From NCBI RefSeq assembly GCF_003010965.1, contig NZ_PGGM01000001.1, positions 248,001 through 312,000 on the forward strand: a DNA stretch of 64,000 nt. Reading direction: 5' to 3'. The position numbers were made by a program, and so were the translations under genes. Every line of letters begins with the position of its first letter. Within the stretch, counting starts at the first letter, position 1. The DNA is from Phyllobacterium sophorae (GTDB lineage Bacteria; Pseudomonadota; Alphaproteobacteria; Rhizobiales; Rhizobiaceae). This document shows, piece after piece, positions 1 through 64,000 of this stretch. Below the pieces are notes generated by a model, which was not told where the DNA came from, did no database searches, and saw only the letters and a list, made by a program, of their open reading frames with translations.

Positions 1-729
1 GCGGACGGCGTGAAGTCACGGCTGCGCGACATGGCTGGCATCAAGACGGTCAATTGGGAATATGGCCAGTCGGGCATCGTCTGCACCGTCTCCCATGAGC
101 GGCCGCATCATGGCCGCGCCGAAGAGCACTTCCTCCCCGCCGGTCCCTTCGCCATCCTGCCGCTAAAGGGTAACCGCTCCTCACTGGTCTGGACCGAGCG
201 GACAGACGATGCCGAACGGCTGATCAACGATGATGATTTCGTCTTTGAACACGAGCTGGAGTTGCGTTTCGGATTGAAGCTCGGAGAATTGCATGTGGAA
301 GGCCCCCGCAAATCGTTCCCGCTCGGCCTGACTTTGGCGCGCGACTTCGTCAAGCCGCGTTTTGCGCTGGCCGGCGATGCAGCCCATGGAATCCACCCCA
401 TTGCCGGGCAAGGCCTCAATCTTGGCTTCAAGGACGCTGCGGCGCTCGCGGAGACGATCGTCGACGCCGACCGGCTCGGTCTCGACATCGGCTCGATCGC
501 GGTGCTCGAGCGCTACCAGACCTGGCGGCGCTTCGACACGGTGCAGATGGGTGTCACCACCGACGTTTTGAACCGGCTGTTCTCGAACGACAATGTGCCG
601 GTTCGCGCCTTGCGCGACTTCGGCCTCGGCCTCGTCGAACGGATGCCGCGGCTCAAGGGATTTTTCATCCGCCAGGCCGCGGGATTGTCGACGACTGCGC
701 CCAAATTGCTGCAGGGCCAGCCGATCTAG
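1..729 (+). CDS. UbiH/UbiF-family FAD-dependent monooxygenase, C-terminal part
   Basis: The reading frame is already open at base 1, so the N-terminus with the FAD-binding GxGxxG lies outside the window; 242 residues are visible. The second FAD motif of aromatic-ring hydroxylases is clear (GDAAHGIHPIAGQGLNLG, about nt 376-430), the signature of the UbiH/UbiF/Coq6 group that hydroxylates ubiquinone precursors at the membrane. A GTG at nt 10 is unlikely to be the true start because the motif would lie only about 120 residues in, where the family has about 290. Which ring position is hydroxylated (UbiH, UbiF, UbiI or UbiL) cannot be told from this part. The 3' end overlaps the convergent aldo/keto reductase by 4 nt. 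Confidence 0.88.
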   Translation, partial: ADGVKSRLRDMAGIKTVNWEYGQSGIVCTVSHERPHHGRAEEHFLPAGPFAILPLKGNRSSLVWTERTDDAERLINDDDFVFEHELELRFGLKLGELHVEGPRKSFPLGLTLARDFVKPRFALAGDAAHGIHPIAGQGLNLGFKDAAALAETIVDADRLGLDIGSIAVLERYQTWRRFDTVQMGVTTDVLNRLFSNDNVPVRALRDFGLGLVERMPRLKGFFIRQAAGLSTTAPKLLQGQPI

Positions 730-1766
730 AGCGGACGCGGATACGTGCGGTAGATCGCGTCAATCTCCTTGAGGATTTCCGGCGACAGCGTAATCGAGCT
801 CGCCCAGATATCGGTCTTCAGCTGCTCCATCGAGGTGGCGCCGATGATAACCGACGTCATGAACGGCCGCGTGAGGGCAAAGGCGATAGCCATCTGCGCC
901 ACGTCGAGCCCATGCTTGCGAGCAAGATCGATATAGGCCCTGACGGCGGGCGCGGAATGTTCATTGCTGCGCCACAGCCCCCCCGGCTGAATCGCGCCGC
1001 GCGTTCCCGCGGGTGTTTTCCCGTCGAGATATTTTCCGGTGAGTACACCCGAAGCCAACGAGGAATAAGCCAGGAGCCCGACATCCTCGTGATGGCTGAG
1101 TTCGGCAAGATCGAGATCGAATACACGTTGGATCAGGCTATATTCGTTCTGCACGGAAGCAACCCGCGGCAGGCCGCTGCGTTCCGCAAGCTTCAACCAT
1201 TGGCCAATGCCCCAAGCCGTCTCATTGGACAGCCCAATGTGCCGGACCTTGCCTTCCTTCACCATGTCGTCAAGGCCAGCGAGCGTCTCGTCGATCTGTG
1301 TCATGGCCAATGCCCTGTCCTGGGACTGAGGCGCATACTTCCAGGCAGAGCCAAAGTGATAATGGCCGCGGGCAGGATAATGTACCTGGTAGAGATCGAT
1401 ATAATCAGTCTGCAGCCGCTTCAGGCTGCCTTCCACCGCCTCACGCACCGACTTCCTGTCCGGAGGTGTGCCGTTGCGGATCCAGCTGTTGCCGCCGCCG
1501 GAAATTTTGGTCGCAAGCACGAATTTGTCGCGTTTGCCGGTTTTCTTGAACCATGTGCCGATATAGGTTTCGGTCTTGCCATAGGTCTCGGGGGTTGACG
1601 GAATGGCATAGACTTCCGCCGTATCCATGAAATTGACGCCTGCATCGAGTGCATAGTCGATCTGCCGATGCGCATCCTCTTCCGTGTTCTGCACACCCCA
1701 GGTCATCGTGCCGAGGCAAATTTCCGTAACGTCAATATTCGTACGGCCAAGTTTTTTCAGTTTCAC
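726..1766 (-). CDS. Tas-like NADP(H)-dependent aldo/keto reductase
   Basis: A 346-residue TIM-barrel oxidoreductase of the AKR superfamily, closest in my recollection to E. coli Tas: LGTMTWG near the N-terminus, the catalytic tetrad D-x4-Y (DTAEVY), K (in ATKISGGG) and H (QVHYP), and the NADP-binding C-terminal segment (SSLASGVLTGKY, IIGATSMEQL). I chose the GTG at 1766: it gives a protein that lines up with Tas from residue 1 and has an AGGAAAA ribosome binding site. An ATG at 1814 would add 16 residues rich in K, Q and S and overlap the upstream gene. The physiological substrate is unknown; the family reduces aldehydes and ketones in the cytoplasm. Probably co-transcribed with the membrane protein upstream. 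Confidence 0.85.
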   Translation of the reverse strand: MKLKKLGRTNIDVTEICLGTMTWGVQNTEEDAHRQIDYALDAGVNFMDTAEVYAIPSTPETYGKTETYIGTWFKKTGKRDKFVLATKISGGGNSWIRNGTPPDRKSVREAVEGSLKRLQTDYIDLYQVHYPARGHYHFGSAWKYAPQSQDRALAMTQIDETLAGLDDMVKEGKVRHIGLSNETAWGIGQWLKLAERSGLPRVASVQNEYSLIQRVFDLDLAELSHHEDVGLLAYSSLASGVLTGKYLDGKTPAGTRGAIQPGGLWRSNEHSAPAVRAYIDLARKHGLDVAQMAIAFALTRPFMTSVIIGATSMEQLKTDIWASSITLSPEILKEIDAIYRTYPRPL

Positions 1767-1794
1767 GGGATTTTCCTGTTTCGATTTGGGTTGA

Positions 1795-2334
1795 TCAGTC
1801 GACTTGGAGGCCAAGCCTCTGCTTGAGCTTTCTGACCCGCTGCCCGTAAAGTTGGGAGACCGGAACGGCAGCAGCAGCCGCGCCTACCATATCAATCAAT
1901 TCATACTTTTCCAGATCATTGAGCCGCTCACGCAGAAGCGGCGACGTTTTTTCGATGACCGTCGGCGTATCGCCAACCTGGGCGAAGGCCCATTTGGCAT
2001 AAATCATCGCCTCGTCTGCCTTCCAGGGATTGCTGATATCGATGATGGCGCTCCGGACCGCGTCAAAATGATTTTCCGTAATCAGGCCATCTTCCGCAAT
2101 GATCGCAAAAATCACTGTTGCCGCAGCGAGAACAGGATCCTCGATGGCGGTCAGCGGCGAATGCTCGGCCATTTTCCTTATCTTTCTACGCCGAAAATAT
2201 CCACGCGCACGCCCTGCACTGTCGATCAATTCACTCGCCGCTTCACCCAGCACTTTCATCCTGTACCACCAGAACAAGCCGCCGCCGAGGATTCCCAAAA
2301 CTGCGAGGACAAAATGCATGATCAAATCCCTCAA
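1795..2334 (-). CDS. Membrane-anchored TerB-like hypothetical protein
   Basis: 179 residues. A hydrophobic N-terminal segment (about residues 5-23, FVLAVLGILGGGLFWWY) probably anchors it to the inner membrane, followed by a basic patch (RRRKIRK). The middle (DPVLAAATVIFAIIAEDGLITENHF) resembles the helical core of TerB/DjlA-like domains, in which acidic residues bind metal, but I cannot confirm the fold. It lies directly upstream of the aldo/keto reductase on the same strand (28 nt apart with the GTG start), which suggests one transcript. No specific function can be given. Confidence 0.7.
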   Translation of the reverse strand: MRDLIMHFVLAVLGILGGGLFWWYRMKVLGEAASELIDSAGRARGYFRRRKIRKMAEHSPLTAIEDPVLAAATVIFAIIAEDGLITENHFDAVRSAIIDISNPWKADEAMIYAKWAFAQVGDTPTVIEKTSPLLRERLNDLEKYELIDMVGAAAAAVPVSQLYGQRVRKLKQRLGLQVD

Positions 2335-2412
2335 TAAAAAGGCGAATTCTACGAAAGGGAAATGGAAGGGTAAATTAGGCGATGGAATAATGCGGTGCCA
2401 TGGATATGATAC

Positions 2413-2437
2413 GGAACCATGCTAACTCGGAGCCGTT
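2413..2437 (+). promoter_or_regulatory. EcfG/RpoE2-type general stress promoter of osmC
   Basis: GGAAC (2413-2417), a 16-nt spacer, then CGTT (2434-2437). This matches the alphaproteobacterial EcfG (general stress response sigma) consensus exactly and sits 65 nt before the osmC start. A perfect 9-bp inverted repeat, CCGTTATCG and CGATAACGG (2433-2441 / 2449-2457), overlaps the -10 element and could be an operator or a 5' mRNA hairpin. The promoter call is from the sequence alone. Confidence 0.7.
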
Positions 2438-2501
2438 ATCGCCACGCCCGATAACGGTGCGATCACGCCCAATGCAACCAATTTTAACGAGGGAGATACA
2501 A

Positions 2502-2939
2502 ATGGATAGACAAGCAACGGCGATCTGGAAAGGCGCGCTTGCCGACGGTTCCGGTACGCTCGATACACAGAGCGGAGCGCTCAAAGGTCTTCCTTACAAC
2601 TTCAAGGCGCGATTTCAGGATGAAAGCGGCACCTCCGGCACCAATCCAGAAGAGTTGCTGGCGGCCGCCCATGCCGGCTGCTTCGCGATGCAGCTTTCGC
2701 ATTTCCTGGCGGAGAACGGAACGCCGGCGGAGCAGCTCGACGCCAAGGCAACAGTGACTGTAAATCCGGCCGCCGGCGGCGGCTTCGAGATCACCAGGAG
2801 TGCGCTGACACTGATTGGCAATGTTCCTGGTATCGACGAGGCAACGTTCACCAAGCTTGCAGGTCAGGCGAAAGCCAGTTGCCCGCTGTCAAAGGCCCTT
2901 GGCGCGATAGAAGTCACACTGGACGCCAAGCTGGCGTGA
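2502..2939 (+). CDS. osmC: OsmC family peroxiredoxin
   Basis: A 145-residue thiol peroxidase of the OsmC/Ohr family that reduces organic hydroperoxides in the cytoplasm. Both redox cysteines are visible: the peroxidatic one in HAGCFAMQLS and the resolving one in KASCPLSKAL, with the family motif NPEELLAAAHA. The ATG at 2502 has a GAGGGAG ribosome binding site; the longer open frame back to 2400 runs through the promoter and is not used. The EcfG-type promoter upstream fits the known role of OsmC proteins in osmotic and stationary-phase stress. It stands alone, with a short gap to a convergent gene. Confidence 0.93.
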   Translation: MDRQATAIWKGALADGSGTLDTQSGALKGLPYNFKARFQDESGTSGTNPEELLAAAHAGCFAMQLSHFLAENGTPAEQLDAKATVTVNPAAGGGFEITRSALTLIGNVPGIDEATFTKLAGQAKASCPLSKALGAIEVTLDAKLA

Positions 2940-2983
2940 GACCGGCTTTGAACAAATCGAGTCTCGATCGACAGTAGAGCCGT

Positions 2984-3385
2984 CTAGGGCTCCGTGGACA
3001 ATTGGAAGGTCAACGTAATGACTTTCCAATTGTCATACTCTTCTTCCTGTAGTTGGAACGGAGCTGATCGGTTCAATGCCCGGCGAATACTGAGGATCGC
3101 CGACTTGAGCTCGGAAGCTGGGGCTCCGCTACCTGCAATTTCTGGTGTGCCCTCAATAGCGCCCTTACGATTGAGATGAATCTTCGCAGTAATAGTAATT
3201 GGCTGACTTCCCACCAAATCAAAAGGATGCAGCCAATTGCTTTCGATTTCTCGCTGCACGCGGGCTAGACCCTCTTTCGATAGGCTTGCTGCGTGGCTTA
3301 GTGGAATTATCACAGTGAATGCGATAAGAGCGAGAAAGGCACGGGCATCCACGTTCCAGAGGGTACAACGTCCCGTTCCCTTCAT
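2984..3385 (-). CDS. Secreted TonB/TolA C-terminal-like protein
   Basis: 133 residues. An N-terminal segment (about 12-32, ALIAFTVIIPLSHA) reads as a signal peptide with cleavage after SHA-A. The rest has the layout of TonB/TolA C-terminal domains: VQREIESNWLHPF, then strands with ITAKIHLNRKGAIEG, a helix (ELKSAILSIRRALNRSAPF) and a final strand (WKVITLTFQL). There is no proline-rich spacer or retained membrane anchor, so it is not a normal TonB; periplasmic proteins of this kind are common in Rhizobiales and their role is unknown. The last codons carry a near-perfect inverted repeat (see 2997-3034). Confidence 0.6.
   Translation of the reverse strand: MKGTGRCTLWNVDARAFLALIAFTVIIPLSHAASLSKEGLARVQREIESNWLHPFDLVGSQPITITAKIHLNRKGAIEGTPEIAGSGAPASELKSAILSIRRALNRSAPFQLQEEEYDNWKVITLTFQLSTEP
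2997..3034. repeat. Inverted repeat at the end of the TonB-like gene
   Basis: GACAATTGGAAGGTC (2997-3011) and GACTTTCCAATTGTC (3020-3034) pair at 14 of 15 positions across an 8-nt loop. The repeat lies just inside the 3' end of the coding region, so both arms are translated. It may act in transcript termination or mRNA end protection, although no T-tract follows. Confidence 0.6.
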
Positions 3386-3493
3386 TTCAATGCTCCCATT
3401 AAAGATAAAGTATGGTTGGTCCTTTACCGAAGGATGACGTGGCCAACAACCGCTACCTTAGTCTAGGGGCTCTATCTTGTCGGTCATATGCGG

Positions 3494-4273
3494 TCACACC
3501 CGCCGCTCGACCATCATCTTCTTGATCTCGGCAATCGCCTTGGCCGGGTTCAGACCCTTGGGGCAGGTTTGCGCGCAGTTCATGATCGTGTGGCAACGAT
3601 AGAGGCGGAATGGATCTTCAAGGTTGTCGAGCCGCTCGCCCGTCGCTTCGTCGCGGCTGTCGATCAGCCAGCGATAGGCCTGGAGCAAAACGGCGGGGCC
3701 GAGGTAGCGATCGCCATTCCACCAGTAACTCGGGCAGGATGTCGAGCAGCAGGCGCAGAGGATGCACTCATAAAGGCCGTCTAGCTTGGCACGGTCCTCA
3801 TGGCTCTGCAGCCATTCCTTCGCGGGCTCGGGCGAGACCGTCTTCAGCCAGGGTTCGATCGACCGGTGCTGGGCATAGAAGTTGGAAAGGTCCGGCACCA
3901 GATCCTTTACCACCGGCAGATGCGGCAGCGGATAGATTTTCACCGGTCCCTTGATCTCGTCCATGCCCTTGGTGCAGGCGAGTGTATTGGTCCCGTCGAT
4001 ATTCATGGCGCAGGAACCGCAAATGCCTTCACGGCAGGAGCGGCGCAGCGTCAGTGTTGGATCGATCTTGTTCTTGATCCACAACAGGCCATCGAGAACC
4101 ATCGGGCCGCAATCGTCCAGATCGACATAATAGGTATCGATGCGCGGGTTTTCGCCATCGTCCGGCGACCAGCGGTAAATCCGGTACTCGCGCAGATTGT
4201 TCGCGCCCTGCGGACGATCCCAGGTCTTGCCGGGACGCATCTGCGAGTTCTTGGGAAGTGCAAGTTCAACCAT
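3494..4273 (-). CDS. sdhB: Succinate dehydrogenase iron-sulfur subunit
   Basis: 259 residues. Complex II subunit that passes electrons from the flavoprotein to ubiquinone. All three cluster motifs are present: the [2Fe-2S] ligands CREGICGSC...C (about residues 73-93), the second cluster region [12 protein letters not shown], and [17 protein letters not shown] near the C-terminus. It is the last gene of sdhCDAB, 18 nt after sdhA. No strong terminator follows within the gap to the TonB-like gene. Confidence 0.97.
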
Positions 4274-4291
4274 GATATTCTGGTTCCTTGA

Positions 4292-6124
4292 TCAATACAC
4301 ACGCGCTTTCGGCGCGATCTTGGCGAGGCTGATGCCGCCGTCCTCTTCCTTGACCAGCGGGTCAAGGTGGACAGGACGGTAACCGAGCGTAACCCTGCCG
4401 TCCGGAGTGAGCCAGGCGAGGCTGTGCTTGCGCCAGTTGACGTCATCGCGGCTCGGGAAATCCTCATGCGCATGGGCGCCCCGGCTTTCCTTGCGCGCTT
4501 CGGCGGCAACGACGGTCGTCAGGGCGTTGGCCATCAGGTTTTCCAGTTCCAGCGTTTCCACCAGATCGGAATTCCAGATCATCGAGCGGTCGGTGACCTT
4601 GACGTCCGGTAGTTCGCTCCAGATCTTTTCCATACGCTGTACGCCGGATTTCAACGAATCAGAGGTTCGGAACACGGCCGCATCTTCCTGCATCGTCCGC
4701 TGCATCTTTTCGCGTAAAGCAGCAGTCGGCGTACTGCCATTGGCATGACGCAGACGGTCGAAGCGACCCATGATCTTCATCACCGAAGCTTCGTTTATGT
4801 CCGGGATCTTGGCATTGCGGTCGATCACCTCGCCAGCGCGGATCGCGGCTGCGCGCCCGAACACGACAAGATCGATCAGCGAGTTGGAGCCGAGACGGTT
4901 TGCCCCATGCACCGAGGCACAGCCCGCTTCGCCAACGGCCATCAGGCCAGGCTGGATGCGGTCGGGATTGTCGGGGGTCGGGTTGAGCGCCTCACCCCAA
5001 TAATTGGTTGGGATGCCGCCCATATTATAGTGAACCGTCGGGAGGACCGGAATCGGCTCCTTGGTGAGGTCGACGCCGGCGAAAATCTTCGCCGATTCCG
5101 AAATGCCGGGGAGGCGTTCGTGCAGGACAGCAGGATCGAGGTGATCCAGATGCAGGAAGATGTGGTCCTTGTTCTTGCCGACGCCGCGGCCCTCGCGAAT
5201 TTCCAGCGTCATGCAACGCGAAACCACGTCGCGCGATGCAAGATCCTTGGCCGAGGGTGCATAGCGCTCCATGAAGCGCTCCCCTTCGGAATTGACGAGA
5301 TAGCCGCCCTCCCCGCGCGCACCTTCGGTGATCAGGCAGCCGGCGCCGTAGATGCCGGTAGGGTGGAACTGCACGAACTCCATATCCTGCAGCGGCAAGC
5401 CCGCGCGGGCGACCATGCCACCGCCATCCCCCGTGCAGGTGTGTGCGGAGGTTGCTGAAAAATAGGAGCGTCCATAGCCGCCCGTCGCCATGACAACCAT
5501 CTTCGCCGCAAAGCGGTGGATCGTGCCATCGTCGAGGTTCCAGGCGACGACGCCAGTGATCGTGCCATCTTCATCCTGGATAAGGTCGAGCGCGAAATAT
5601 TCGATGAAGAACTGCGCATTGTTGCGCAAGGACTGGCCGTACAAGGTGTGCAGGATGGCGTGGCCCGTGCGGTCAGCCGCGGCGCAGGTGCGCTGCACGG
5701 GCGGACCATCGCCATAATTCATCATGTGCCCGCCAAACGGGCGCTGGTAGATTTTTCCGGCTTCGGTGCGGGAGAACGGCACACCGTAATGTTCGAGCTC
5801 ATAGACCGCCGCTGGCGCTTCGCGGGCAAGATATTCCATCGCGTCGGTGTCGCCGAGCCAATCGGAGCCTTTGACGGTGTCATACATGTGCCATTGCCAG
5901 GAATCCGGGCCCATATTGCTGAGCGAGGCGGCGATCCCGCCCTGCGCCGCAACCGTGTGCGAGCGTGTGGGGAAGACCTTGGTAATACACGCTGTCTTCA
6001 GGCCCTGTTCGGCCATGCCAAGCGTTGCCCGCAGGCCAGCGCCGCCGGCTCCGACCACGACCACATCGAATTTGTGATCGACGAATGTGTAGGCCTTGCC
6101 GCCCGTTTTATCTGTTGGTGCCAT
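4292..6124 (-). CDS. sdhA: Succinate dehydrogenase flavoprotein subunit
   Basis: 610 residues, the usual length. Oxidises succinate to fumarate with covalently bound FAD. Visible are the dinucleotide-binding GAGGAGLRA (about residues 26-34), the FAD-attachment region [11 protein letters not shown] with the modified histidine, the substrate and active-site segments ([18 protein letters not shown]), and the C-terminal [18 protein letters not shown]. It lies between sdhD (8 nt) and sdhB (18 nt), so the subunits are translated from one message. Confidence 0.97.
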
Positions 6125-6132
6125 GATAGAGG

Positions 6133-6516
6133 TTAGCCTCCAAAGCTCAGCTTGAGGATCGCAAAGATGCTGACAATGCCAACCGCCAGAGCGAAGAAGG
6201 TATTGAGCATCAGCAGCACGATCTTGGTGCCTTCGCCGTGTACATAATCTTCAATGATCACCTGCATGCCGAGGCGCATATGATAGAGACCGGAGATGAT
6301 CACCATCAATAGAACCAGGGCTGTCAGCGGGTGGGAGAGTGCCGCCCTTGTCTCGGCATAGCCAGCGCCATGCAGCGACAGGATCAACCCTATGAAAAAC
6401 AGCAGCAGCGGTATGTTGGCGACAGCTGTCAGCCGCTGACGCCAGAAATGATCCGTGCCTTCCTTCGCAGATCCCAATCCGCGAACCTTGCCAAGCGGCG
6501 TGCGCATGTCACCCAT
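6133..6516 (-). CDS. sdhD: Succinate dehydrogenase membrane anchor subunit D
   Basis: 127 residues with three predicted membrane spans (about 32-50, 62-82 and 95-120). It begins [20 protein letters not shown], typical of rhizobial SdhD, and has the [16 protein letters not shown] segment that carries the conserved Asp-Tyr of the quinone pocket. With SdhC it anchors the SdhAB heterodimer and binds haem b and ubiquinone. It is 14 nt downstream of sdhC and 8 nt upstream of sdhA. Confidence 0.94.
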
Positions 6517-6530
6517 CGCTCAAATCTCCC

Positions 6531-6929
6531 TTAAGCTATTGTGAATGCAGCGATCCAGATGAGGATCGTCAATGCGACGGAAAGAATGAGCGAGGCCCAG
6601 GCCATCTTCGTGGTCGTGTCCTTGTCGAGGCCACGGCCAGTATCCCAGATCAGATGGCGTATGCCCCCGATCATGTGGTGAATGAGTGCCCAGGTGTAGC
6701 CAAGCAGCACCAGACGGCCGATCCAGGAGCCGTAGATAGCATTGACGAAATTGAAGTATTCTTCATTCGTGGCCGCCGCAATCAGCCACCAGGCAACCAG
6801 CAACGTGCCAACATAGAGCGCCGAGCCGGTGATCCGGTGGACGATGGACATGACCATGGTTGGGATGGGCTTGTAGATTTGCAAATGCGGCGACAGTGGC
6901 CGGTTTGCTGAAGAACGAGATTGGGTCAT
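6531..6929 (-). CDS. sdhC: Succinate dehydrogenase cytochrome b556 subunit
   Basis: 132 residues. The start at 6929 begins MTQSRSSANRPLSPHLQIYK, the standard N-terminus of alphaproteobacterial SdhC; the frame stays open upstream but only through the repeat-rich leader. The quinone and haem motifs SIVHRITGSALY and WALIHHMIGGIRHLIWD are present, with three membrane spans. It is the first gene of sdhCDAB. Its leader is unusually long and holds a 27-bp inverted repeat; a 16-bp motif shared with mdh lies about 440 bp upstream of the start codon. Confidence 0.93.
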   Translation of the reverse strand: MTQSRSSANRPLSPHLQIYKPIPTMVMSIVHRITGSALYVGTLLVAWWLIAAATNEEYFNFVNAIYGSWIGRLVLLGYTWALIHHMIGGIRHLIWDTGRGLDKDTTTKMAWASLILSVALTILIWIAAFTIA

Positions 6930-6976
6930 ATTGAAGCGTTCTGCCGGTGAGAATTCGGGACAAGGTCGAGGGGTTT

Positions 6977-7116
6977 GGCGAGGCCGATGTCTTTCCATCG
7001 GACGAAGCCAGGGCCCGAAGGATTTGGCTCGAATTCGCCCGGCCCTTCGGGTTTCCGGCCGGTGGCCAACCACATTGTCAGGCGGCGTTGTCCGATGGAA
7101 AGACATCGGCCTCGCC
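6977..7116. repeat. 27-bp perfect inverted repeat element in the sdhC leader
   Basis: The arms 6977-7003 and 7090-7116 are exact reverse complements (27 of 27). Each arm is also a small hairpin by itself (CCGATG, 6-nt loop, CATCGG). The 86 bp between them hold a further 8-bp stem, CCCGAAGG (7014-7021) with CCTTCGGG (7044-7051). The form is that of a small palindromic mobile repeat (MITE/RIME-like) or a large leader RNA structure. It would lie in the 5' untranslated region of sdhC if transcription starts near the 7370 motif. Confidence 0.7.
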
Positions 7117-7369
7117 ACCTTCCTCGCGGATTGGCTCGCCATCCGAGAAACAGAACGTCTTCTATATGACCGAATCTCGCTCTAAGATTTGTCTTGCTCA
7201 TAGCGTCCCCAAGAGTAGCGCCACATCTGGTTAGACGGGCAGGGCCGAAAAGGCTGGATAGAGGCAATTTAGAAGGGTTTTAATCCGGTTTTTGCACTGC
7301 GTCAAAGCCCCATTCCGCCCCCTCATGCGGCGAATTGGCGTCAATAGCAAGTCAATAAGGTTTGTGCTT

Positions 7370-7385
7370 TAAATTCAATCGTTTA
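7370..7385 (-). promoter_or_regulatory. 16-bp motif shared by the sdh and mdh upstream regions
   Basis: On the minus strand it reads TAAACGATTGAATTTA. The same 16 bases occur at 30562-30577 upstream of mdh, also on the minus strand. Both operons encode TCA cycle enzymes. It is a candidate binding site for a shared regulator; I do not recognise the regulator. Confidence 0.55.
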
Positions 7386-7503
7386 AAGGTCGAGAAACGG
7401 CCCTGAAAAGGCAAATTCCTGCGACTGTGTGCTGCAAAAAATTATTTGAGTGAGTCTGTCCGGATAGCCTCCGGACGACACTGTCTGGGGTCATTTGGCC
7501 GAT

Positions 7504-7547
7504 GTTTGTCTGCGACAAACGGGGTCGTCGGCAGAATGCCGCCGACC
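7504..7547 (-). terminator. Tandem hairpins after the acetyltransferase gene
   Basis: Two hairpins lie 27-70 nt beyond the stop codon of the minus-strand gene: 7523-7547 (10-bp stem with one mismatch, GGTCGTCGGC / GCCGCCGACC) and 7504-7520 (GTTTGTC, loop TGC, GACAAAC). No T-tract follows, so intrinsic termination is uncertain; they may protect the 3' end. Confidence 0.35.
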
Positions 7548-7573
7548 TGGCTGCAACCCTGCATTGCTGCCAC

Positions 7574-8047
7574 CTACTGGTTACCAAACCTGATAATGAA
7601 GCTCGTCCAGTCGGCCGGCGCCGCGACCTGTTCGTAAAGCTTGCGGCCGTCCTCAGGAACGCGCGGCGCGTTCAGCGAAAGCTTGGTCCAGCCGCGCTCC
7701 TCCGCCTTGTCGGCCAGCACATCGATCAAGGCCTTGGCAATGCCTTTACCGCGGTGGTCATGATGCACATAAATATGATCGACCTGACCGGCACGCATCC
7801 CGGAAACCGGCTCGGGAAGATCGTAGAAAATAACGAAGCCCACGAGATGGCCGTCGAGGCGTGCACCGGCGATTTCCGCTGCACGGTCACGCAAAAGGTT
7901 TTCCGCATAGTAGTCGTCCGGACGGCGCGGCGCGCCACGTTTCAACGCCTGGGCATAGCTGGCCAGCAGCGGGGCGAATTCATGGGCATCGCTCAGATGC
8001 AGGAGTGAAATGTCGATGGCGTGTTCGTCAGCTGTCTTTTTGGTCAT
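7574..8047 (-). CDS. GNAT family N-acetyltransferase
   Basis: 157 residues with the GNAT fold. Motif A, which binds acetyl-CoA, is visible as VHHDHRGKGIAKALID (about residues 101-116), preceded by the strand GQVDHIYV and followed by WTKLSLNAPRVPEDGRKLYEQVA. The substrate is not predictable; such enzymes acetylate small amines, antibiotics or protein N-termini. It is a single gene, with sdh on one side and a divergent secreted-protein gene on the other. Confidence 0.83.
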   Translation of the reverse strand: MTKKTADEHAIDISLLHLSDAHEFAPLLASYAQALKRGAPRRPDDYYAENLLRDRAAEIAGARLDGHLVGFVIFYDLPEPVSGMRAGQVDHIYVHHDHRGKGIAKALIDVLADKAEERGWTKLSLNAPRVPEDGRKLYEQVAAPADWTSFIIRFGNQ

Positions 8048-8226
8048 GATCGCTTTTCCGTCCCTTCATGCCTGCCTGATCGTCGTCTTGAGGATTGGTT
8101 GATTGTGCCGCGCCCGTCAACCTGCGCCCGGTATGAAAATCGATTTGATTAGGTTTGGGCAGATGACAATCATTAATAAAAGGTTAATCTCAACGTTGAT
8201 GAAGTTGTCCCATCAGAGGTGCCGCC

Positions 8227-8634
8227 ATGGTTCAAAAGAGAATTGCCTGCTCGGTTTTGGCATCGATGGGTTTGGCGCTTGCCCTGGCGGCTTCCCAAGT
8301 GGCAGCTGCAAACGATTTCAATAGCAGCAACACCTACGGTGATGAATACGGCAACGTCATCACGCACGAGGCTGGTGGCCCGAAGATCGTCTTCGTTGGT
8401 GCTTCGGCGGCACAATCCGATAGCTTGGGCCGCAGTATCCGGCGGCAGGTTCCGGTCTATAAGCGCGCCAAAGGCCCATCGGTAATTTCTCCGGTTGGCG
8501 ATCCGGTCGTTCTGGGCGCCGTCCCGGCACCGAATACGGGATGCAGCAGTCCCCTCCTCATCCAGGGGCGCGGTTACATGTATGGTCTCGACCGCAACGA
8601 AACGCCGGTTATTGGTCATCCTGACTGCGACTAG
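8227..8634 (+). CDS. Small secreted hypothetical protein
   Basis: 135 residues. The N-terminus is a good Sec signal peptide (KR, then ASMGLALALAASQVAA, cleavage after VAA-A). The mature part has no domain I recognise; it contains two cysteines (GCSSP and PDCD at the C-terminus) that could form a disulfide in the periplasm. The start ATG has a GAGGTGCCGCC leader. It lies 80 bp upstream of queC and may be transcribed separately. Function unknown. Confidence 0.6.
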   Translation: MVQKRIACSVLASMGLALALAASQVAAANDFNSSNTYGDEYGNVITHEAGGPKIVFVGASAAQSDSLGRSIRRQVPVYKRAKGPSVISPVGDPVVLGAVPAPNTGCSSPLLIQGRGYMYGLDRNETPVIGHPDCD

Positions 8635-8714
8635 CACCGGTCCTTCGGAGATTTGATTTGCCTCGGTGAGCCGCGCCCTGTAAAGGGGGCCGCTTCATCG
8701 AAGAGGTAGTACTC

Positions 8715-9425
8715 ATGGCTCGCAACTCTGACGGCGCACTGGTCCTGTTTTCCGGCGGACAGGATTCCGCCACGTGCCTCGCCTGGGCGCTGTCGCGCTT
8801 CGACCGCGTCGAGACGGTGGGTTTCGACTATGGCCAGCGGCACCGGATTGAGCTCGAAGTGCGCGGCGAGTTCCGCAGCGCCATCACCAGACAGTTTCCG
8901 CAATGGGCAGCGCGTCTTGGCGACGACCACTTGCTGGATGCCGGCATTGTGGGGCAGCTCGGTGCTTCGGCCATGACCGACGACATCGCCATCGAAATGG
9001 CTGACAACGGCCTGCCCAATACCTTTGTACCTGGCCGCAATTTGCTGTTCTTCACGCTCGCTGGTGCGCTGGCCTATCGCCGTGGCCTGCGGGTAATCGT
9101 AGGCGGCATGTGCGAAACCGACTATTCGGGGTATCCCGATTGCCGCGATGACACGTTGAAAGCCCAGCAGGTTGCTCTGTCGCTTGGGCTGGACCGCCGC
9201 ATAACCATCGAAACGCCATTGATGTGGCTGGACAAGTCCGAGACCTTCGCGCTGGCACGGGAGCTCGGCGGCGGACCACTCCTCGACCTTATCGTCGAGC
9301 ATACACATACGTGCTATCTTGGCGATCGTTCCAAGCGCCATGCGTGGGGCTATGGCTGCGGTACGTGCCCAGCCTGCGAGCTGCGTTCCGCCGGTTGGGA
9401 AAAATTCAGGGCGGAGGCCGTATGA
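8715..9425 (+). CDS. queC: 7-cyano-7-deazaguanine synthase
   Basis: 236 residues. An ATP-dependent enzyme that converts 7-carboxy-7-deazaguanine to preQ0 in queuosine synthesis. The PP-loop [11 protein letters not shown] (about residues 11-21) and the zinc-binding cysteines [18 protein letters not shown] at the C-terminus are complete. It overlaps queE by the ATGA junction at 9422-9425, which couples their translation. No preQ1 riboswitch is apparent in the 80 bp upstream. Confidence 0.96.
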
Positions 9426-10081
9426 CCTACGCCGTCAAGGAAATCTATTTGACCCTTCAGGGCGAGGGCAACCATACCGGCCGCGCCGCCGTTTTCATGC
9501 GCTTTGCCGGATGCAACCTGTGGTCGGGGCTTGAACGCGACCGCGAAGAGGCGGTCTGCCGGTTCTGCGATACGGATTTCATCGGTGTGAACGGCCCGGG
9601 CGGCGGCAAGTTCAAGACCGCTGAAGCTCTGGCCGATGCAGTGGCTGCGCAATGGCCCGATACAGATAGATCGGGCGGCAAGCCCTATGTCATCTGCACC
9701 GGCGGTGAACCCCTGTTGCAGCTCGATGCGCCGCTGATTGAAGCGTTTCATGCGCACGGCTTCGAAGTGGGCGTCGAGACCAATGGCACCATTGCCGCGC
9801 CGGCCGGGCTTGACTGGATCTGCGTCTCGCCCAAGGCGACCGCGCCTCTGGTCCAAACCAGCGGCAACGAGCTCAAGCTGGTCTTCCCGCAAAAGGAAGC
9901 CGAGACGCATCCATCGCGTTTCGAGCAGCTTTCCTTCGAGCATTTCTATTTGCAACCTCTTGACGTCATCGGTGATCCGGCGCAAACCGCGTCGCATGTG
10001 GCATCTGCAGCGGCCTATTGCCTCGCCCATCCGCTTTGGCGGCTGAGCACGCAGACACATAAACTGATCGGCCTGCCGTAA
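9422..10081 (+). CDS. queE: 7-carboxy-7-deazaguanine synthase
   Basis: 219 residues. Radical SAM enzyme that contracts 6-carboxytetrahydropterin to 7-carboxy-7-deazaguanine. The start at 9422 overlaps the queC stop and gives the family N-terminus [14 protein letters not shown]. The cluster motif is the long form, a cysteine in AGCNLWSG, 14 residues, then CRFC, i.e. CX14CX2C as known for Burkholderia QueE rather than the short CX3CX2C. The substrate-side motifs [12 protein letters not shown] and EVGVETNGT are also present. The longer frame back to 9224 lies inside queC and is not used. Confidence 0.95.
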
Positions 10082-10101
10082 GCGCAGGCTGTTTGTTGAC
10101 C

Positions 10102-10144
10102 GCAATTCCGGACGCAAAACCGTTACACACTTTGCTGGAATTGC
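10102..10144 (+). promoter_or_regulatory. Inverted repeat in the queE-queD gap
   Basis: GCAATTCC (10102-10109) and GGAATTGC (10137-10144) are perfect inverted repeats 27 nt apart in the only sizeable gap of the que cluster (105 bp). A TTGACC element overlaps the left arm, so this may be an internal promoter with an operator, or a leader hairpin for queD-queF. Confidence 0.35.
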
Positions 10145-10186
10145 TTTAGCGGGCGCCTGTATTGCGCCAGAGCTGACGGAGCAATT

Positions 10187-10573
10187 ATGAGAATCTTCAA
10201 CGAATTTACGTTTGAAGCGGCACATCATCTGCCGCACATTTTCCCCGACGGACACGTCAATACCCGCCTGCACGGACACAGCTTCCGTGTGCGGGTGACG
10301 CTGGAAGGAAAACCCGATGGCAGGACTGGCCTTATTTCCGATCTCGGCGTCGTGAAAAGCGCATTCGACAGCGCGGTCGACCTGCTTGATCACCGGTATC
10401 TCAACGAAATCCAAGGGCTGGAAACGCCGACACTTGAGAACATTGCGATGTGGCTGTGGCGGCATTTTGCACCTGCTCTGCCCGGCTTGGCGGAAGTCGG
10501 CGTTTACCGTGATACTTGCGGCGAAGGCTGCGAATATCGAGGCGAGTTCGAGATAGAAAGGACAGCAGCATGA
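10187..10573 (+). CDS. queD: 6-carboxytetrahydropterin synthase
   Basis: 128 residues. QueD/PTPS family; makes 6-carboxytetrahydropterin from dihydroneopterin triphosphate, the step before QueE. The zinc-binding histidines are visible (EAAHHLPH and LHGHSFRV), with the late catalytic segment LDHRYLNEI and the glutamate of the [11 protein letters not shown] region. It has a GGAGCAATT ribosome binding site and overlaps queF by ATGA at 10570-10573. Confidence 0.95.
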
Positions 10574-11028
10574 GCCATTATGCAGAACAGGCAACGATGC
10601 TCGGCAAGGATGTAAAAATCCCGCAGCATCCCGACGAAGCCACTCTCGATGCTGTGCCGAACCCGCAGGCGGGGACATTGTTCCTTGCGCGCTTTGCGTG
10701 CCCGGAATTCACCTCGCTTTGCCCGGTCACCGGCCAGCCGGATTTCGGCCATCTGGTGATCGATTATGCTCCGGACCAGAGCCTGGTTGAATCCAAATCG
10801 CTGAAGTTGTTTCTTGGCAGCTTCCGCAATCACGGCGCCTTTCACGAGGATTGCACGGTCGGCATCGGCAAGCGCATCGTCGAGGCGGTCAAGCCCTTGT
10901 GGCTGCGCATTGGCGGCTACTGGTATCCGCGCGGCGGTATCCCGATCGATGTTTTCTGGCAGACCGGCCCGGTGCCGGAAGGTTTGTGGCTGCCGGACCA
11001 GGGCGTTCCGGCATATAGGGGGCGGTGA
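10570..11028 (+). CDS. queF: NADPH-dependent 7-cyano-7-deazaguanine reductase
   Basis: 152 residues, the short unimodular form. Reduces preQ0 to preQ1, a nitrile-to-amine reduction. The catalytic cysteine lies in [20 protein letters not shown], and the NADPH-side motif with glutamate and phenylalanine is present ([13 protein letters not shown]). The ATG at 10570 overlaps the queD stop. With queC, queE and queD this gives the full branch from dihydroneopterin triphosphate to preQ1; folE and tgt are not in the window. Transcription probably ends in the hairpin element that follows. Confidence 0.95.
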
Positions 11029-11056
11029 AGGGTTGGTGCTGGCGGCTGATGCCGGT

Positions 11057-11235
11057 TATCTCTCCCCTTGTGGGAGAGAAAGGATTTTGTTGAATTTAGC
11101 CCCTTTGCTAAATTCTTAGAAAATCCAAGTGAGGGGATTTGAACCCACAATACACTATCCCCTCTCTTGTGATTTCTAGCACTTAGCAGGGGCTAAGATG
11201 CTGAAATCACATTCTCCCCCTCAAGGGGGGAGATA
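11057..11235. repeat. Five-hairpin intergenic element, possible MITE/RIME
   Basis: This 179-bp block fills the gap between convergent queF and leuC. Its ends are near-perfect inverted repeats, TATCTCTCCCC (11057-11067) and GGGGGGAGATA (11225-11235), 10 of 11. Inside are five consecutive hairpins: 11059-11079 (8-bp stem), 11082-11126 (7-bp outer and 8-bp inner stem around AATTTAGC/GCTAAATT), 11131-11164 (8-bp stem GAGGGGAT/ATCCCCTC), 11169-11210 (18-bp stem with bulges) and 11213-11233 (8-bp stem). No reading frame. Likely a non-autonomous repeat that also serves as a bidirectional transcription end. Confidence 0.75.
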
Positions 11236-11242
11236 GAGAAGC

Positions 11243-12652
11243 TTACTTCCACTCTCTAATATCAACAAAATGTCCGGCAATTGCCGCAGCGGCTGCCATG
11301 GCTGGCGACACGAGATGCGTGCGGCCCTTGAAGCCCTGACGTCCTTCGAAATTACGGTTTGAGGTCGAGGCACAGCGTTCACCTGGCTTCAGGCGGTCAT
11401 CATTCATGGCAAGGCACATGGAGCAGCCAGGCTCACGCCAGTCGAATCCGGCTGCCTTGAAAATCTTGTCGAGACCTTCGGCTTCCGCCTGTTCCTTGAC
11501 GAGGCCTGACCCTGGAACGATCATCGCATCGACCGTTTCACTGACTTTACGGCCTTCAACGACCTTCGCGACTTCGCGCAAATCCTCGATACGGCCATTG
11601 GTACACGAACCGATAAAGACGCGGTCTAGCTTGATATCCGTGATCGGTGTGCCCGGCTTTAGTCCCATATAGTCGAGCGCACGCCACTTGGAGCTGCGTT
11701 TGGTCTCATCGGCGATGTCGTCCGGATTTGGCACTGCGCCGGTAACCGAGATCACATCCTCCGGGGAAGAGCCCCAGGAAACGATCGGCGGCAGGTCGGC
11801 AGCGTTCAAGACGACAATCTTGTCGAAATGCGCGCCTTCGTCGCTCTGCAGCGTCTTCCAATATTCAAGCGCCTGTTCAAAAGCTGCGCCTTTCGGCGCA
11901 CGGGGCTTGTCCTTGACATAGGCGTATGTCGTCTCGTCCGGAGCGATCAGACCGGCGCGCGCGCCGCCTTCGATCGACATGTTGCAAATGGTCATACGGC
12001 CTTCCATAGAAAGCGCGCGAATGGCTTCGCCAGCATATTCGATGACATAGCCGGTGCCGCCTGCGGTGCCGATCTCGCCGATAATGGCAAGGATGATGTC
12101 CTTGGCGGTCACGCCGGCCGGCAATACGCCATCGACACGCACCAGCATGTTCTTGGCCTTCGACTGGATCAGCGTCTGGGTCGCGAGAACGTGCTCGACT
12201 TCCGATGTGCCGATACCGTGCGCCAAGGCGCCGAAAGCGCCGTGCGTGGAGGTATGGCTGTCGCCGCAGACAATAGTCATGCCAGGCAGGGTAAAGCCCT
12301 GCTCCGGTCCGATGATGTGGACGATCCCCTGACGGATATCCTTCTCGGAATAATATTCGACCCCGAAATCCGCGGCATTCTTGGCGAGAGCCTCGACCTG
12401 AATGCGGCTTTCCTCATTCTTGATACCATTGACGCGGTCCGGCGAGGTCGGGACGTTGTGGTCAACGACCGCAAGCGTCTTTTCCGGATGGCGGACCTTG
12501 CGGCCGGCTACGCGCAAGCCTTCGAACGCCTGCGGGCTGGTCACTTCATGCACAAGATGACGATCAATATAGAGGAGGCACGTGCCGTCATCCTGCTGAT
12601 CGACCAGATGGTCATCCCATATCTTGTCATAGAGTGTACGTGGCGCAGTCAT
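11243..12652 (-). CDS. leuC: 3-isopropylmalate dehydratase large subunit
   Basis: 469 residues, the normal length. Aconitase-superfamily enzyme of leucine synthesis; works with LeuD, which is not in the window. The [4Fe-4S] ligands are visible in FIGSCTNGR and GCSMCLAMN, and the early motif [18 protein letters not shown] is standard. The ATG at 12652 has a GAGGAT ribosome binding site 8 nt upstream; the open frame upstream is leader sequence. A promoter with an overlapping palindrome lies about 310-340 bp upstream. Confidence 0.96.
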
Positions 12653-13046
12653 GGCGATATCCTCGGCACGGTGAGGTCGTACCCTCGTGAATAGGGTCGA
12701 AATGGTATGAGGCTTTTCGTTAGGATACGAGGAGCAGAGGCGATGGAAATGTTTATCCATTTTCGAGCCTTTGCGACAAAGTAGCCGGGCGAAAAGACCA
12801 TATCCTCCTGACGCCGAAACGGCTGCAAGCTGCAATGTCGAACCGTTCGGCCGGGGAGAAGACCCCGACCTTCACGCTTCTCCTCGCATCTTTTTGCCGT
12901 TTCAGGCGCCATTTCGATCCTCTCCACGAGTGTACGACCTAATGCTTTTCGATTATTTCGTGGACATATGCACTCGAGGTCCACTTACGTCAAGAAACAA
13001 GCGAAAAAAGTAATATTCCGGCGACAATGCGCCGCTGTTTCCTGGA
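12653..13046 (-). other. leuC leader region
   Basis: 394 bp without a supportable gene between leuC and the ABC permease. It holds the putative leuC promoter at 12960-12993, which leaves a leader of about 300 nt. I looked for a leucine-rich leader peptide with an attenuator and did not find a convincing one. A weak stem (CGGCG 13019-13023 with CGCCG 13030-13034), followed on the minus strand by a T-run near 13005, may end the permease transcript. Confidence 0.5.
12960..12993 (-). promoter_or_regulatory. Putative leuC promoter with overlapping palindrome
   Basis: On the minus strand, TTGACG (12988-12993) is followed after 18 nt by ATATGT (12964-12969), a plausible -35/-10 pair. The inverted repeat GTGGAC (12960-12965) / GTCCAC (12979-12984) covers the spacer and the -10, a classic position for a repressor site. 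Confidence 0.45.
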
Positions 13047-13862
13047 TCAACGGCGATTGAGACGGCGTTCCAGCCAGCGCAGCCCCAGCGACAGGCTGAT
13101 GGTCAGTACGAGGTATACATAAGCGACGACGGAATAGGTTTCAAAGAAGCGAAAGGAGCCGGAAGCATAGACCTTGCCCATCTGCGTCACGTCCACCACG
13201 CCAAGCACCGAGACGAGCGAGGAATCTTTCACCATCGAGATGAAATCATTGCCGTAGGGCGGCAGGATGATGCGGATCGCCTGGGGCATGACAATAAGGC
13301 GGAACCGCGGAAAGCGCTTCAATCCCAGTGCCTTTGCGGCCTCGATCTGGCCCAGGTCCACGGACTGGATGCCAGCGCGAAAAATTTCGGCGAGAAAGGC
13401 GGCATAGGCAAGCATCAATGCGATGATGGCGCGCCAGAGCAGGGAAAAATCACGAACCTGCAGCGGCTCGACAAAGCCCGCGCTTTGCAGAGGCTGCGTG
13501 ACGAAGTTCCACATCGCGATCACCGCCGGGGCGCCGACAAAGGCAATGTAGAACAGCAGCACAAGCAATGGGATGCCGCGCACGATCTCGACATAGAAGC
13601 GGGCGATCTGTCTAACGGCAATATGGTCTGAGAGGCTCATCACCGCCAGCAGCAGTCCAAGTGCCGACGCCAGGAGGAACGCAAGAAGCGAGACCCACAC
13701 CGTGATCCAGATACCCTGCGATACCGTGGAGAAGACCTGTCCATAGATGGGGCTGACGAGGATGGCGGCGCCCAGCACAACGGCGATCGCCACCGCGACG
13801 AGCAGCCACCACGGGAAGTCCTTCTTCTCGGAAGATCCCCGGTTCTGAGTGTTATCCGACAC
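13047..13862 (-). CDS. Polar amino acid ABC transporter permease
   Basis: 271 residues from the GTG at 13862, which has an AGCGGA ribosome binding site and follows the binding-protein stop by 8 nt; another GTG at 13901 would overlap that gene. HisM/GlnP-type inner-membrane permease: hydrophobic spans, the early motif GIWITVWVSLLAFLLA, and the EAA loop EAAKALGLKRFPRF with VMPQA, which contacts the ATPase. Only the binding protein and this permease are here; no ATP-binding gene follows, so the ATPase must come from elsewhere. Confidence 0.88.
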   Translation of the reverse strand: MSDNTQNRGSSEKKDFPWWLLVAVAIAVVLGAAILVSPIYGQVFSTVSQGIWITVWVSLLAFLLASALGLLLAVMSLSDHIAVRQIARFYVEIVRGIPLLVLLFYIAFVGAPAVIAMWNFVTQPLQSAGFVEPLQVRDFSLLWRAIIALMLAYAAFLAEIFRAGIQSVDLGQIEAAKALGLKRFPRFRLIVMPQAIRIILPPYGNDFISMVKDSSLVSVLGVVDVTQMGKVYASGSFRFFETYSVVAYVYLVLTISLSLGLRWLERRLNRR

Positions 13863-13870
13863 TGTTCCGC

Positions 13871-14665
13871 TTACTGGCCGAGCTTGTAGTCGAGAAACCA
13901 CTTCTCGTTGAGCGCGTCGAACGTTCCGTCTGCCTTTAAAGCCGCAATCGCCGCATTGACCGGAGCGACGAGCTCCGAACCCTTGGGGAAAATGAAGCCG
14001 AAATCCTCAGCGCCGAGAGGTCCGCCGATCAGCTTCAAGGCACCCCCCGACGCATCGACGTAACCCTTGCCAGCCGTGCTGTCGGTCAGCACAAGGTCGA
14101 CATCGCCAGTCTTCAGCGCCTGGATCGTAGCACCGAAGGTTTCAAACAGCTTGATACGTGGATTCTGTTCATTGCCGTCGAGGACATTGTAGACGGCGAC
14201 ATAGAAATTGGTCGTGCCCGGCTGCGCGCCGACAAGTGCATCCTTCGTGTCGGCAAAGCTCTTCGGATCGGTGAACCGTTTCTCGTCACTGCGCACCAGC
14301 ATGAACTGTTCCGAGCGCATGTATGGTTCCGAGAAATCGACCTTCTGCTTGCGCTCATCATTGATGGTGATACCGGTCATGCCGATCTGATACTGATTAT
14401 CGGAAACGGCCTGAATCATCGCATCCCAGCTCGTATTCAGGTACTCGACCTTGAAGTTCAGCCGCTTGGCGATCTCGTTCATCGCATCATATTCCCAGCC
14501 GACAGGCTTGCTGGTCTTCGGATCGACGAATTGCAGGGGTGGATAGGCGTTTTCCGTCACCACGGTAACTTGTTTCCCCCCGAGATCAGGCAGGTCGGCA
14601 GCCGATGCGGAAAATGGCGCCATGGCGAGCAAAAGTCCCGCCAAAAGAAAGGATCGCAAGTTCAT
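13871..14665 (-). CDS. Amino acid ABC transporter substrate-binding protein
   Basis: 264 residues. Periplasmic HisJ/ArtJ-type (SBP family 3) protein. The start at 14665 gives a clean signal peptide ([20 protein letters not shown], cleavage near ASA-A) and has a GGGGTTGAG site; the frame upstream of it is less likely. Family features include [25 protein letters not shown] and [20 protein letters not shown]. The ligand is probably a polar amino acid, not determinable here. It is probably co-transcribed with the permease. Confidence 0.9.
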
Positions 14666-14787
14666 CTCAACCCCCTGTCGCATGTTTGCGTCGAAAACAG
14701 ATTTCACCTTGTCACCCGCACGTCAATCCCCGCAAGCATGTCTGTACCCTCGATGCCTGCAGGCGGAGAAGATTTTCGCGTCACAAA

Positions 14788-14818
14788 CAAAAAAGGCGGT
14801 CCGAAGACCGCCTTTTCA
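14788..14818 (-). terminator. Rho-independent terminator of rplS
   Basis: An 11-bp perfect stem (AAAAGGCGGTC 14791-14801, loop CGAA, GACCGCCTTTT 14806-14816) followed on the minus strand by TTTTTTGTTTGT. It lies about 20 nt after the rplS stop codon. Confidence 0.9.
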
Positions 14819-14837
14819 AAATTGTCAGGAACCGCGC

Positions 14838-15290
14838 TTATTCAGCGGCAGGTGCCTTGGCAACCGTTGCTTCCGTTACCGTCTCGGCAGCGCCGGTGGC
14901 CGGTACAGCAGTCTTGTTCTTGCGGTTGTCTTTCTTCTCGACAATGCGGGCTGCCTTGCCGGTGAGGCCGCGCAGGTAGTAGAGTTTCGCACGGCGAACC
15001 TTGCCGCGCCGGACGATTTCCACGCCTTCAACCAGTGGTGAAATGATCGGGAATACGCGTTCGACACCTTCACCGTAGGAAATCTTGCGAACCGTGAAGT
15101 TCTCGTTGATGCCAGCGCCGTTACGGGCAATGCAAACGCCTTCATAAGCCTGAACGCGGGTACGGGTACCTTCCGTCACGCGGACGTTGACACGAACCGT
15201 GTCGCCTGGGCGGAAATCCGGAAGTGTGCGCTTTGCTTCGATTTTTGCTCTCTGCTCGAGATCGAGCTGACGAATAATCTCGACGGTCAT
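14838..15290 (-). CDS. rplS: 50S ribosomal protein L19
   Basis: 150 residues. Large-subunit protein at the 30S-50S interface. The L19 core is unmistakable ([73 protein letters not shown]), with an Ala/Thr-rich C-terminal tail usual in Rhizobiales. I chose the ATG at 15290 because an AAGGA site lies 8 nt upstream; the ATG at 15299 would sit too close to it. It follows trmD after about 200 bp and ends in a strong terminator. Confidence 0.96.
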
Positions 15291-15494
15291 CGTCTTCATC
15301 CTTTTCTTGTCTTCTCGAACAGTCAGAGCGTTCAGCACTAGAAACACAGCGGCTTGGCCGCATTTCTATGCCTCTGATGAGGCAGGAGCGAATTCACCAT
15401 TCATTGATTAATGGATTCGGGTTTTCCCGAGTTGGCGGGCAAATACACCATAAAAGCCGGTTTGTCACCTCTGACAGCGATTCTTTTTGCTTGT

Positions 15495-16205
15495 CTATTT
15501 TTTTGAAGGCACGTTGTGGGCGTTCCAAAGATCGGGCCGCCGTTCCCGCGTCAGCCGTTCGGCCTCCCCACGACGCCACTTGTCGATCGCCCCGTGATTG
15601 CCGGACAAAAGCACGTCCGGAATCCGGCGGCCTTCCCACTCCTGCGGCTTGGTATAGTGCGGGTGTTCGAGCAGGCCAGTTTCAAAGCTCTCGGTTTCAC
15701 CGGACATGGCATTACCCATGACACCGGGTAGCAGTCTGACAATCGCATCAAGAACGACAATTGCAGCGGTCTCTCCGCCGGAAAGGACATAATCGCCGAT
15801 CGACACTTCTTCAAAATCCCGGGCCTCGATCAGCCGCTCGTCCACCCCTTCGAAACGGCCGCAAAGCAGGATAACGCCAGGACCGGCCGCCAGCTCGCGC
15901 ACCCGTGCCTGCGTGAGCGGCTTGCCGCGCGGGCTCATGAACAGTTTTGGCCGCAGATCCGCCACATGATCCACAGCGCGTGCCAGAACATCCGGCTTCA
16001 TCACCATGCCCGCGCCGCCGCCAGCCGGTGTATCGTCAACCATACGGTGCCTGTCGGTAGCAAAATCGCGAATCTGCACTGTTTGCAGCGACCACGCGCC
16101 GTCCTGCAATGCCTTTCCTGCGAGTGACACGCCAAGCGGGCCCGGAAACATTTCCGGATAGAGCGTCAGCACAGTGGCGCGAAAGCCCCCCTCTCCCGCC
16201 GTCAT
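15495..16205 (-). CDS. trmD: tRNA (guanine-N1)-methyltransferase
   Basis: 236 residues. Methylates G37 of tRNAs next to the anticodon, which prevents frameshifting; SPOUT fold with a trefoil knot. Family motifs include [41 protein letters not shown] and [14 protein letters not shown]. The start overlaps the rimM stop by ATGA at 16202-16205. The order rimM-trmD-rplS is the standard one, but rpsP is not next to rimM here. Confidence 0.97.
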
Positions 16206-16783
16206 GACTGCTTTTTCCCGTCGCCTTCACCGCCGAGCTGGCGGCGGCGTTCCTCGTCCTCATTCTCATCGGGAATGAGACCAGCTGCTACAGGATCGAT
16301 GACGATGTGACCAGCCTTGACGTCGACCTGTGGCACCGCAGCCAGCGTGAACGGTATCAGCATGGGACGTTTGCCGGGAATGGTCAGCTCCAGAAGGTCA
16401 CCACCGCCGAAGTCGAACATAGCCGATACTTTGCCGTGCTTTTTGCCTTCCGCATCGATTGCCTCCAGGCCGATCAGGTCGGAATGGTAATATTCGTCCT
16501 CGTCCAGGTCCTGAGGCAATTGCGAACGGTCAATAAACAGGGTCGTGCCATTCAGCGCCTCGGCCATATTGCGGTCATTCACGCCGCGGAAACGCACGAC
16601 GACAACAGTTTTGGCCGGACGTATGTCCAGAACCTCGAAAGCCCTGCCGGTCACATCATAAAGCGGACCATAGTCGGCAAGTGCCATCGGGTCGCCGGTG
16701 AAGGCTTTCACGCGCAATTCACCGCGTGTTCCGTGTGCCGCACCGATCACCGCCAACTGAACCGGATCATTCAACATTGCCAT
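16202..16783 (-). CDS. rimM: Ribosome maturation factor RimM
   Basis: 193 residues. Binds S19 and helps mature the 30S head. The N-terminal RimM domain starts [20 protein letters not shown]; the PRC-barrel domain has [15 protein letters not shown] and [14 protein letters not shown]. The tail is acidic and then basic ([11 protein letters not shown]). I chose the ATG at 16783, which has GGAAG 5 nt upstream; an ATG at 16795 would add four residues and overlap that site. Divergent from xerC. Confidence 0.94.
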
Positions 16784-16904
16784 GGCATCTTCCATTTTTT
16801 CGCATCAGCCCGAATTAGAGCAAACCTCGAGCAAAACCAAGGCTGAAACGACTCCGTAAGGAGTCCTGTGTCAGGGTTGCGTCATAAAATCGAGGAGCGA
16901 CGCC

Positions 16905-17861
16905 ATGGGCGCCCAGCCGCAAACCGAAGAATTTCTGGTTTCCGCCAGAGCCGACCTGATTGACGCACGTGAAAATTGGCTGAAATCCCTGAAGAACACG
17001 CGACGGCTGGCGGCGAACACACTGGAGGCCTATGAGCGCGACACGCGTCAGTTCTTTCAGTTCCTCACCGGCCATCTGGGCGAGCCGCCGGCGCTGAAGG
17101 ACGTGGCGACACTGCGCATTGCCGACCTTCGCTCGTTCCTGGCCCGCCGCCGCAATGATGGTGCCGGAGCTCGCACGCTTGGGCGCGGACTTGCGGGCAT
17201 ACGCTCCTTCCTGCGTCATCTGGAAAAGCAGGGCATGGCCAATGCCGCTCCGTCGATCGCCATGCGCGCGCCGCGCCAGCCGAAATCCCTGCCGAAGCCA
17301 CTGACCGTGATCGATGCACGCCGCGTAGTCGAAACTGGCGAACAGCTCAACGAAGAGCCATGGATCGCCGCCCGCAATGCCGCCGTGCTGACGTTGCTCT
17401 ACGGCTGCGGTTTGCGCATTTCCGAAGCGCTCGGCCTCGATGGCGGGGCATTGACCGATCCCAATGCACGCTCCATTCCCATTACCGGCAAGGGCGGAAA
17501 AACCCGCATGGTACCCCTTCTGCCGATCGTGCATCGTGTTGTCGCGGAATATCGCAAACTCTGCCCCTATGCGCTGGAAGAGGGCAAACCGCTGTTTCGC
17601 GGCGCACGCGGCGGCGAGCTGCACCCGGCCATCATCCAGCGTGACATGCAGAAGATGCGCGGCGCGCTTGGCCTGCCGGATACGGCGACGCCGCATGCGC
17701 TGCGGCATTCCTTCGCCACGCACCTGCTCGGCCGTGGCGGTGACCTGCGCACCATTCAGGAATTGCTCGGCCACGCCAGCCTGTCGACGACACAGGTCTA
17801 TACCGGCGTCGATACGCAACGGTTGCTGGAAATATACGACAAGGCGCATCCCCGCGCCTGA
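16905..17861 (+). CDS. xerC: Tyrosine recombinase XerC
   Basis: 318 residues. Site-specific recombinase that resolves chromosome dimers at dif together with XerD. The N-terminal SAM-like DNA-binding domain (AANTLEAYERDTRQFFQFL) is followed by the catalytic domain with R (GCGLRISEALGL), K (TGKGGKTRMVP), H-x-x-R (HALRHSF), H (LLGHASLS) and Y (TTQVYTGVD). I name it XerC rather than XerD from its overall likeness and from its place next to the lpd/suc block; it is a housekeeping gene, not part of an island. A small hairpin (16850-16865) lies in its leader. Confidence 0.87.
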   Translation: MGAQPQTEEFLVSARADLIDARENWLKSLKNTRRLAANTLEAYERDTRQFFQFLTGHLGEPPALKDVATLRIADLRSFLARRRNDGAGARTLGRGLAGIRSFLRHLEKQGMANAAPSIAMRAPRQPKSLPKPLTVIDARRVVETGEQLNEEPWIAARNAAVLTLLYGCGLRISEALGLDGGALTDPNARSIPITGKGGKTRMVPLLPIVHRVVAEYRKLCPYALEEGKPLFRGARGGELHPAIIQRDMQKMRGALGLPDTATPHALRHSFATHLLGRGGDLRTIQELLGHASLSTTQVYTGVDTQRLLEIYDKAHPRA

Positions 17862-17925
17862 AAACAGACAATTTACGCGTAGAGATTAACGCTTTTTCCA
17901 AGAGCACACGGATAGAACGTAAGGT

Positions 17926-18990
17926 ATGAACGACAAAGATATCTTCCCCGCACTTGACCGCATCGCCGATGTCATTCTCAGGCTGTGCCTGATAATGAGC
18001 TGGCTGATGCTGGCCGCGTTTCTGGTTATCGCTTTCAGCGCCCGCGCGCGGGCGGAAGGAATTAGCTGCGGTGGCCGCGACCTGATTGCGGAGATGGCGA
18101 AGTCCGACCCGGTCAAGCTCGACGCCCTGCGCAAAGAGGCCGCGGAAACTGAAAACGGCAAGGGACTGCTCTGGAAGATCGAAAAGCCGGGCGTGAAGCC
18201 ATCCTACCTGTTTGGCACCATGCATCTTACTGATCCGCGCGTACTCAAACTTTCCGGCGCCGCTGAAGCCGCGTATCAGGGAGCCGATACGATCGTCATC
18301 GAAACGGACGAGGTGCTCGACTCCAAGGCACCGTTGAAGGTGATGGCGGACACGCCCGATTTGATGATGTTCACCAATGGACAGACCCTCGACAAGCTCA
18401 TTCCCAAAGACAAGCTTGAGACCGTCAAGGCCGCGCTTTCGAAACGCGGCATCTCGCTCGCCGCTGTAAATCGCATGCAGCCATGGATACTCACCAGCAT
18501 GCTTGCCATGCCCGCCTGCGAACTTGCGCGCAAGAAGGAAGGCACCGATTTTCTCGATATCAAGCTCGCTGAAGAGGCAAAAAACAGCGGCAAGCGAATC
18601 GCTGGTCTTGAAACCATCAAGGATCAGCTGAGTGCGATGGCTTCGCTGCCCATACAGTTCCACGTTGACGGTTTGATCGAAACGCTGGCGCTGGGCCCGG
18701 AACTGCCCGATGTCTTTGAAACGATGACCGTACTCTATACGCAAGGCGATATTGGCATGATCTTCCCGCTGATGCGCTCGGTCTCTCCCGACGGAATTGA
18801 AAGTGGCAGCAACTATGCAGAGTTTGAAGAGAAGATGATCAACACCCGCAATCGAACCATGGCGGAACGGGCTATGCCGATCGTTGACGAAGGCAATGCG
18901 TTCATTGCGGTCGGTGCCTTGCATCTTCCGGGAGAGCAAGGTCTCGTTTCATTGCTGAAACACAAGGGCTATACAATCACAGCTCAATGA
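17926..18990 (+). CDS. TraB/GumN family protein
   Basis: 354 residues. One membrane segment near the N-terminus (about residues 19-43, LCLIMSWLMLAAFLVIAFSA) acts as a signal or anchor; the rest is the TraB/GumN domain, related to the erythromycin-esterase/Tiki fold. The family motifs GTMHLTDPRV and VGALHLPGEQGLV carry the conserved GxxH pairs expected to bind metal. Predicted periplasmic or membrane-bound, possibly a metalloprotease; the substrate is unknown. It follows xerC by 64 nt on the same strand. Confidence 0.83.
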   Translation: MNDKDIFPALDRIADVILRLCLIMSWLMLAAFLVIAFSARARAEGISCGGRDLIAEMAKSDPVKLDALRKEAAETENGKGLLWKIEKPGVKPSYLFGTMHLTDPRVLKLSGAAEAAYQGADTIVIETDEVLDSKAPLKVMADTPDLMMFTNGQTLDKLIPKDKLETVKAALSKRGISLAAVNRMQPWILTSMLAMPACELARKKEGTDFLDIKLAEEAKNSGKRIAGLETIKDQLSAMASLPIQFHVDGLIETLALGPELPDVFETMTVLYTQGDIGMIFPLMRSVSPDGIESGSNYAEFEEKMINTRNRTMAERAMPIVDEGNAFIAVGALHLPGEQGLVSLLKHKGYTITAQ

Positions 18991-19075
18991 CCAGCCGGAG
19001 CAAGTATTTTTCCCCGAAGCGCACGTATAAACACGATAGCGTTCCGAAGAAATCCTCTCAATTCCTGGTTATTCT

Positions 19076-19100
19076 GGAACTTAATAGCGAAATAGCCGTT
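19076..19100 (+). promoter_or_regulatory. EcfG/RpoE2-type general stress promoter
   Basis: GGAAC (19076-19080), 16 nt, CGTT (19097-19100): an exact match to the alphaproteobacterial EcfG consensus, 43 nt before the start codon of the Pro/Ala-rich membrane protein. A GGAGG-like ribosome binding site lies between. Confidence 0.72.
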
Positions 19101-19143
19101 ATTCGTTCATCCTTGTGTAAAGGAATGTCACGGAGGACGCAAA

Positions 19144-19473
19144 ATGACCTATGATCCAAACTTGCAGCGGCCAATGGAAACCGATCCGATGAATCCTAAA
19201 ACCACTGTGATCAAGTCGGGCGGCGGCAGTGGCTTTCTTATTGCTGGCATCCTGATCGCCGCGCTGGTGGTCGGTGGTTACTATTACCTGAACCGCAGCG
19301 GTACCGAGATGGACGTCCCAGCTCCGCCAGCACCGACGAGTGAGGCGCCTGCTCCGGCAGCCCCCGCAGCACCTGATGCGATGGCCCCAGCACCAAAAGC
19401 TCCGGCTCCCGCTGAGCCTGCTCCGGCGCCGTCTACAACGCCAGCGCCCACTGCACCGGCTCCTGCTCAGTAA
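19144..19473 (+). CDS. Pro/Ala-rich single-pass membrane protein, stress type
   Basis: 109 residues. A short polar N-terminus, one membrane span (about residues 26-48, GFLIAGILIAALVVGGYYYL), then a low-complexity tail of alternating Ala-Pro motifs (about 55-109) that would extend into the periplasm. The start has a CGGAGGACGC site. No known domain; similar small proteins are common in Rhizobiales. The EcfG-type promoter upstream makes it a likely member of the general stress response. A strong bidirectional terminator follows. Confidence 0.7.
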   Translation: MTYDPNLQRPMETDPMNPKTTVIKSGGGSGFLIAGILIAALVVGGYYYLNRSGTEMDVPAPPAPTSEAPAPAAPAAPDAMAPAPKAPAPAEPAPAPSTTPAPTAPAPAQ

Positions 19474-19495
19474 TCTAGAGTGTAAGCCAGAATGC

Positions 19496-19525
19496 AAAAA
19501 AGGCCCGGAATTCCGGGCCTTTTTC
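19496..19525. terminator. Bidirectional rho-independent terminator
   Basis: A near-loopless perfect palindrome with A and T flanks (AAAAAGGCCCGGAATT, then its complement ending in TTTTT). It ends the Pro/Ala-rich gene on the plus strand and lpd on the minus strand. Confidence 0.93.
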
Positions 19526-19541
19526 CTTGCAATACTGGAAA

Positions 19542-20948
19542 TCACATGTGGATCGGTTTGAAGAACGTGGCGAGGGCTGCTTCGCGCACGGCCTCCGACA
19601 TGGTTGGGTGCGCATGCGTCGTACGCGCCAGATCTTCCGATGAGCCGCCGAATTCCATCAGTACAGTTGCTTCATGGATCATTTCGCCAGCCCCATAACC
19701 GACAATGTGCACGCCCAGCACCCTATCGCTGGCCTTGTCGGCAAGGATCTTGACGAAACCGTCTGTGTGCAACATGGCTCGCGCACGTCCATTGGCCGTG
19801 AACGGAAATTTACCGGCTTTGTATTCGATGCCTGCAGCCTTGAGCTCTTCCTCGGTCTTGCCGACAGAGGCAACTTCGGGCTGGGTATAGACGACACTGG
19901 GGATGGCGTCGTAATTGACGTGACCAACCTGCCCTGCAAGGATCTCGGCGACGGCAATGCCTTCATCTTCCGCCTTGTGCGCCAGCATCGCTCCCTCAAC
20001 GACATCGCCAATGGCGTAAATGCCTGGAACATTGGTCTGCCAATGGTCGTTTATGGCGACGCGGCCGCGATCATCCACGGCAACGCCGGCCTCCTTCAGT
20101 CCAAGGCCGTCCGTATAGGGCTTTCGGCCGGTGGATACGAGCACGACATCGGCGTCGATCGTCTGAACTTCACCGCCCTTGACCGGCTCGAACGTAACCT
20201 TGGCGCCCTTACCCGATTTTTCAACGCCGGTAACCTTCGCACCCATTTTGAACTCGATCCCCTGCTTTTCCAGCATACGCTGGAACTGCCGCGAGATATC
20301 ACCGTCCATGGGTCCGAGAATCTTGTCCAGGAATTCAACCACGGTCACCTTTGATCCAAGGCGGCTCCAGACCGAACCAAGCTCTAGACCAATCACGCCA
20401 CCGCCGACAACGACGAGATGTTCCGGCACTTTCTGGAATTCCAATGCCCCAGTTGAGGACACGATGACCTTTTCGTCAAACTCGACATCCACCCCCGGAA
20501 TACCCGCGACATCCGAACCGGTGGCAATAACGATGTTCTTCGTCTCGATTTCCTGAGCCGAACCGTCTTCAGCGGTTACCGAGACCCTGCCGGCAGCAAC
20601 GACCTTGCCCGTACCCATGAACGTATCGATCTTGTTCTTCTTGAACAGAAACGCTACGCCATTGACGTTGGCTTCCACTGTTGCGTCCTTATGGGCGAGC
20701 ATTGCCTTCAGATTGAGCTTGGGCGTGCCTACTTCGACGCCGAGAGTGGCGTGAGAATGACCCGCCTCATGGAATACTTCCGAAGCGTGCAGCATCGCTT
20801 TTGAAGGAATGCAGCCAATATTGAGGCAGGTTCCGCCAAAGGTAGGGCGCTTCTCGATCACCGCGGTCTTCAGGCCGAGTTGCGCGGCCTTGATCGCGCA
20901 CACATAGCCGCCCGGACCTGTTCCGATGACGACGACATCATATGCCAT
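19542..20948 (-). CDS. lpd: Dihydrolipoyl dehydrogenase
   Basis: 468 residues. E3 flavoenzyme that reoxidises the lipoyl arm of 2-oxoacid dehydrogenase complexes; here most likely the partner of SucA and SucB. The N-terminal FAD site (VVVIGTGPGGYVCAIKAAQLG), the redox disulfide GGTCLNIGCIPSKAML, the NAD site (VVVGGGVIGLELGSVW) and the C-terminal catalytic His (TTHAHPTMSEAVREA) are intact. The ATG at 20948 has an AGAAGGA site; upstream residues in frame are leader. Separated from sucB by four other genes on the same strand. Confidence 0.96.
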   Translation of the reverse strand: MAYDVVVIGTGPGGYVCAIKAAQLGLKTAVIEKRPTFGGTCLNIGCIPSKAMLHASEVFHEAGHSHATLGVEVGTPKLNLKAMLAHKDATVEANVNGVAFLFKKNKIDTFMGTGKVVAAGRVSVTAEDGSAQEIETKNIVIATGSDVAGIPGVDVEFDEKVIVSSTGALEFQKVPEHLVVVGGGVIGLELGSVWSRLGSKVTVVEFLDKILGPMDGDISRQFQRMLEKQGIEFKMGAKVTGVEKSGKGAKVTFEPVKGGEVQTIDADVVLVSTGRKPYTDGLGLKEAGVAVDDRGRVAINDHWQTNVPGIYAIGDVVEGAMLAHKAEDEGIAVAEILAGQVGHVNYDAIPSVVYTQPEVASVGKTEEELKAAGIEYKAGKFPFTANGRARAMLHTDGFVKILADKASDRVLGVHIVGYGAGEMIHEATVLMEFGGSSEDLARTTHAHPTMSEAVREAALATFFKPIHM

Positions 20949-20981
20949 GATTGATTCCTTCTTCTGTGGGCTCACGCGAAA

Positions 20982-21512
20982 TTATTGTTCGGGGACGCAT
21001 TCTTTGAAACGAAAGACTTCCCAGGGGAAAGTCTCGATGGGTTTTTCAAGTTTGAAATTGAAGCCACTCATGGAGCTGGAAAAATCTGGCAGAAGCAACG
21101 CTTGCGCGGCTGGTTCCTTGGCTTTTGGCAGAAGATCCGCGTCGGCGCCTTCCTTCAGCGCATAAATGACGCCTTGCCAAACCGTGCATGCCCGCAGCTC
21201 GTCGCCCGTGACGTCACCGCCCGGGCACCTGTACATGACCATGCCGTTGGGGCGGGCCACACCCTCGTTCCACATGACCACGCCATCCAGCTTCACGTCG
21301 CTGTCGTTCAGCTGGATTGTGAACTCATTCGACGTCATCACCGGCTGATCTTCCGGAACATGCCTGAAGGTCAGGGTATAGGTGTCATCCCTGTCCGCGT
21401 AGACGGCGCGGTCCTGCGTGCAGGCGGCAAATGCCGGCGTCGCAAGCAATGAAACAACCACCGCGAGAATGGCGGCGTTACTTCCAGGATGGTGGCGAGC
21501 GCGTAAAGCCAT
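20982..21512 (-). CDS. Secreted hypothetical protein
   Basis: 176 residues from the ATG at 21512. It has a signal peptide (AAILAVVVSLLATPAFA, cleavage before ACTQD). The mature part contains four cysteines (ACTQD, YRCPGG, RACTVW, KECVPEQ), probably two disulfides, and no domain that I recognise. It lies between the LysE gene (8 nt) and lpd (33 nt) on one strand, so it is probably transcribed with them. Function unknown. Confidence 0.65.
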   Translation of the reverse strand: MALRARHHPGSNAAILAVVVSLLATPAFAACTQDRAVYADRDDTYTLTFRHVPEDQPVMTSNEFTIQLNDSDVKLDGVVMWNEGVARPNGMVMYRCPGGDVTGDELRACTVWQGVIYALKEGADADLLPKAKEPAAQALLLPDFSSSMSGFNFKLEKPIETFPWEVFRFKECVPEQ

Positions 21513-21520
21513 CAAATATT

Positions 21521-22165
21521 CTAGCTCGCTTGGCTGCTGGCAAGCTTGACGCCGAGCCCGATGAATACGAGCCCGGTGACGCGGTTGAACCAGCGGCCCC
21601 AGGCGACAAAGCGGTCACGAACGGATTGCATCGTGAAAAAGACGGATACGGCGACGAACCAGCAAATCAATGCGGTTGTCATGACCATGCCGTAGCCGGC
21701 CTGAATGAGGATGGGCGTCTCGTGGCTGACCAGTGCCGAGAACAGCGACAGGAAGAACAGCACGGCTTTCGGGTTCAGAGCATTGGTGACGAAGCCCATG
21801 AGAAAGCAGCGCAATGCAGAGAGCTGCTTGGCTGACTCGCTTTCATCCATTCCAGCCGGAGCTTCCGGTGCCGGGGCGCGTAACGCCTTGACGCCGAGAT
21901 AGAACAGATAGGCAGCACCGGCCCATTTGAGCATTCCAAAAAGATAGAGCGACTTCGACACGATAAGCCCGAGCCCAAGCACCGTGTAGCTGATATGAAA
22001 CAGCAGCGATGTGCCAATGCCGAAGCTGGTGATAATGGCGCTGCGCCGCCCGTGCACAATGCTCTGCCGGACGACAAGCGCAAAGTCGGCTCCCGGCGAC
22101 ACGACCATGATCGAGAATACCGCCATCAGACCGAGAAGCTCGTAGAAATAATGCGACATGGTCAT
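21521..22165 (-). CDS. LysE/RhtB family exporter
   Basis: 214 residues. Inner-membrane exporter of the LysE/RhtB superfamily with about six membrane spans and the signature VVSPGADFALVVRQSI near the N-terminus; the usual SPGP motif reads SPGA here. It probably exports amino acids or derivatives. The start overlaps the stop of the VOC gene by ATGA (22162-22165), so translation is coupled. Confidence 0.87.
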   Translation of the reverse strand: MTMSHYFYELLGLMAVFSIMVVSPGADFALVVRQSIVHGRRSAIITSFGIGTSLLFHISYTVLGLGLIVSKSLYLFGMLKWAGAAYLFYLGVKALRAPAPEAPAGMDESESAKQLSALRCFLMGFVTNALNPKAVLFFLSLFSALVSHETPILIQAGYGMVMTTALICWFVAVSVFFTMQSVRDRFVAWGRWFNRVTGLVFIGLGVKLASSQAS

Positions 22166-22587
22166 GCTCCACCAAGTGGCGCGTTGAACGCCCAGACATG
22201 GCCAAACGGGTCCTTCACGCGGCCGTAGCGCGCATTCCAGAACGTATCTTCAACGGGCATGACGAGCGTTGCACCAGCCTTGACAGCACGGTCAACCGCC
22301 TGGTCGACTTCCGCAGCTTTCGGCAGGTTGATATTGATCGCGACACTCGCACCGCCACGACTCTGAGGCGACAGAACATCGCCCCCATATTCCGGAAACT
22401 CGTCGTGCATCATGATGGTGCCGCCAAACAGCGATAAATTGGCGTGCATGACGCGCTTTCCATCCTCGGTCATCTGTTTGAAGGTGTTTTTGGCACCGAA
22501 GGCTTTTTCATAGAAAGCGATCGCTTCAAGGCCGTCTTTGACGCAGATGTGGGGCTCTACTGGCGGGTAATTCGGTACATCAGCCAT
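22162..22587 (-). CDS. VOC family (PhnB-like glyoxalase/bleomycin-type) protein
   Basis: 141 residues. A vicinal-oxygen-chelate fold: HICVKDGLEAIAFYEKAFGAK, then HANLSLFGGTIMMHDEFPE, and the C-terminal half VDQAVDRAVKAGATLVMPVEDTFWNARYGRVKDPFGHVWAF. The order and motifs are those of PhnB-like proteins; the metal-binding residues are partly conserved. Substrate unknown. Coupled by overlap to the LysE exporter, which suggests that the pair handles the same compound. Confidence 0.83.
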   Translation of the reverse strand: MADVPNYPPVEPHICVKDGLEAIAFYEKAFGAKNTFKQMTEDGKRVMHANLSLFGGTIMMHDEFPEYGGDVLSPQSRGGASVAININLPKAAEVDQAVDRAVKAGATLVMPVEDTFWNARYGRVKDPFGHVWAFNAPLGGA

Positions 22588-22767
22588 TTTGCTTTGCCTT
22601 TCATCCTATGCCGGTGAACGGATCGACCGGCAGATCATTGATATGAGACATCACAACCGACCAAACGCGCATCCTTGGTTTGGCGCTTGGCCATGGAGAT
22701 CATGCGATTTCAGTCCGATGCACCATCGGGGCCACACAATTGCGGCCCCGTTTGATCGAAGGCTGTA

Positions 22768-24057
22768 TCAGAGATCGAGAACGAGACGCTCCGGATCCTC
22801 GAGGCTTTCCTTTACGCGGACGAGGAAAGTTACTGCTTCCTTGCCGTCAACAATGCGATGGTCGTAGCTCAGTGCCAGGTACATCATCGGGCGGATAACG
22901 ATTTGCCCGCCAACGACAACCGGACGGTCCTGGATCTTGTGCATGCCAAGAATACCGGACTGCGGTGCATTGAGAATAGGCGAGGACATGAGCGAACCAT
23001 AAACACCACCATTGGAAATGGTGAAGGTGCCGCCCTGCATGTCAGCCATTGAAAGTGCACCGTCCCGTGCGGCCTTGCCGAGACGGCCGATTTCCTTTTC
23101 GATCTCGGCGATCGACATCTGGTCCGCATTGCGTACGACCGGAACGACGAGCCCCTTGTCCGTGCCGACGGCAACGCCAACATGGGCAAAGTTCTTGTAG
23201 ATGATGTCCGTGCCGTCGATCTCGGCGTTAACCGCCGGAATTTCTTTCAAAGCATGCGTTACAGCCTTGGTGAAAAACCCCATGAAGCCAAGCTTGACAC
23301 CATGCTTCTTTTCGAAAATTTCCTTGTAGCGATTTCGCAGGTCCATCACCGCCGACATATCCACCTCATTGTAGGTGGTCAGCATGGCGGCTGTGCTCTG
23401 TGCATCCTTGAGGCGCTTGGCAATAGTCTGCCGCAGCCGGGTCATCTTCACGCGCTCTTCGCGCGATGCGTCATCAGCGGGCGATGCCGGACGCGCGACG
23501 GCTTTCGGCGCTTCGGCCGCGGGCTGAGCAGGGATGCCCTTGGCAACAGCATCGAGTACATCGCCCTTCAAAACCTGACCGCGCTTGCCGGAACCTTCCA
23601 CCTGCGAGGCGGAAACGCCTTTTTCAGCCAGAAGCTTCGAAGCTGCCGGGGAAGCCGGCATTTCGCTTGGTTTGCGTTCGGCGATAGCCGGTTCGCCGGC
23701 AACTTCGGCGGTCTTTGCCGCAGCCTCGCCGGTGGTGGCTGCAGCCGCCGCTCCGGATGCCTGGGCAACGGCGGCCGGTGCCGGCTCCGCCGTCTTGGTT
23801 GGGGCGGCTCCCGCACCATCGCCAGAGCCAATCATTCCGAGCAAAGCGCCAACTTCAACCGTGTCGCCTTCCTTGGCGGTGATTTCAGCCAGCGATCCGG
23901 CAGCCGCCGCCGGAACCTCTATCGTTACCTTGTCGGTTTCAAGTTCCACCAGGGGTTCATCAACGGCAATGGCCTCGCCGACCTTCTTGAACCACTTGCC
24001 AATGGTCGCTTCGGAAACGGATTCGCCCAGCGTTGGGACGCGGATTTCGGTTGCCAT
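22768..24057 (-). CDS. sucB: 2-oxoglutarate dehydrogenase E2 (dihydrolipoyl succinyltransferase)
   Basis: 429 residues. E2 core of the 2-oxoglutarate dehydrogenase complex. N-terminal lipoyl domain with the modified lysine in [10 protein letters not shown] (about residue 43); an Ala/Pro-rich linker; the E1/E3-binding domain ([32 protein letters not shown]); and the catalytic acyltransferase domain ending with the active-site [13 protein letters not shown]. One lipoyl domain, as usual. It follows sucA by 33 nt. Confidence 0.97.
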
Positions 24058-24090
24058 GTTCTCGCTCTTCCGTTGATTTTCTTTTGTTAA

Positions 24091-27000
24091 TCAAGAACCC
24101 AAAGCATCTTCAAGCAATGCTTCGAGCTGTGCAAGGTGTTTGGACATCAGACCAGTTGCGGTCGATGCGGCGGCAGGACGTCCGGTATAACGGACACGCT
24201 GATGCTTCGCATCGATATGCGCCAGGACCCATTCCAGATAGGGATCGATAAAGGCCCAGGCACCCATGTTCTTGGGTTCTTCCTGGCACCAGACCATTTC
24301 CGCATTGCGGAAGCGGGAAAGTTCGGTGATCAAAGCCTTTGCCGGGAACGGATAAAGCTGCTCGACGCGCAAGAGATAAACGTCGTCGATGCCGCGCTTT
24401 TCGCGCTCCTCGTAAAGGTCGTAATAGACCTTGCCCGAACACAGAACGACGCGACGGATCTTCGAATCCTTCTGCAGCTTGATCGGCTGATCTTTCAGGA
24501 GCTGCGCATCATCCCACAGCAAGCGATGGAATGATGAATCACCCGTGAAATCGCCGATCGACGAGACCGCCCGCTTGTGACGCAGCAGGGACTTCGGTGT
24601 CATCAGGATCAGGGGCTTGCGGAAGTCACGCTTCATCTGGCGGCGCAGGATATGGAAGTAGTTGGCAGGCGTCGTGCAGTTCGCAACCTGCATGTTATCT
24701 TCCGCACAAAGCTGCAGATAGCGCTCGAGACGGGCCGATGAGTGTTCTGGTCCCTGCCCCTCATAGCCATGCGGCAACAGGCAGACGAGACCCGACATGC
24801 GCAGCCATTTGCGCTCGCCCGATGAAATGAACTGGTCGAAGATGACCTGAGCACCGTTGGCGAAATCGCCGAACTGCGCTTCCCACAGGGTGAGCGCACG
24901 CGGATCAGACAGCGAATAGCCATATTCGAAGCCGAGAACCGCCTCCTCTGAGAGCATCGAATTGATGACTTCGTAGAGCGCCTGACCCTTTTGCAGATTG
25001 TTGAGCGGGATATAGCGCTGTTCAGTGTCCTGATCGTAGAGCACCGAATGGCGCTGGCTGAATGTGCCGCGTTCGACATCCTGACCCGACAGGCGCACCG
25101 GATGCCCCTCCGTTACGAGGGACCCGAACGCCAAGGCTTCCGCCGTTGCCCAGTCGAAGCCTTCGCCAGTCTCTATCATCTTCGCGCGGTTGTCCTGGAA
25201 ACGCTGGATGGTCCTGTGCACGTTGAGGCCCGCCGGAACCTCGGCAAGCTTCTTGCCGATCTCCTTGAGCGTCTTCACTGGCAGTCCGGTTTTGCCCCTG
25301 CGCTGTTCATCGGCATTATCGGCCGTACGCAGACCGCTCCAGGCGCCGTCCAGCCAGTCGGCCTTGTTCGGCTTGTAGGCCTGGCCTGCCTCGAACTCCT
25401 GCTCGAGCGCTTCGCGCCATGATGCGCGCATCTTATCGAGATCGGCCTCGGTGATGAGACCTTCCTCGATCAGCTTGGCCGAATACAGCTGAACCGTAGT
25501 CTTCTGGCCGCGGATAGTCTTGTACATGATCGGCTGTGTGAACGCCGGCTCGTCGCCCTCATTGTGGCCGAAACGGCGATAGCAGAACATGTCAATAACG
25601 ACCGGCTTGTGGAACGTCATGCGGTATTCTGTGGCAATTTTAGCCACATAAACAACAGCTTCGGGATCGTCACCATTAACGTGGAAGATCGGCGCTTCGA
25701 TCATCTTCGCGACATCGGAGGGATAAGGCGAGGATCGCGAAAAACGTGGATTGGTAGTAAAGCCGATCTGGTTGTTGATGATGAAATGCACGGTACCGGC
25801 AACGCGGTGGCCGCGCAGGCCAGAAAGCCCAAGGCACTCGGCAACCACGCCCTGGCCGGCAAAGGCCGCGTCGCCATGCAGAAGCAGCGGCATGACCTTT
25901 GAACGCTCGGACAATGGCACGATTTCGTCGCGGTCGCGCCCGCAAAGCAGGTCCTGCTTTGCGCGCGCCTTGCCCATGACAACCGGATTGACGATTTCGA
26001 GGTGCGAGGGGTTGGCTGTCAAAGACAGGTGCACCTTGTTGCCGTCGAACTCGCGGTCGGACGACGCACCGAGGTGGTATTTCACGTCGCCGGAACCTTC
26101 GACATCGTCCGGAGTATAGGAACCGCCCTTGAATTCATGAAAAATTGCGCGGTGCGGCTTGCGCATGAACTGGCTGAGAACGTTGAGCCGGCCGCGATGG
26201 GCCATACCAAGGACGATTTCCTTCAGGCCCATGGAACCGCCGCGCTTGACGATCTGTTCCAGCGCCGGAATGAGCGACTCCCCGCCATCAAGGCCGAAGC
26301 GCTTCGTGCCCTTGTATTTGACGTCGATAAACTGCTCGAAGCCTTCTGCCTCGATCAGCTTCGACAGGATCGCCTTCTTGCCTTCTGCGGTGAACGCGAC
26401 ACCCTTGTCCGGTCCCTCGATGCGCTCCTGGATCCAGGATTTTTCCACCGGATCGGATATGTGCATGAACTCGACACCGATCGTCGAGCAATAGGTGCGC
26501 TTGAGGATGTCGAGCATTTGCGGGATCGTCGCATATTCGAGACCCAGCACGTTATCGATGAATATCTTGCGATCGTAATCGGCCGGAGAGAAGCCGTAGC
26601 TCTCGGGCGACAGCTCGTTATAGTCTTCCTTGACTTCGGCAAGACCAAGTGGATCGAGTTTCGCATGCAAATGACCGCGCATGCGATAGGCGCGGATCAT
26701 CATGATCGCACGCACGGAATCGCGCGCCGCGTGAATGATTTCCGAGTCCGATGCAGACGTCAATGGCGCGGCCACGCCGTTCGTTGCAGCGGAGCCGTTT
26801 GCACCCTTGGCCTTCAGCTTGTCCGTGATATGCTTTTCGACTTCACCCCAGTTGCCGTCAAGCGCCGAGACGAGCTCGCCATTGCCCGCGATGGGCCAGT
26901 TCGGTTTCTCCCAGGATGCGCCCTTCGCATTCTTGAGAACATCGTCCTTGGTGTCGTTGAGATTGGCGAAAAATTCCTGCCATTCGGCACCAACCGATGC

Positions 27001-27108
27001 CGGATCCTTTTCATACTGCGCATGCAGTTCCTCGATATAGTGGGCATTGCCACCATAGAGAAACGAGGTAAGCGCAAAAATGTCGTTGGCCTGTTCTTGA
27101 CGTGCCAT
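24091..27108 (-). CDS. sucA: 2-oxoglutarate dehydrogenase E1
   Basis: 1005 residues. Thiamine-diphosphate-dependent E1 that decarboxylates 2-oxoglutarate. The E1o N-terminal peptide that binds E2 is present (TSFLYGGNAHYIEELHAQYEKDP), as are HRGRLNVLSQFMRKP, LLHGDAAFAGQGVVAECL, the ThDP region (NQIGFTTNPRFSRSS) and the C-terminal AWAFIDPYLEWVL. I use the ATG at 27108 (MARQEQANDIF), the family N-terminus; an ATG at 27162 would add 18 unusual residues. It lies downstream of sucD, with paired hairpins in between. Confidence 0.97.
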   Translation of the reverse strand: MARQEQANDIFALTSFLYGGNAHYIEELHAQYEKDPASVGAEWQEFFANLNDTKDDVLKNAKGASWEKPNWPIAGNGELVSALDGNWGEVEKHITDKLKAKGANGSAATNGVAAPLTSASDSEIIHAARDSVRAIMMIRAYRMRGHLHAKLDPLGLAEVKEDYNELSPESYGFSPADYDRKIFIDNVLGLEYATIPQMLDILKRTYCSTIGVEFMHISDPVEKSWIQERIEGPDKGVAFTAEGKKAILSKLIEAEGFEQFIDVKYKGTKRFGLDGGESLIPALEQIVKRGGSMGLKEIVLGMAHRGRLNVLSQFMRKPHRAIFHEFKGGSYTPDDVEGSGDVKYHLGASSDREFDGNKVHLSLTANPSHLEIVNPVVMGKARAKQDLLCGRDRDEIVPLSERSKVMPLLLHGDAAFAGQGVVAECLGLSGLRGHRVAGTVHFIINNQIGFTTNPRFSRSSPYPSDVAKMIEAPIFHVNGDDPEAVVYVAKIATEYRMTFHKPVVIDMFCYRRFGHNEGDEPAFTQPIMYKTIRGQKTTVQLYSAKLIEEGLITEADLDKMRASWREALEQEFEAGQAYKPNKADWLDGAWSGLRTADNADEQRRGKTGLPVKTLKEIGKKLAEVPAGLNVHRTIQRFQDNRAKMIETGEGFDWATAEALAFGSLVTEGHPVRLSGQDVERGTFSQRHSVLYDQDTEQRYIPLNNLQKGQALYEVINSMLSEEAVLGFEYGYSLSDPRALTLWEAQFGDFANGAQVIFDQFISSGERKWLRMSGLVCLLPHGYEGQGPEHSSARLERYLQLCAEDNMQVANCTTPANYFHILRRQMKRDFRKPLILMTPKSLLRHKRAVSSIGDFTGDSSFHRLLWDDAQLLKDQPIKLQKDSKIRRVVLCSGKVYYDLYEEREKRGIDDVYLLRVEQLYPFPAKALITELSRFRNAEMVWCQEEPKNMGAWAFIDPYLEWVLAHIDAKHQRVRYTGRPAAASTATGLMSKHLAQLEALLEDALGS

Positions 27109-27186
27109 GTTCGTGACCGGAGCTTCTACTCCGTCTCCCTTTGTAAGAGTGCACCCGCTCATCTTAAACCAGTGTCACTCTGGGTT

Positions 27187-27234
27187 GGGGCCCGAATGGC
27201 CCCGTGGACCGATCGGGGCGACAATCGCCCCGAT
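27187..27234 (-). promoter_or_regulatory. Tandem hairpins between sucD and sucA
   Basis: Two GC-rich stems, 27212-27234 (ATCGGGGCGA / TCGCCCCGAT, loop CAA on the plus strand) and 27187-27203 (GGGGCC / GGCCCC). No T-tract follows on the minus strand, so they are more likely an attenuator, pause or processing site inside the sucCDAB message than a full stop. Confidence 0.6.
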
Positions 27235-27254
27235 TCATTCTTGCTATCCTGATC

Positions 27255-28169
27255 TCAGCCCTTGAGGACTTCGACCAGGGTCTTGCCGAGCTGCGCTGGC
27301 GATGGTGACACGCGGATGCCCGCGGCTTCCATGGCTGCGATCTTGTCTTCCGCGCCACCCTTGCCGCCGGAGATGACCGCACCGGCATGCCCCATCGTGC
27401 GGCCGGGAGGAGCCGTGCGTCCGGCGATGAAACCGGCCATCGGCTTCTTGCGCCCGCGTTTTGCTTCGTCGGCAATGAACTGCGCTGCATCTTCTTCGGC
27501 CGAGCCACCGATTTCGCCGATCATGATGATCGATTTCGTCGCTTCGTCGGCAAGGAACATTTCCAGGACATCGATGAATTCCGTACCCTTCACAGGATCG
27601 CCGCCAATACCGACAGCTGTCGTCTGGCCAAGGCCTTCGTTCGTCGTCTGAAACACTGCTTCATAGGTAAGTGTCCCGGAGCGGGATACAACACCCACGG
27701 AGCCCTTCTTGAAGATGTTACCTGGCATAATGCCGATCTTGCATTCTTCCGGCGTTAACACACCCGGACAGTTCGGTCCGATCAGACGCGATGCGGAACG
27801 GTCGAGACGGGCCTTGACCCGCACCATATCCATGACCGGTATGCCTTCGGTAATGCAGATGATCAGCGGGATCTCCGCGTCTATGGCTTCGATGATGGCT
27901 TCCGCAGCGCCCGCTGGCGGCACATAGATCACCGAGGCATTTGCACCGGTACGATCCTTGCCTTCGGCTACGGAGGCGAAAATCGGCAGTTGAGCGCTCG
28001 AACCGGTCGGCAAATTGCCCTCCCAGGTTTCGCCACCCTTTTTCGGATGGATGCCGCCGACCATCTTGGTGCCGTAGTAGGCCAGCGCCTGTTCGGTATG
28101 AAAAGTACCGGTCTTGCCGGTCAGGCCCTGGACGAGAACCTTGGTGTCTTTGTTGACGAGAATAGACAT
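27255..28169 (-). CDS. sucD: Succinyl-CoA synthetase subunit alpha
   Basis: 304 residues. Binds CoA and carries the phosphorylated histidine; with SucC it makes ATP or GTP from succinyl-CoA. Visible are the CoA-binding N-terminus ([20 protein letters not shown]), [19 protein letters not shown] and the active-site histidine in [18 protein letters not shown]. It follows sucC by 3 nt, so the two are translated together. Confidence 0.97.
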
Positions 28170-28172
28170 GCC

Positions 28173-29369
28173 TTAGTTTCCCTTCACGGCCTTGACGATC
28201 TTCTGCGCGGCATCATCGAGATCATCCGCGGAAACGACGTTTAGGCCGCTCTCGTTGATGATCTTCTTGCCCAGCTCGGCATTGGTACCTTCGAGACGAA
28301 CGACCAGCGGAACCTTGAGACCGACTTCCTTGACTGCAGCAATCACACCTTCGGCAATGACATCGCACTTCATGATGCCACCAAAAATATTGATCAGAAT
28401 GCCTTCGACGGCCGGATCAGCCGTGATGATCTTGAAGGCAGCCGTTACCTTTTCCTTGCTGGCGCCACCGCCGACATCGAGGAAGTTTGCCGGTTCGGCG
28501 CCATAGAGCTTGATGATATCCATCGTTGCCATGGCAAGACCGGCGCCATTGACCATGCAACCAATATTGCCGTCGAGAGCGACATAGGCGAGGTCGTATT
28601 TCGATGCCTCGATTTCCTTGTCGTCTTCTTCCGTTGTGTCACGCAGTTCGACCACGTCCGGATGGCGGAACAGCGCATTGCCGTCGAACGACACCTTGGC
28701 ATCGAGGACGCGCAGACGGCCATCTTTCATGACGATCAGCGGGTTGACTTCCAGCAGACTCATGTCCTTCTCGGTGAAGGCCTTGTAAAGGATGGGAAAC
28801 AGCGCTTCCCCATCGGTCCGCGCTTCGCCGGTCAGGCCATAGGCGTCGTTGATTTTCGCCGCGTCTTCCGCGGTCACACCCTTTTCGGGGTCGATGGCCA
28901 CTGTGATGATCTTTTCGGGCGTATCGTGAGCAACAGCTTCAATATCCATACCGCCTTCCGTGGAAACCACGAAAGCCGGGCGGCCAACCGAACGGTCGAC
29001 GAGGATCGAGAGATAAAGCTCGCGCTCAATGTCGGCACCATCTTCGATGTAGAGACGATTGACCTGCTTGCCAGCGGGACCGGTCTGCTTCGTAACAAGC
29101 GTGTTTCCAAGCATTTCCCTGGCGTTGGCGACAACTTCCTCCACCGACCGCGAAAGGCGAACCCCGCCCTTTGCATCCGGTCCGAGCTCCTTGAACTTGC
29201 CCTTGCCGCGGCCGCCAGCATGTATCTGGCTCTTTACCACGTAGAGCGGACCGGGCAGCGTCTTTGCCCACTCCTCTGCCTGTTCAACGGAGTAGACGGC
29301 GACACCATTGGCGATTGGCGCACCAAACGTGTGCAGCAGGCGTTTTGCCTGATATTCGTGAATATTCAT
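28173..29369 (-). CDS. sucC: Succinyl-CoA synthetase subunit beta
   Basis: 398 residues. ATP-grasp subunit. N-terminal [18 protein letters not shown] and the nucleotide-binding [16 protein letters not shown] are standard; [15 protein letters not shown] and [15 protein letters not shown] mark the metal- and succinate-binding parts. 71 bp after mdh on the same strand, consistent with a single mdh-sucCDAB operon. Confidence 0.97.
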
Positions 29370-29440
29370 ACGTTATTTTCCTCTACGAATAATCCGGACG
29401 CTTAAGCGGCGGATCGTTTCAGAACGGTTTCGAGGCCAAA

Positions 29441-30706
<1,266 letters not shown>

Positions 30707-31900
30707 TCAGAGCTTGGCTGCCTGTGCTGCTGCTGCTGGTTCAAGCCGGCTGGCGGTTGCCAGATATTCCTCGCTCTGCATCTCGAACAGGCGCGACGCC
30801 GTTCGATCAAACTCGAAAGCCTCGGTGCCGGATTTGGCCACATAAAGCTCGTCAGGCGACGCGGCCGCCGAAATTACCAGATGGACGTGGTGATCATAAA
30901 GCATGTCAATCAGGATGATGAATCGCTTGGCTTCATTGCGCCTCGGATGATCCAGGACCGGCACGGCGTCGATGAAAATGGTCCGGTAGTGCTGGATGAC
31001 CGCTGCATAGTCAGCCGCACCGAGGGGCTTGGAACAGAGATCAGCAAAGGTAAAACGGGCTGCCGCCGTGTGGGGCGCCGCTTGAGGAATGATGACGGTA
31101 TGCCCCTTCACCTTGAGACTGTCGGGCGCGACAGTCGCACCCGCCGTCGCCGCAAGCCAGGCCTCGTTCATCAACCGGTCCGTATCTTCATTGAGAGGCG
31201 ATAGATAAACAGGCAAGCGGTTCAGCTTTTCCAGGCGATAATCCGTCCGGGCATCGAGATTGACAACATCCACATGGCTTTTCAGCAAATCAACAAACGG
31301 TAGGAACAACTGGCGATTGAGACCGTCGCGATAAAGATTGTCCGGCTCGACATTGGAAGTAGCGACGAGCACCACGCCACGTTGAAAAAGAGCCCGGAAT
31401 AGTCGTGACAGGATCATTGCGTCGGCAATATCCGTTACCGTGAATTCGTCGAAACAGAGCACCCAGGCTTGTTCGGCCAAAGCGTCGGCGACCGGCGGAA
31501 TGGGGTCGTCCTGCTTGGTCTCACCGTTTTTCAGTGCCTGGCGATGCGCGTTGATACGCTCATGGACATCGGCCATAAAGTCGAGAAAATGTGCGCGGCG
31601 CTTGCGCTTGGCTGGCACGAGCTGGTGGAACATATCCATCAGCATTGTCTTGCCGCGCCCGACTTCGCCGTGAATGTAGAGGCCCTTGATGATCTCGCGC
31701 CGCGGTGCACGGCGGCTGAACAACCAGCCTAGCGCACTGGATTTGGTCGCAAGCCGTGTTGTGCCAAGCTCGTGGATAAGCCGGTCAAAGCGGTCGGCCA
31801 GACGCTGTTGTGCCGGGTCAATTTCGATATCCCCCGCCTGCGCGAGCGCATCGTAGCGCTCGCGCACAGAGGGAAACACTTTCAAATTATCGTGCGACAA
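30707..31900 (-). CDS. zapE: Cell division protein ZapE (AFG1-like ATPase)
   Basis: 397 residues. P-loop ATPase of the AFG1/LACE1 family, which in E. coli is the division-associated ZapE. Walker A is in YIHGEVGRGKTMLMDMF (about residues 74-90), Walker B in VLCFDEFTVTDIADAMIL, followed by the sensor segment VLVATSNVEPDNLY. In many alphaproteobacteria this gene lies beside mdh-suc, as here. It follows the omp19 homologue by 47 nt on the same strand. Confidence 0.92.
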   Translation of the reverse strand: MSHDNLKVFPSVRERYDALAQAGDIEIDPAQQRLADRFDRLIHELGTTRLATKSSALGWLFSRRAPRREIIKGLYIHGEVGRGKTMLMDMFHQLVPAKRKRRAHFLDFMADVHERINAHRQALKNGETKQDDPIPPVADALAEQAWVLCFDEFTVTDIADAMILSRLFRALFQRGVVLVATSNVEPDNLYRDGLNRQLFLPFVDLLKSHVDVVNLDARTDYRLEKLNRLPVYLSPLNEDTDRLMNEAWLAATAGATVAPDSLKVKGHTVIIPQAAPHTAAARFTFADLCSKPLGAADYAAVIQHYRTIFIDAVPVLDHPRRNEAKRFIILIDMLYDHHVHLVISAAASPDELYVAKSGTEAFEFDRTASRLFEMQSEEYLATASRLEPAAAAQAAKL

Positions 31901-31947
31901 TGCGGTCTCCGGGCGCGCTTAGACAATGCCAATGGCGCGCTCCACCT

Positions 31948-32493
31948 TTAGCGTGACAGGCTGAGATTCTGCCCGCCCGATGTCTGGCCATCGAATTTGG
32001 ACTGGCCCGAAGAATACAGCCGCGCCACCGTACCACCTGCCGCATCATACAGAACCAGCTGCTTGCCACTGACCGCCCAGGACGAGAGGTTGGCAAGTTC
32101 ACCGGGGCAACGCAGCGGGCCTGCACGATAACCCTGGCCGAATTTCGTCTGCGGCGTAGCGATCTTACAGCTCTGCCCGCCCATCGAAGCATTCCAGACG
32201 CCAGCGACACTGCCGGCGGTCAGATCCGGTGCATTTTCTGGCGGGAGTGCCGCAACCTGCGTATTGCCCTGTGTGCCTGGCGCCGTGGTGGCAGTGGTAG
32301 GGGCGGTCGGGAACTGGTTCGTACCGCCCGGCGGTGGCAACTGGCTCTGGCTCACGGCACCCGAAGGGGCGGCCTGGAGCGGCGCCGGTGAAGGTGTTAC
32401 GCGATCCATATTGTCAAGACGCGAACTCTGGCATCCCGCCAGCACCATGCCGACTGCGGCAACGGCCAGCAAATTGACTTTCAAAGTCCCCAT
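31948..32493 (-). CDS. omp19: Omp19-like outer membrane lipoprotein, AprI/Inh protease inhibitor
   Basis: 181 residues. The lipobox LAGC is at about residues 18-21 after a short signal peptide, so it is a lipoprotein. A Pro/Thr/Ala-rich linker (about 30-75) leads to a beta-barrel domain of the AprI/Inh metalloprotease-inhibitor family: VAGVWNASMGGQSCKIATPQ, GYRAGPLRCPGELANLSSWAV and GKQLVLYDAAGGTVARLY. I recognise it as the homologue of Brucella Omp19, a known surface antigen and protease inhibitor. The start at 32493 has a GAGGTT site. Upstream of zapE on the same strand. Confidence 0.9.
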   Translation of the reverse strand: MGTLKVNLLAVAAVGMVLAGCQSSRLDNMDRVTPSPAPLQAAPSGAVSQSQLPPPGGTNQFPTAPTTATTAPGTQGNTQVAALPPENAPDLTAGSVAGVWNASMGGQSCKIATPQTKFGQGYRAGPLRCPGELANLSSWAVSGKQLVLYDAAGGTVARLYSSGQSKFDGQTSGGQNLSLSR

Positions 32494-32830
32494 AACCTCG
32501 GTTCTCCATCTGCGCATCCCAATTTATGAAATGCGATTCCATTTGGCGTTATCTGCACGATACAAAGGCGATAGTGGCGAAATTTCAACCCGCACCCCGG
32601 AAAAACCGGCGCGTTTCCGCCCCTTTCCTGCATCAGCACCATTAAAAAACAATCGAACTGACAATATCGCCACACTCTCCAGACTTTGCCCTCGATCAAA
32701 GAATCGATTGGCATTAACCAATTCAATCATTTCAAGGTGAATAAAGTCTTATGGACTCGACAAAAGCCCATAACGAAAATGTGCGAGCAAGGCCATTGAA
32801 CTTGCGAGAGCGGCAAGTTATTTCCTGAGT
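32494..32830. other. Divergent promoter region omp19 / siderophore-interacting protein
   Basis: 337 bp without a gene. AT-rich near the middle. It holds a loose relative of the mdh/sdh motif (AATTCAATCATTT near 32718-32730) and the inverted repeat at 32799-32819. I looked for Irr- or Fur-type boxes and found no convincing match. Confidence 0.45.
32799..32819 (+). promoter_or_regulatory. Inverted repeat before the siderophore-interacting protein
   Basis: AACTTGC (32799-32805), 7 nt, GCAAGTT (32813-32819): a perfect palindrome ending 11 nt before the start codon. A possible operator or a hairpin at the ribosome binding site of an iron-related gene. Confidence 0.4.
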
Positions 32831-33637
32831 ATGAATCTCATAAATAAATCGCCCCAAAGAATCCGCCATGAAACCAGGCTGCGTGTCCTTAAGGTTCAGG
32901 CTGTCAAACATCTAACTCCACTGATGCTGCGCGTGACCCTCGCCGGTGACCAGCTTGAAGGCTTCGCGAGCCCCGGCTATGCGGATCATATCAAGATCTT
33001 CTTCCCGCCAGCTGGCAGTGATCAAATTCTGCCGGTGCCCGGTCCTGATGGACTGGCGTTCCCGGAGGACAGGCCGCGTCCGGAAATGCGCGACTACACC
33101 CCCCGCGCCTTTCATCCGGCGACCAATACGCTTGATGTGGACTTTGTCCTGCACGGTGACGGCCCAGCCTCAAGCTGGGCTGCCCAAGCGGAGGTCGGAC
33201 AAAAGATTGTGATTGGTGGGCCCCGCGGCTCGGTGATCATCCCCGATGCATTCGACTGGTATCTGCTCGTTGGCGACGAGACCGCCTTGCCCGCAATTGG
33301 CCGCCGCCTGGAAGAACTTCCGCCGGCTGCGCGTGCCGTCGCCATAATCGAGGTCGCCCGTAAGGAAGAAGAGCAGGTACTCAAAACAGCGGCCGAAGCA
33401 GAGATCATCTGGGTACACCGCAATGGTGCGGAAGCCGGCAACAACGACCTGCTCCTCCGCAAGGTCGAGCAGCTCAGCCTGCCCAACGGCGACTGTTATG
33501 CATTCATCGCCGGTGAGAGCAATACCTCCAAATCCTTGCGCAATCACCTCGTCGATCAGCGCGGCCTTAATGCCGAATGGCTCAAGGCCGCCGGTTATTG
33601 GCTGCGTGGCGTCGCCGACGCACATGAGCCGCACTGA
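32831..33637 (+). CDS. Siderophore-interacting protein, FAD-dependent ferric reductase
   Basis: 268 residues. ViuB/YqjH family: reduces ferric siderophores in the cytoplasm to release iron. N-terminal FAD-binding barrel with [30 protein letters not shown] (conserved Y-T-P-R and the H-G-D motif), [12 protein letters not shown], and a C-terminal NAD(P)H domain ([34 protein letters not shown]). It is a single gene; an inverted repeat at the start may mediate regulation by iron. Which siderophore is unknown. Confidence 0.9.
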
Positions 33638-33873
33638 TCCCCAACCAGGTATCACGAGTCTATTGCTGGCGGCCTGACGAGTGTGCCCGGAATCTTCATC
33701 GGCCTGTGCAAAGGCCTCTGTTTCGGCAAGCCGATCGTGCGTGTCGCATGACCATTCGCAAGTCGGGGGTTGGAGCTGCAGCTTTGATGTGGTCCGGCAC
33801 TGGCATTTCCTCCCCTTTTCCGCCATATAAGCCCTCTATCGACAATCAAGGCAACCACAGGCTAACGACAGGC

Positions 33874-34767
33874 ATGACGGCACGCGCACAGTTTGCGAAG
33901 ATGAATGGGCTCGGCAACGAAATCATCGTTGCCGACATGCGCGGACGTGCGGACCGGATTACGCCGGAGGCGGCCATTGCGCTTGATCGCGATCCCGCGA
34001 CCAAGTTCGACCAGATCATGGCCATTCACGCTCCAAAGACCAGCGGGACGGAAGCTTATATCGAAATCATCAATTCTGACGGCACGCAGGCCCAGGCTTG
34101 CGGCAATGGCATGCGCTGTGTCGTTCAGGCGATGAGCGCGGAAACCGGCAAGCGCGCCTTCACTTTCGAGACGATCGCCGGAATTCTGACGGCGCATGAG
34201 CATCCCGACGGGCAGATATCCGTCGACATGGGCATGCCACGCTTCGACTGGCAGGACATCCCGCTTGCCGAAGCGTTCCACGACACGCGCAGGATCGAAC
34301 TGCAGATCGGTCCCATCGACGCGCCGGTATTGCATTCGCCCTCAGTTGCCAGCATGGGCAATCCGCACGCCATCTTCTGGGTCGATCAGGACGTGTGGAC
34401 CTACGAGCTGGAGCGCTTTGGCCCCTTGCTGGAAAACCACCCGATTTTCCCGGAACGCGCCAACATCTCCATCGCCCATGTTACCAGCCGCCACGCCATC
34501 ACCCTGCGCACCTGGGAACGCGGTGCCGGACTGACCCGTGCCTGCGGCTCGGCCGCCTGTGCCGCCGCAGTTTCTGCCGTTCGCACGGGCCGTGCGGAAC
34601 GCACCGTTACGGTCACCGTTCCAGGCGGTCCGCTGCTGATCGAATGGCTCGAAAACGATCACGTTGTGATGACCGGACCGGCCGAGTGGGAGTTTTCAGG
34701 CACATTCGACCCGCAGACCGGTGCATGGCAGCGAGACGATACGGCACCTTCACAGGGAGCTGCCTGA
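33874..34767 (+). CDS. dapF: Diaminopimelate epimerase
   Basis: 297 residues. Converts LL- to meso-diaminopimelate for peptidoglycan and lysine. Both catalytic cysteines are present, in QACGNGMRC and RACGSAACA, with the N-terminal [11 protein letters not shown]. The ATG at 33874 matches the family; the frame stays open to 33706 but only through non-conserved sequence. The ribosome binding site is weak. The stop overlaps the mtaB start (TGATG at 34765-34769). Confidence 0.96.
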
Positions 34768-36062
34768 TGGCCGTTGACGTCGTCACCTTTGGCTGCCGGC
34801 TCAACACCTACGAGTCCGAGGTGATGAAGCGTGAAGCCGATTCGGCCGGACTCGGCACGCTGGAAAACGGCGCGATCATCTTCAACACCTGCGCCGTCAC
34901 CAGCGAAGCTGTGCGCCAGGCCAGGCAGGCGATCCGCAAGGCGCGCCGCGACAACCCGCAAGCGCGCATTATTGTCACCGGTTGCGCCGCGCAGACAGGC
35001 GCCGGTGAATTTGCCGCGATGGACGAAGTCGACCTTGTGCTTGGCAACGAGGAAAAGCTCAAATCCAATTCCTACCGCATGCTGCCGGATTTCGGGGTCA
35101 ACCAGTTCGAGAAGGTGCGCGTGAACGATATCATGGAGGTGCGCGAGACCGCGTCACACATGGTCGACGCCATCGAGGGCCGCGCCCGCGCCTTTGTTCA
35201 GGTGCAGAATGGCTGCGATCATCGCTGCACCTTCTGCATCATTCCCTATGGCCGCGGCAACTCGCGCTCGGTTCCAATGGGCGGCGTGATTGAGCAGGTC
35301 AAGCGGCTCGTTGGCAACGGCTACAATGAAGTGGTGCTGACCGGCGTCGACATGACCAGTTATGGTCCTGACCTGCCGGGAAACCTTCGCTTGGGCAAGC
35401 TGGTCAAGACCATCCTCAAGGAAGTGCCGGATTTACCACGGCTGCGCCTCTCCTCCATCGACTCGATCGAAGCCGATGAAGATCTGATGGACGCTCTGGC
35501 GAATGAAAAACGGCTGATGCCGCATCTGCATCTGTCACTGCAGTCGGGCGACAACATGATCCTGAAGCGAATGAAACGCCGCCATTTGCGCGAGAACTCC
35601 ATCGAATTTTGCGAGAACGTCCGCCGGATTCGTCCCGATATCGTTTTTGGCGCGGATATTATCGCGGGTTTTCCCACCGAAACGGACGAGATGTTCGAGA
35701 ACTCAATCCGGATCGTCGAGGAATGCGGACTGACGCATCTCCACGTTTTCCCGTTCAGCCCGCGCGAAGGAACGCCTGCCGCACGCATGCCGTTGGTTAA
35801 CCGCCGGATCGTCAAGGCACGCGCTGCAAGGTTGCGGGCCGCGGGCGATGCCGCCTATACCGGCCATTTGCACGGGCTCGTCGGCACTCGCCAAAAAATT
35901 CTCATCGAACGCGAGGGGCTTGGCCGTACGGAAGGTTTCACCCTCGTCGGTATTGACGGTGGGACGCCGGGCCAAATCATCGAGCGCATGATCAACGGCC
36001 ATGACAGTGACAAGCTATTGGCCCCTGACCATGGCAATCATAGCAATCGGCGCGCAGCGTAA
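34767..36062 (+). CDS. mtaB: tRNA t6A37 methylthiotransferase
   Basis: 431 residues. Radical SAM methylthiotransferase that makes ms2t6A at position 37 of ANN-decoding tRNAs. The N-terminal UPF0004 domain has cysteines in FGCRLNTYESE, FNTCAVTSEA and VTGCAAQTG; the radical SAM motif is NGCDHRCTFCIIPYGRG. The start at 34767 overlaps the dapF stop. A TRAM-like C-terminal segment follows (GTRQKILIEREGLGRTEGF). Part of dapF-mtaB-ftsY-yciB. Confidence 0.94.
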   Translation: MAVDVVTFGCRLNTYESEVMKREADSAGLGTLENGAIIFNTCAVTSEAVRQARQAIRKARRDNPQARIIVTGCAAQTGAGEFAAMDEVDLVLGNEEKLKSNSYRMLPDFGVNQFEKVRVNDIMEVRETASHMVDAIEGRARAFVQVQNGCDHRCTFCIIPYGRGNSRSVPMGGVIEQVKRLVGNGYNEVVLTGVDMTSYGPDLPGNLRLGKLVKTILKEVPDLPRLRLSSIDSIEADEDLMDALANEKRLMPHLHLSLQSGDNMILKRMKRRHLRENSIEFCENVRRIRPDIVFGADIIAGFPTETDEMFENSIRIVEECGLTHLHVFPFSPREGTPAARMPLVNRRIVKARAARLRAAGDAAYTGHLHGLVGTRQKILIEREGLGRTEGFTLVGIDGGTPGQIIERMINGHDSDKLLAPDHGNHSNRRAA

Positions 36063-36085
36063 ACTTAATCAGCAAAGCAGTTTTC

Positions 36086-37648
36086 ATGGCTCTGGGTTTC
36101 ATCAAGAAGATTTTCTCCTTCGGCAAAAAGGAGGTCGAAGAGGTTCCGGTCGAAGAAACTTCGACGGTACCGGATACATCTCCGACAGTCGAACAGATCT
36201 ACGAGGATACTACGGCGCAGGAAGCACTACCGGATACGGTTGAAACTGTACCTGCTGCAGCTGAACCCGTCGAAAGCCAAGCGACTTACTCAGAGCCTGA
36301 ATCTGTCCTCGTTGACCTGGCACAGGAACCAGAAATTCTGCCGGAAATCGAGCCGGTCATCGTTGAGCAGGTCGAAATCGAGATTGTTCCTGCCGAATCT
36401 CCTCGCGCGGAAGAGATCCCAACGGCACCCTTGCCGGAAGCAATCGCAGAGCCGGCTGAAGCGGACGTTGCAGTTCCTGAAACTGTTCCAGAAATAGAGG
36501 CAGCAGCGCAAGAACGATCCGAGGCGGCGCCGGAGGCTCTTGAATCGCCGATGGGCGAACGGGTAGCCGAACCGGTAGCAGCACCGACCCCGAAGGCTCC
36601 AGCCGCTGACGCTGCCGGCCAGGTTGAACCTGTTCTCGTGCCGGTAAAACCCGCGTCATCGAAGGTAACGGTCACAAGAACGGTCGAAGAGAAGCCAGCC
36701 GATGAACCATTGCCCGTCGCTCCAGAGAAGCGGCTCACATGGTTCGAGCGGCTGCGCAAGGGCCTGTTCCGTTCCTCGCAACAGCTCGGCGATTCCATCG
36801 GCAGCATATTCACCAAGCGCAAGCTCGATGAAGATACGCTGCAGGATCTCGAAGATGTCCTGATTCAGGCCGATCTTGGCATGGAGACCGCTATCCGCAT
36901 CACCGACGCCTTGAGCGCAACACGCTACGGCAAGGATATCAGTACGGAGGAAGTCCGTACGATCATGGCGTCGGAAATCGAAAAGGTGCTTGGCCCGGTG
37001 GCAAAGCCGCTGGAACTCGACCTTTCACACAAGCCGCACGTAATCCTGGTTGTCGGGGTTAATGGCACCGGTAAGACCACGACAATCGGCAAGCTTGCGG
37101 CCAAGCTTACAGCGGGCGGCCTGAACGTCATGCTTGCGGCAGGCGACACGTTCCGTGCCGCAGCCATCGAGCAGTTGCATATCTGGGGCAAGCGCACAGG
37201 CGCTCCTGTTGTCTCGTCAAAAATTGGAGCCGATGCCGCGGGGCTCGCCTTTGATGCCTGGAAACAGGCCAAGGAAGCGGGTAGCGATGTTCTGATCATC
37301 GACACTGCCGGCCGCCTGCAGAACCGGGCAGAACTGATGGATGAACTGGCGAAGATTGTTCGCGTGCTCGGCAAGAACGACCCTGAGGCACCGCACACGG
37401 TACTGCAGACGCTCGACGCCACCACCGGCCAGAATGCGCTGAATCAGGTTGAAATCTTCAGGAACATTGCCGGCGTCAATGGTCTGGTCATGACGAAGCT
37501 TGACGGCACCGCACGGGGTGGCATTCTTGTCGCCATCTCGGCCAAGCACAAACTGCCTGTTTATTTCATTGGCGTGGGCGAACAGGTCGACGACCTTGAA
37601 CCCTTTGCCGCGAGAGATTTTGCCAAAGCCATTGCGGGAGTTGCATGA
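36086..37648 (+). CDS. ftsY: Signal recognition particle receptor FtsY
   Basis: 520 residues. SRP receptor GTPase for co-translational membrane insertion. After [16 protein letters not shown], an amphipathic membrane-binding start, comes an acidic Glu/Pro/Val-rich A-domain (about residues 15-210). Then the N domain ([16 protein letters not shown]) and G domain: [34 protein letters not shown] and [10 protein letters not shown]. Its A-domain is long, as usual in Rhizobiales. Overlaps yciB by ATGA. Confidence 0.96.
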
Positions 37649-38316
37649 TGGAAGAATCCGTATTCGAACGCGATCCGTCCGATCCGGCACATAAGGAAGT
37701 CAATCCTCTGCTGAAACTGGCTCTGGAGCTGGGCCCGCTCATGGTCTTCTTCTTTGCCAATGCGCGCGGCGAATGGCTACTCGAGCGTTTTCCTGTTCTG
37801 GCCAGTATCGGCGAGCCGATATTCATTGCGACAGCACTGTTCATGGCCGCGACATTGATCGCGCTCAGCGTTTCCTGGATCCTGCTCCGCAGCCTGCCAA
37901 TCATGCCGCTGATTTCAGGAATCGTCGTTCTGGTTTTTGGCGCCCTCACCCTTTGGCTGCACAATGAAACCTTTATCAAGATGAAGCCGACCATCGTTAA
38001 TACCCTGTTCGGCATGATTCTTCTCGGCGGGCTTTACTTCGGAAAATCGCTGCTCGGTTATGTGTTCGACAGTGCTTTCAAATTGAATGCCGAGGGCTGG
38101 CGGAAGCTAACCATGCGCTGGGGTGTCTTCTTCCTCGTTCTCGCGGTGTTGAACGAAGTCGTGTGGCGCAGCTTCTCGACAGACTTCTGGGTGGCGTTCA
38201 AGGTTTGGGGAACCATGCCAATCACGCTGCTTTTTACCTTTGCGCAGATGCCACTGGTGATGAAATATTCCATTGAACAAGAGGCAGTCGAAAAAGCGGC
38301 AAGCAAAGACAAGTAA
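37645..38316 (+). CDS. yciB: Inner membrane-spanning protein YciB (septation protein A)
   Basis: 223 residues with five or six membrane spans. The IspZ/YciB signature is visible ([22 protein letters not shown] near the N-terminus; [38 protein letters not shown]). Linked in other bacteria to septation and envelope synthesis; its exact role is unknown. The ATG at 37645 overlaps the ftsY stop; a second ATG lies at 37648. Confidence 0.93.
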
Positions 38317-38420
38317 TTCCGTCAAACGGCCATAATTTCCACCTCATCGCGACGAAATCCCGCCGCGATCTGCGCTCAAGAATCGCGGCAACAGCAACGA
38401 ATCTTCAGAAAGCGCGCTCC

Positions 38421-38846
38421 ATGAAAACGGCTCTCATCGTGATGACCTTGATGGGTTGCGACTGCGATGCGAAAATCTGCGAATATATCAAGACCGCGGA
38501 TGCCGGCTGGACCAGCATCGAGCGCTGCCGTGCCGATCTCGAAAGCCAGATTCGTCAGAACACCAAAGTCGATTATCCGTTGATCACTGCAACTTGCACG
38601 GTAAAGGCTTCACGGGGGACAGTCGTCGCCAGCAGGTCCTTTGCCGTGCCAGCGCCCGCTGCCGAACGGCCAATCGAGACGCTGGCGCTCGGCACGCCTG
38701 TTGACGCGCCGGTTACGGTCGCAACGAAGACGACATTCGGCTATCGGATGATCACCGTCCCGCTCACCCACTCCTACGACACGACGGCCACCGCCGCGAC
38801 CCGCGCTGCTGGTTGGGTGAGGCACTACGCCATGCTGGAAAACTGA
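38421..38846 (+). CDS. Hypothetical protein, possibly secreted
   Basis: 141 residues. The N-terminus is short and hydrophobic (MKTALIVMTLMGCDCDAKIC) without a full signal peptide; the GCDC/CEY cysteines and C in RCRADLE and ATCTV are conserved-looking. It contains nothing I recognise. It lies 104 bp after yciB and 7 bp from the convergent ccmG. Function unknown. Confidence 0.55.
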   Translation: MKTALIVMTLMGCDCDAKICEYIKTADAGWTSIERCRADLESQIRQNTKVDYPLITATCTVKASRGTVVASRSFAVPAPAAERPIETLALGTPVDAPVTVATKTTFGYRMITVPLTHSYDTTATAATRAAGWVRHYAMLEN

Positions 38847-38853
38847 GACAACG

Positions 38854-39453
38854 TTACTTCGCCCTGAGTGCCGCCTCGACAGCGGGGATCAGATCATCGC
38901 TGATCGAAGCTTCGGTGAAAGGCCCGACATGCTTGTAGGCTATGATGCCATCACGGCCGACCAGGAAGGTCTCGGGCACACCGTAAACACCCCATTCAAT
39001 AGCCGCTCGGCCACTGGTGTCTGCACCGATCACCGCATAGGGATTACCGAGTTCGTCCAGAAAACGCAGGGCGTTCTCATTCTTGTCCTTGTAGTTCAAT
39101 CCCGCCAGACGAATCCGCTTGTCCTGTGCCAACTGCATCAGCAGCGGATGCTCCACCCGGCACGGCACGCACCACGAACCAAAGACATTGACGAGCGTGA
39201 CTTGACCTTTGAAACTCGCGGGGTCAAGCCCGGGAACCGGTTGTCCGTCCTTCAACAGACCACTCACGGCAGGAAGCGATAATGCCGGGGCAGGCTTGCC
39301 GATCAGTGCCGAGGGAATTACGGATTCGTCGCGGCCGGATGCGAGCTGAAAAGCGAATATGGCCGCCAATACCGCAAAGAGTACAAGAGGCAGGAACGCG
39401 AACAATGAACTGCGTTTTGCCGGTGATTTCTCCAATTGATCCTGTCCGGTCAC
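38854..39453 (-). CDS. ccmG: Thiol:disulfide interchange protein CcmG/DsbE
   Basis: 199 residues. Membrane-anchored periplasmic thioredoxin that keeps apocytochrome c cysteines reduced. One N-terminal membrane span (FLPLVLFAVLAAIFAFQLA), then the thioredoxin fold with the active site GSWCVPCRVEHP and the GVPETFLVG cis-proline. The GTG at 39453 overlaps the ccmD stop as GTGA and gives a protein of normal length; no ATG fits, since the in-frame ATG upstream runs through ccmD in another frame. Confidence 0.94.
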   Translation of the reverse strand: MTGQDQLEKSPAKRSSLFAFLPLVLFAVLAAIFAFQLASGRDESVIPSALIGKPAPALSLPAVSGLLKDGQPVPGLDPASFKGQVTLVNVFGSWCVPCRVEHPLLMQLAQDKRIRLAGLNYKDKNENALRFLDELGNPYAVIGADTSGRAAIEWGVYGVPETFLVGRDGIIAYKHVGPFTEASISDDLIPAVEAALRAK

Positions 39454-39623
39454 GACGCGTCGTCCGCTTTGGTGTCGGATCTGCGCCTGACACCCCGTGT
39501 TTCGAGTTCCTGCAACGCCAGGCGCTGGGTACGCTGATCGATGAATATCCATCCAATCAACCCGGCAAGGATAAGGATAGACGCGCCATAGGAGGCGACG
39601 ATGAATGCGGTGTGGCTCGTCAC
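39450..39623 (-). CDS. ccmD: Haem exporter protein CcmD
   Basis: 57 residues, below usual ORF cut-offs, with a GTG start at 39623 that overlaps the ccmC stop (GTGA) and a stop that overlaps the ccmG start (GTGA). The protein begins (V/M)TSHTAFIVASYGASILI, has one membrane span, then a basic Arg/Gln-rich cytoplasmic tail (DQRTQRLALQELE): the standard CcmD layout. It helps release haem-loaded CcmE from the CcmABC transporter. Confidence 0.88.
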   Translation of the reverse strand: MTSHTAFIVASYGASILILAGLIGWIFIDQRTQRLALQELETRGVRRRSDTKADDAS

Positions 39624-40387
39624 TGCACTGGCCTCCGCTCCGCGCTGCGCGCCGCGACACGGCGCATCGCAACAACCCGGCGGCGCCAGATTTCATTGCG
39701 CATGGCCATCATGTGCAGGGTGAAAAACAGCAGGGTAAAGCCAATAGCCATGACCAGCAGTGGCCAGAGCAGCGAGGGGTCGATGGTCGAGCCTCCGATG
39801 CGGATAACCGATGCGGGTTGATGCAATGTGTTCCACCAGTCGACAGAAAACTTGATGATTGGAATGTTGATGAAACCGACCAATGTCAGGATTGCCGTGG
39901 CTTTGGCCGACTTTGCGGGATCATCCATGGCACGCGTGAGAGCGATGATCCCGAGATACATCAGGAACAATACAAAAACCGAAGTAAGGCGCGCGTCCCA
40001 AACCCACCAGGTGCCCCACATCGGCTTGCCCCAGAGCGAACCGGTGATCAGGGCAAGCGCAGTGAACACTGCGCCGATCGGTGCAGCGGCCTTGGCAGAC
40101 ACATCCGCCAATGGATGACGCCAGACCAGCGTGCCGAGTGCGGCAACGGTCATGATCGTGTAGCACATCATCGACAGCCAGGCGAAAGGCACGTGGATGA
40201 ACATGATCTTGACGGTTGCCCCCTGCTGATAATCGTCGGGTGCCTGCATCGACATCCAGAAGCCGGCGGCAAGCACGATCATCGTCATTCCGCTGAGCCA
40301 AGGTAGTACAGCGCCGGCAAGGCTCAGAAACCTTGTCGGGTTTGCCAGGTCGATCCATCGTCCGGTTTTGGAAACTGCATCACTCAT
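39620..40387 (-). CDS. ccmC: Haem exporter protein CcmC
   Basis: 255 residues, six membrane spans. Loads haem onto CcmE. The tryptophan-rich haem motif is in WGTWWVWDARLTSVF, flanked by the histidines of IHVPFAW and the last periplasmic loop (WNTLHQP). It follows ccmB after 47 nt and is coupled to ccmD by overlap. Confidence 0.95.
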   Translation of the reverse strand: MSDAVSKTGRWIDLANPTRFLSLAGAVLPWLSGMTMIVLAAGFWMSMQAPDDYQQGATVKIMFIHVPFAWLSMMCYTIMTVAALGTLVWRHPLADVSAKAAAPIGAVFTALALITGSLWGKPMWGTWWVWDARLTSVFVLFLMYLGIIALTRAMDDPAKSAKATAILTLVGFINIPIIKFSVDWWNTLHQPASVIRIGGSTIDPSLLWPLLVMAIGFTLLFFTLHMMAMRNEIWRRRVVAMRRVAARSAERRPVQ

Positions 40388-40434
40388 GATGTTCTCTTAG
40401 CTTTCTGATGCCCTTTTCGCAATTCACCTCTCTG

Positions 40435-41100
40435 TCAGTCCGCCGAGGATTTGAGCGCTGCCGCAGCTGCCAATGGTCCCAGAACCGCAAAAAACAGCGT
40501 AATCGCAGCAAGAATAAGGAAGGGTGCCAGAAAAGGTGCCGGGTCTTCAACTGCGCCATAGGACGCAGACACTCCGAAAATCAGCACCGGTATCGTCAGC
40601 GGCAGGATGATGACCGAGACCAGGAGGCCGCCACGCGGGAGCGAAACCGCGACCGCCGCACCCACCGCACCAATCAGCGTGATTGCCGGCGTACCTACCA
40701 ACAGTGTCAATGTCGTCGCACCGATTGCTGCCGGTTCCATGTTCATGAACAGACCGAGCAGCGGTGAGGCGACCACCAGCGGCAGCACACTCACCGTCCA
40801 GTGCGCCAGGCATTTCACCAGCACGGTGAGCGCCAGCAAATGCCGCCCCTGCGCCATGATCAGAAGGTCGAGCGAGCCATCGTCTCGGTCTGCCTGAAAC
40901 AAACGGTCGAGACCAAGCAGCGTTGCTAGCAGGGCACCGATCCACAGCATCGCGGCGCCAATGCGGGCGAGCAGTTTCAGGTCAGGACCAACGCCGAAAG
41001 GAACAACGGCGATTACCGCGAGGAAGAACAGGATGCCGACCAGCGCGCCGCCACCGGCGCGCAACCCCAACCGGATATCCCGCAGGAACAAGGCTCCCAT
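40435..41100 (-). CDS. ccmB: Haem exporter protein CcmB
   Basis: 221 residues, six membrane spans. Permease of the CcmABCD ABC-type complex. N-terminal LFLRDIRLGLRAGGGALVG and the central WIGALLATLLGLDRLFQADRDDGSLDLL are typical. The start overlaps the ccmA stop by one base (TAATG). Confidence 0.95.
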   Translation of the reverse strand: MGALFLRDIRLGLRAGGGALVGILFFLAVIAVVPFGVGPDLKLLARIGAAMLWIGALLATLLGLDRLFQADRDDGSLDLLIMAQGRHLLALTVLVKCLAHWTVSVLPLVVASPLLGLFMNMEPAAIGATTLTLLVGTPAITLIGAVGAAVAVSLPRGGLLVSVIILPLTIPVLIFGVSASYGAVEDPAPFLAPFLILAAITLFFAVLGPLAAAAALKSSAD

Positions 41101-41711
41101 TATACAACCGCCCCCAACGATAATTCTCTTGCACCGTCGAGGCCGAGTGGCAGATGCGTGGCGGCAATGATGATCCCGCCCTCATTGAGATGGGATTGCA
41201 TCAATCGGGCAAATTGCAATTCTGATGCCTTGTCCAAGCCCGCTGTCGGTTCATCGAGCAGCCACACCGGACGATCGCTGATCAGAAGGCGAGCGATACT
41301 GGCGCGTCGTTTTTGGCCGGTGGAAAGATAGCCGAACGGCAGATGGCCGATATCGCCGAGGCTCACAAATTCGAGTGCCTCTTCAATGGAATGCTGGCCT
41401 GTCCCGTTGAACTCCTGCCAGAAGCGCAGGTTTTCGTTGATGCTCAAAACCGGTTTCATGGCGTTGAGATGGCCGAGATAATGCGAGGCTGCAACGAGAC
41501 CCTCGTATGCGTCGGGCGCGCCCTCAAGGCGAAGCGTGCCGTCGGCTTGTAGCAGCAGCCCGGCGATGATTCGCAGCAGGGTGGATTTGCCGGCGCCGTT
41601 GGGCCCGGTAACAAGCAAGGCTTCACCGGGGGAGACGGTGAAATCGAGCCCGGAAAACAATCGCTCTCCGCCCCGCTCCCCGCCCAAGTTTTCAGCGATT
41701 AACCGCATCAA
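41100..41711 (-). CDS. ccmA: Haem exporter ATPase CcmA
   Basis: 203 residues. ATP-binding subunit of the CcmABCD complex. Walker A TGPNGAGKSTLLRIIAG, signature LSTGQKRRASIARL, Walker B PVWLLDEPTAGLD, and the switch histidine in AATHLPL. First gene of ccmA-B-C-D-G, divergent from acnA. The other ccm genes (E, F, H) are not in the window. Confidence 0.95.
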   Translation of the reverse strand: MMRLIAENLGGERGGERLFSGLDFTVSPGEALLVTGPNGAGKSTLLRIIAGLLLQADGTLRLEGAPDAYEGLVAASHYLGHLNAMKPVLSINENLRFWQEFNGTGQHSIEEALEFVSLGDIGHLPFGYLSTGQKRRASIARLLISDRPVWLLDEPTAGLDKASELQFARLMQSHLNEGGIIIAATHLPLGLDGARELSLGAVV

Positions 41712-41955
41712 TAATCCGCTTTTTACGTGTCCCCAAATACCGCACGATCATTTCGACGCAGCATGCATTTTTGACCAATGTCGGTCTGGCACAGATCGAC
41801 GAAAAACTCTATATAGCTGTCAACCATGCCAGCGGTCGGTGTGGAAACCATTTTTGGCCGATCTCGATACCGGTGCCGTTTTGGACACCTGTTGCGGGAC
41901 GGACAGCGGAAATGACTGCACCCGCACCTTAGCGCGTCCTTGAAACGCGGCAAAG

Positions 41956-41995
41956 GCGTTCGTCCCGGGTTAGGCCTCAGCATAAGGACGAACGC
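41956..41995 (+). promoter_or_regulatory. Hairpin enclosing the acnA ribosome binding site
   Basis: GCGTTCGTCC (41956-41965) and GGACGAACGC (41986-41995) are perfect complements with a 20-nt loop. The likely Shine-Dalgarno AAGGA (41984-41988) overlaps the 3' arm, and the start codon follows 3 nt later. In mRNA this stem would block ribosome access unless it is melted or bound. Confidence 0.68.
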
Positions 41996-41998
41996 AAA

Positions 41999-44686
41999 AT
42001 GTCACAGATTGACAGTTTTAAGTGCCGTAAAACCCTCATCGTGGGGGACAAGGAATATGTCTATTACAGTCTGACCGAAGCCGAGAAGAACGGCTTGGAA
42101 GGCATCTCCAAGCTGCCCTTCTCGATGAAAATCCTTCTCGAAAACCTGCTTCGCTTTGAAGACAACCGCTCGGTTTTCAGGAAAGACATTGAAAGCGTCG
42201 CCAGATGGCTCGTTGACCGCGGCAGTGCCGGCGCAGAAATCGCCTATCGTCCCGCCCGCGTCCTGATGCAGGATTTTACCGGTGTTCCAGCAGTCGTGGA
42301 CCTCGCAGCGATGCGCGACGCCATGGTCAATCTCGGCGGCGATCCCGAGAAGATCAACCCGCTCGTTCCGGTCGACCTCGTCATAGACCATTCCGTCATC
42401 GTCGATGAGTTTGGCAATCCACAGGCATTCAAGCGCAACGTCGACCTCGAATATGAGCGCAATGGCGAGCGCTACCGCTTTCTGAAGTGGGGCCAGCAGG
42501 CATTCAAGAACTTCCGCGTCGTCCCCCCCGGCACCGGTATCTGCCATCAGGTTAATCTTGAATATCTGGCCCAGGCCGTATGGACCAAAGAAGAAGACGG
42601 CGTCACCGTCGCCTATCCAGACACCTGTGTGGGCACAGACTCGCACACGACAATGGTCAATGGACTTGGTGTTCTTGGCTGGGGCGTTGGTGGTATCGAA
42701 GCTGAGGCTTCCATGCTTGGCCAGCCCGTTTCCATGCTTCTGCCGGAAGTTATCGGTTTCCGCCTGACCGGCAAGGTCAAGGAAGGCGTGACGGCGACTG
42801 ATCTGGTTCTCACCGTGGTGCAGATGCTGCGCAAGAAGGGCGTCGTCGGCAAGTTCGTGGAGTTCTTCGGCCCCGGCCTCGAAAGCATGACGCTGGCCGA
42901 TCGCGCCACCATCGGCAATATGGGTCCGGAATATGGCGCGACCTGCGGCTTCTTCCCAATCGACCGCGAAACCATCAACTACATGCACATGTCCGGTCGG
43001 GACGAAGACCGCCTGGCCCTCGTCGAGGCCTATTCGAAGGCGCAAGGCATGTGGCGTGAACCAAATTCGGCCGATCCGGTTTTCACGGACACGCTGGAAC
43101 TGGACCTCGGCACTGTCGTTCCGTCCATGGCCGGACCGAAGCGTCCGGAGGGCCGTATTGCTCTTGAGGGCATTGCATCGGGCTTCCATGAATCGCTGCA
43201 GAAGGAATACAAGAAGACCACGCAGCTCGACGCCCGATATGCAGTCGAAGGCGAGAACTACGATCTCGGCCATGGCGATGTCGCTATCGCCGCCATCACC
43301 TCCTGCACCAACACCTCGAACCCAAGTGTGCTTATTGCGGCCGGTCTTCTTGCCCGCAATGCCGTCGCGAAGGGTTTGAAATCCAAGCCGTGGGTCAAGA
43401 CATCGCTCGCGCCCGGCTCGCAGGTTGTTGCCGCCTACCTCGAGAATGCCGGCCTGCAGAAGGAACTCGACAAGCTCGGCTTCAATCTCGTCGGTTTCGG
43501 TTGCACCACCTGCATCGGCAATTCCGGTCCTTTGCCGGCGCCGATCTCCAAGACCATCAATGACAAGGGCCTGATCGCTGCCGCCGTGCTGTCGGGCAAC
43601 CGCAACTTCGAAGGCCGCGTGTCGCCCGATGTGCAGGCGAACTACCTGGCTTCACCCCCGCTCGTGGTTGCCTACGCGCTGGCCGGTACCGTCACCAAGG
43701 ATTTGACCACCGAGCCACTTGGTGAAGATCAGAACGGCAACGCGGTATTCCTCAAGGATATCTGGCCGTCTTCGCATGAGATCCAGGAATTCATCACCAA
43801 GAACGTAACCCGCAAGCTGTTTTCGGCCAAATATGCGGACGTGTTCAAGGGCGACGAGAACTGGCAGGCCGTCAAAGTGCCAGCTGGTCAGACTTATGCC
43901 TGGGACGACCAATCGACCTATGTGCAGAACCCGCCCTATTTCGTTGGTATGGGCAAGACGCCCGGCAAGGTCGACGACATCAAGGGAGCCCGCATCCTTG
44001 GTCTGTTCGGCGACAAGATCACCACCGACCACATCTCGCCGGCCGGTTCAATCAAGGCGGCCTCGCCGGCTGGCAAGTACCTCACCGACCACGGCGTTGC
44101 TCCACTCGACTTCAACCAGTACGGCACGCGTCGCGGCAATCATGAAGTAATGATGCGGGGCACATTCGCCAATATCCGCATACGCAACCACATGCTCGGC
44201 GAGAATGGGCGCGAAGGCGGCTATACGTTCCACTATCCTTCCAAGGAAGAGATGCCGATCTACGACGCGGCCATGCAATACCGCACCGAGAACGTGCCCC
44301 TGGTGATCTTTGCCGGTGTGGAATACGGCAATGGCTCGTCACGCGACTGGGCAGCCAAGGGCACCAACCTGCTGGGTGTTCGCGCGGTAATTGCCCAGTC
44401 CTTTGAGCGCATCCACCGTTCGAACCTGGTCGGCATGGGTATTGTGCCATTCGTTCTCGAAGACGGCACAAGTTGGCAATCGCTGGGTCTGAAAGGTGAC
44501 GAAATCGTCTCCATCGAAGGTCTTGCCGCGATCCAGCCGCGTCAGAAGACATTTGCCACGGTGACCTATGCCGATGGCAGCGTCAAAAAGGTTCCGTTGA
44601 TCTGTCGCATCGATACGATCGACGAACTCGAGTATCTGAAGAACGGCGGCATTTTGCAGTACGTGCTGCGCGATCTCGCTGCATAA
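41999..44686 (+). CDS. acnA: Aconitate hydratase A
   Basis: 895 residues. TCA cycle enzyme that isomerises citrate to isocitrate; IRP/AcnA type. [4Fe-4S] ligands lie in [16 protein letters not shown] and [14 protein letters not shown]; substrate-binding segments include [24 protein letters not shown] and [33 protein letters not shown]. The leader carries a hairpin over the ribosome binding site, and a strong terminator follows. Divergent from ccmA. Confidence 0.97.
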
Positions 44687-44709
44687 ACGGCAAACTTTGC
44701 GAATAATCG

Positions 44710-44740
44710 AAGGCCGCCGGACAACCCCGGCGGCCTTTTG
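44710..44740 (+). terminator. Rho-independent terminator of acnA
   Basis: An 11-bp perfect stem AAGGCCGCCGG (44710-44720) / CCGGCGGCCTT (44727-44737) followed by TT, 24 nt after the stop. Confidence 0.88.
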
Positions 44741-44875
44741 ATTGGGCTGGCAGTAGAAACGTGATCGAATTCACCTCAAAGTGACTTCCTCTTGAAACCA
44801 CCGGCTCCTATCAATCATCTCGCAATCATTTTGTCCGACAACAACCCCGTTCAAACTGGGAAGAAAATAGAACCC

Positions 44876-45649
44876 GTGCCCTTGCCCACTTTGTCCAGAC
44901 GTATCTTGATCGGTGCTCCGCTTTTGGCGGCTGCCGTATATGTGCTGCCCGTCTGTGCCGAGGACGTTGGCAAAAAACCGGATGGTGTCGTTGAACTCTA
45001 TACCTCGCAGGGTTGTGGATCGTGTCCTCCAGCTGACGCGGTGCTGAAGGAACTTGCCACGGAAGGCAAGGTCGTAGCACTCGCGTTTCACGTTGATTAT
45101 TGGGACTACCGTGGCTGGACCGACAACCTTGCTCTGCCAGAAAACACCGACCGCCAGAACGCCTACCGCACGGCTCTGGGTCTAAACGGGATCTATACTC
45201 CTCAGGTAATTCTGAATGGCCGCGAACACATGAACGGTCAGGATGGACGGAAGATTCGCAGACGCATCGCGGAAATGCGGGACACTCCAAGCGGCCTGAT
45301 TGTCCCTGTCTCGATAGAGAAAGCAGCGCCTGATCGCTTGCTGATAGATATTGGCTCGGGTCCCAGCGCGACAAACCCCGTTCGGGTTTTGCTCGCCTAC
45401 TTCAACCGGGAAAGCATCGTTGCAATTCCGGATGGCGAGAATGTCGGGCGCAAGGTCAGTTATGCCAACAGCGTGCGAGCGATGGAAACAGTTGGCATGT
45501 GGGACGGCAAGGCCCAAAAGATCGAAATTCCTTTGAGCGAACTCGCCAGCAAAAAGGCCACGGGGTGCGCCGTGCTTCTTCAGGAGATGCTTGGCGAAGG
45601 TAAACCAGGACCGATCATCGGCGCATCGATCATGGCTGCAAAGCCTTAG
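44876..45649 (+). CDS. DUF1223 family protein (thioredoxin-like), secreted
   Basis: 257 residues. DUF1223 proteins have a thioredoxin-like fold with a CxxC: here VELYTSQGCGSCPPADAVLKEL. No ATG lies in the first half of the frame; the best start is the GTG at 44876, which gives a signal peptide containing an SRRILIG pair (LSRRILIGAPLLAAAVYV) that could be Tat-type, with cleavage near VCA-E. A TTG start at 44891 is possible. Family role is unknown. It follows acnA after its terminator. Confidence 0.75.
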   Translation: MPLPTLSRRILIGAPLLAAAVYVLPVCAEDVGKKPDGVVELYTSQGCGSCPPADAVLKELATEGKVVALAFHVDYWDYRGWTDNLALPENTDRQNAYRTALGLNGIYTPQVILNGREHMNGQDGRKIRRRIAEMRDTPSGLIVPVSIEKAAPDRLLIDIGSGPSATNPVRVLLAYFNRESIVAIPDGENVGRKVSYANSVRAMETVGMWDGKAQKIEIPLSELASKKATGCAVLLQEMLGEGKPGPIIGASIMAAKP

Positions 45650-46042
45650 TTCCGATGTGTCCGTTCCAACAAAAACAGGCCGGATAAATCCGGCCTGAGA
45701 TATTGGGGCATGTTGCCTTTCAGGGAGACTGATTGGTTCGGCCCAAACAACCCGTTGGGCGGGGGGCTTGGGGTATCGGACTGTCAAGACCGAACCGTCT
45801 CAGACAACATGTGAGGATGTTGGGTTTCGAATCGGGCGGCAATGCGAACAGAAAATGGCGAGAATGTGTCAGATCATCACCATTGGAAACAGGCCGTATT
45901 GCTTCGTGAGAACGCAGAGAAAGCAGTTCGTAACCGGCCGGAGATGACCACGAAATTGACTCCGGACTTGTAAATTTACGCAGATGAGGTCACCTTTACG
46001 TCATCCAGGTGTCACACGGCAATTTTCAGAGGCGGATGATTG
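45650..46042. other. Non-coding region with a minus-strand RNA candidate
   Basis: 393 bp without a protein gene. The left two-thirds carry the structured RNA candidate (45670-45825, minus strand). The rest is AT-richer sequence before DUF2794, with no recognisable site. Confidence 0.5.
45670..45825 (-). ncRNA. Candidate small RNA with its own terminator
   Basis: On the minus strand three hairpins follow in order: 45822-45805 (CAACAT / ATGTTG with loop CCUCAC), 45760-45741 (GCCCAA / TTGGGC) enclosed by a 7-bp stem (45796-45790 with 45741-45735), and 45697-45676 (CAGGCCGGAT / ATCCGGCCTG) followed by TTTTTG, a textbook terminator. No minus-strand gene leads into it, and on the plus strand it lacks a T-tract. 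I could not place a promoter, so the 5' end is open. Confidence 0.45.
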
Positions 46043-46414
46043 ATGGACAGCAATGCAGGTGGCGACGAATCGCAACATCAGGCAAAACTCGTTTCACTTG
46101 TCCGCACCAGCGAACTACCCGTCACCTTCAATCGGCGCGAGCTTGATCAAATCCTGCGAATATATGGGTTTATGGTTTCTGCGGGAGAATGGCGCGATTA
46201 CGCCATCGACCATTTGATGGATCGTGCAGTGTTTTCGATTTTTCGCAGAACCAGCGAAGTTCCAATGTTTCGGGTAGAGAAGAACCCAAGGCTGGCACGC
46301 AAGCAAGGGCTCTACAGCGTCATAGCCGCTAGCGGCCTCATTCTCAAACGCGGACATGAACTCGACCGCGTTCTCAAAATATTCGACAAGAGTTTAAGCG
46401 TCGTACGCAGCTAA
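46043..46414 (+). CDS. DUF2794 domain-containing protein
   Basis: 123 residues. DUF2794, found almost only in alphaproteobacteria: PVTFNRRELDQILRIYGFMVSAGEWRDYAID, then FSIFRRTSEVPMFRVEKNPRLARKQGLYSVIAASG. It is soluble and of unknown function. The ATG at 46043 has a GAGGCGGA ribosome binding site; the TTG just before it is not needed. Its 3' end overlaps the convergent acetyltransferase by 4 nt. Confidence 0.86.
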   Translation: MDSNAGGDESQHQAKLVSLVRTSELPVTFNRRELDQILRIYGFMVSAGEWRDYAIDHLMDRAVFSIFRRTSEVPMFRVEKNPRLARKQGLYSVIAASGLILKRGHELDRVLKIFDKSLSVVRS

Positions 46415-46971
46415 GTGCCCGCACTCCCTTTCAAAGGTGGTCTGCCGGGCAGCGTTTGCGAACCACCGTTCATGTCGAGCTGCATCAGGACTGTATCCAG
46501 CCAGCGTCCGTGCTTGAAGCCTGAACCTTTGATGGTTCCTGAGTGTTTGAATCCGGCTCTGGCGTGCAGTCGCACAGAGGCAGAATTGTCGTGGCCATCA
46601 CCGATCACGGCAATGAACTGACGAAACCCAAGGGCGGTACAGTCGACGACCAGTTGCCTCAGCAGTGCCTTGCCGAGACCCTTTCCCTTGGCTTCGGGTG
46701 CGATATAGATCGAGTCCTCAACCGTCCACCAATAGGCTGGCCTGGTCCTGAAATAACTTGCATAGGCATAGCCGATCACCGTCCCATCAAGTTCCCCAAC
46801 GATATAAGGAAATCCGCCGGTCGTGATCGCGTGAAACCGCCGGGTCATCTCCTCCTGGTCAGGTGGGTCGATTTCGTAAGTCGCTGTTCCGTGGAGGACG
46901 GCATCGCGATAGATTTCGGTGATGGGGCCAAGATCGGCTGGCTGCGCCGGACGAATATGAATCTGGGACAT
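46411..46971 (-). CDS. GNAT acetyltransferase, phosphinothricin-acetyltransferase (Pat) type
   Basis: 186 residues. Pat/MddA-like GNAT: IRPAQPADLGPITEIYRDAVLHGTATYEIDPP at the N-terminus, YWWTVEDSIYI, the acetyl-CoA motif PEAKGKGLGKALLRQLV, and AVIGDGHDNSASVRLHARAGF. Enzymes of this group acetylate phosphinothricin, methionine sulfoximine or related amino acids; which one here is not clear. A lone gene. Confidence 0.88.
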   Translation of the reverse strand: MSQIHIRPAQPADLGPITEIYRDAVLHGTATYEIDPPDQEEMTRRFHAITTGGFPYIVGELDGTVIGYAYASYFRTRPAYWWTVEDSIYIAPEAKGKGLGKALLRQLVVDCTALGFRQFIAVIGDGHDNSASVRLHARAGFKHSGTIKGSGFKHGRWLDTVLMQLDMNGGSQTLPGRPPLKGSAGT

Positions 46972-47087
46972 GGAGTTTCACAAGCAGAGGATAATCTTGC
47001 CAATGTCATGCACGTCTTCGCCGCGAATTTGAAGGGGTGCCGTATCGAAAATGCCATCACTATGGCTGGGCAATTTGCCGATCAAAA

Positions 47088-47112
47088 GAAAAGGGCAGCG
47101 TTTCCGCTGCCC
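47088..47112 (-). terminator. Rho-independent terminator of the BI-1 family gene
   Basis: An 8-bp perfect stem GGGCAGCG (47093-47100) / CGCTGCCC (47105-47112), loop TTTC, followed on the minus strand by TTTTCTTTTG. 26 nt after the stop. Confidence 0.87.
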
Positions 47113-47138
47113 GATTCCCAGTTCACGTCACAATCGAA

Positions 47139-47915
47139 TTATTCGCGGTTGCCCAGGAACTGCAGCAGGAACATGAACATGTTGATGAAGTCGAGGTAGA
47201 GCCGCAGCGCGCCCATGATCGCCTTGCGGCCATAGGTGTCCGAGGCATCGCCTTCGTAGTACATCTCCTTGATGTTCTGCGTGTCATAAGCGGTAAGACC
47301 CGCAAAGACCAGAACACCGATCGCGGAGATGGCGAACTGCAACGCGCTCGACGCAAGAAAAATATTGACTACAGAAGCAAGAATGATGCCGATCAGGCCC
47401 ATGAACAGGAACGAGCCCATTCCGGATAGATCACGCTTTGTAGTGTAGCCATATAGCGACAACGCGCCGAACGATGCAGCCGTGATGAAGAACGTCTGAA
47501 CAATGCTTCCGGATGTATAAACGAGGAAGATCGACGACAGCGAAGCACCAACAAGGGCTGCATAAACCCAGAAGGTAGTTTGAGCTGCCGATACCGACAT
47601 CTTTTCGATACGAAAACTCAGGAAGAACACTGCGGCAAGCGGTGCGAGCATCACGAGCCATTTCAACGGCGATGTGTAGAAGACAACGCCGAAGCTGGTC
47701 AGCATCTTGCCGTTCGGCAGTGTCGCTGCGGCCAGAGAAGGATCATTCGTGGTCGTGAGATAAACGAGTGCAAGAGCAGCAAGACCGGTCACTGCAAGAC
47801 CGATCCCCATCAGATTGTAGACTTTGAGCATGTAGCTGCGCAGACCCTGATCGATCCCCGCGTCCACACGCACTCCGGCCGATGTACGGGCCTGGATGTT
47901 GCGATAGTCAGCCAT
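47139..47915 (-). CDS. Bax inhibitor-1/YccA family membrane protein
   Basis: 258 residues with seven membrane spans. BI-1 family: MADYRNIQARTSAGVRVDAGIDQGLRSYMLKVYNLMGIGL at the N-terminus and VFAGLTAYDTQNIKEMYYEGD with the conserved acidic residues near the end. Homologues are pH-sensitive Ca2+ leak channels or interact with FtsH; the role in this organism is not known. I chose the ATG at 47915 because it starts MADYRN. Confidence 0.92.
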   Translation of the reverse strand: MADYRNIQARTSAGVRVDAGIDQGLRSYMLKVYNLMGIGLAVTGLAALALVYLTTTNDPSLAAATLPNGKMLTSFGVVFYTSPLKWLVMLAPLAAVFFLSFRIEKMSVSAAQTTFWVYAALVGASLSSIFLVYTSGSIVQTFFITAASFGALSLYGYTTKRDLSGMGSFLFMGLIGIILASVVNIFLASSALQFAISAIGVLVFAGLTAYDTQNIKEMYYEGDASDTYGRKAIMGALRLYLDFINMFMFLLQFLGNRE

Positions 47916-48107
47916 GATTAACCTCATTTGCTTCGTCCCGTCGGGTGTCGGGTTTATTCCCCAGGCGCCGCTGGCGGGACCCCAGCATGCCTTGGGACAA
48001 ATTATGGGGATTCAGTGGCCTCATAACAAGACCTTATTCACTCAAGAATACGTGTATCGCGGCCAAAAGGCGATGAATTGCTCAAAAATTACACTTTTTT
48101 AACGATT

Positions 48108-50675
48108 TCAGAGGTTTCGCAGGACCGGAGCGGCCTTCTGACCGAGGATTCGCCATGTACCCGCAAGTCCAAATCCGACGGTCAGAACCAGAGCCACAAT
48201 CACTGTCATGACCGCGACTTCCGGCTGAAAATATGGCGGCAATGTCATAACCCGTACAATCACGTACCACGCCGCGACGCCACCCGCCATGAGCGCAAAT
48301 ATCGCCGTCGAAAGGCCAAGGAGCATGTATTCGAGCGTGAACGCTTTGATCAGCGTGCGTCTCGTCGCGCCCAGCGTTTTCAACACGACTGCGTCATGCA
48401 CACGGGCCCGATTGCCCGCTGCTAGCGCACCGCCCAGTACAAGTATTGAGGCAATCAGCGCGACCGATGCAGCCGCACGGATCGCCACGGCCAATTGACC
48501 GACAAGTTCATTGGCGATGGTGATCGCGTCCTTGACGCGAACCGTCGTTACTGCAGGGAAGGTTCGGGTCACCTCGCGCATAACAGTTGCCTCCTCTTGT
48601 GGAGTCGAAGCACTATCTGTCAAAGTCGCCAGCCAGGCATGCGGTGCCCCTGCGAACGTATTGGGGGAAAATACCATGACGAAATTGATGGCCAGCGATT
48701 CCCATTGCAGTTGGCGCAAATTGGCGATGCGTGCGGTGACGTTTCGGCCAAGCACGTTCACCGTCACCGTATCGCCAATCTTGAGACCAAGATTACCAGC
48801 CTCTTCCGCCGAGAACGATACAAGCGGCTCGCCGGTATAGTTCGCCGGCCACCAACTGCCTTGCGTCAGCGCCGAATTTTCAGGAACGCTTTTGGCGTAG
48901 GTAATGCCCCGATCGCCACGCAGCACCCACGCGCCTTCGGGAGAAATGGTCATCTTGCTGATATCGGTGCCGTTGAACGCGACTATGCGGCCGCGCAGCA
49001 TCGGCGCGCTGACGATTTTGCCGTTGGGCGCCGCCTTTTGCACAAGATCGGTAAACTGGTCCACCTGCTTGCTCTGGATGTCCACGAAGAAGAAGTTCGG
49101 GGCCCGTTCGGGCAGGTTGCCGGCCAGCTGCTGGCGCAGACTGCCATCAATAAGCCCAAGCGTAACGAGGAGCGTCAACCCCAACCCGAGCGACAGCACG
49201 ACTGACGGCGTGAGTGCACCGGGTCGGTGGATATTGCCAATGGCGAGCCTCAGCGCGGTCGAGCGAACCCGTGGCGCACGCCGCGCCAACCACTGAACCA
49301 GGCTCGAAACTGCGCGCAAAACCAGAAATGAAAAAATCACCGCACCGATGAAGATTGTGGCGATCCTTCGGTCATAGGCGAAAAATACCGCAAGCAGGCA
49401 AAGAATGGCGATCAGCGCGACCGCAACAACGATGTAGAAGGTCTTTGGCCACCCCCTTTGTTCAAATCCCTGTTCGCGGAAGAGCGCCGTTGCCGGGACA
49501 TCCCTGGCGCGCCCGAGTGGCAGGATTGCAAAGCTCAGTGTTGTCAAAAGTCCAAACAGGGCCGCCCACGATAATGCGCCAGGGTAGAATCCGCCCTTGG
49601 CCGCAATAGGCAGGACATTTTGCAACGCATAACCCGCCGCATAAGGAATGATGGCGGCGATCACGAGGCCGAGAAGTATCCCAATCAGGGCGATGATCAA
49701 GATCTGAATCAGATAGACAGCTATGACAAACCAGCCCGGTGCCCCGAGTGATTTGAAGGTTGCTATGACGCCGCGCTTGCCATCGAGATAGGCTCTGACG
49801 GCATTGGCAACACCGACACCGCCAACGATGAGTGCGGTAAGCCCCACCAGCGTGAGGAATTGGGAGAACCGCTCGATATTGGCGCTGAGCGATGGCGCTG
49901 CATTGGTCCGGCTGCGTATCGTCCAGCCAGCTTCGGGAAACATTTGCCGGGCTTCGTCGCGGATCGCCGTGATGGTGGCTTCGCTCGCCTGTACGGGCAG
50001 CGCGATCTTGTAGCTATGGTCGACCAGACTTCCCGGTTGAACCAGTCCTGCGGCAGCAAGGCCGTCCAGCGATACCATGAAACGTGGCGCAAAGCCGAAA
50101 CCATCGGACAGTAGATCCGGCTCATTGGTGATGACGGAACGCAGCTCGAACGTCGCCGAGCCCATCAGAACGCGGTCACCGAGCTTGAGATTGAGACGGT
50201 CCAGAAAAATTTGCGCCACGGCCGCGCCGAAAACACCGTCTTTTTCAGCAAATAGCGTATTGTGATCAAATGCGGGTGTTGTTTCCAGCCTGCCATAGAG
50301 CGGATAGGCATTATCCACTGCCTTCACCTCTACCAGCGACTGGTCGGAGCCATCGGCAAGTCTTGCCATCGAACGCATGTTGGCACTCACGGCGACTTTA
50401 CCCTTGCCGGCCAGGAATGCTCGCTCTCCGGGTGTGACTTCACGCTGGTTCAGTTGAAAGCGGATGTCTCCCCCAAGAATACTCTGTCCTTGTGCGGAAA
50501 TGCCTGCAGTAACGGCATTGGCCACGGAATTGACGCCGCCGATGGCGGCGACACCCAGAGCGATGCACGCAAGAAATACATAGAAGCCGGACAACCCGCT
50601 GCGCATTTCGCGCAACGCAAAACGCAGAGCCAATTTAAGTGATGGTGACGTCCGGGTGGAAAGCAGCTCGCTCAT
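48108..50675 (-). CDS. ABC transporter permease, FtsX family (YbbP-like)
   Basis: 855 residues. Two FtsX-type domains with about ten membrane spans: FALREMRSGLSGFYVFLACIALGVAAIGGVNSVANAV at the start, and the C-terminal DAVVLKTLGATRRTLIKAFTLEYMLLGLSTAIFA. Periplasmic domains lie between. The start (MSELLST, 50675) overlaps the ATPase stop by ATGA. This matches E. coli ybbP, divergent from tesA, whose role is unknown. Confidence 0.9.
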   Translation of the reverse strand: MSELLSTRTSPSLKLALRFALREMRSGLSGFYVFLACIALGVAAIGGVNSVANAVTAGISAQGQSILGGDIRFQLNQREVTPGERAFLAGKGKVAVSANMRSMARLADGSDQSLVEVKAVDNAYPLYGRLETTPAFDHNTLFAEKDGVFGAAVAQIFLDRLNLKLGDRVLMGSATFELRSVITNEPDLLSDGFGFAPRFMVSLDGLAAAGLVQPGSLVDHSYKIALPVQASEATITAIRDEARQMFPEAGWTIRSRTNAAPSLSANIERFSQFLTLVGLTALIVGGVGVANAVRAYLDGKRGVIATFKSLGAPGWFVIAVYLIQILIIALIGILLGLVIAAIIPYAAGYALQNVLPIAAKGGFYPGALSWAALFGLLTTLSFAILPLGRARDVPATALFREQGFEQRGWPKTFYIVVAVALIAILCLLAVFFAYDRRIATIFIGAVIFSFLVLRAVSSLVQWLARRAPRVRSTALRLAIGNIHRPGALTPSVVLSLGLGLTLLVTLGLIDGSLRQQLAGNLPERAPNFFFVDIQSKQVDQFTDLVQKAAPNGKIVSAPMLRGRIVAFNGTDISKMTISPEGAWVLRGDRGITYAKSVPENSALTQGSWWPANYTGEPLVSFSAEEAGNLGLKIGDTVTVNVLGRNVTARIANLRQLQWESLAINFVMVFSPNTFAGAPHAWLATLTDSASTPQEEATVMREVTRTFPAVTTVRVKDAITIANELVGQLAVAIRAAASVALIASILVLGGALAAGNRARVHDAVVLKTLGATRRTLIKAFTLEYMLLGLSTAIFALMAGGVAAWYVIVRVMTLPPYFQPEVAVMTVIVALVLTVGFGLAGTWRILGQKAAPVLRNL

Positions 50676-51376
50676 GCGGTTTTCGCCAGCTCTCGGGCAG
50701 CTTCGTCTGTTTCGATCAAACCTGATCGCACACGAACTTCCCGGTCGCAACGTGCTGCAAGCGTAGCATCATGCGTAACCAGGACGAGGGTAAGTCCAAG
50801 TTCCTTTTGTTTTTCGAAGAGGAGGTCGGTGATTTGACGACCCGTCGCTGTGTCAAGGTTCCCGGTTGGCTCATCAGCAATGAGGATTTTTGGCGAAGGC
50901 GCTAGCGCTCGGGCAATTGCCACCCGCTGCTGTTCGCCCCCGGAGAGTTCGCCCGGATAATGGGTCACGCGGTCAGCAAGTCCGACTGCTGCGAGTACCC
51001 GTTCAGCAATGGCAAAAGCATCCGGATTGCCCGCAAGTTCCAGCGGAACGGCAACATTTTCGAGCGCAGTCATATTGGGAATGAGGTGAAAGGACTGAAA
51101 GACGATGCCTATATTCTTGCCGCGAAACGCGGCAGCAGCATCCTCATCCATAGTCTCGAGCCTCTCGCCGGCAATCTGTACGGATCCGGAATCCACGCGC
51201 TCCAGACCGGCAAGCACCATCAGCAACGTGGATTTGCCGGAGCCAGACGGCCCCACAATACCGACGGACTGTCCGGAGTTGATGTTGAGCGAGATACCTT
51301 TCAGCACGTGTACCGAGGAAGGCCCGCTGCCCAGTGTCAACTCAATGTGATCAAGTGCGATGACAGATTTAGTCAC
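50672..51376 (-). CDS. ABC transporter ATP-binding protein (YbbA-like)
   Basis: 234 residues from the GTG at 51376, which has a GGAAG ribosome binding site; an ATG at 51520 would add 48 non-conserved residues across the divergent promoter. LolD/MacB-type ATPase: Walker [21 protein letters not shown]-loop [23 protein letters not shown], signature [15 protein letters not shown], Walker [13 protein letters not shown]. Partner of the FtsX-type permease downstream. Confidence 0.92.
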
Positions 51377-51446
51377 GAGATGACTTCCTTTGCGATATGG
51401 TCGACACCAATTATGGTTGCAGCTGGTCTGATATGGGTACCCGAGA

Positions 51447-52118
51447 ATGAGATTCAAACCATTGATACAAATACTGGTTTCACTTGGTCTTGTTGCCTTG
51501 CCGTCGCTGGCTTTGGCCAATCAAAATGCCGTGTCCGGCCACCCGCTGGCAGTGGTGGGTTTCGGTGACAGCCTGATGTCAGGCTTCGAGCTGCCCGTTC
51601 AGGACTCCTTCACTGCGCAACTTGAAAAGGCTCTGAAAGACAAGGGTGTCAATGTCACGATCGCCAATGCCGGAGTGGCCGGCGAGACGACGACTGATGG
51701 TCTTTCCCGCCTCGAATGGTCGATTCCGGATGGAACAGACCTCGTCATTCTCGAATTCGGTGCCAATGATGCGTTGCGCGGCATCTCACCGCAAATTAGC
51801 GAGAAAAACCTCGCTGACATTATTGAAAAGCTGAAACAGCGCAACGTACAGGTTATTCTCGCAGGCATGCTCGCACCGCCAAACATGGGCGGTGACTACG
51901 AAAAAAAATTCAACGCGATTTTTCCGAGACTGGCTGCAAAATATAACGTGCCGCTTTATCCGTTCTTCATGGAAGGTGTCGCTACCGAAAAGTCACTGCA
52001 GCTTGAGGATGGGATGCATCCCAACGCCAAGGGCGTCGCTAAAATGGTCGAAGGATTTATGCCTGTCATCGAAAAAGCCATCGCCGAGTCCAGCATTGCG
52101 ACTGGCGCAGCGCAGTAA
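51447..52118 (+). CDS. tesA: SGNH/GDSL arylesterase (TesA-like)
   Basis: 223 residues. Signal peptide (QILVSLGLVALPSLALA), then the SGNH hydrolase: block I GFGDSLMSGF (catalytic Ser), block III LEFGANDALRG and block V LEDGMHPNAKG (Asp, His). It acts in the periplasm as an esterase, thioesterase or lysophospholipase. Divergent from the ybbA/ybbP-like pair, the same layout as E. coli tesA-ybbA-ybbP. Confidence 0.9.
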   Translation: MRFKPLIQILVSLGLVALPSLALANQNAVSGHPLAVVGFGDSLMSGFELPVQDSFTAQLEKALKDKGVNVTIANAGVAGETTTDGLSRLEWSIPDGTDLVILEFGANDALRGISPQISEKNLADIIEKLKQRNVQVILAGMLAPPNMGGDYEKKFNAIFPRLAAKYNVPLYPFFMEGVATEKSLQLEDGMHPNAKGVAKMVEGFMPVIEKAIAESSIATGAAQ

Positions 52119-52288
52119 GCAATCATCCCGGATTGCAGCCACGCGGCTGTCCAAATACAGCCGCTATGATGCTTACGCATTAAGCGTGTCTAATTTGTCG
52201 CGCCAGAAGATAATCTGAACTAATGCCTTGCTCCCAGACTCATTCAATGATTCTCTAGAGTTACAACTCGATTCGGGGAGGATGCCTT

Positions 52289-52885
52289 ATGCCGCGTCTC
52301 TTTACTGCCCTCGAAATCCCGAGGGACGCCGCTCTCTCACTATCGCTTTTGCGCGGTGGTTTGCCCGGTGCCCGATGGATTGATGTCGAAAACTATCACA
52401 TCACATTGCGCTTTATCGGCGACGTCGAAGGCCATGTCGCCGATGAGGTAGCCAATGCGCTCGATCGTATCCGGCGGCCAGAATTCACCCTCAAGCTTTC
52501 TGGCGTCAATGCATTCGGTTCGAAAAAGCCGCACAGCATCTTTGCCGGCATCTCGCCATCGCCGGATATTCAAGCGCTGCAGTCCGAGATCGAACGTATA
52601 TGTCAGCGCCTGATGCTGCCCGCAGATCCGCGCAAATTCACACCACACGTGACGTTGGCCCGGTTGCGCAACGTTCGTAATGAAGAGGTCGCGCACTATC
52701 TGTCGTCGCGTGGCAACTTCTCAACGGCACCGTTTACGATTGGACGGTTTGTGCTGATGTCGTCGCGCGATTCAATCGGTGGCGGACCTTACATCGTCGA
52801 GGAAGCCTGGCCACTGGAGGCGCCGCGCTCTTCCTATCAGAACGCCTTCGAAAGACCCGTTGAAGCTGCCAGAATCATTCGGTAG
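52289..52885 (+). CDS. thpR: RNA 2',3'-cyclic phosphodiesterase
   Basis: 198 residues. 2H phosphoesterase (LigT/ThpR) that opens 2',3'-cyclic phosphates on RNA. The two catalytic HxTx motifs are HITLRFIG (about residue 36) and HVTLARLRN (about 113). Its last 49 nt overlap the convergent phosphatase gene, so both share coding bases on opposite strands. Confidence 0.93.
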   Translation: MPRLFTALEIPRDAALSLSLLRGGLPGARWIDVENYHITLRFIGDVEGHVADEVANALDRIRRPEFTLKLSGVNAFGSKKPHSIFAGISPSPDIQALQSEIERICQRLMLPADPRKFTPHVTLARLRNVRNEEVAHYLSSRGNFSTAPFTIGRFVLMSSRDSIGGGPYIVEEAWPLEAPRSSYQNAFERPVEAARIIR

Positions 52886-53307
52886 ACCCGCTCGAAATCG
52901 CCATTCGTGCCGTAATAGGGATCGGGGATATCGAGGGTTGCGCCGGACGCGATCCCGTAGAAGAGCCCTATTTGAGCGCGTGCATTCAGCGGCCGGCGCG
53001 CTTCGATTGCTGCAACGTTGGTGCGGTCCATGCCGGCGATCAAATCAAAGCGCGTATAGTCGTCTGCTGTTAGTTGGCGGCAGCGTTGACTCGAAATGTC
53101 AATTCCGTACTTGCCTGCGACCGCGATTGACCGCGGATCCGGAGGTTCGTCCGTGTGATAGCCATTCGTACCAGCGGAATCGATGAGAATGCCCTCGCCC
53201 TTGCCCTCCGCTACGAGAAATGCCCTGAACACGCCTTCGGCCAACGGCGAACGGCAGATATTGCCAAGACAAACGAAGAGAACAGAGCGAAACGGGTGGT
53301 TTTTCAT
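52837..53307 (-). CDS. Low-molecular-weight protein-tyrosine phosphatase
   Basis: 156 residues. P-loop CxxxxxR in VLFVCLGNICRSPLAEGVFR (nucleophile Cys and Arg) and the acid DPYYGTNGDFERVY near the C-terminus. Dephosphorylates tyrosine residues or related low-mass substrates. The start at 53307 (MKNHPFRS) is the family one. It overlaps thpR by 49 nt tail to tail. Confidence 0.93.
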   Translation of the reverse strand: MKNHPFRSVLFVCLGNICRSPLAEGVFRAFLVAEGKGEGILIDSAGTNGYHTDEPPDPRSIAVAGKYGIDISSQRCRQLTADDYTRFDLIAGMDRTNVAAIEARRPLNARAQIGLFYGIASGATLDIPDPYYGTNGDFERVYRMILAASTGLSKAF

Positions 53308-53461
53308 GAGTACAGCTTGATTGGGGACGAGCAGCGCGGGTAACCACACCATCGTATGCAACGAAATCTTTGATGGGCAATGTCACAGCAATTTGATCGA
53401 AAGTCTTGCACCCCGTCAAAGTCCTTCCCATGTTGTCACGGAATAGGTTGAAGGAATGAGA

Positions 53462-53854
53462 ATGGACGACGTGAAGATCGGTGAAATTCTTGAGCCAGGG
53501 AGCGATGATCAGCGCCGTTCCCGCGAGGAACGCGTTCGCGCGCGTTTTTGGAAAACCGTTCGCAAGGCCGCAAAGGCCGTGCCGTTTCTGGAAGAGGTCG
53601 TAGCCGGGTATTTTTGCGCTCTTGACCCGGCAACGCCAACGAAGGTGCGGGGGATTCTCTTGGCTTCCCTCGCCTATTTCGTGGTGCCGCTGGATTTTAT
53701 TCCCGACATTATCCTCGGCCTTGGCTTTACCGACGACGTCGCCGTCTTGATGGCGGCACTGACAGCAATCCGCACTAATATTACGCCAGCACATCGGGCG
53801 GCCGCCAGGAAAGCGCTCGAGGATTTGGATCGGGGTGGTTCGCTTGGCGATTGA
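53462..53854 (+). CDS. YkvA family (DUF1232) membrane protein
   Basis: 130 residues. DUF1232: LLASLAYFVVPLDFIPDIILGLGFTDDVAVLMAAL, a hydrophobic hairpin with the PxDxIPD core that is probably in the membrane. A charged N-terminus (RSREERVRARFWKTVRK) precedes it. I prefer the ATG at 53462, which has GAAGGA 6 nt upstream, over the ATG at 53456. A perfect 16-bp palindrome lies 10 bp after the stop. Function unknown. Confidence 0.85.
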   Translation: MDDVKIGEILEPGSDDQRRSREERVRARFWKTVRKAAKAVPFLEEVVAGYFCALDPATPTKVRGILLASLAYFVVPLDFIPDIILGLGFTDDVAVLMAALTAIRTNITPAHRAAARKALEDLDRGGSLGD

Positions 53855-53864
53855 TATCGGCACC

Positions 53865-53880
53865 ATCACAAGCTTGTGAT
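53865..53880. repeat. 16-bp perfect palindrome
   Basis: ATCACAAGCTTGTGAT reads the same on both strands. It lies 10 bp after the DUF1232 gene, 240 bp before the IalB-family gene. The symmetry suits a dimeric regulator; as a loopless hairpin it would be a poor terminator. Confidence 0.5.
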
Positions 53881-54120
53881 AGCGTCAAACGTCAAAGTCT
53901 CGCCGCTTTTGGCTGGCTGGAGTTTGCGAATGAAACTTCGAGCGGAATGTGCCCCCGTCATGGCTCTGAAAATCGCTTTTTTGACCCTGTCTTCACCGTT
54001 TGGTAACCCAGATTAAGTCAAATTAAGAGAAAGCGAACTGGACAGTGCGGCATCTGGATTTTCTCCGGGCCATTGCCGGTTCACGAGTTATGAAGTGAAC
54101 GAAAGAAACTGGTAGGTAAT

Positions 54121-54624
54121 ATGTTTGGAAAATCAATTGTAGCGATGTCTGTGCTCATCCTTGGGCTGACAGGAACAGCTCTTGCCCAAACCCCAAGTCA
54201 AATCAGCCAGTTCAACGCTTGGGGTGCCTACAGCTATCAGCAGGGCAAGGGGAAAGTATGCTACGTCCTCTCGGTTCCGGTGGACAAGCAGCCGGCCAAG
54301 ATTGACCATGGCGATAATTTTTTCATGGTAAGCCAGAAGCCGGGTCAAAATGTCAGCTTCGAGCCACAATTCAAAGCAGGGTACGACCTGCAGGAAAATT
54401 CGAAAGTAGTCGTGACCATCGATGATCGCACTTTCTCGATGTTCACCAATGGCAGCCATGGCTGGATGGAAAATGCCGCTGAAGAACCGCAGCTTGTTGC
54501 CGCTCTCCGCTCCGGTCAAAAAATGACGATCAATGCGGTTTCGAAGCGCGGGACGAAGACGAGTTATGGCTATTCACTGAAAGGTGTATCGGCTGCATTG
54601 AAAGCAATTGCGACCTGCAAGTAG
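54121..54624 (+). CDS. Invasion-associated locus B (IalB) family protein
   Basis: 167 residues. Signal peptide (VAMSVLILGLTGTALA, cleavage before QTP), then the IalB fold: FNAWGAYSYQQGKGKVCYVLSVP, with the conserved pair of cysteines (VCYV and the C-terminal ATCK). IalB of Bartonella is linked to erythrocyte invasion, but homologues occur in free-living Rhizobiales, so virulence should not be inferred. A strong terminator follows. Confidence 0.86.
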   Translation: MFGKSIVAMSVLILGLTGTALAQTPSQISQFNAWGAYSYQQGKGKVCYVLSVPVDKQPAKIDHGDNFFMVSQKPGQNVSFEPQFKAGYDLQENSKVVVTIDDRTFSMFTNGSHGWMENAAEEPQLVAALRSGQKMTINAVSKRGTKTSYGYSLKGVSAALKAIATCK

Positions 54625-54648
54625 TCACATTCTGCTCTCGTGTTTGAG

Positions 54649-54677
54649 AAGCCGGACAGGGTGTGTCCGGCTTTTGC
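54649..54677 (+). terminator. Rho-independent terminator of the IalB-family gene
   Basis: AAGCCGGACA (54649-54658) / TGTCCGGCTT (54664-54673) with a 5-nt loop and TTTTG; 24 nt after the stop. Confidence 0.9.
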
Positions 54678-54748
54678 GCTTGTGGAGGTGACGTGCGCGC
54701 CGGAACGTGATATGAGCCGCGCTTCCGATAAGAACGTTAGAAAACCCC

Positions 54749-55987
54749 ATGTCCGTATCGCTTGACCTGACACCTCCTGTTGCCCGGGACCAATCCCGTG
54801 ACGCATTCCTCGCTTCGATGAAGGAAGTGCCTTCACTGATTGGCTTGTCGCGCGCGGAAATGGGCGAGGCCCTCATCGCCATTGGTGTACCAGAGCGGCA
54901 AGTAAAGATGCGGGTCGCTCAGCTCTGGCACTGGCTCTATGTGCGAGGTGTATCTGATTTCGCCGACATGTTGAACATTTCGCGTGACATGCGCGAACTG
55001 CTTGCCCGTCATTTTAATGTGGCGCGCCCGGAAATCGTTGAAGAACAGATTTCCAATGACGGTACGCGCAAATGGCTTTTCCGCTTTCCGCCACGCGGAG
55101 CTGGAAGGCCGGTGGAGATCGAGACTGTATACATTCCCGAGGAAGGTCGCGGTACGCTGTGTATCTCCAGCCAAGTCGGTTGCACCCTCACATGCTCCTT
55201 TTGCCATACCGGAACCCAGAAGCTGGTTCGCAATTTGACTGCGGAAGAGATTCTGTCCCAATTGCTGATTGCGCGCGATCGTCTCGGCGATTTTCCCGAT
55301 AGAAATACACCTGATGGCGCCATCGTTCCGGCCGAAGGCCGTAAGGTTTCCAATATTGTCATGATGGGCATGGGCGAGCCCCTCTACAATTTCGAGAATG
55401 TGAAAAAAGCGCTGCTGATCGCCTCCGACGGCGACGGGCTCTCACTATCCAAGCGGCGGATTACGCTTTCGACTTCCGGTGTCGTACCGGAGATTTATCG
55501 TACGGGTGAGGAGATCGGCGTCATGCTGGCAATCTCGTTGCATGCGGTAAACGACGACTTGCGCGATATGCTGGTACCGATCAATAAGAAGTATCCGCTG
55601 AAGGAACTGCTCGACGCATGCCGCGCCTATCCGAGCTTATCCAACTCGAAGCGCATTACTTTTGAGTATGTAATGCTCAAAGGCGTCAACGACTCGCTCG
55701 CGGATGCGAAGGAACTGGTGCGGCTTCTGAGGGGCATCCCGGCCAAAATAAACCTGATCCCGTTTAATCCGTGGCCCGGCGTCAACTACCAATGCTCCGA
55801 TTGGGAGCAAATCGAGAAATTCGCAGACTACGTCAACAATGCCGGCTATGCCTCGCCAATCCGCACACCGCGCGGTCGCGATATCCTGGCGGCTTGCGGT
55901 CAGTTGAAGTCGGAATCGGAGCGCATGAAAAAGACGGAGCGTCTGGCATTCGAAGCCGCCATGATTGCCGGGCACGGCGAAGATTGA
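54749..55987 (+). CDS. rlmN: Dual-specificity RNA methyltransferase RlmN
   Basis: 412 residues. Radical SAM enzyme that methylates C2 of A2503 in 23S rRNA and A37 in some tRNAs. Cluster motif in [14 protein letters not shown]; the second cysteine that forms the methyl-carrying intermediate is in the C-terminal [19 protein letters not shown] and [14 protein letters not shown] are also visible. The stop overlaps the next gene's TTG. Confidence 0.97.
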
Positions 55988-56418
55988 GCCAGCTCCTGCA
56001 TTATCTATTCCGGTTTGCGCTGATCATTTTTGGATTTATTTGTGCCATTGTTGCGGCCTCGATATTCCTCAATATGCTGCTCATCGGCGGCTCTGAGTGG
56101 ATTGGTGATGAGGGCCCATTCCTCTATATGACCGTTCCGGCATTTGCCGTGGTCATCGGGTACAGCGTTTTCATTCCTGCCGCTGTCCTGATCCTCTATG
56201 CCGAGCTCACGAGCTGGCGTGACTGGCTGTTTTACGCCCTTGGCGGCGCGGGTACGGCTGTATTCGTTATCGTCTGGAAATGGCGGCCGCAAACGGAAGA
56301 CATCAGTACCTTCGCAGCTATTCTTGCCACCGGTGTTGTCGGCGGTTTCGTCTACTGGCTAATTTCGGGACGCAGCGCGGGTCTGATCGTGCAACGTCCC
56401 GACGACCGGGAAGGCTAG
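55984..56418 (+). CDS. Small hypothetical membrane protein
   Basis: 144 residues with four membrane spans (about 8-30, 45-65, 75-97 and 110-130). The frame is open upstream, but the part inside rlmN is not protein-like; the TTG at 55984 overlaps the rlmN stop (TTGA), which would couple translation. No ATG or GTG lies near this point, so the start is a guess. No family recognised. Confidence 0.6.
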
Positions 56419-56424
56419 GATAGG

Positions 56425-57066
56425 CTACTTCGCCTGTGCCATCAGGATCTTTGCCGCAAACGCCGAGAACACCCCGGCGAACAGCCAGTCGGTGATACGC
56501 GTCACGGTTGGATTCTTCTTGAGCAATTTTGAGAATGTGTCAGCTGCGATAATCATTGGCGCAACCACAGGAAGCGCCAAGGGGATGAATAGCACACCAA
56601 GGAAGAACAGCTTGCCCGGAGCATGAGGATCACTCGCCGATACGAATTGCGGCAGAAACGTCATAAAGAACAGGATGATCTTCGGATTCAGAAGGTTTAT
56701 CCCGAATCCGGTCAGCCAGTTCTGCAGCAGTGTGTGCGATTGCCCTGCTTGCTTTTCCGGTGAGAACGCTGATCCATTGCGAATGGCCTGATAGGCAAGC
56801 CAGACAAGATAAGCCGCCCCCACTATCTTCAGCGCAAAAAACGCACTCGGTGAAGCCACAATGAGCGCCGATAGGCCAACGGCAACCATCGTCGTGTGCA
56901 CGACAATGCCGCTACTCGCGCCCGCAAGACACGCAAAACCCGCCGCCTTTCCTTCCGACAGAGCCCTGCCGACAAAAAGCGTCATATCGGGCCCCGGCGT
57001 AATAGACAATACGAAGGTCGCGATAGCGAACTGCAGTATAATCGGCCAATCTGGGATGAAGTTCAT
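56425..57066 (-). CDS. LysE family translocator
   Basis: 213 residues. Second LysE/RhtB exporter of the window: FVLSITPGPDMTLFVGRAL near the N-terminus with the full TPGPD motif (compare SPGAD in the first), six membrane spans and the central NLLNPKIILFFMTFLPQFV. Start at 57066 is the family one. It probably exports amino acids. Divergent from the glycosyltransferase. Confidence 0.88.
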   Translation of the reverse strand: MNFIPDWPIILQFAIATFVLSITPGPDMTLFVGRALSEGKAAGFACLAGASSGIVVHTTMVAVGLSALIVASPSAFFALKIVGAAYLVWLAYQAIRNGSAFSPEKQAGQSHTLLQNWLTGFGINLLNPKIILFFMTFLPQFVSASDPHAPGKLFFLGVLFIPLALPVVAPMIIAADTFSKLLKKNPTVTRITDWLFAGVFSAFAAKILMAQAK

Positions 57067-57359
57067 TGTGGGCTCCGTCTGAAACTGCCGAAACCTAACG
57101 CGAAAGCTCGAACTTGGCCATCCGGTTTCAGCAAGGACAGAACACCGCAGGCAAAATCTCGCGTCCCACAAGTCGTATTCCCGGGCATAACCTGGCAGAG
57201 CGAAGTTCTTACCAGCCGATTCTATCCGGCCTAAGACGGTCCGGCGCAATTTTCAGGCCCGCCTCCACTCAATCTTGTTACAATTGCATCTTTACGTTGG
57301 GGATAGCCATTGATACGGATATGAAGCCGAACGACAGGGACAGATGCCATAGATAACTG

Positions 57360-59066
57360 ATGTTTCAGAATGATACCGCCACGATAGCGGCCGATCATCC
57401 GGGCCTTCGATACGATAGGATATCGAGAACCAAACTGGTTGTTTTTCTTGCCTTGGCGTTCATTGTCGGCCTCTTGCCGCTTTGCTCAAGCCTCGTTCTA
57501 CATTTCCCCGACGAGCGCTACTACTCCAATGGCGCAGTGATAATGATCCAAAGCGGCGATTACCTCACCCCGCACACTGCTGAGGGTGATGTGCGGCTGA
57601 AAAAGCCGCCCTTCACCTACTGGATGAGCCTCGCTGGCATGAAGATTTTTGGCATCTCCGTGCTCGGCTCACGGTTCTTCTGGCTGATCGGTGGCGCCAC
57701 AATCCTTTTCGCGACATTCCATTTCACCCACATGCTGTCCCGCAGTGACCAAACGGCATTGCTCGCTGCCGCGATGCTTGCCTGCAATTTTGTTTTCCTG
57801 CGCGCAAGCATCAACGCAATTCCAGATCTACCGCTGACATTGTTCATGCTTTTGAGCTTCATCGGGTTCACTTGCCTCCTCTTCCGCCAAGATCGCCAAA
57901 CCTATTACGGCCTGCTTGCATATGGCGGTACCGGGTTGGCCGTTCTCACCAAGGGCCTGCTGCCGCTGGCCATGGTGACCTATGTCGTTGCTTTTAGCGT
58001 TGGCTTACCTTCAATGCGCCAGCGTGCGCGCCGGCTTTGGGTCCCCGTGGCAATATTGCCTTCGTTCATGCTGTCCGGTGCATGGTTTGTTTATCAATCT
58101 TTCACCGCATCACGGGAACTCGCCTCGGACTTTGTCGGTGACCAGATTTCCGAAAAAGTTACCTTCGGCATAAGCAACTTTCTGGACGGTATGGGTGACA
58201 ATGTCGCCGGGCTGTTTCTACCTGTTGTTCTGTGGCTTATCATGCTCCTTGTCGGCAGCAGGACGAGCGGCAAGCGTCCAAATTTGAGTTCGGTTGAAGC
58301 CGCCCCATTCATCGCCGGCTGGATCACTAGCGTTGCCATCATATTTGCCCTCGCAGAATATACGTCTCACCGCTATGTCATGCCCGTCGTACCGCTGGTA
58401 TGCGTACTTCTGGCATGCGCGCTGCAAAGCGTTATGGACCAAAGGTCCGACAATCTGCTGCGGGTAGTTTTGCGTTTGTGCATAATCCTGACTGCCTGCG
58501 TGCTGGCAGTAGTTCTAATAATTGGATTGCTCCTTCTCTCACCGGTCATCATTGTTGGTCTCACGATAGCAACGTTCATGGGACTGGCTGCTCTCTGGCT
58601 CTCGAGCAGCAACGCCAGGACTGACCAACTGGTGTTGTGTTTCGCGCTTCTACTGCTTGGAGGCGTATTTATCGCCACGCCGATCCTGAGCGGCCTCCTG
58701 TTGCCGGACATTGGTGAAGCTCTGGCTGCGAAGGCAACCTCTCTCCACCTGCCTGAAAATGAAGTTTTATTCATTGGCTCTCACCTTGATGCGGCAAAAG
58801 TCCGTCTGCATACAAATCGCGAAACGCCCTTCAAGCAGACGCGCCATTTTCCTGCGGCCGGGATAGCTCCGGAAATCAAGTTGGTGATGACCAACGAGAA
58901 ATCGGTCGCAGACACGCTCGGCACACAAGGATTCTCCGTCGAAGAGGTTGTCGCCGGCTGGCGTCGTGTCCAATGGCAACCCTTCATTGCTGCGCTCAAA
59001 TCTCGTCAACTGATCGAGGCGCGCAAGCGGTATGGTCAGCATGGCTGGATCGGAACTCGAAAATAG
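57360..59066 (+). CDS. ArnT-like glycosyltransferase (GT39/GT83 family)
   Basis: 568 residues with about 12 membrane spans. PMT/ArnT-type enzyme that moves a sugar from an undecaprenyl carrier onto an envelope acceptor. The first periplasmic loop has the acidic pair in FPDERYYSNGAVIMIQSGDYLTP; the second, LKKPPFTYWMSLAGMKIFG, is standard. The C-terminal part (about 440-568) is periplasmic. The acceptor (lipid A or another glycan) cannot be told; no arn genes are nearby. Confidence 0.87.
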   Translation: MFQNDTATIAADHPGLRYDRISRTKLVVFLALAFIVGLLPLCSSLVLHFPDERYYSNGAVIMIQSGDYLTPHTAEGDVRLKKPPFTYWMSLAGMKIFGISVLGSRFFWLIGGATILFATFHFTHMLSRSDQTALLAAAMLACNFVFLRASINAIPDLPLTLFMLLSFIGFTCLLFRQDRQTYYGLLAYGGTGLAVLTKGLLPLAMVTYVVAFSVGLPSMRQRARRLWVPVAILPSFMLSGAWFVYQSFTASRELASDFVGDQISEKVTFGISNFLDGMGDNVAGLFLPVVLWLIMLLVGSRTSGKRPNLSSVEAAPFIAGWITSVAIIFALAEYTSHRYVMPVVPLVCVLLACALQSVMDQRSDNLLRVVLRLCIILTACVLAVVLIIGLLLLSPVIIVGLTIATFMGLAALWLSSSNARTDQLVLCFALLLLGGVFIATPILSGLLLPDIGEALAAKATSLHLPENEVLFIGSHLDAAKVRLHTNRETPFKQTRHFPAAGIAPEIKLVMTNEKSVADTLGTQGFSVEEVVAGWRRVQWQPFIAALKSRQLIEARKRYGQHGWIGTRK

Positions 59067-59181
59067 CCAAGCGCGCTATCGTTCGTTGCAAGGCAAAACT
59101 TGCCAACATCGCACCAACTGCTAAAAGACCCGCAACAGATGCCTATCGCGCCTCATGGCGGTCAATATTCAGGGAAATACA

Positions 59182-60405
59182 ATGAACAAGTGGAAAGACG
59201 TCAAGAAAGTCGTGCTGGCCTACTCGGGCGGTCTCGATACATCGATCATCCTGAAATGGCTGCAGACGGAACTCGGCGCCGAAGTCGTGACTTTCACCGC
59301 CGACCTTGGCCAGGGCGAGGAACTCGAGCCGGCGCGCAAGAAAGCTGAGATGCTTGGCATCAAGGAAATTTATATCGAGGACGTGCGCGAAGAATTCGTG
59401 CGTGACTTTGTTTTCCCGATGTTCCGCGCCAATGCTGTCTACGAGGGTGTCTATCTGCTCGGCACTTCCATCGCCCGCCCGCTGATTTCCAAGCATCTCG
59501 TGGAGATTGCTGCCCGCACTGGCGCTGATGCCATCTCCCATGGTGCGACCGGCAAGGGCAACGATCAGGTGCGCTTCGAACTATCTGCCTACGCGCTCAA
59601 TCCCGATATCAAGGTAATCGCCCCTTGGCGCGACTGGACCTTCAAATCCCGCACGGATCTGCTGGAATTTGCTCGCGAGCATCAGATCCCGATCGCCAAG
59701 GACAAGCTCGGTGAAGCGCCGTTCTCGGTCGATGCCAACCTTCTGCACTCGTCGTCCGAAGGCAAGGTTCTTGAGGATCCGTGGCAGGAAGCGCCGGAAT
59801 ATGTGCACCAGCGCACCATCTCACCGATGGATGCGCCCGACAAGGTGACGGAAATCGAGATCGCCTTTGAGAAGGGCGATGCAGTCGCCATCGACGGCAA
59901 GCCGCTTTCACCGGCAACGCTGCTAAAGACACTCAATGATCTGGGCCGTGACAATGGCATCGGACGTCTTGATCTGGTTGAGAACCGTTTCGTCGGCATG
60001 AAATCACGCGGTGTCTATGAAACACCGGGCGGCACGATTCTCTTGGCCGCGCACCGTGCCATGGAATCAGTCACTCTCGATCGCGGTGCGGCTCATTTGA
60101 AGGATGAATTCATGCCACGTTACGCTGAGCTCATCTATAACGGCTTCTGGTTCTCGCCGGAGCGCGAAATGCTTCAGGCGATGATCGACAAGAGCCAGGA
60201 AGATGTCGAAGGCACCGTTCGTTTGAAGCTCTACAAGGGCAATGTCATGGTGTCCGGCCGCAAATCGAAGAAGTCACTCTATTCCGATGCGCTTGTAACC
60301 TTCGAGGATGACCGCGGCGCCTACGACCAAAAGGATGCAGCCGGGTTTATTCGCCTCAACGCATTGCGCTTGCGCACACTTGCTGCCCGCAAGCGCAACA
60401 GCTGA
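59182..60405 (+). CDS. argG: Argininosuccinate synthase
   Basis: 407 residues. Joins citrulline and aspartate with ATP in arginine synthesis. P-loop [15 protein letters not shown] (about residues 14-28), [13 protein letters not shown], and [29 protein letters not shown]. The ATG at 59182 (MNKWKDV) has a GGAAA site; an upstream ATG at 59155 adds nine residues. A strong terminator follows. Confidence 0.97.
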
Positions 60406-60424
60406 TAGTTCTCAACGCAATAGA

Positions 60425-60446
60425 GCGGGGCCCTGCCCCGCCTTTT
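60425..60446 (+). terminator. Rho-independent terminator of argG
   Basis: GCGGGGC (60425-60431), loop CCT, GCCCCGC (60435-60441), then CTTTTG; about 20 nt after the stop. Confidence 0.9.
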
Positions 60447-60551
60447 GTTTCGCGCCGGAGACATACTTTATCGCCCCTCCCGCTTGTGGCCATCGCATCG
60501 CCGTCCTAGATGTTAGAACCAAGCTATTCTTGCCATATGACGGAGCGCCCC

Positions 60552-62603
60552 ATGTCCTCGACAAAACCGGCCATCAATCCCGCACTGACCGAATGGACTG
60601 GCCCTCTGGGATTGCCAGATTTCACAGCTTTCAACGACGATGATTTCGCTGACGTCTTCGACGCGGCTCTCACGTCTGATCTGGCAGATATCGAAGCGAT
60701 TGTGACTCATCACGAGGCCCCGACAATCGAGAATACGCTGAAGGCATTACAACTCTCAGGCAAGGCCCTTGACCGTGTTTCGGCAATTTTCTGGCTGAGG
60801 GCCGGAGCCCACACCAATGACAAGATCCAGGCGCTGGAACGGGTCATTGCCCCCAAGATGTCACGGCATTCTTCATCGATCATGATGAATCCGCTGCTCT
60901 TCGCCCGCATCGACTCTCTCTACCAACAGCGCGACCTGCTCGGTCTCGACCCTGAAACCGACCGCGTGCTGGAGAAAACGTGGAAAGGTTTTGTGCGCAG
61001 CGGTGCAAGGCTGGATGTCCAAGGCAAGGCGCGGCTTGCCGACATCAATGAGAGACTTGCAAGTCTTGGAGCGCAATTCGGTCAGAATGTCCTGAAGGAT
61101 GAGGCCGACTGGGCGCTGTTCATTACGGATGAAACGGAATTGGCCGGCCTGCCAAACTTCGTGCGCGACGCGATGCGCGGCGCGGCCGAGGAGCGCGACC
61201 GTGCTGATGCATGGGCGGTTACGCTGTCGCGTTCGATCATCGAGCCCTTTCTGTCCTTTTCCCAAAACCGCGCCTTGCGCGAGAAGGCCTTCAGGGCGTG
61301 GGCAGCGCGCGGCGAGAATGGCGGTGAAACGGACAATACCCGCATCGTTGCCGAGATGGTGAAGTTGCGCGCCGAGAAGGCCGGGCTTTTGGGTTATCAG
61401 AGTTTTGCTGCCTATAAGCTCGACGATACGATGGCCAAAACACCAAAAGCAGTCATGGACCTGCTGGAACCAGTATGGGACAAAGCGCGATCACGCGCCG
61501 CCGAAGAAGAAATCGACCTGCAACGGCTCATTGCTGGTGAAGGCCACAACCACAAGGTTGAGCCATGGGACTGGCGGTACTACGCTGAAAAGCTGCGCAA
61601 TGAGCGCTTTGCCTTCGATGAGACCGAGTTGAAGCCCTATCTGCAGTTGGAGATGATCATCGAGGCCTGCTTCGATGTCGCCACACGCCTGTTCGGTATC
61701 CGTTTCGAAGAGAAAACCGGCATCCCGACTTGGCATCCTGATGTGCGCGTCTGGGAAGTCCTTAATCCGGATGGCAGCAAGCGGGGTCTCTTCCTTGGCG
61801 ACTATTTCAATCGTCAATCGAAACGCTCGGGCGCCTGGATGAGCGCCTTGCAATCGCAGCACAAGCTCGACGGCGAACACAAGCCAATCATTTATAACGT
61901 CATGAATTTCGCCAAGCCACCCAAGGGCGAACCCGCTTTGCTTTCGCTCGATGGCGCGCGAACACTGTTTCACGAATTCGGCCACGCGTTGCATGGGCTT
62001 TTGTCGGACGTCACCTGGCCCGCTATTTCCGGCACGTCGGTATCGCGCGACTTTGTCGAACTGCCATCGCAGCTTTACGAGCATTGGTTGACCGTACCGG
62101 CCATCCTGGAAAAGTATGCCATCCACTACCGCACGGGCGAAGCCATGCCGAAGGCGCTACTCGACAAGGTGCTTGCAGCGAACACGTTCAATGCAGGGTT
62201 CAATACGGTGGAGTTCACCTCTTCCGCATTGGTGGACATGGCGTTCCATGCTGACGGCACACCCCCAGCCGATCCGATCAAGTTCGAAGCGGAAACATTG
62301 AAACAGTTGGGGATGCCGGATGCGATCATCATGCGTCACCGCACGCCGCATTTCACGCATGTGTTCTCCGGCGATGGTTATTCGGCCGGCTACTATTCCT
62401 ATATGTGGTCGGAAGTACTCGATGCGGATGCCTTCAAGGCATTTGAGGAAACCGGCGATGTTTTCAACGCCGATCTCGCGGCAAAGCTGAAGCAGTATAT
62501 CTATTCGGCGGGAGGAAGCCGTGATCCGGAAGAGCTTTACAAGGCTTTCCGCGGCAAGATGCCCACGCCCGATGCAATGATCGAGAAACGTGGGCTTGCT
62601 TGA
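60552..62603 (+). CDS. dcp: M3 family metallopeptidase (peptidyl-dipeptidase Dcp-like)
   Basis: 683 residues. Zinc peptidase of the oligopeptidase A/Dcp group; cleaves short peptides in the cytoplasm. Zinc motif HEFGHALHGLLSD with the distant glutamate segment in DFVELPSQLYEHW. ATG at 60552 has GGAG 8 nt upstream; an ATG at 60537 is possible. The substrate pocket motif GYSAGYYSYMWSE is present. I favour Dcp over oligopeptidase A from the overall sequence, not with certainty. Confidence 0.9.
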   Translation: MSSTKPAINPALTEWTGPLGLPDFTAFNDDDFADVFDAALTSDLADIEAIVTHHEAPTIENTLKALQLSGKALDRVSAIFWLRAGAHTNDKIQALERVIAPKMSRHSSSIMMNPLLFARIDSLYQQRDLLGLDPETDRVLEKTWKGFVRSGARLDVQGKARLADINERLASLGAQFGQNVLKDEADWALFITDETELAGLPNFVRDAMRGAAEERDRADAWAVTLSRSIIEPFLSFSQNRALREKAFRAWAARGENGGETDNTRIVAEMVKLRAEKAGLLGYQSFAAYKLDDTMAKTPKAVMDLLEPVWDKARSRAAEEEIDLQRLIAGEGHNHKVEPWDWRYYAEKLRNERFAFDETELKPYLQLEMIIEACFDVATRLFGIRFEEKTGIPTWHPDVRVWEVLNPDGSKRGLFLGDYFNRQSKRSGAWMSALQSQHKLDGEHKPIIYNVMNFAKPPKGEPALLSLDGARTLFHEFGHALHGLLSDVTWPAISGTSVSRDFVELPSQLYEHWLTVPAILEKYAIHYRTGEAMPKALLDKVLAANTFNAGFNTVEFTSSALVDMAFHADGTPPADPIKFEAETLKQLGMPDAIIMRHRTPHFTHVFSGDGYSAGYYSYMWSEVLDADAFKAFEETGDVFNADLAAKLKQYIYSAGGSRDPEELYKAFRGKMPTPDAMIEKRGLA

Positions 62604-62609
62604 GCCAGA

Positions 62610-63431
62610 TCAGGCTTTGGCGAAGGCCAGCAAATCTTCGTTGAGCTGGTCCTTGTGGGTCGTCGCAAGACCATGCGGAGCGCCCGGATAGACCTTCAGT
62701 GTGGCATTCTTGACAAGCTTGACCGCTTTGCGGGCGGCATCGTCAATCGGCACGATCTGGTCGTCATCGCCGTGGATGAACAATGTCGGCACGTCAATTT
62801 TCTTGAGGTCTTCAGTGAAGTCGGTTTCCGAGAACGCCTTGATGCAGAAATAGGAAGCTGGCATCCCTGCCATCATACCCTGCAGCCAGAAGGAATCCCT
62901 GACACCTTCAGAGGCTTTTGCACCGGGCCGATTGTAGCTATAGAACGGCAATGACAGATCCTTGAAGAACTGCGAGCGGTCCGCGATGACACCGTCGCGG
63001 ATGCCATTGAAGACATCGATCGGCAGGCCTTCCGGATTGGCGTCGGTCTTCAGCATCAACGGCGGGACGGCGCCGACCAGCACCGCTTTGGCGACTCGTT
63101 TCGTGCCATGACGACCGATATAGCGCGCCACTTCGCCACCGCCCGTCGAATGACCAATCATGATTGCGTTCTTCAGATCGAGCTGTTCAAACAGCTCTGC
63201 CAGATCGTCGGCGTATTGGTCCATGTCATTGCCGTTCCACGGCTGACTCGAACGCCCATGGCCGCGGCGGTCATGGGCGATTGCCCGGTAGCCATGCGAC
63301 GCCAGAAAGAACATCTGGTCTTCCCAGGCATCAGCAGTGAGCGGCCAGCCATGGCTGAAGACGACCGGCTGTCCCTTGCCCCAATCCTTGTAATAGATCT
63401 CGGTTCCGTCTTTTGTCGTGATCGTGGTCAT
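62610..63431 (-). CDS. Alpha/beta hydrolase (non-haem peroxidase/arylesterase type), intact core
   Basis: 273 residues from the ATG at 63431 ([18 protein letters not shown]), the family start, with AAAGGA 9 nt upstream. Catalytic triad: nucleophile Ser in [16 protein letters not shown], acid in [13 protein letters not shown], His in [20 protein letters not shown] is also present. The core is complete. A further 50 residues upstream would form a Tat signal peptide but are in another frame (see 63432-63582). Substrate unknown. Confidence 0.9.
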
Positions 63432-63582
63432 CGCATTGTGTCCTTTCACTGGTTGGCTGGATTTTGATGTCTTGGGTGTCTGCGCCGCCATTGCACCGCT
63501 CGCTGGAAAGCTGGCGGCGGCAATAAGGCCCGCGCCCGGCGGTCAGGAAGGAACGGCGTGACGTCAAATGAGAATTGCTCAT
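63432..63582 (-). pseudogene. Tat signal peptide remnant, separated by a one-base frameshift
   Basis: From the ATG at 63582 the protein starts [15 protein letters not shown], a twin-arginine motif (SRRSFL). After GCC the run GGG (plus-strand CCC at 63535-63537) shifts the frame. With one G less it would read [20 protein letters not shown], a Tat signal hydrophobic core with a cleavage site, in frame with the hydrolase. So an exported form was lost through a single extra base, or this is a sequencing error. Confidence 0.75.
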
Positions 63583-63622
63583 GATACTGGTCCAGTTGAC
63601 CCTAGCTTGACAACCCAGGGTG

Positions 63623-64000
63623 TCAATTAATTGAAATACGTACGTTCAGATTGTTGCGGGTTGCTTCGGAATAGGGGCAGACCACGTGTGCGCCATCGAC
63701 GATTTCGCGCGCTTGTTCCGCTTCCACACCTGGCAGAGTGACAGCCAGCGCGACATCGAGGCCAAAACCCTTGCCATCGTCGCGGGGACCAATGCCGACT
63801 GTGGCGGTGACTCCTGTGTCCTCCGGCAGTTTGACCTTCTTTTGCGAGGCCACATATTTGATTGCGCCGAGGAAGCAAGCGGAATAGCCGGCCGCAAAGA
63901 GCTGCTCGGGGTTGGTCCCCTCGGCACCATTGCCGCCAAGTTCCCTGGGGGTCGAAAGCGTGACGGCCAACCGGCCATCTTCGCTGGTGGCGCGGCCATC
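63623..64000 (-). CDS. ohr: Ohr-type organic hydroperoxide resistance protein, N-terminally truncated
   Basis: 126 residues to the window edge; the start lies beyond 64000 and the frame is open to the last base. OsmC/Ohr family with both redox cysteines: [14 protein letters not shown] and [26 protein letters not shown] is the Ohr form. It removes organic hydroperoxides through lipoyl-type reductants (here Lpd might be the source). Second OsmC/Ohr-type protein of the window. Confidence 0.92.

What the first reader, a model, noticed from the sequence alone, without database searches (positions are those of the whole stretch)
41956..41995. acnA start site masked by a perfect 10-bp hairpin
GCGTTCGTCC and GGACGAACGC pair without mismatch across a 20-nt loop, and the likely Shine-Dalgarno (AAGGA, 41984-41988) overlaps the 3' arm, 3 nt before the start codon. 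Such a stem should repress translation of aconitase unless opened by temperature, a small RNA or a protein. Aconitases of the AcnA/IRP type are known RNA binders, and aconitase in E. coli binds its own mRNA, so autoregulation at this hairpin is an attractive idea. That link is inference; I know of no described alphaproteobacterial element here.
Basis: partly seen in the sequence, partly recalled or inferred. Interest (0 to 1): 0.72.

Follow-up and report, generated by a model that had tools for sequence, protein, structure and literature searches.

The report
Aconitase mRNA leader with RNA switch
The hairpin in front of the aconitase gene is the last part of a roughly 180-base folded RNA leader, shared by most sampled members of the rhizobium family, that looks built to switch production of this central metabolic enzyme on and off; no earlier description of it turned up in the searches made here.

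Summary
The hairpin is real: 41956-41965 pairs with 41986-41995, 10 of 10, covering the Shine-Dalgarno (SD) of acnA. It is the 3' end of a larger element. From the predicted start (about 41821) to 41969 lies a conserved structured RNA: hairpin P1, a variable region, and helix P3 (41895-41904 with 41958-41967) closing a junction with a near-invariant core, AGCGGAAAUGRYYGYACCCGCA. A covariance model matches 213 of 247 family genomes (97 of 109 genera; some are its own training genomes), and only weakly beyond. Of 119 core matches returned by a capped genome scan, 118 lie just upstream of acnA. Compensatory changes abound; G-U asymmetry puts the RNA on the acnA strand. The reported stem and P3 share one strand, so only one can form. 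In 21 of 25 selected related leaders that strand pairs 8 of 8 with the SD strand, with a three-strand change in one lineage; elsewhere in the family this stem is mostly no better than chance. Best reading: a riboswitch-like translational switch, ligand unknown. No Rfam match; not mentioned in the papers searched. AcnA autoregulation remains possible.

The parts
41809..41814 (+). predicted -10 box (CTATAT) of the acnA promoter; transcription start expected near 41821 (inference)
   Evidence: TATA-like (or CTAAGA) box 8-10 nt before the aligned leader in 67 of 74 leaders; sequence. The E. coli-type scan found no promoter in 41600-42100.
41822..41969 (+). whole structured element as matched by covariance model R1 (126.3 bits, E 7.8e-31; this genome gave one of the model's rows)
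41824..41844 (+). helix P1: 41824-41830 with 41838-41844, conserved loop AGCGGUC
   Evidence: 91.9% of cells paired, 4 of 7 pairs with changes on both sides; inner 5 pairs found independently by RNAalifold
41856..41863 (+). conserved segment GGCCGAUC here, GCGCCGAAC in many relatives
   Evidence: alignment A1
41864..41893 (+). variable region (P2), length differs widely
   Evidence: alignments A1, A2
41895..41904 (+). strand A, 5' arm of helix P3 (CGGGACGGAC)
   Evidence: pairs with 41958-41967; 94.7% of cells paired, 6 of 10 pairs with changes on both sides; 92.9%, 10 of 10 pairs
41905..41926 (+). core AGCGGAAATGACTGCACCCGCA with helix P4 (41906-41909 with 41922-41925)
   Evidence: P4 paired in all of 74 and all of 91, hardly varying; 118 of 119 returned core matches upstream of acnA
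41933..41949 (+). hairpin P5: 41933-41937 with 41945-41949
   Evidence: in A3, an alignment fitted to the structure, four P5 pairs 83.7% paired and all four with changes on both sides, a fifth 66.1%
41958..41967 (+). strand B: 3' arm of P3; 41958-41965 is also part of the 5' arm of the SD stem
41956..41995 (+). the reported hairpin B:C, 41956-41965 with 41986-41995, covers the SD; excludes P3
41984..41988 (+). Shine-Dalgarno AAGGA; 41986-41988 inside strand C
41999..44686 (+). acnA, aconitate hydratase, 895 aa, ATG start
   Evidence: ORF and translation; name recalled from the protein family and given by the finding

Best explanation
The acnA mRNA begins with a folded leader of about 180 nt that works as a translational switch. 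An aptamer-like domain (P1, P3 and a junction with the near-invariant core, P4 and P5) ends in strand B. When the domain is folded, B pairs with strand A (P3) and the SD strand C is released from B: ON. When it is not held, B pairs with C and the SD is covered: OFF; this is the hairpin that was reported. A signal that stabilises the core would turn aconitase synthesis on. The signal is probably a small molecule or ion tied to aconitase (citrate, isocitrate, iron state), a riboswitch in the strict sense; a protein signal is the main alternative. Shown by sequence: the element, its structure, its tie to acnA, the competition for B in a set of relatives. Inferred: switching in cells, direction, ligand.
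For: Structure: 94.8% of cells paired against 87.2% in shuffles, 130 against 35.6 cells changed on both sides, slid controls at most 43.4% (74 leaders). In a second set of 92 matches (91 distinct; none of these loci was a model row, though some come from the same genomes or species): 91.3% against 79.1%, 23 of 28 pairs with compensatory change. RNAalifold found P1, P3 and P4 unaided. G-U 134 against A-C 23 cells (A1), 230 against 49 (A3): an RNA on the acnA strand. Distribution: 213 of 247 family genomes (up to 50 gave model rows); 4 hits in about 239 genomes of other families of the order and 2 in 288 others of a class draw, all with E 2.4e-4 or worse (stricter filters). Context: 118 of 119 upstream of acnA. 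Switch: in 25 leaders, picked partly because they carry the stem, B pairs 8 of 8 with A in 23 and 8 of 8 with C in 21; at B position 5 the triple A,B,C is C,G,C in 21, and U,G,U and U,A,U in two small genomes of one genus. In the window the growing chain is predicted to form P3 (p 0.94-1.00 with ends at 41970-41990), then B:C at 41995 (p 0.99). Over 74 leaders, forcing P3 frees the SD by more than 0.1 in 36 (4 the other way), against 12-26 (6-13 the other way) in six sets with shuffled tails (35 and 5 in the first run). Over all 74, B:C has 70.0% of cells paired against 66.7% shuffled and at most 49.0% slid.
Against: Outside the relatives just named B:C is mostly not better than shuffled tails (18 of 74 at the 5% rank), so switching by this stem is not shown for Rhizobium, Sinorhizobium or Agrobacterium. 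Even in the window, forcing P3 frees the SD only modestly: mean unpaired probability 0.34 to 0.44, and 41987-41989 stay mostly paired, then with the coding region (0.07-0.33 unpaired). In the isolated full-length fold P3 is about 7 kcal/mol worse than B:C (ensembles -72.9 against -79.8), and P3 exceeds p 0.5 in 37 of 74 leaders only. The two other variants at B position 5 (A,G,C and U,G,C) do not keep all pairs. My tree-aware null made no single column pair significant over all pairs (best E 1.7). No ligand, probing, expression or start-site data. 34 of 247 family genomes had no match; the 20 of these that were listed, and one weak one, all have acnA.
Confidence: 0.68

Rival explanations
1. 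Protein-controlled leader: aconitase (apo-AcnA) or another RNA-binding protein binds P1/core and shifts the P3 / SD-stem balance, giving feedback control like bacterial ribosomal-protein leaders.
For: The element is found at acnA, one good match per genome in those looked at, as expected of autoregulation; a TCA-metabolite riboswitch might be expected at other genes too. E. coli aconitases bind mRNA (recalled; the title of that 1999 paper was seen in a reference list).
Against: No iron-responsive-element match in Rfam in this stretch even at E 10. The second, 49%-identical aconitase of G005 has no core in its locus. No binding data.
Confidence: 0.3
2. A free-standing hairpin that merely lowers acnA translation, with a conserved RNA of another role next to it.
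For: The stem alone folds well (z -3.2) and is predicted to dominate at equilibrium (p 0.999); forcing P3 frees the SD only modestly in the window.
Against: Its 5' arm is the 3' arm of P3, which has 6 to 10 of 10 pairs in every one of 74 leaders, also those without the SD stem; a compensatory change in three strands in one lineage.
Confidence: 0.12
3. DNA operator: the inverted repeat and the conserved blocks are protein-binding sites on DNA.
For: Inverted repeats can be operators; 19 of 74 leaders have a TAGAA-N-TTC[TC]A palindrome further upstream, reminiscent of Irr boxes (recalled).
Against: G-U pairs far outnumber A-C mismatches in the helices (134 to 23; 230 to 49), which a DNA site would not show; hairpin lengths vary and one genome has a ~150-nt insert; the element lies after the predicted start.
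Confidence: 0.05
4. Leader-peptide attenuation: the AUG in the core (AAAUGACUGCACCCGCACC, Met-Thr-Ala-Pro-Ala-Pro-stop in the window) is a short regulatory ORF.
For: The AUG is at the same place in 73 of 74 leaders and the stop comes after 6 codons in 15; the peptide is MTVPAP in 17, MTAPAP in 15, MAVPAP in 15.
Against: The frame is not kept: stops fall after 6 to 49 codons and 22 of 74 have none within 50; codons 2 and 3 vary at non-silent positions while silent positions of codons 4 and 5 are nearly fixed; helix P4 spans these codons.
Confidence: 0.07

Closest known systems
Orphan alphaproteobacterial RNA motifs of Corbino et al. 2005 (serC, speF, suhB, ybhL, metA)
   Same: Conserved structured elements of Alphaproteobacteria; ybhL (RF00520) is described there as apparently restricted to Rhizobiales and always upstream of ybhL-like genes (passages), and is also present in this window.
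   Different: No Rfam match here, so a different sequence and structure; acnA and aconitase do not occur in that main text (word search).
Translational riboswitches that hide the SD (SAM-II and others; recalled)
   Same: Conserved domain, then a strand shared between the domain's helix and an SD-covering stem.
   Different: Different core (no Rfam match); ligand unknown; ligand binding not shown.
Eukaryotic iron-responsive elements / bacterial aconitase binding to mRNA (recalled)
   Same: The gene is aconitase; post-transcriptional control of it is proposed.
   Different: No Rfam IRE match; multi-helix junction, not a single bulged hairpin (IRE form recalled).
E. coli acnA leader bound by CsrA (PMC11052181)
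   Same: acnA leader with translational control.
   Different: Gammaproteobacterial leader repressed by CsrA (passages only); no relation of sequence was tested.

Membership tests
Riboswitch | conserved structured domain in the mRNA leader with compensatory base changes | tested here: met
   a stricter tree-aware test over all column pairs was negative
Riboswitch | expression platform that is mutually exclusive with the domain | tested here: inconclusive
   seen in the window and a selected set: 21 of 25 leaders 8 of 8 with C, 23 of 25 8 of 8 with A; elsewhere weak; predicted SD release in the window modest
Riboswitch | direct binding of a small ligand without protein | not testable with these tools
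   needs in-line probing or calorimetry
Any Rfam 15 family | match to the covariance model | tested here: not met
   no gathering-level match at the leader in the window scan; at E up to 10 only two chance-level matches in 41700-42100
Iron-responsive element | IRE covariance model match | tested here: not met
Aconitase autoregulation | AcnA binds the leader | not testable with these tools
   no binding assay
RNA thermometer | SD stem melts in the physiological range | tested here: not met
   predicted B:C probability 1.0 from 4 to 50 C; prediction only
Leader-peptide attenuator | conserved short ORF with kept frame and stop | tested here: not met
   AUG kept in 73 of 74 but stop after 6 to 49 codons, or none within 50 in 22
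DNA operator (inverted repeat) | symmetry without strand bias | tested here: not met
   G-U 134 against A-C 23; 230 against 49

The most novel reading that the evidence does not exclude
A previously undescribed riboswitch class, confined to the rhizobium family in the GTDB sense, that directly senses a TCA-cycle metabolite (citrate or isocitrate) or the iron state and controls aconitase by a strand swap between aptamer helix P3 and the SD stem: a direct RNA gate on entry to the TCA cycle, kept even in some small genomes.
Probability: 0.4. Interest if true: 0.9.

Novelty: new variant of a known kind. Interest (0 to 1): 0.75.

Why it matters
Aconitase links iron, citrate and the TCA cycle, and how bacteria adjust it after transcription is known mainly from E. 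coli (recalled). Here a 148-position RNA with a near-invariant 22-nt core is found in 97 of 109 sampled genera of the window's family (named carriers include Rhizobium, Sinorhizobium, Agrobacterium, Mesorhizobium, Brucella and Bartonella), beside this one gene and absent from Rfam. Such near invariance usually means specific binding. It gives a compact target for ligand screening, a natural three-strand switch for folding studies, and possibly a control point for citrate and iron use by nitrogen-fixing symbionts.

Tried and rejected
Conserved small ORF (MTAPAP): suspected first from the 42-nt blastn core, dropped because frame and stop are not kept. Thermometer: dropped. Known Rfam family: none. 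DNA operator: dropped on G-U asymmetry. Family-wide SD covering by the reported stem: not supported, only in a set of relatives and weakly in general. A tree-aware covariation test over all column pairs gave no pair below E 1.7, although 6 of the 13 best-ranked pairs are P1 or P3 pairs; my null is simplified and the test is reported as negative. Alignment A4 misplaced strand C by one base in part of the rows, so B:C was counted by anchored 8-mers instead. acnA leaders read in other families of the order (20 of 20 printed, L076-L084 and L087-L097) lack the core. Weaker second matches in family genomes (L297-L302) and the weak match L296, E 2.6e-4 or worse, and L269-L272 outside the family, show no acnA in their loci; two further weak matches were not fetched.

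Rows dropped and chosen: A1 holds 74 leaders, filtered below 93% identity from 89 distinct of 95 leaders with core and P1; L038 was dropped there because an insert pushes P1 out of the cut. A2 holds 50 of these 74, below 85% identity. A3: 77 of the 119 named loci and 15 of the 17 divergent loci L279-L295, thinned by eye. The 25 leaders were picked by me, partly because searches had shown the stem in them; L110 and L285 were included although they do not fit fully, L225 (nearly the same as L035) was left out of the 26, and no tree was built to define the set; 21 of 25 is therefore not a frequency in the family.

Literature: eight paper searches were answered. The 2017 survey of 224 candidate RNAs is not held, so it was checked only indirectly, as far as its motifs are in Rfam.

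Full report
The observation. The stem 41956-41965 / 41986-41995 exists exactly as described, ten of ten pairs across a 20-nt loop, with the SD AAGGA at 41984-41988 overlapping the 3' arm and acnA starting at 41999. It folds better than nearly all shuffles of the same 40 nt (z -3.2, 1 of 200). acnA (895 aa) is divergent from an ABC-transporter ATPase gene that I take for ccmA (41100-41711, minus strand; name recalled). The window genus is probably Phyllobacterium (inference): genome G007 of the same genus has its acnA on a contig of 134,466 bases, the length of the contig of Phyllobacterium sp. 2063 whose leader tail is the same. 'Family' below is the grouping of the genome tool (f1), which I take for the broad GTDB Rhizobiaceae; NCBI places Phyllobacterium in Phyllobacteriaceae.

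A larger element. Within the genus the part from 104 to 30 nt before the start (strand A, core, P5, strand B) is 97.4% identical to the window on average, against 86.5% for the first 101 codons; the P1-P2 part is less conserved (80.2%) and the stretch 280-200 nt upstream 72.3% (19 comparisons). A blastn search with 41880-42010 hit 68 of 121 genomes of the family. The 30 hits delivered as loci and the 38 fetched later all have acnA downstream; in one of them (L038) a ~150-nt insert with its own stem sits between P5 and strand B. From the aligned leaders (A1, 74 rows) RNAalifold found P1 (inner five pairs), P3 and P4 without guidance.

Evidence for structure. For P1, P3, P4 and a two-pair helix, 94.8% of cells are standard pairs against 87.2 +/- 0.4% in shuffles; 130 cells changed on both sides against 35.6; slid versions reach 43.4% at most. 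For example, columns 110-189 of P3 are A-U in 24, G-C in 20, U-A in 15 and G-U in 13 of 74. A model built from 50 leaders was run on 92 loci, none of them a model row; the 92 matches, realigned, gave 91.3% paired against 79.1%, with 23 of 28 pairs compensated. That alignment is fitted to the structure, and some of its genomes or species overlap the model's. P4 hardly varies, so it rests on constancy, two G-U substitutions and RNAalifold. A stricter test of mine, with substitutions placed at random on a tree, gave no single significant pair over all column pairs (best E 1.7). G-U pairs exceed A-C mismatches 134 to 23 and 230 to 49, which fixes the functional strand as that of the acnA mRNA.

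Distribution and context. The model hits 213 of 247 family genomes, 97 of 109 genera; up to 50 of these genomes gave a row of the model. In about 239 genomes of other families of the order (10 of the 249 drawn are known to be of the family) there are 4 hits, the best E 2.4e-4, and in 288 other genomes of a class draw 2, the best 2.6e-3, about what chance gives; these large searches used stricter filters that can lose weak matches. All 17 divergent family members fetched with E 6e-12 to 3e-5 (L279-L295) also lie at acnA; the 7 fetched with E 2.6e-4 or worse (L296-L302) do not. Named carriers include Rhizobium johnstonii 3841, Sinorhizobium, Ensifer, Agrobacterium vitis, Mesorhizobium, Brucella, Bartonella tamiae, Phyllobacterium, Hoeflea, Martelella, Shinella and Aurantimonas. 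Of 34 family genomes without a match 20 were listed; these and one weak one (G117) all have acnA. In two of them (G241, G128) the contig begins inside the gene; the upstream stretches of the other 19 show no core within 7 substitutions, though L307 keeps a GCGG...CCGC remnant by eye. Four of the small genomes (1.1-1.5 Mb) have no match while others (1.5-1.9 Mb) do.

Promoter. A TATA-like box stands 8-10 nt before the aligned leader in 67 of 74; in the window it is CTATAT at 41809-41814, so transcription should begin near 41821, just before P1. This is inference; the E. coli-type scan found nothing.

How it most likely works. Strand B (41958-41967) is the 3' side of P3, and 41956-41965 is the 5' side of the reported stem. 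Only one can form. In the window the growing chain is predicted to form P3 with probability 0.94-1.00 when it ends at 41970-41990 and to lose it to the SD stem when 41995 is made. With the SD stem, 41986-41989 are fully paired. With P3 enforced they are freed only in part: 41986 is 0.62-0.69 unpaired, 41987-41989 0.07-0.33, because the model then pairs them with the coding region; the mean over the SD rises from 0.34 to 0.44. Ribosomes or tertiary contacts are not in the model. At equilibrium P3 loses to B:C by about 7 kcal/mol in the window, and P3 exceeds probability 0.5 in 37 of 74 full leaders.

In 25 leaders from Phyllobacterium, Brucella and its neighbours, Bartonella, some small-genome relatives and others, chosen partly because they show the stem, B pairs 8 of 8 with A in 23 and 8 of 8 with C in 21. 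At the fifth base of B the three strands read C,G,C in 21, U,G,U in L085 and U,A,U in L290, two genomes of one genus: partners of B on both sides changed together. L110 (A,G,C) and L285 (U,G,C) do not fit fully. This is one lineage, but it is what a switch predicts. Over the whole family the same stem is at the 5% rank in 18 of 74, has 70.0% of cells paired against 66.7% shuffled, and forcing P3 frees the SD by more than 0.1 in 36 of 74 against 12-26 in six sets with shuffled tails. So the domain is general and this platform belongs to the window and its relatives; Rhizobium and Sinorhizobium may use another.

What is shown and what is not. Shown by comparison: a conserved RNA, its helices, its strand, its tie to acnA, the competition for B in a set of relatives. 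Inferred: control of translation, direction (core folded = ON), and the signal. I rate a small-molecule or ion signal somewhat above a protein; AcnA itself remains a fair candidate because the element was found at acnA only.

Known or new. No Rfam 15 family matches. Corbino et al. 2005 (PMC1273637) describe five alphaproteobacterial motifs (serC, speF, suhB, ybhL, metA) and do not mention acnA or aconitase in the main text. Word searches of the main texts of S. meliloti sRNA and start-site surveys (PMC2873474, PMC3616915, PMC2573895, PMC2780559, PMC2245857) and of structured-RNA surveys (PMC2864571, PMC6429828, PMC8632094, PMC11109978) gave no acnA or aconitase; supplements were not readable, and the 2017 survey is not held. 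A start-site or mRNA-leader table may list the transcript without comment. I therefore call it a new variant of a known kind: a new candidate cis-regulatory RNA that looks like a translational riboswitch, membership among riboswitches unproven.

Noticed in passing
window 47931-47993 (-): ybhL leader RNA (RF00520), 50.3 bits against a cut-off of 50: another orphan Rhizobiales leader about 6 kb from the acnA start.
   Followed up: no
upstream of the acnA leaders, e.g. L058, L042, L085: A TAGAA-N2..4-TTC[TC]A palindrome lies within 110 nt upstream of 19 of 74 leaders, reminiscent of Irr/ICE iron boxes (recalled); the window is not among them. acnA is named among B. [quoted passage not shown]
   Followed up: partly
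L038:1562-1709: About 150-nt insert with its own stem (GTGTCTG/CAGACAC) inside the acnA leader of G035, between P5 and strand B; arms A, B, C and the core are kept.
   Followed up: partly
L076-L084 (family f20 of the same order): acnA leaders of another family lack this element but show their own conserved promoter and leader blocks by eye; possibly a different acnA leader RNA.
   Followed up: no
L225 (JAHREI010000001.1): A record labelled Bacillus subtilis SK6B4 carries this rhizobial acnA leader with acnA downstream, so the label looks wrong.
   Followed up: no
L022 (G005:C11): A second, 49%-identical aconitase in one genome of the genus has no core element in its locus.
   Followed up: partly
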